Shown piece by piece: positions 1 to 7,289 of a stretch of DNA of 7,289 nucleotides (position 1 is its first letter; each line of letters starts with the position of its first letter). The notes under the pieces are model-generated. The model saw only the letters and a program-made list of their open reading frames with translations. It was not told the DNA's origin and did not search any database. The stretch is from Candidatus Eiseniibacteriota bacterium. Lineage in GTDB: Bacteria > JAFGKV01. The stretch is taken from assembly GCA_025453925.1 (NCBI GenBank), contig JALOPK010000163.1, positions 1 to 7,289 of the forward strand. The letters run 5' to 3'. The translations under genes were made by a program, and so were the position numbers.

Positions 1-357
1 AATAGATGTAAGCCAATCTCTGAAGTGTCCCTGTTCCCCAATACTCGAGTCGGATTCACCTTGGTTCGGTTGATTTCCTTCTTTTTCCTCTTGGACGTTG
101 ATCAGTGCAGCGAATGCTGGATCTTCCTTCACATTCAATTCAACACCGTCAATTGTCGGTAACGGGAGATCCCGACTCGCTCTCAACAGAATCCACTCCT
201 CGAGCACCTCCTCGAGTGTTTCCCGGCACTCCTCGAGAGTGCAGGCATTCGCATGGACTCCACGACACTCGGGGATCTCTCCGAAGAATGACCCATCGTC
301 CTCGAGGATCTCGTATCGAGCGGGGTGCATTGCTGCACGAAGATACTGAACGAGCAT
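1..357 (-). CDS. hicB: HicB-family antitoxin, 3' end cut by window edge
   Basis: The frame opens at an ATG (355-357 on the complement) and stays open for 119 codons to base 1, so the stop lies outside the window. A perfect AGGAGGT (complement of 366-372) sits 8 nt before the ATG and fixes the start. The N-terminus reads MLVQYLRAAMHPARYEILED, followed by a GSFFGEIPECRGVHANA segment, then a Leu/Glu-rich helix (TLEECRETLEEVLEEWILL, about residues 40-58) and the ending PLPTIDGVELNV near residue 76. This is the classic partial RNase-H-like fold of HicB-like antitoxins, which bind and neutralise the mRNA-cleaving toxin HicA in the cytoplasm. The usual HicB domain ends near residue 76. Here a hydrophilic tail rich in Glu, Gln and Ser continues for at least 43 residues, which is longer than most solo HicB domains. 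No HicA is visible; if present it would lie beyond the left edge. The family call is firm, but toxin-antitoxin activity is inferred. Confidence 0.86.
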   Translation of the reverse strand, partial: MLVQYLRAAMHPARYEILEDDGSFFGEIPECRGVHANACTLEECRETLEEVLEEWILLRASRDLPLPTIDGVELNVKEDPAFAALINVQEEKEGNQPNQGESDSSIGEQGHFRDWLTSI

Positions 358-387
358 AGACGCGGACCTCCTGCACGGCCCATGACT

Positions 388-400
388 GGCATCGGATGCC
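388..400. promoter_or_regulatory. 13-nt inverted repeat in the hicB leader, possible operator
   Basis: GGCATC-G-GATGCC is a perfect 6-bp inverted repeat with a single central base. It ends 31 nt upstream of the hicB start codon. Many toxin-antitoxin promoters are autoregulated through short palindromes at this distance, so it is a plausible operator. A second weak stem (CCCCG/CGGGG, 399-417) abuts it. No convincing -35/-10 pair could be placed nearby, so the assignment rests on position and symmetry alone. Confidence 0.3.
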
Positions 401-647
401 CCGTTTGATGTTCGGGGAGGCTCTCTGGCTTTCCCGTGCGGCGGAAGGCATGCAACACTCTCACAGGCAATGTACGCCACGTCGTTGGCACGAAGCAAGG
501 CGAACCACTTATCCCGTCACGTCAGCCGCGACAGGATGGACACCGTTCCCGTATGATCTGCGGGCCGCCGGAGCAGGGTGAGGATGTGCGGCCGGCACAC
601 GGGAGTTGGCAGAATGGCAGGTAGCCGGGCCGAAAGCAGGGGGTAGG

Positions 648-671
648 GACTATTCTAATGTTAGAATAGTC
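648..671. promoter_or_regulatory. 24-nt palindrome with perfect 11-bp arms
   Basis: The arms GACTATTCTAA and TTAGAATAGTC are exact reverse complements separated by only TG. This AT-rich block is embedded in very GC-rich DNA. Such a small centre and full symmetry suit a binding site for a dimeric repressor better than an RNA hairpin. Each strand also contains TAGAAT, one mismatch from a -10 box, so a factor bound here could cover a promoter in either direction. No well-placed -35 and no adjacent gene was identified. BlaI/MecI-type repressors bind symmetric sites of this general kind, but the assignment is speculative. Confidence 0.45.
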
Positions 672-840
672 GGTGCTGTCGCCCCGGCTTGGCCGGAATC
701 GCGGCACCCGTGGCCGCATCCCTCGGCGGGTGCCGTGGACTGCTGCGGTGAGCGGGAGTGGAGGATGTATGATCCGATCGTGTCCATCACAGCCCCATGG
801 TGAAGGCGTCTCTCGAGTAGGGAGTGAGGAGGGGCAGGAG

Positions 841-875
841 TCGGCAGTAGGCAATCGCCGGTCGGCAGTCCGGAC
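841..875 (+). repeat. Degenerate heptamer tandem tract (TCGGCAG-like)
   Basis: Five consecutive 7-nt units read TCGGCAG, TAGGCAA, TCGCCGG, TCGGCAG and TCCGGAC. The first and fourth are identical and exactly 21 nt apart. The preceding GGCAGGAG looks like a further, shifted unit. A diverged relative may lie on the complement near 2255-2280, close to another word repeat. Confidence 0.5.
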
Positions 876-988
876 TCACCTGTAACTACATGTCGAAGAG
901 GCTCGTGCGAAGCCCGGTCCATCAGCGGTCGTGACGGAGCCCGACCCTCCAGAGTACAGACGGAACAGCCCGCACGGCAGAGAGGGAG

Positions 989-1008
989 GGACGACCTCCG
1001 GGTCGTCC
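989..1008. repeat. Perfect 8-bp hairpin
   Basis: GGACGACC and GGTCGTCC form a perfect stem around a TCCG loop. No T-run follows on either strand, so it is not a standard terminator. It lies among other hairpins in non-coding DNA and is best regarded as a REP-like stem-loop. Confidence 0.45.
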
Positions 1009-1122
1009 GCAGGAGTTCTGCACGAGGCTCAGAAGTTACCGTAGGTATGGGCAGGGCCACGCCCGGGGCCGGAACTTGTCTGAGCGTACATATGTCATCG
1101 GGAGGTGGGAATCCACGGGGCG

Positions 1123-1173
1123 GTAGTCCCGGCGCTCTGCGCCATGCTGCCCGCCGCAGAGCGGCGTGGCTAC
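1123..1173. repeat. 51-nt imperfect inverted repeat (REP/MITE-like)
   Basis: The left arm starts GTAG and contains CGCTCTGCG. The right arm, read on the complement, also starts GTAG and contains CGCTCTGCG, with a few mismatches between the two cores. The central loop is about ATGCTGCC. The ends GTAG/CTAC give it defined boundaries, as in a small mobilised palindromic element. Confidence 0.5.
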
Positions 1174-1235
1174 AGCGGGCCGTACTCTCAACCCTGAGAA
1201 TTCTGAGGGAGCCACCCGACTTCAGAGGCCGCACT

Positions 1236-1263
1236 GAACCCCGAACCCTGAACCCTAGAACCT
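1236..1263 (+). repeat. Heptamer tandem tract (GAACCCT)
   Basis: Four contiguous 7-nt units read GAACCCC, GAACCCT, GAACCCT and AGAACCT. The middle two are identical. It resembles the short tandemly repeated heptamers described between genes in cyanobacteria, although the sequence and host here differ. Confidence 0.6.
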
Positions 1264-1297
1264 GCGAGCGGAGCGAAGCGGCGGTCGGCTGGCAAAG

Positions 1298-1325
1298 AGC
1301 TGATAGCAGAGAGCTGAGAGCTGCC
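1298..1325 (+). repeat. Heptamer tandem tract (AGCTGAG)
   Basis: Four contiguous 7-nt units read AGCTGAT, AGCAGAG, AGCTGAG and AGCTGCC. The period matches the tract that ends 35 nt upstream, but the word is unrelated. Only non-coding DNA surrounds it. Confidence 0.55.
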
Positions 1326-1410
1326 TCGCATCGGCTACGTCCCCGCTCTGCGACTTCGCCAACATTCGGCTCTCCCGACGGCCACATCGCCGCCACCTGC
1401 CGGTTCTGTC

Positions 1411-1429
1411 ACAAGTCAAGACCTGACCC
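1411..1429 (-). repeat. Short word resembling a REP-transposase element end
   Basis: The complement reads GGGTCAGGTCTTGACTTGT. A related word, GGGGTCAGGCGAATTGACC, lies on the complement at 3504-3522. From memory, words of the form GGGTCAGGTCTTGAC recur at the ends of IS200/REP-associated tyrosine transposase elements. No transposase is present, so at most this is a relic. Confidence 0.3.
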
Positions 1430-1480
1430 AAGGCAGCCCTCGAAGACCAGGCCCCGGGTTGGTCACGCCACTGGCCATCA

Positions 1481-1924
1481 TCACCGGCGGGAGCGCATCG
1501 TCCGGCGCGCAAACACCGCGACCATCGTGGCCAGCGGAATCACCAGCACCGACATGGCGCCGAACCACACACCGGTCAGCAGTACGCACATCGCGAGATT
1601 GTTCCTCCCGTCGCCGTTGTCCTGACCCAGACACAGCGGCGTGAGGTTGATCACCGCCAGGACCAGGGCTGAGAGGCACCACGAGATGCCTTCACGCGAC
1701 AGGATCCGAAACGTCGTAGGGCCTCCGCCGCTCTCTCCCCCCGCACCTCGGAACAGGGCTACCAGGGACCTGCTGTTCAGAATGGCATAGGCGGCGCCCC
1801 ACAGCAGGTAGATCCGGCCCCAGTATTCCTGAGACATTCCCAGCGCCAGAAGTGGCAGCGCGGGTACCGCGCCGATCAGAATCGCGAGACGCAAGTGAGT
1901 CTGGCGACCTTGGTCGTTCGTCAT
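1481..1924 (-). CDS. Four-helix integral membrane protein, unknown function
   Basis: This encodes a 147-aa protein not recognised as a named family. The ATG at 1924 is chosen over one further upstream (1993) because GAGGTG lies 6 nt before it. The extra 23 residues of the longer form are basic and unlike a coding start. Four hydrophobic segments lie at about residues 11-30, 37-58, 80-99 and 110-138. The N-terminus is polar, the 59-77 loop is Gly/Ser-rich with several charges, the 100-109 loop is polar (QDNGDGRNN), and the C-terminus is basic (ARRTMRSRR). This arrangement suggests both ends lie in the cytoplasm. Codon use is strongly G/C in third position, as in the large protease gene, which supports a real gene. 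No catalytic motif or binding site is apparent. It stands alone, with no co-directional partner within 500 nt upstream. Confidence 0.78.
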   Translation of the reverse strand: MTNDQGRQTHLRLAILIGAVPALPLLALGMSQEYWGRIYLLWGAAYAILNSRSLVALFRGAGGESGGGPTTFRILSREGISWCLSALVLAVINLTPLCLGQDNGDGRNNLAMCVLLTGVWFGAMSVLVIPLATMVAVFARRTMRSRR

Positions 1925-2202
1925 TTTGTTCACCTCACCCAGGACGGGTCTTCTCCCCGCCACGTTATGCTTCCTCGCCCAAGGGCTCGACATATGACAG
2001 CCGTCTCTCTATGGATCCGATCCGCCTGGGAACGGTCCGTCCGCGACGTCCAATTCCCCCTACGTCGGCAAACCGACCGAACGGAGATCGGGTGCTACCA
2101 GGCTGCCAAGGTCCTGCACTCGGAAAGGGTCGGCCACCGGCGACGTCAGACCTCGAGGACGTCTCGCGTCGAACCCGGAAGTCCCGATCGTGAGGTTGTT
2201 CG

Positions 2203-2220
2203 AAAACCGGCAGAAGCCGG
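2203..2220 (-). terminator. Weak intrinsic terminator, minus strand
   Basis: On the complement, CCGGC-TTCT-GCCGG is followed directly by TTTT. It lies about 240 nt downstream of the stop of the 42-aa membrane-protein gene, with repeats in between. The stem is only 5 bp and the T-run only 4, so the call is tentative. Confidence 0.3.
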
Positions 2221-2300
2221 AACGGGAGGATGCCGTCTGTAGTGATGAGTAATCGGTTGCCCGTCGTCGATCCTGCCTTCCACCTACCGCACTCCCCGTC

Positions 2301-2333
2301 TCGGATCTCGAGATTCGTGCTTCGAGTTTCCCG
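2301..2333 (-). repeat. Inverted third copy of the GAAGCACGAA word repeat
   Basis: Read on the complement, CGCGGGAAACTCGAAGCACG followed by AATCTCGAGATCC matches most positions of the repeat that begins at 3606. The GAA triplets are 7 nt apart, as in the direct copies. The purine-rich 8-nt-period tail of the direct copies is absent here. Confidence 0.5.
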
Positions 2334-2340
2334 CGTAGCG

Positions 2341-2357
2341 GCCGCTTCCTCAGCGGC
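2341..2357. repeat. Perfect 6-bp hairpin
   Basis: GCCGCT and AGCGGC flank a TCCTC loop. It is one of many short GC-rich stem-loops in the gaps and has no T-run on either side. Confidence 0.35.
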
Positions 2358-2457
2358 TCCGCGTCTCTGCGGGCTCCCTCGCTCCGCACTCCGCAATCGA
2401 GAGGGTGCTCACCAAGCGGGGCCGCGAGCAGCTCCGGAAAAGAGATCCAGGTCGAGC

Positions 2458-2586
2458 CTATTTGAATATGCCAAAATGCCCCAGGAGCCACCATAGAAGC
2501 AGGAAGACCACAATCGTGGAAAGGCACCCACCGCCCAACCTCCTTGCGCCATAGCCGGCCGTGATCCCTCGTAAGAGCTTGCTCAT
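2458..2586 (-). CDS. 42-aa single-pass membrane mini-protein
   Basis: A short frame runs from ATG (2584-2586 on the complement) to TAG (2458-2460). GGAGGG lies just upstream (complement of 2590-2595), giving a strong though slightly close ribosome site. The protein begins MSKLLRGITAGYGARRLGGG, then C21, then a hydrophobic stretch from about residue 23 to 41 (STIVVFLLLWWLLGHFGIF) with paired Trp at 32-33, and ends in Lys. The basic N-terminus followed by one helix predicts an inner-membrane protein with its N-terminus in the cytoplasm. A GYGARRLGGGC segment followed by a helix ending in LLGHF looks like a conserved small-protein pattern, but I cannot name a family. A hairpin precedes the ribosome site. 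It has no gene partner nearby. Function is unknown; the chance that it is real is good because the hydrophobic block, codon use and ribosome site agree. Confidence 0.66.
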   Translation of the reverse strand: MSKLLRGITAGYGARRLGGGCLSTIVVFLLLWWLLGHFGIFK

Positions 2587-2607
2587 CTTCCCTCCGCTCT
2601 GGATGAA

Positions 2608-2630
2608 ACACCTCCACCAATGGGAGGTGT
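2608..2630 (-). promoter_or_regulatory. Leader hairpin upstream of the mini-protein gene
   Basis: ACACCTCC and GGAGGTGT form a perfect 8-bp stem around a 7-nt loop. It ends 21 nt before the mini-protein start codon on the minus strand. One arm is a textbook Shine-Dalgarno sequence and the other is its complement, so in RNA the stem would hide a ribosome-binding sequence next to the one actually used. No T-run follows on the minus strand, so it does not look like a terminator of an upstream gene. Confidence 0.4.
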
Positions 2631-2946
2631 CCGCCTAATGAATGGCGTGTGAGCTACCGGGGAAAGAACGGGCTCCCGCCCGCTCGTGGGCCATCGTGCA
2701 AGGTCAGGAAGTCGAGATCATCAACATCCCTAGTGGCCCTCAGGATTCACCGGACGAATTCATGCTTCCACTCGTCAGGGCAATGATTCCACCTGCCGAG
2801 CTGCTGACTTCGCCGACGACTCCCTCCTTCGTTCCCCACTGTCAACAGCTCGACCGCTCCCCAGAGCTCCCAAGTCGCCCACCCCAAGCCTTTCGAATCA
2901 CACAATCCGATTCTGCCGAAGAACCCCCGTACGCGCTGAGTAGGGT

Positions 2947-2966
2947 CCCCCGCGCGGGGGTCTTTT
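2947..2966 (+). terminator. Orphan intrinsic terminator-like hairpin, plus strand
   Basis: CCCCC-GCGC-GGGGG is followed by TCTTTT. The stem is short but all G:C and leads straight into the T-rich tail. No supported plus-strand gene lies upstream, so it either ends an unrecognised transcript from 2640-2940 or is a repeat that merely looks like a terminator. Confidence 0.45.
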
Positions 2967-3084
2967 GGGTCTCCTCGACGCGAGATCGTCGAGATCCTGT
3001 CGACGCAGGCGTGAAGAGTCCCGGATTCGCCGGTGAGGGCGTTCTATCGGAATCCCCGCGATCTCCTCCGACAAATGGAACCCG

Positions 3085-3226
3085 GCACGCTGTGGCGTGC
3101 GCAGGCGTGCCTGCGCCTTGGATGGCGGGAGCTCAGCTCCCACAGGTGGAAGCGGCGGCACGCCGCCGCACTCCATGGAGGGGCGGAGCTCCGACTCCGC
3201 CCGTGGGCAAGGTCAGAGCCTTGCCC
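3085..3226. repeat. Array of six GC-rich hairpins in 142 nt
   Basis: Consecutive perfect stems are GCACGC/GCGTGC (3085-3100), GCGCAGG/CCTGCGC (3099-3116), GGGAG/CTCCC (3127-3141), GCGGCGG/CCGCCGC (3152-3169), GGGCGGAG/CTCCGCCC (3181-3202) and GGGCAAGG/CCTTGCCC (3205-3226). Loops are 4-6 nt. The first two stems touch and the others are separated by 2-12 nt. A CTCCATGGAG palindrome fills 3171-3180. The stems share architecture but not sequence, so this is a composite of different REP-like elements rather than tandem copies of one. Confidence 0.65.
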
Positions 3227-3503
3227 CTACAGGCCCGTATGCAGCGGGAGAGAGGGAGAGAACGGAGGCCTCGACACGCAAGAAGAGGTCCCTTTAAGAT
3301 TGGCCGAAGAAGAGCCATTCCAAAACGGCACTGACAGAATCCGGCCCCTCCTTAGTCGCGTCTTTGGGCCAGTTTCCAGTTCTTCTCACTATGTGGGGGT
3401 TGTCAGCGGATTCATATTCCACGCCTTGACCCCAAAGCGTTCCCGCGGGATGAGACTGTCTGAGAACGCTACCCATGACGGCTGGGACCCGCTACGCCGG
3501 GGT

Positions 3504-3556
3504 GGTCAATTCGCCTGACCCCGATGTGCCCTAACCTGGTCAATTCCCGTGGCCCA
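3504..3556. repeat. Two GGTCAATTC words, possible element end
   Basis: GGTCAATTCGCCTGACCCC (3504-3522) and GGTCAATTCCCGTGGCCCA (3538-3556) share their first ten bases 34 nt apart. An AGGGGTCACCTGACC variant follows at once. The complement of the first resembles the word at 1411-1429. No open reading frame for a transposase lies between or beside them. Confidence 0.35.
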
Positions 3557-3605
3557 GGGGTCACCTGACCTGGCCAACTACCATGACCCTCGACACGCAC
3601 GCGGA

Positions 3606-3664
3606 GAATCCGAAGCACGAAGCTCGAAATGGGAAGAGGGGAAGGATGGAAGACTGGAAGACTG
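3606..3664 (+). repeat. Purine-rich word repeat, copy 1
   Basis: GAA triplets recur at 3612, 3619, 3626, 3633, 3641, 3649 and 3657, so the period is 7 nt three times and then 8 nt three times. Units include GAAGCAC, GAAGCTC, GAAATGG, GAAGAGG and the octamer GAAGACTG. A run of nine G follows at 3664-3672. It is a direct repeat of 3725-3787. Confidence 0.65.
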
Positions 3665-3679
3665 GGGGGGGGCGAGGAG

Positions 3680-3725
3680 GATCGCGGCTGAAGCCGCTCC
3701 CACAGCCCGCGCCTGCTGGCGCGGG
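3680..3725. repeat. REP-like double hairpin
   Basis: GCGGC-TGAA-GCCGC (3684-3697) is followed by CTCCCACAG and then a perfect 8-bp stem CCCGCGCC-TGCT-GGCGCGGG (3706-3725). The complement, GTGGGAGCGGCTTCAGCCGC, closely resembles REP elements known from Pseudomonas and relatives. It sits exactly between the two direct word repeats. Confidence 0.6.
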
Positions 3726-3787
3726 AAATCCGAAGCTCGAAATGGGAAGAGGGGAAGAGGGGAAGGATGGAAGACTGGAAGACTGGG
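3725..3787 (+). repeat. Purine-rich word repeat, copy 2
   Basis: GAA triplets recur at 3725, 3732, 3739, 3746, 3754, 3762, 3770 and 3778: 7-nt steps three times, then 8-nt steps four times. Compared with copy 1 it lacks one heptamer unit near its start and has gained one octamer unit (AAGAGGGG) in the middle. Such unit-sized gains and losses are typical of slippage. Confidence 0.65.
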
Positions 3788-4129
3788 CGGGAGAGGGCGG
3801 AGCGCAGAGTGGGGAGGCGCGGAGACGCAGGGAGACGAATCGATCCGGTGGCCGGTGAGTCTCCGCAGATGGCGTACGGCGGGATGCCCTCGCGGTGAGA
3901 CAGGCGAATGCCCTCAGGCGGCATTCCCGGACCCAGCCCTCGAGGCCGATATCAAGGCCGGATCCTGACGCCAGTCGGCGCCGCGCCCGGGCGTGACCGT
4001 CGTCGGACGAGACTGTCCGCCAGTGGACATGCCGTACACGCGGACGCCTGCATTCGGATGGATCGCATGCGGCCGCACTCCTCGCCACCCCACGGCGGAG
4101 GAGGAGCATGCGGCGAGCGCCGACGGTCC

Positions 4130-4158
4130 TTGACCATCCGGCACGACCGTTGCATGAT
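4130..4158 (+). promoter_or_regulatory. Sigma-70-like promoter for the M16 protease gene
   Basis: TTGACC (4130-4135, five of six to consensus) is followed by exactly 17 nt and CATGAT (4153-4158, four of six). Transcription would start near 4165, giving a leader of about 125 nt before the protease ATG. No terminator or other start lies between. Confidence 0.5.
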
Positions 4159-4291
4159 CGGAGAAATGCTTCGCCTCTCGAGCGGCCCGGGATGAGCCGA
4201 GTCGTGTCGGATAGGCATGCTGAGTCCGGAGTCACGGCCACCCCATTCGATTCACCTGCGCCTGTCCGGCGCACCTCCGAGGGAGACATTC

Positions 4292-6919
4292 ATGAAGCGC
4301 GCTTTGCCCCTGTTCGTAGCCGTCCTCGTGTCCACCGCGGCGTTTGCGGCGGAGGGGCCCCACGACAGGGGCATCAGCGTGTCGACCCTTGCCAACGGAC
4401 TCACCGTGGCGGTGAAGGAGTACCACGCGGTGCCCGGCGTAAGCGTGCGCGTCTACCTCAAGGTAGGAAGCGCCCTGGAGGAGGAGTTCTTAGGGTATGG
4501 CGTCAGCCACTACTGCGAGCACCTCGTCGCGGGCTGCAGCACGACCAAACGGACTGAAGACGAACTGGATCGCACCATCCAGCTCATCGGCGCGCAGGAG
4601 AACGCCTACACAACCGCCGATCACACCTGCTATCATTCCTACTGCGCCGCCGAGCACTGGAAGACCGCGCTCGAGATCCTCGCGGAACATGTCATGCATT
4701 GCGCCATGTCCCCCGCTGAGCTGGAGCGGGAGAAGGGAGTCATCACCCGGGAGATCAACATGGGTGACGACGAGCCCTTCCGTGTCATATACAAACTCCT
4801 GATGAGCACGGTGTTCCCCAACTCGCCCCTCGGGGTACCCACCATCGGGTTCCGCGACAATTTCGTGAGCCTGACGCCCGATCAGGTCGTGGGGTTCTAC
4901 CGCAGACACTACGTGCCCAACAATACGATCGTCGTGATCGTGGGCGACATCAAGACGGACGATGTCCTCGCCACGGTGGAAGACATGATGGGTGGGTGGC
5001 CCCGCGGGTCACTCTACAAGGCGGTGCTCCCCGAGGAGCCCCCGCAGATCTCGATGCGCAAGCGGAGCGAGGAGCTCCCCGGCGACGTCGGCTATCTGCG
5101 GGTCGCGTGGCCGGGCGCCCGGCTCACCGACCCCGACCTCTATGCGCTGGACATGCTGGCCGCAGTCCTCGGACACGGCGCCAGCTCGAGGCTCGGCAAG
5201 GCGCTCAAGGAAGACCGGCAACTGGTCTACGATATCAGCGCTTACTCCCACACGCCCGCCATCGCGCCAGGCCCCTTTGCCGTCACCGCCATGGTTCCCG
5301 CGGACAAGGTGAATGAGGCGGCCGCGGGCATTCTCGAACAGATCGAACTGATCAAGGAGCGCCTCGCATCCCCCGAGGAGCTGGCACGCGCGAAGAACCA
5401 GGTGATCGCCGACTACAGCTTCAGCCAGCAGTCCTGCGAGGACATGGCCGCCACCATCGGGGGCGATCTCCTCCGAACCGGCGACCCGACCTTCTCTGCG
5501 CAGTACACCGAACGCATGGCCTCGGTCACCGCGGAAGAAATCCGCGACATGGCGCGGCGGTATCTTCCACCCCATCGCGCGAGCATCGTGTGCCTCGGGG
5601 GAGAACCCCTGGAATCTCCCGCGTCAGAGAAGGCCTCCGCCGCCGGCGGACTTCCGGTGACGGGCTTCACCCTGGCGAACGGACTGACGGTAGTCACCCG
5701 CGCGAATCCCGGCGTGGACGTCGTCTCGATCCAGGCGCTGTTCAAGGGGGGAAATCGCCACGAGACTGAGGAGACCAACGGCCTCTTCACCATTCTCTCC
5801 CAGCTCTTGACCAAAGGGACGAAGCGCCATACCGCCGCCCAGATCGTCGAACTGGTAGAGGCGAGGGGCGGAAGCATCGAGAGCGGCAGTGGCAAAGAGA
5901 CCTTCTGGGTTCGCCTCAACGTGCTGGCCAAGGATCTCGACTTCGGGATGGAGCTTCTCGGCGAGCTCCTCACGCAGTCCACCTTCCCGGAGGACGAGCT
6001 GGAGAAGCAGAAGAAGGACGCGCTCGCCCGCCTTCAGAATCAGGAGAATGACTGGCAGTCCGAGGCTATCACCTTCTTCCTGGCGACCTGCTTCGCTGAT
6101 CATCCCTACCATCTCAACGGGATCGGGAGCACGGAGGCCATCTCCGCCACGACCCGGGACGCGGTGGTGGCCGCTCATCGCGCGTACACACGCGCCGGTT
6201 CCGCGGTGGTAGCCGTGTGTGGCGGTGTCGCCGCGGCCGACGTCGAGAGAGCCGCCGGCCGTTTCCTCCGCGACCTGCCGGCGGGCTCGTGTCCGGACCC
6301 CGTTTCGGTCTCTCTGCCCCGGCGTACCGGCGTGGAGCGCGCGACCAAGGTCAACGACAAGGGCCAAGTCACGATCTGTATGGGCTACCCCGGCCCGAGC
6401 TTCGGTCACGGGGATGAGTACCCGATCCGGCTCATGGACGCGATCACTTCCGGCATCAACCTGCCCCAGGGTTGGTTGCAGGATGCCCTGCGCGGCCGCA
6501 ACGATCTCGTGTACTTCGTCCACCTCATGCCGATCCTCTACCAGGAGGCCGGTGTGGTGGTCATTCTGACACAGTGTCAGCCAGACCTGGTGGATACGGT
6601 GATGACCCTACTGGCGGGTGAGATGCAACGGGCCCGGGCGGGCGAGTTCACCGAGGAGGACATCGAGGCCGCCAAAGGCGAGTACATTACCGCGGTGGAC
6701 AACGACACCCAGACCTCCGCGGTTCAGGCCCACCGCCTGGCGAGCTACGAATTGCTGGGTGTGGGGCGGGATGCCGCCTTCTCGTTCGCGGACAGGGTGA
6801 GAAGCGTGAAGGTGTCGGACGTCCAGCGCGTGTCGGCGGAGTACCTCACCGGGAGCGTGGTGACTCTGGCCGGGCCCCTGGCGGAGGAGAGCTCTCCGGC
6901 GGTGGGCGATCAGCCCTGA
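4292..6919 (+). CDS. Exported tandem M16 zinc metallopeptidase
   Basis: This encodes an 875-aa insulinase/pitrilysin-type (M16) protease, likely periplasmic or extracytoplasmic. The ATG at 4292 is chosen over one 75 nt upstream because GGGAG lies 6 nt before it and it exposes a signal peptide, MKRALPLFVAVLVSTAAFAA, cleaved near AFA-A. The inverted zinc motif HYCEH lies at residues 73-77 (ligands H73 and H77, base E76). The third ligand is E154 in TREINM, 77 residues after H77 as in pitrilysin; E147 is the conserved acidic neighbour. LTPDQVVGFYRRHYVPN (194-210) opens the first M16_C domain. A second LANGLTV (461-467) starts the repeat half, where TILSQ (500-504) replaces HxxEH, so that half is non-catalytic and helps form the closed chamber. 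Length and order resemble PqqL-like fused proteases. It probably degrades peptides; the substrate is unknown. It appears monocistronic. Confidence 0.96.
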   Translation: MKRALPLFVAVLVSTAAFAAEGPHDRGISVSTLANGLTVAVKEYHAVPGVSVRVYLKVGSALEEEFLGYGVSHYCEHLVAGCSTTKRTEDELDRTIQLIGAQENAYTTADHTCYHSYCAAEHWKTALEILAEHVMHCAMSPAELEREKGVITREINMGDDEPFRVIYKLLMSTVFPNSPLGVPTIGFRDNFVSLTPDQVVGFYRRHYVPNNTIVVIVGDIKTDDVLATVEDMMGGWPRGSLYKAVLPEEPPQISMRKRSEELPGDVGYLRVAWPGARLTDPDLYALDMLAAVLGHGASSRLGKALKEDRQLVYDISAYSHTPAIAPGPFAVTAMVPADKVNEAAAGILEQIELIKERLASPEELARAKNQVIADYSFSQQSCEDMAATIGGDLLRTGDPTFSAQYTERMASVTAEEIRDMARRYLPPHRASIVCLGGEPLESPASEKASAAGGLPVTGFTLANGLTVVTRANPGVDVVSIQALFKGGNRHETEETNGLFTILSQLLTKGTKRHTAAQIVELVEARGGSIESGSGKETFWVRLNVLAKDLDFGMELLGELLTQSTFPEDELEKQKKDALARLQNQENDWQSEAITFFLATCFADHPYHLNGIGSTEAISATTRDAVVAAHRAYTRAGSAVVAVCGGVAAADVERAAGRFLRDLPAGSCPDPVSVSLPRRTGVERATKVNDKGQVTICMGYPGPSFGHGDEYPIRLMDAITSGINLPQGWLQDALRGRNDLVYFVHLMPILYQEAGVVVILTQCQPDLVDTVMTLLAGEMQRARAGEFTEEDIEAAKGEYITAVDNDTQTSAVQAHRLASYELLGVGRDAAFSFADRVRSVKVSDVQRVSAEYLTGSVVTLAGPLAEESSPAVGDQP

Positions 6920-6983
6920 AGTGTGACGGCCGCGGCGCCGAGATGATGGTGGAGCGTTTTCCCCCGCGGCCTCGTGCAGCTGA

Positions 6984-7014
6984 GGAGCCCCTTCCGCGCA
7001 GCGGGTTCGGCTCC
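6984..7014. terminator. Weak stem-loop in the convergent intergenic region
   Basis: GGAGCC (6984-6989) pairs with GGCTCC (7009-7014), with an inner CCGC-GCA-GCGG stem. It lies between the converging protease and glycosyltransferase genes, where a bidirectional terminator would be expected. There is no T-run on either side, so the role is uncertain. Confidence 0.2.
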
Positions 7015-7168
7015 GGGCAATCCACCAGCAGCCGGGAAGGAGGCCCCTCGCCGACGACTCCGGGGCGACGTCCGGCGGCCGGGAACAGTGTGGGCCGACT
7101 GTACGCGATGCGTCAGGAGTGCCGCTGCTTCGGGAAACCCTGAGCCGCTCCGGCGCCCCCGCCGCGAC

Positions 7169-7289
7169 CTATGCCCGCGGCGGCCGGCCCACCAGCGGGT
7201 AGACTGCTTCCTTGAATCGTTCGAGGACGCGGTCCCATGTGTACCGTGCCCATACCTTCGCCCTCCCGGCCTCTCCCATGGCCCGGGCA
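7169..7289 (-). CDS. Probable GT4-family glycosyltransferase, C-terminal end only
   Basis: Thirty-nine codons and a TAG (7169-7171 on the complement) are visible; the gene enters from the right edge. The peptide reads ARAMGEAGRAKVWARYTWDR, then VLERFKEAVYPLVGRPPRA. The pattern MGEAGR, a basic/aromatic stretch, Tyr-Thr-Trp, and a final amphipathic helix ending in VY is the usual C-terminus of GT-B fold, group 1 glycosyltransferases, where the last helix packs back on the N-terminal domain. Such enzymes transfer sugars from nucleotide donors in cell-surface polysaccharide or glycolipid synthesis; the specific donor and acceptor cannot be told from this end. It converges on the protease gene with a 249-nt gap and so is not in the same operon. 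Confidence 0.72.
   Translation of the reverse strand, partial: ARAMGEAGRAKVWARYTWDRVLERFKEAVYPLVGRPPRA

Follow-up and report, generated by a model that had tools for sequence, protein, structure and literature searches.

Why should unrelated words in one stretch of intergenic bacterial DNA repeat with the same period? The question is raised by a 7,289-nt contig, here called the window (contig C174 of genome G000), from a Candidatus Eiseniibacteriota MAG of 3.9 Mb (82% complete, 502 contigs). The first-pass annotation had read several tandem tracts in it as all repeating at 7 nt, treated them as independent, and suggested one generating process as their source, such as templated slippage by a particular polymerase or a terminal-transferase-like activity. 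For comparison we used a relative from the same genus (G001) and one from the same family (G002), together with more distant genomes. The 7-letter tandem repeats hold up, and chance does not account for the period they share. Our preferred explanation, which we hold to be somewhat probable, is that the arrays change by slippage of whole units with a preferred step of 7 (to 8) nt and spread by the copying of REP-like elements.

According to a home-made codon-usage caller, positions ~1–4216 of the window are mostly intergenic, with a lone small gene (1481–1993, minus strand) before an M16 peptidase gene at 4217–6919. The intergenic DNA upstream of M16 is not conserved in the relatives, where no orthologous tracts were found, and a search of the M16 protein against the genome contigs returned distant relatives only. 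Rfam gave no match to the window. An intrinsic-terminator-like hairpin, CCCCCGCGCGGGGGTCTTTT, can be recognized by eye in the intergenic DNA at 2925–2966. The tandem tracts are as follows.

839–875, no strand assigned: degenerate TCGGCAG heptamer tract, to the left of a dispersed element.
1236–1263, plus strand: GAACCCT heptamer tail of that element (TRF score 42, lag-7 score 11).
1298–1325, plus strand: AGCTGAG heptamer array inside a second module (TRF score 42, lag-7 score 10).
3607–3667, plus strand: first copy of a compound unit, two GAAGC(A/T)C heptamers and then an 8-nt array of the GGAAGACT type.
3728–3787, plus strand: second copy of the compound unit, differing from the first in one heptamer and one octamer as read from the sequence.

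GAACCCT and AGCTGAG indeed repeat at 7 nt. TCGGCAG at 841–875 is weak: no more than two of its five degenerate units are exact, and its lag-7 score of 5 is not significant alone. GAAGCAC/GAAGCTC at 3606–3639 and 3725–3745 comprises merely 2–3 heptamers (lag-7 score 8 in the first tract, none in the second) joined to octamers. The 8-nt arrays beside these heptamers are themselves significant (3640–3665, score 12; 3744–3786, score 20), and TRF placed period-7 arrays at 1234–1262 and 1296–1323 and period-8 arrays at 3632–3665 and 3744–3786. The listed tracts therefore do not all share a period of 7; the GAAGCWC heptamers run on into an 8-nt array, which makes 8 a second period, one that the earlier reading had missed. 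Scanning the intergenic part against 300 dinucleotide shuffles gave two arrays with a score of at least 10 at period 7 and two at period 8, where ~0.00–0.01 were expected, and no strong arrays at periods 5, 6, 9, 10 or 11. A perfect 8-nt array in the style of the window's AATCCGAAGC tract, AATCCCGA in four copies, occurs in the unrelated genome G054 (L234, 17886–17918).

A 382-kb sample of G000, which includes the window and three contigs picked for carrying the repeat, contained 10 lag-7 arrays compared with 0–4 in five shuffles, 8 lag-14 arrays (a harmonic of 7) compared with 0–1, and 4 lag-8 arrays compared with 0–1. With those four contigs removed, exact-match runs of at least 11 gave 4 against 0.4 at period 7, 4 against 0.4 at period 14 and 0 against 0 at period 8. 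The excess anticipated by the first-pass annotation is thus present at 7 in the genome sample, but at 8 it is thin outside the window. The 96 kb of G002 held 18 lag-7 arrays (0–1 when shuffled). Harmonics aside, the noncoding DNA of G000 and G002 is enriched mainly in period 7 (9 and 18 arrays) and far more weakly in period 8 (3 and 3). The home-made gene caller assigned 86% of the G000 sample to coding sequence, yet it placed 9 of the 10 period-7 arrays of G000, and 18 of 18 in G002, in noncoding DNA. Exceeding shuffles at 7 nt and lying mainly between genes, the G000 arrays behave as heptanucleotide SSRs.

Some of the window's weaker tracts have counterparts elsewhere in G000. TCGGCAG or near variants form good arrays at L122 (C323, score 14), L125 (C276, score 11) and L062, and a better copy of the word is found at C235; the compound region has ~40 short matches. 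At L062 11270–11450 (C220), TCAGTGG, GTTCGAY and 8-nt CGTCCAAT arrays share a short stretch between genes, directly ahead of an ORF.

Outside these relatives the habit was patchy. Sampling 20 kb from each of 20 phyla (400 kb) revealed no 7-nt excess, the clearest excesses being at multiples of 3, as codons predict. The habit therefore belongs to particular lineages, being strong in some and undetectable in most, and a general polymerase property is insufficient to account for it. A pattern search of 290 genomes found GAACNNT arrays in 26, scattered across the domain, against ~8 for the reversed control word, which indicates some word bias. Close to these arrays, and with words containing GAAC or GTTC removed, arrays of other words numbered 33 at period 7 (0.3 in shuffles), 29 at period 14 (harmonic), 8 at period 8 and 0–3 at each other period between 4 and 15; 22 of the 33 come from one genome, G246, and the remaining 11 from ~9 genomes. 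The claim that unrelated words share one non-random period is thus upheld in G000, in G002 and in the neighbourhood of GAACNNT arrays. In G246, a single-contig genome, a copied element holds GAACYGT, AATCACN and TTTGGAY arrays together: about ten copies (L202–L211) carry GTCATTGCGA...GAAGCAATC followed by the three arrays. This element resembles the CGTC-tagged palindromes of PMC3733652.

The tracts on the left of the window likewise lie in or beside copied DNA, and a further set of features describes it.

875–1262, plus strand: dispersed intergenic element of ~390 nt with the heptamer tail at its end; full and partial copies in G000.
1119–1176, no strand assigned: REP-like GTAG...CTAC palindrome inside the element, also found alone elsewhere, with both-strand matches at the same places.
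1203–1225, plus strand: imperfect hairpin just 5′ of the heptamer tail, with compensatory changes between copies.
1264–1348, plus strand: second dispersed module, consisting of GCGAGCGGAGCGAAGCGGC, TCGGCTG units and an AGAGCTG array.
3120–3236, no strand assigned: REP-like chain of GC-rich hairpins, the last of which, on the minus strand, begins GTAGGGGCAAGG.

Positions 875–1250/1262 match C233 (88%), C95, C240, C455, C338, C280, C235, C109, C440, C193 and shorter places in G000, and shortened copies of the element exist. The element end (1180–1262) has at least 42 matches in G001, where 40 of 196 first-look candidates were scored, and 38 in G002 (118 candidates); about one-third are element ends, and most of the others are GAACCCT arrays by themselves. 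Copies of the second module occur on C235 and C109 and at L243, L245 and L250 of G001. Several of the tracts are therefore not the independent events that they had been taken for: 841–1325 is a composite of dispersed modules and 3607–3787 is one compound unit present twice.

Aligned copies of the element end follow a fixed order of GTACTCTCAACCCTGA, the imperfect hairpin, GAGGCCGCACT and (GAACCCT)n, after which comes unique DNA or the second module. The hairpin reads CTGAGGGAGCCC...CCTCAG in G000 and G001, CTGATGGCGCGGCGCCATCAG in G002 and CTGGGTGC...GCACCCAG in one G000 copy. Across 22 copies, 82.4% of cells were paired, as against 30–51% when the pairing was slid, and 12 two-sided changes were counted compared with 3.8 in shuffles (0/500), a figure that kinship of the copies can inflate. 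A hairpin in front of the array was also considered as a general rule across phyla and was dropped, as no such hairpin regularly stands ahead of the heptamer arrays in other genomes.

G000, G001 and G002 all carry the element end together with its GAACCCT tail. Could the arrays then be a product of chance or of MAG assembly? The fragmentation of G000 into 502 contigs, the degeneracy of several tracts and the frequency with which G001 contigs begin beside the element would fit such an origin. We nevertheless regard it as extremely unlikely given the shuffle controls, the recurrence of the tail in three separate assemblies and the similar arrays of single-contig G246.

In nine of nine two-anchor copies (a comparison of paralogous copies), the tail measured 14, 21 or 28 nt from the element end to a GCGAGCG (or variant) anchor, so that it varies by whole units only. 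No such rule was found for the array of the second module, for which two two-anchor copies gave 40 and 43 nt. The whole-unit steps of the tail fit templated slippage in its ordinary sense, to which extent the earlier proposal stands; the slippage itself is inferred. The simplest cause of a change in unit number by whole steps of 7 nt, sometimes 8 nt, would be slipping of strands, or their unequal pairing, while DNA is replicated or repaired. In contrast, untemplated addition by a terminal-transferase-like activity would not make a single word recur across dozens of loci and across sister species.

Loops longer than ~4 nt escape MutS repair, and such an escape may be one reason for the step of 7. 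Another candidate is a 7-nt polymerase contact, proposed by Mrazek et al. 2007 as cited in PMC4679880 and PMC4692102; by itself, this contact leaves the strong differences between lineages unexplained. Weighing against slippage combined with element copying is G001, whose sampled 132 kb contained zero lag-7 arrays even though the genome carries the element; it has GAACCCT arrays outside that sample.

Copying of the element would account for the number of arrays: lying inside or at the end of palindrome-rich intergenic elements of REP type, they would multiply around the genome because the elements do. The palindrome at 1119–1176 is short, tagged (GTAG at 1123, CTAC at 1170) and present in many copies, as REP sequences are; its fold energy is −21.5 kcal/mol, but the z-score is only −1.4. 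The hairpin chain at 3120–3236 folds as DNA with −38 kcal/mol (z −4.3), a value that none of 200 shuffles reached. A near-perfect inverted repeat at 648–672, GACTATTCTAA-TGTTAGAATAGTC (fold z −7.5), is matched on both strands at L152 9882–9905 of G001 and in L125, and is another dispersed palindrome. With the REP/BIME and RAYT systems (PMC3733652, PMC2817692) the G000 element shares GTAG-tagged palindromes, intergenic position, many copies and a RAYT-like gene adjoining copies. It differs in its length of ~390 nt and its heptamer tail, and its mobility and its recognition by a RAYT are putative.

RAYT-like HUH transposases are the presumed movers. G000 has three Y1 transposase loci in one search and two in another. 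The locus on C235 has a copy of the tail module on either side, and among NCBIfam models its protein scores best with NF047646, REP-associated tyrosine transposase, although at 60 bits it stays below the cut-off of 80. On the same contig (L050), 441–974 and 1291–2328 hold a small antitoxin/PIN-toxin-like pair, recognized by eye (MRTTLDLPEDLVREAM / MKVLVDSSVWVAYFRG), and the RAYT-like transposase, which is extended at its C terminus; both the pair and the transposase gene fall between the contig's two heptamer-module copies. Among the 290 genomes, Y1 was present in 23 of the 26 with GAACNNT arrays and in 146 of the 264 others (P=0.0007, kinship ignored; presence in the 26 tallied by hand from listings). 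The integrase domain rve, an unrelated comparison tallied in the same way, gave 16 of 26 and 126 of 264 (P=0.22). One array-bearing genome, G096, had no Y1 match.

Might the transposition reaction itself build the heptamer tail, each insertion adding or trimming tandem units? The tail stands exactly at the element end, behind a covarying hairpin, with a variable unit number and then unique DNA, and shortened copies of the element exist. The eukaryotic parallel would be LINE/SINE elements, which carry 3′ microsatellite tails whose tandem units are added or trimmed by target-primed synthesis. These too have a stem-loop followed by a short tandem tail in which the number of units varies, and shortened copies, but the comparison is an analogy only: the G000 element is bacterial, a reverse transcriptase was not found with RVT_1 and there is no sign of an RNA intermediate. 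Because the heptamer arrays of other genomes do not regularly follow a hairpin, and because no HUH or RAYT reaction is known to make tandem tails, we consider this origin unlikely. Rather unlikely, too, is its fuller form, a non-autonomous bacterial element family whose hairpin and heptamer tail are re-made at each transposition with a built-in step of 7 nt. If true, the re-made tail would be a DNA-based counterpart of LINE/SINE tails, seeding unrelated heptamer words across phyla.

RNA-templated synthesis by a telomerase-like or DRT reverse transcriptase is attractive in that enzymes of this kind produce tandem repeats with a set period, DRT10 being one example (PMC12632851). The special polymerase of the first-pass annotation is not supported, and we rejected a reverse-transcriptase origin of the arrays as very unlikely: the Pfam domain RVT_1, which may miss UG-type enzymes and for G000 was sought in an 82% complete MAG, was missing from 7 of the 10 array genomes tested (G000, G002, G246, G110, G096, G056 and G067), and several unrelated words per genome would require many templates. 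Selection for sites spaced every 7 nt, contacted by a protein or RNA, could maintain the period whatever the word, and the intergenic location of the arrays and the clustering of different words at the same spacing suit it; cold-shock proteins have been suggested to contact TAACTGA repeats (PMC4679880). Such selection is decidedly unlikely in view of how widely the words differ, how arrays come and go between relatives, and how many belong to copied elements instead of keeping a set position with respect to genes. Slippage of whole units within copied elements remains the reading that we prefer.

An intergenic heptamer excess in bacteria was already known (PMC4679880 and PMC4692102, both citing Mrazek 2007), and a 2025 survey found units of 6–9 nt enriched in prokaryotic phyla (PMC12699852). 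The prokaryotic heptanucleotide SSRs treated in PMC4679880 and PMC4692102 (GGGAATC in Xanthomonas, GGGGAYT in Nostoc, TAACTGA in Beggiatoaceae) resemble those of G000 in being intergenic, lineage-specific, present in few to many copies and built of degenerate units, whereas G000 has several unrelated words together, arrays in or at the end of a hairpin element, and an additional 8-nt class. A literature search on the literal repeat words returned only unrelated matches among those listed. Neither the tail anatomy, a hairpin and heptamer tail ending a high-copy element, nor the clustering of heptamer words was found described in a limited search, with subscription papers mostly outside it.

The arrays of this bacterial family are a lineage-specific form of this long-known heptamer excess. 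A 7-nt repeat excess has been reported in bacteria for years, and in G000 such repeats can be linked to a dispersed element that is countable and has fixed anchors. The results indicate a habit of particular lineages rather than a universal one, which argues against a polymerase footprint as the sole cause. RAYT/Y1 transposases are a candidate co-occurring gene family, and the contrast between the array-rich sample of G002 and the array-poor sample of G001 makes the question testable.
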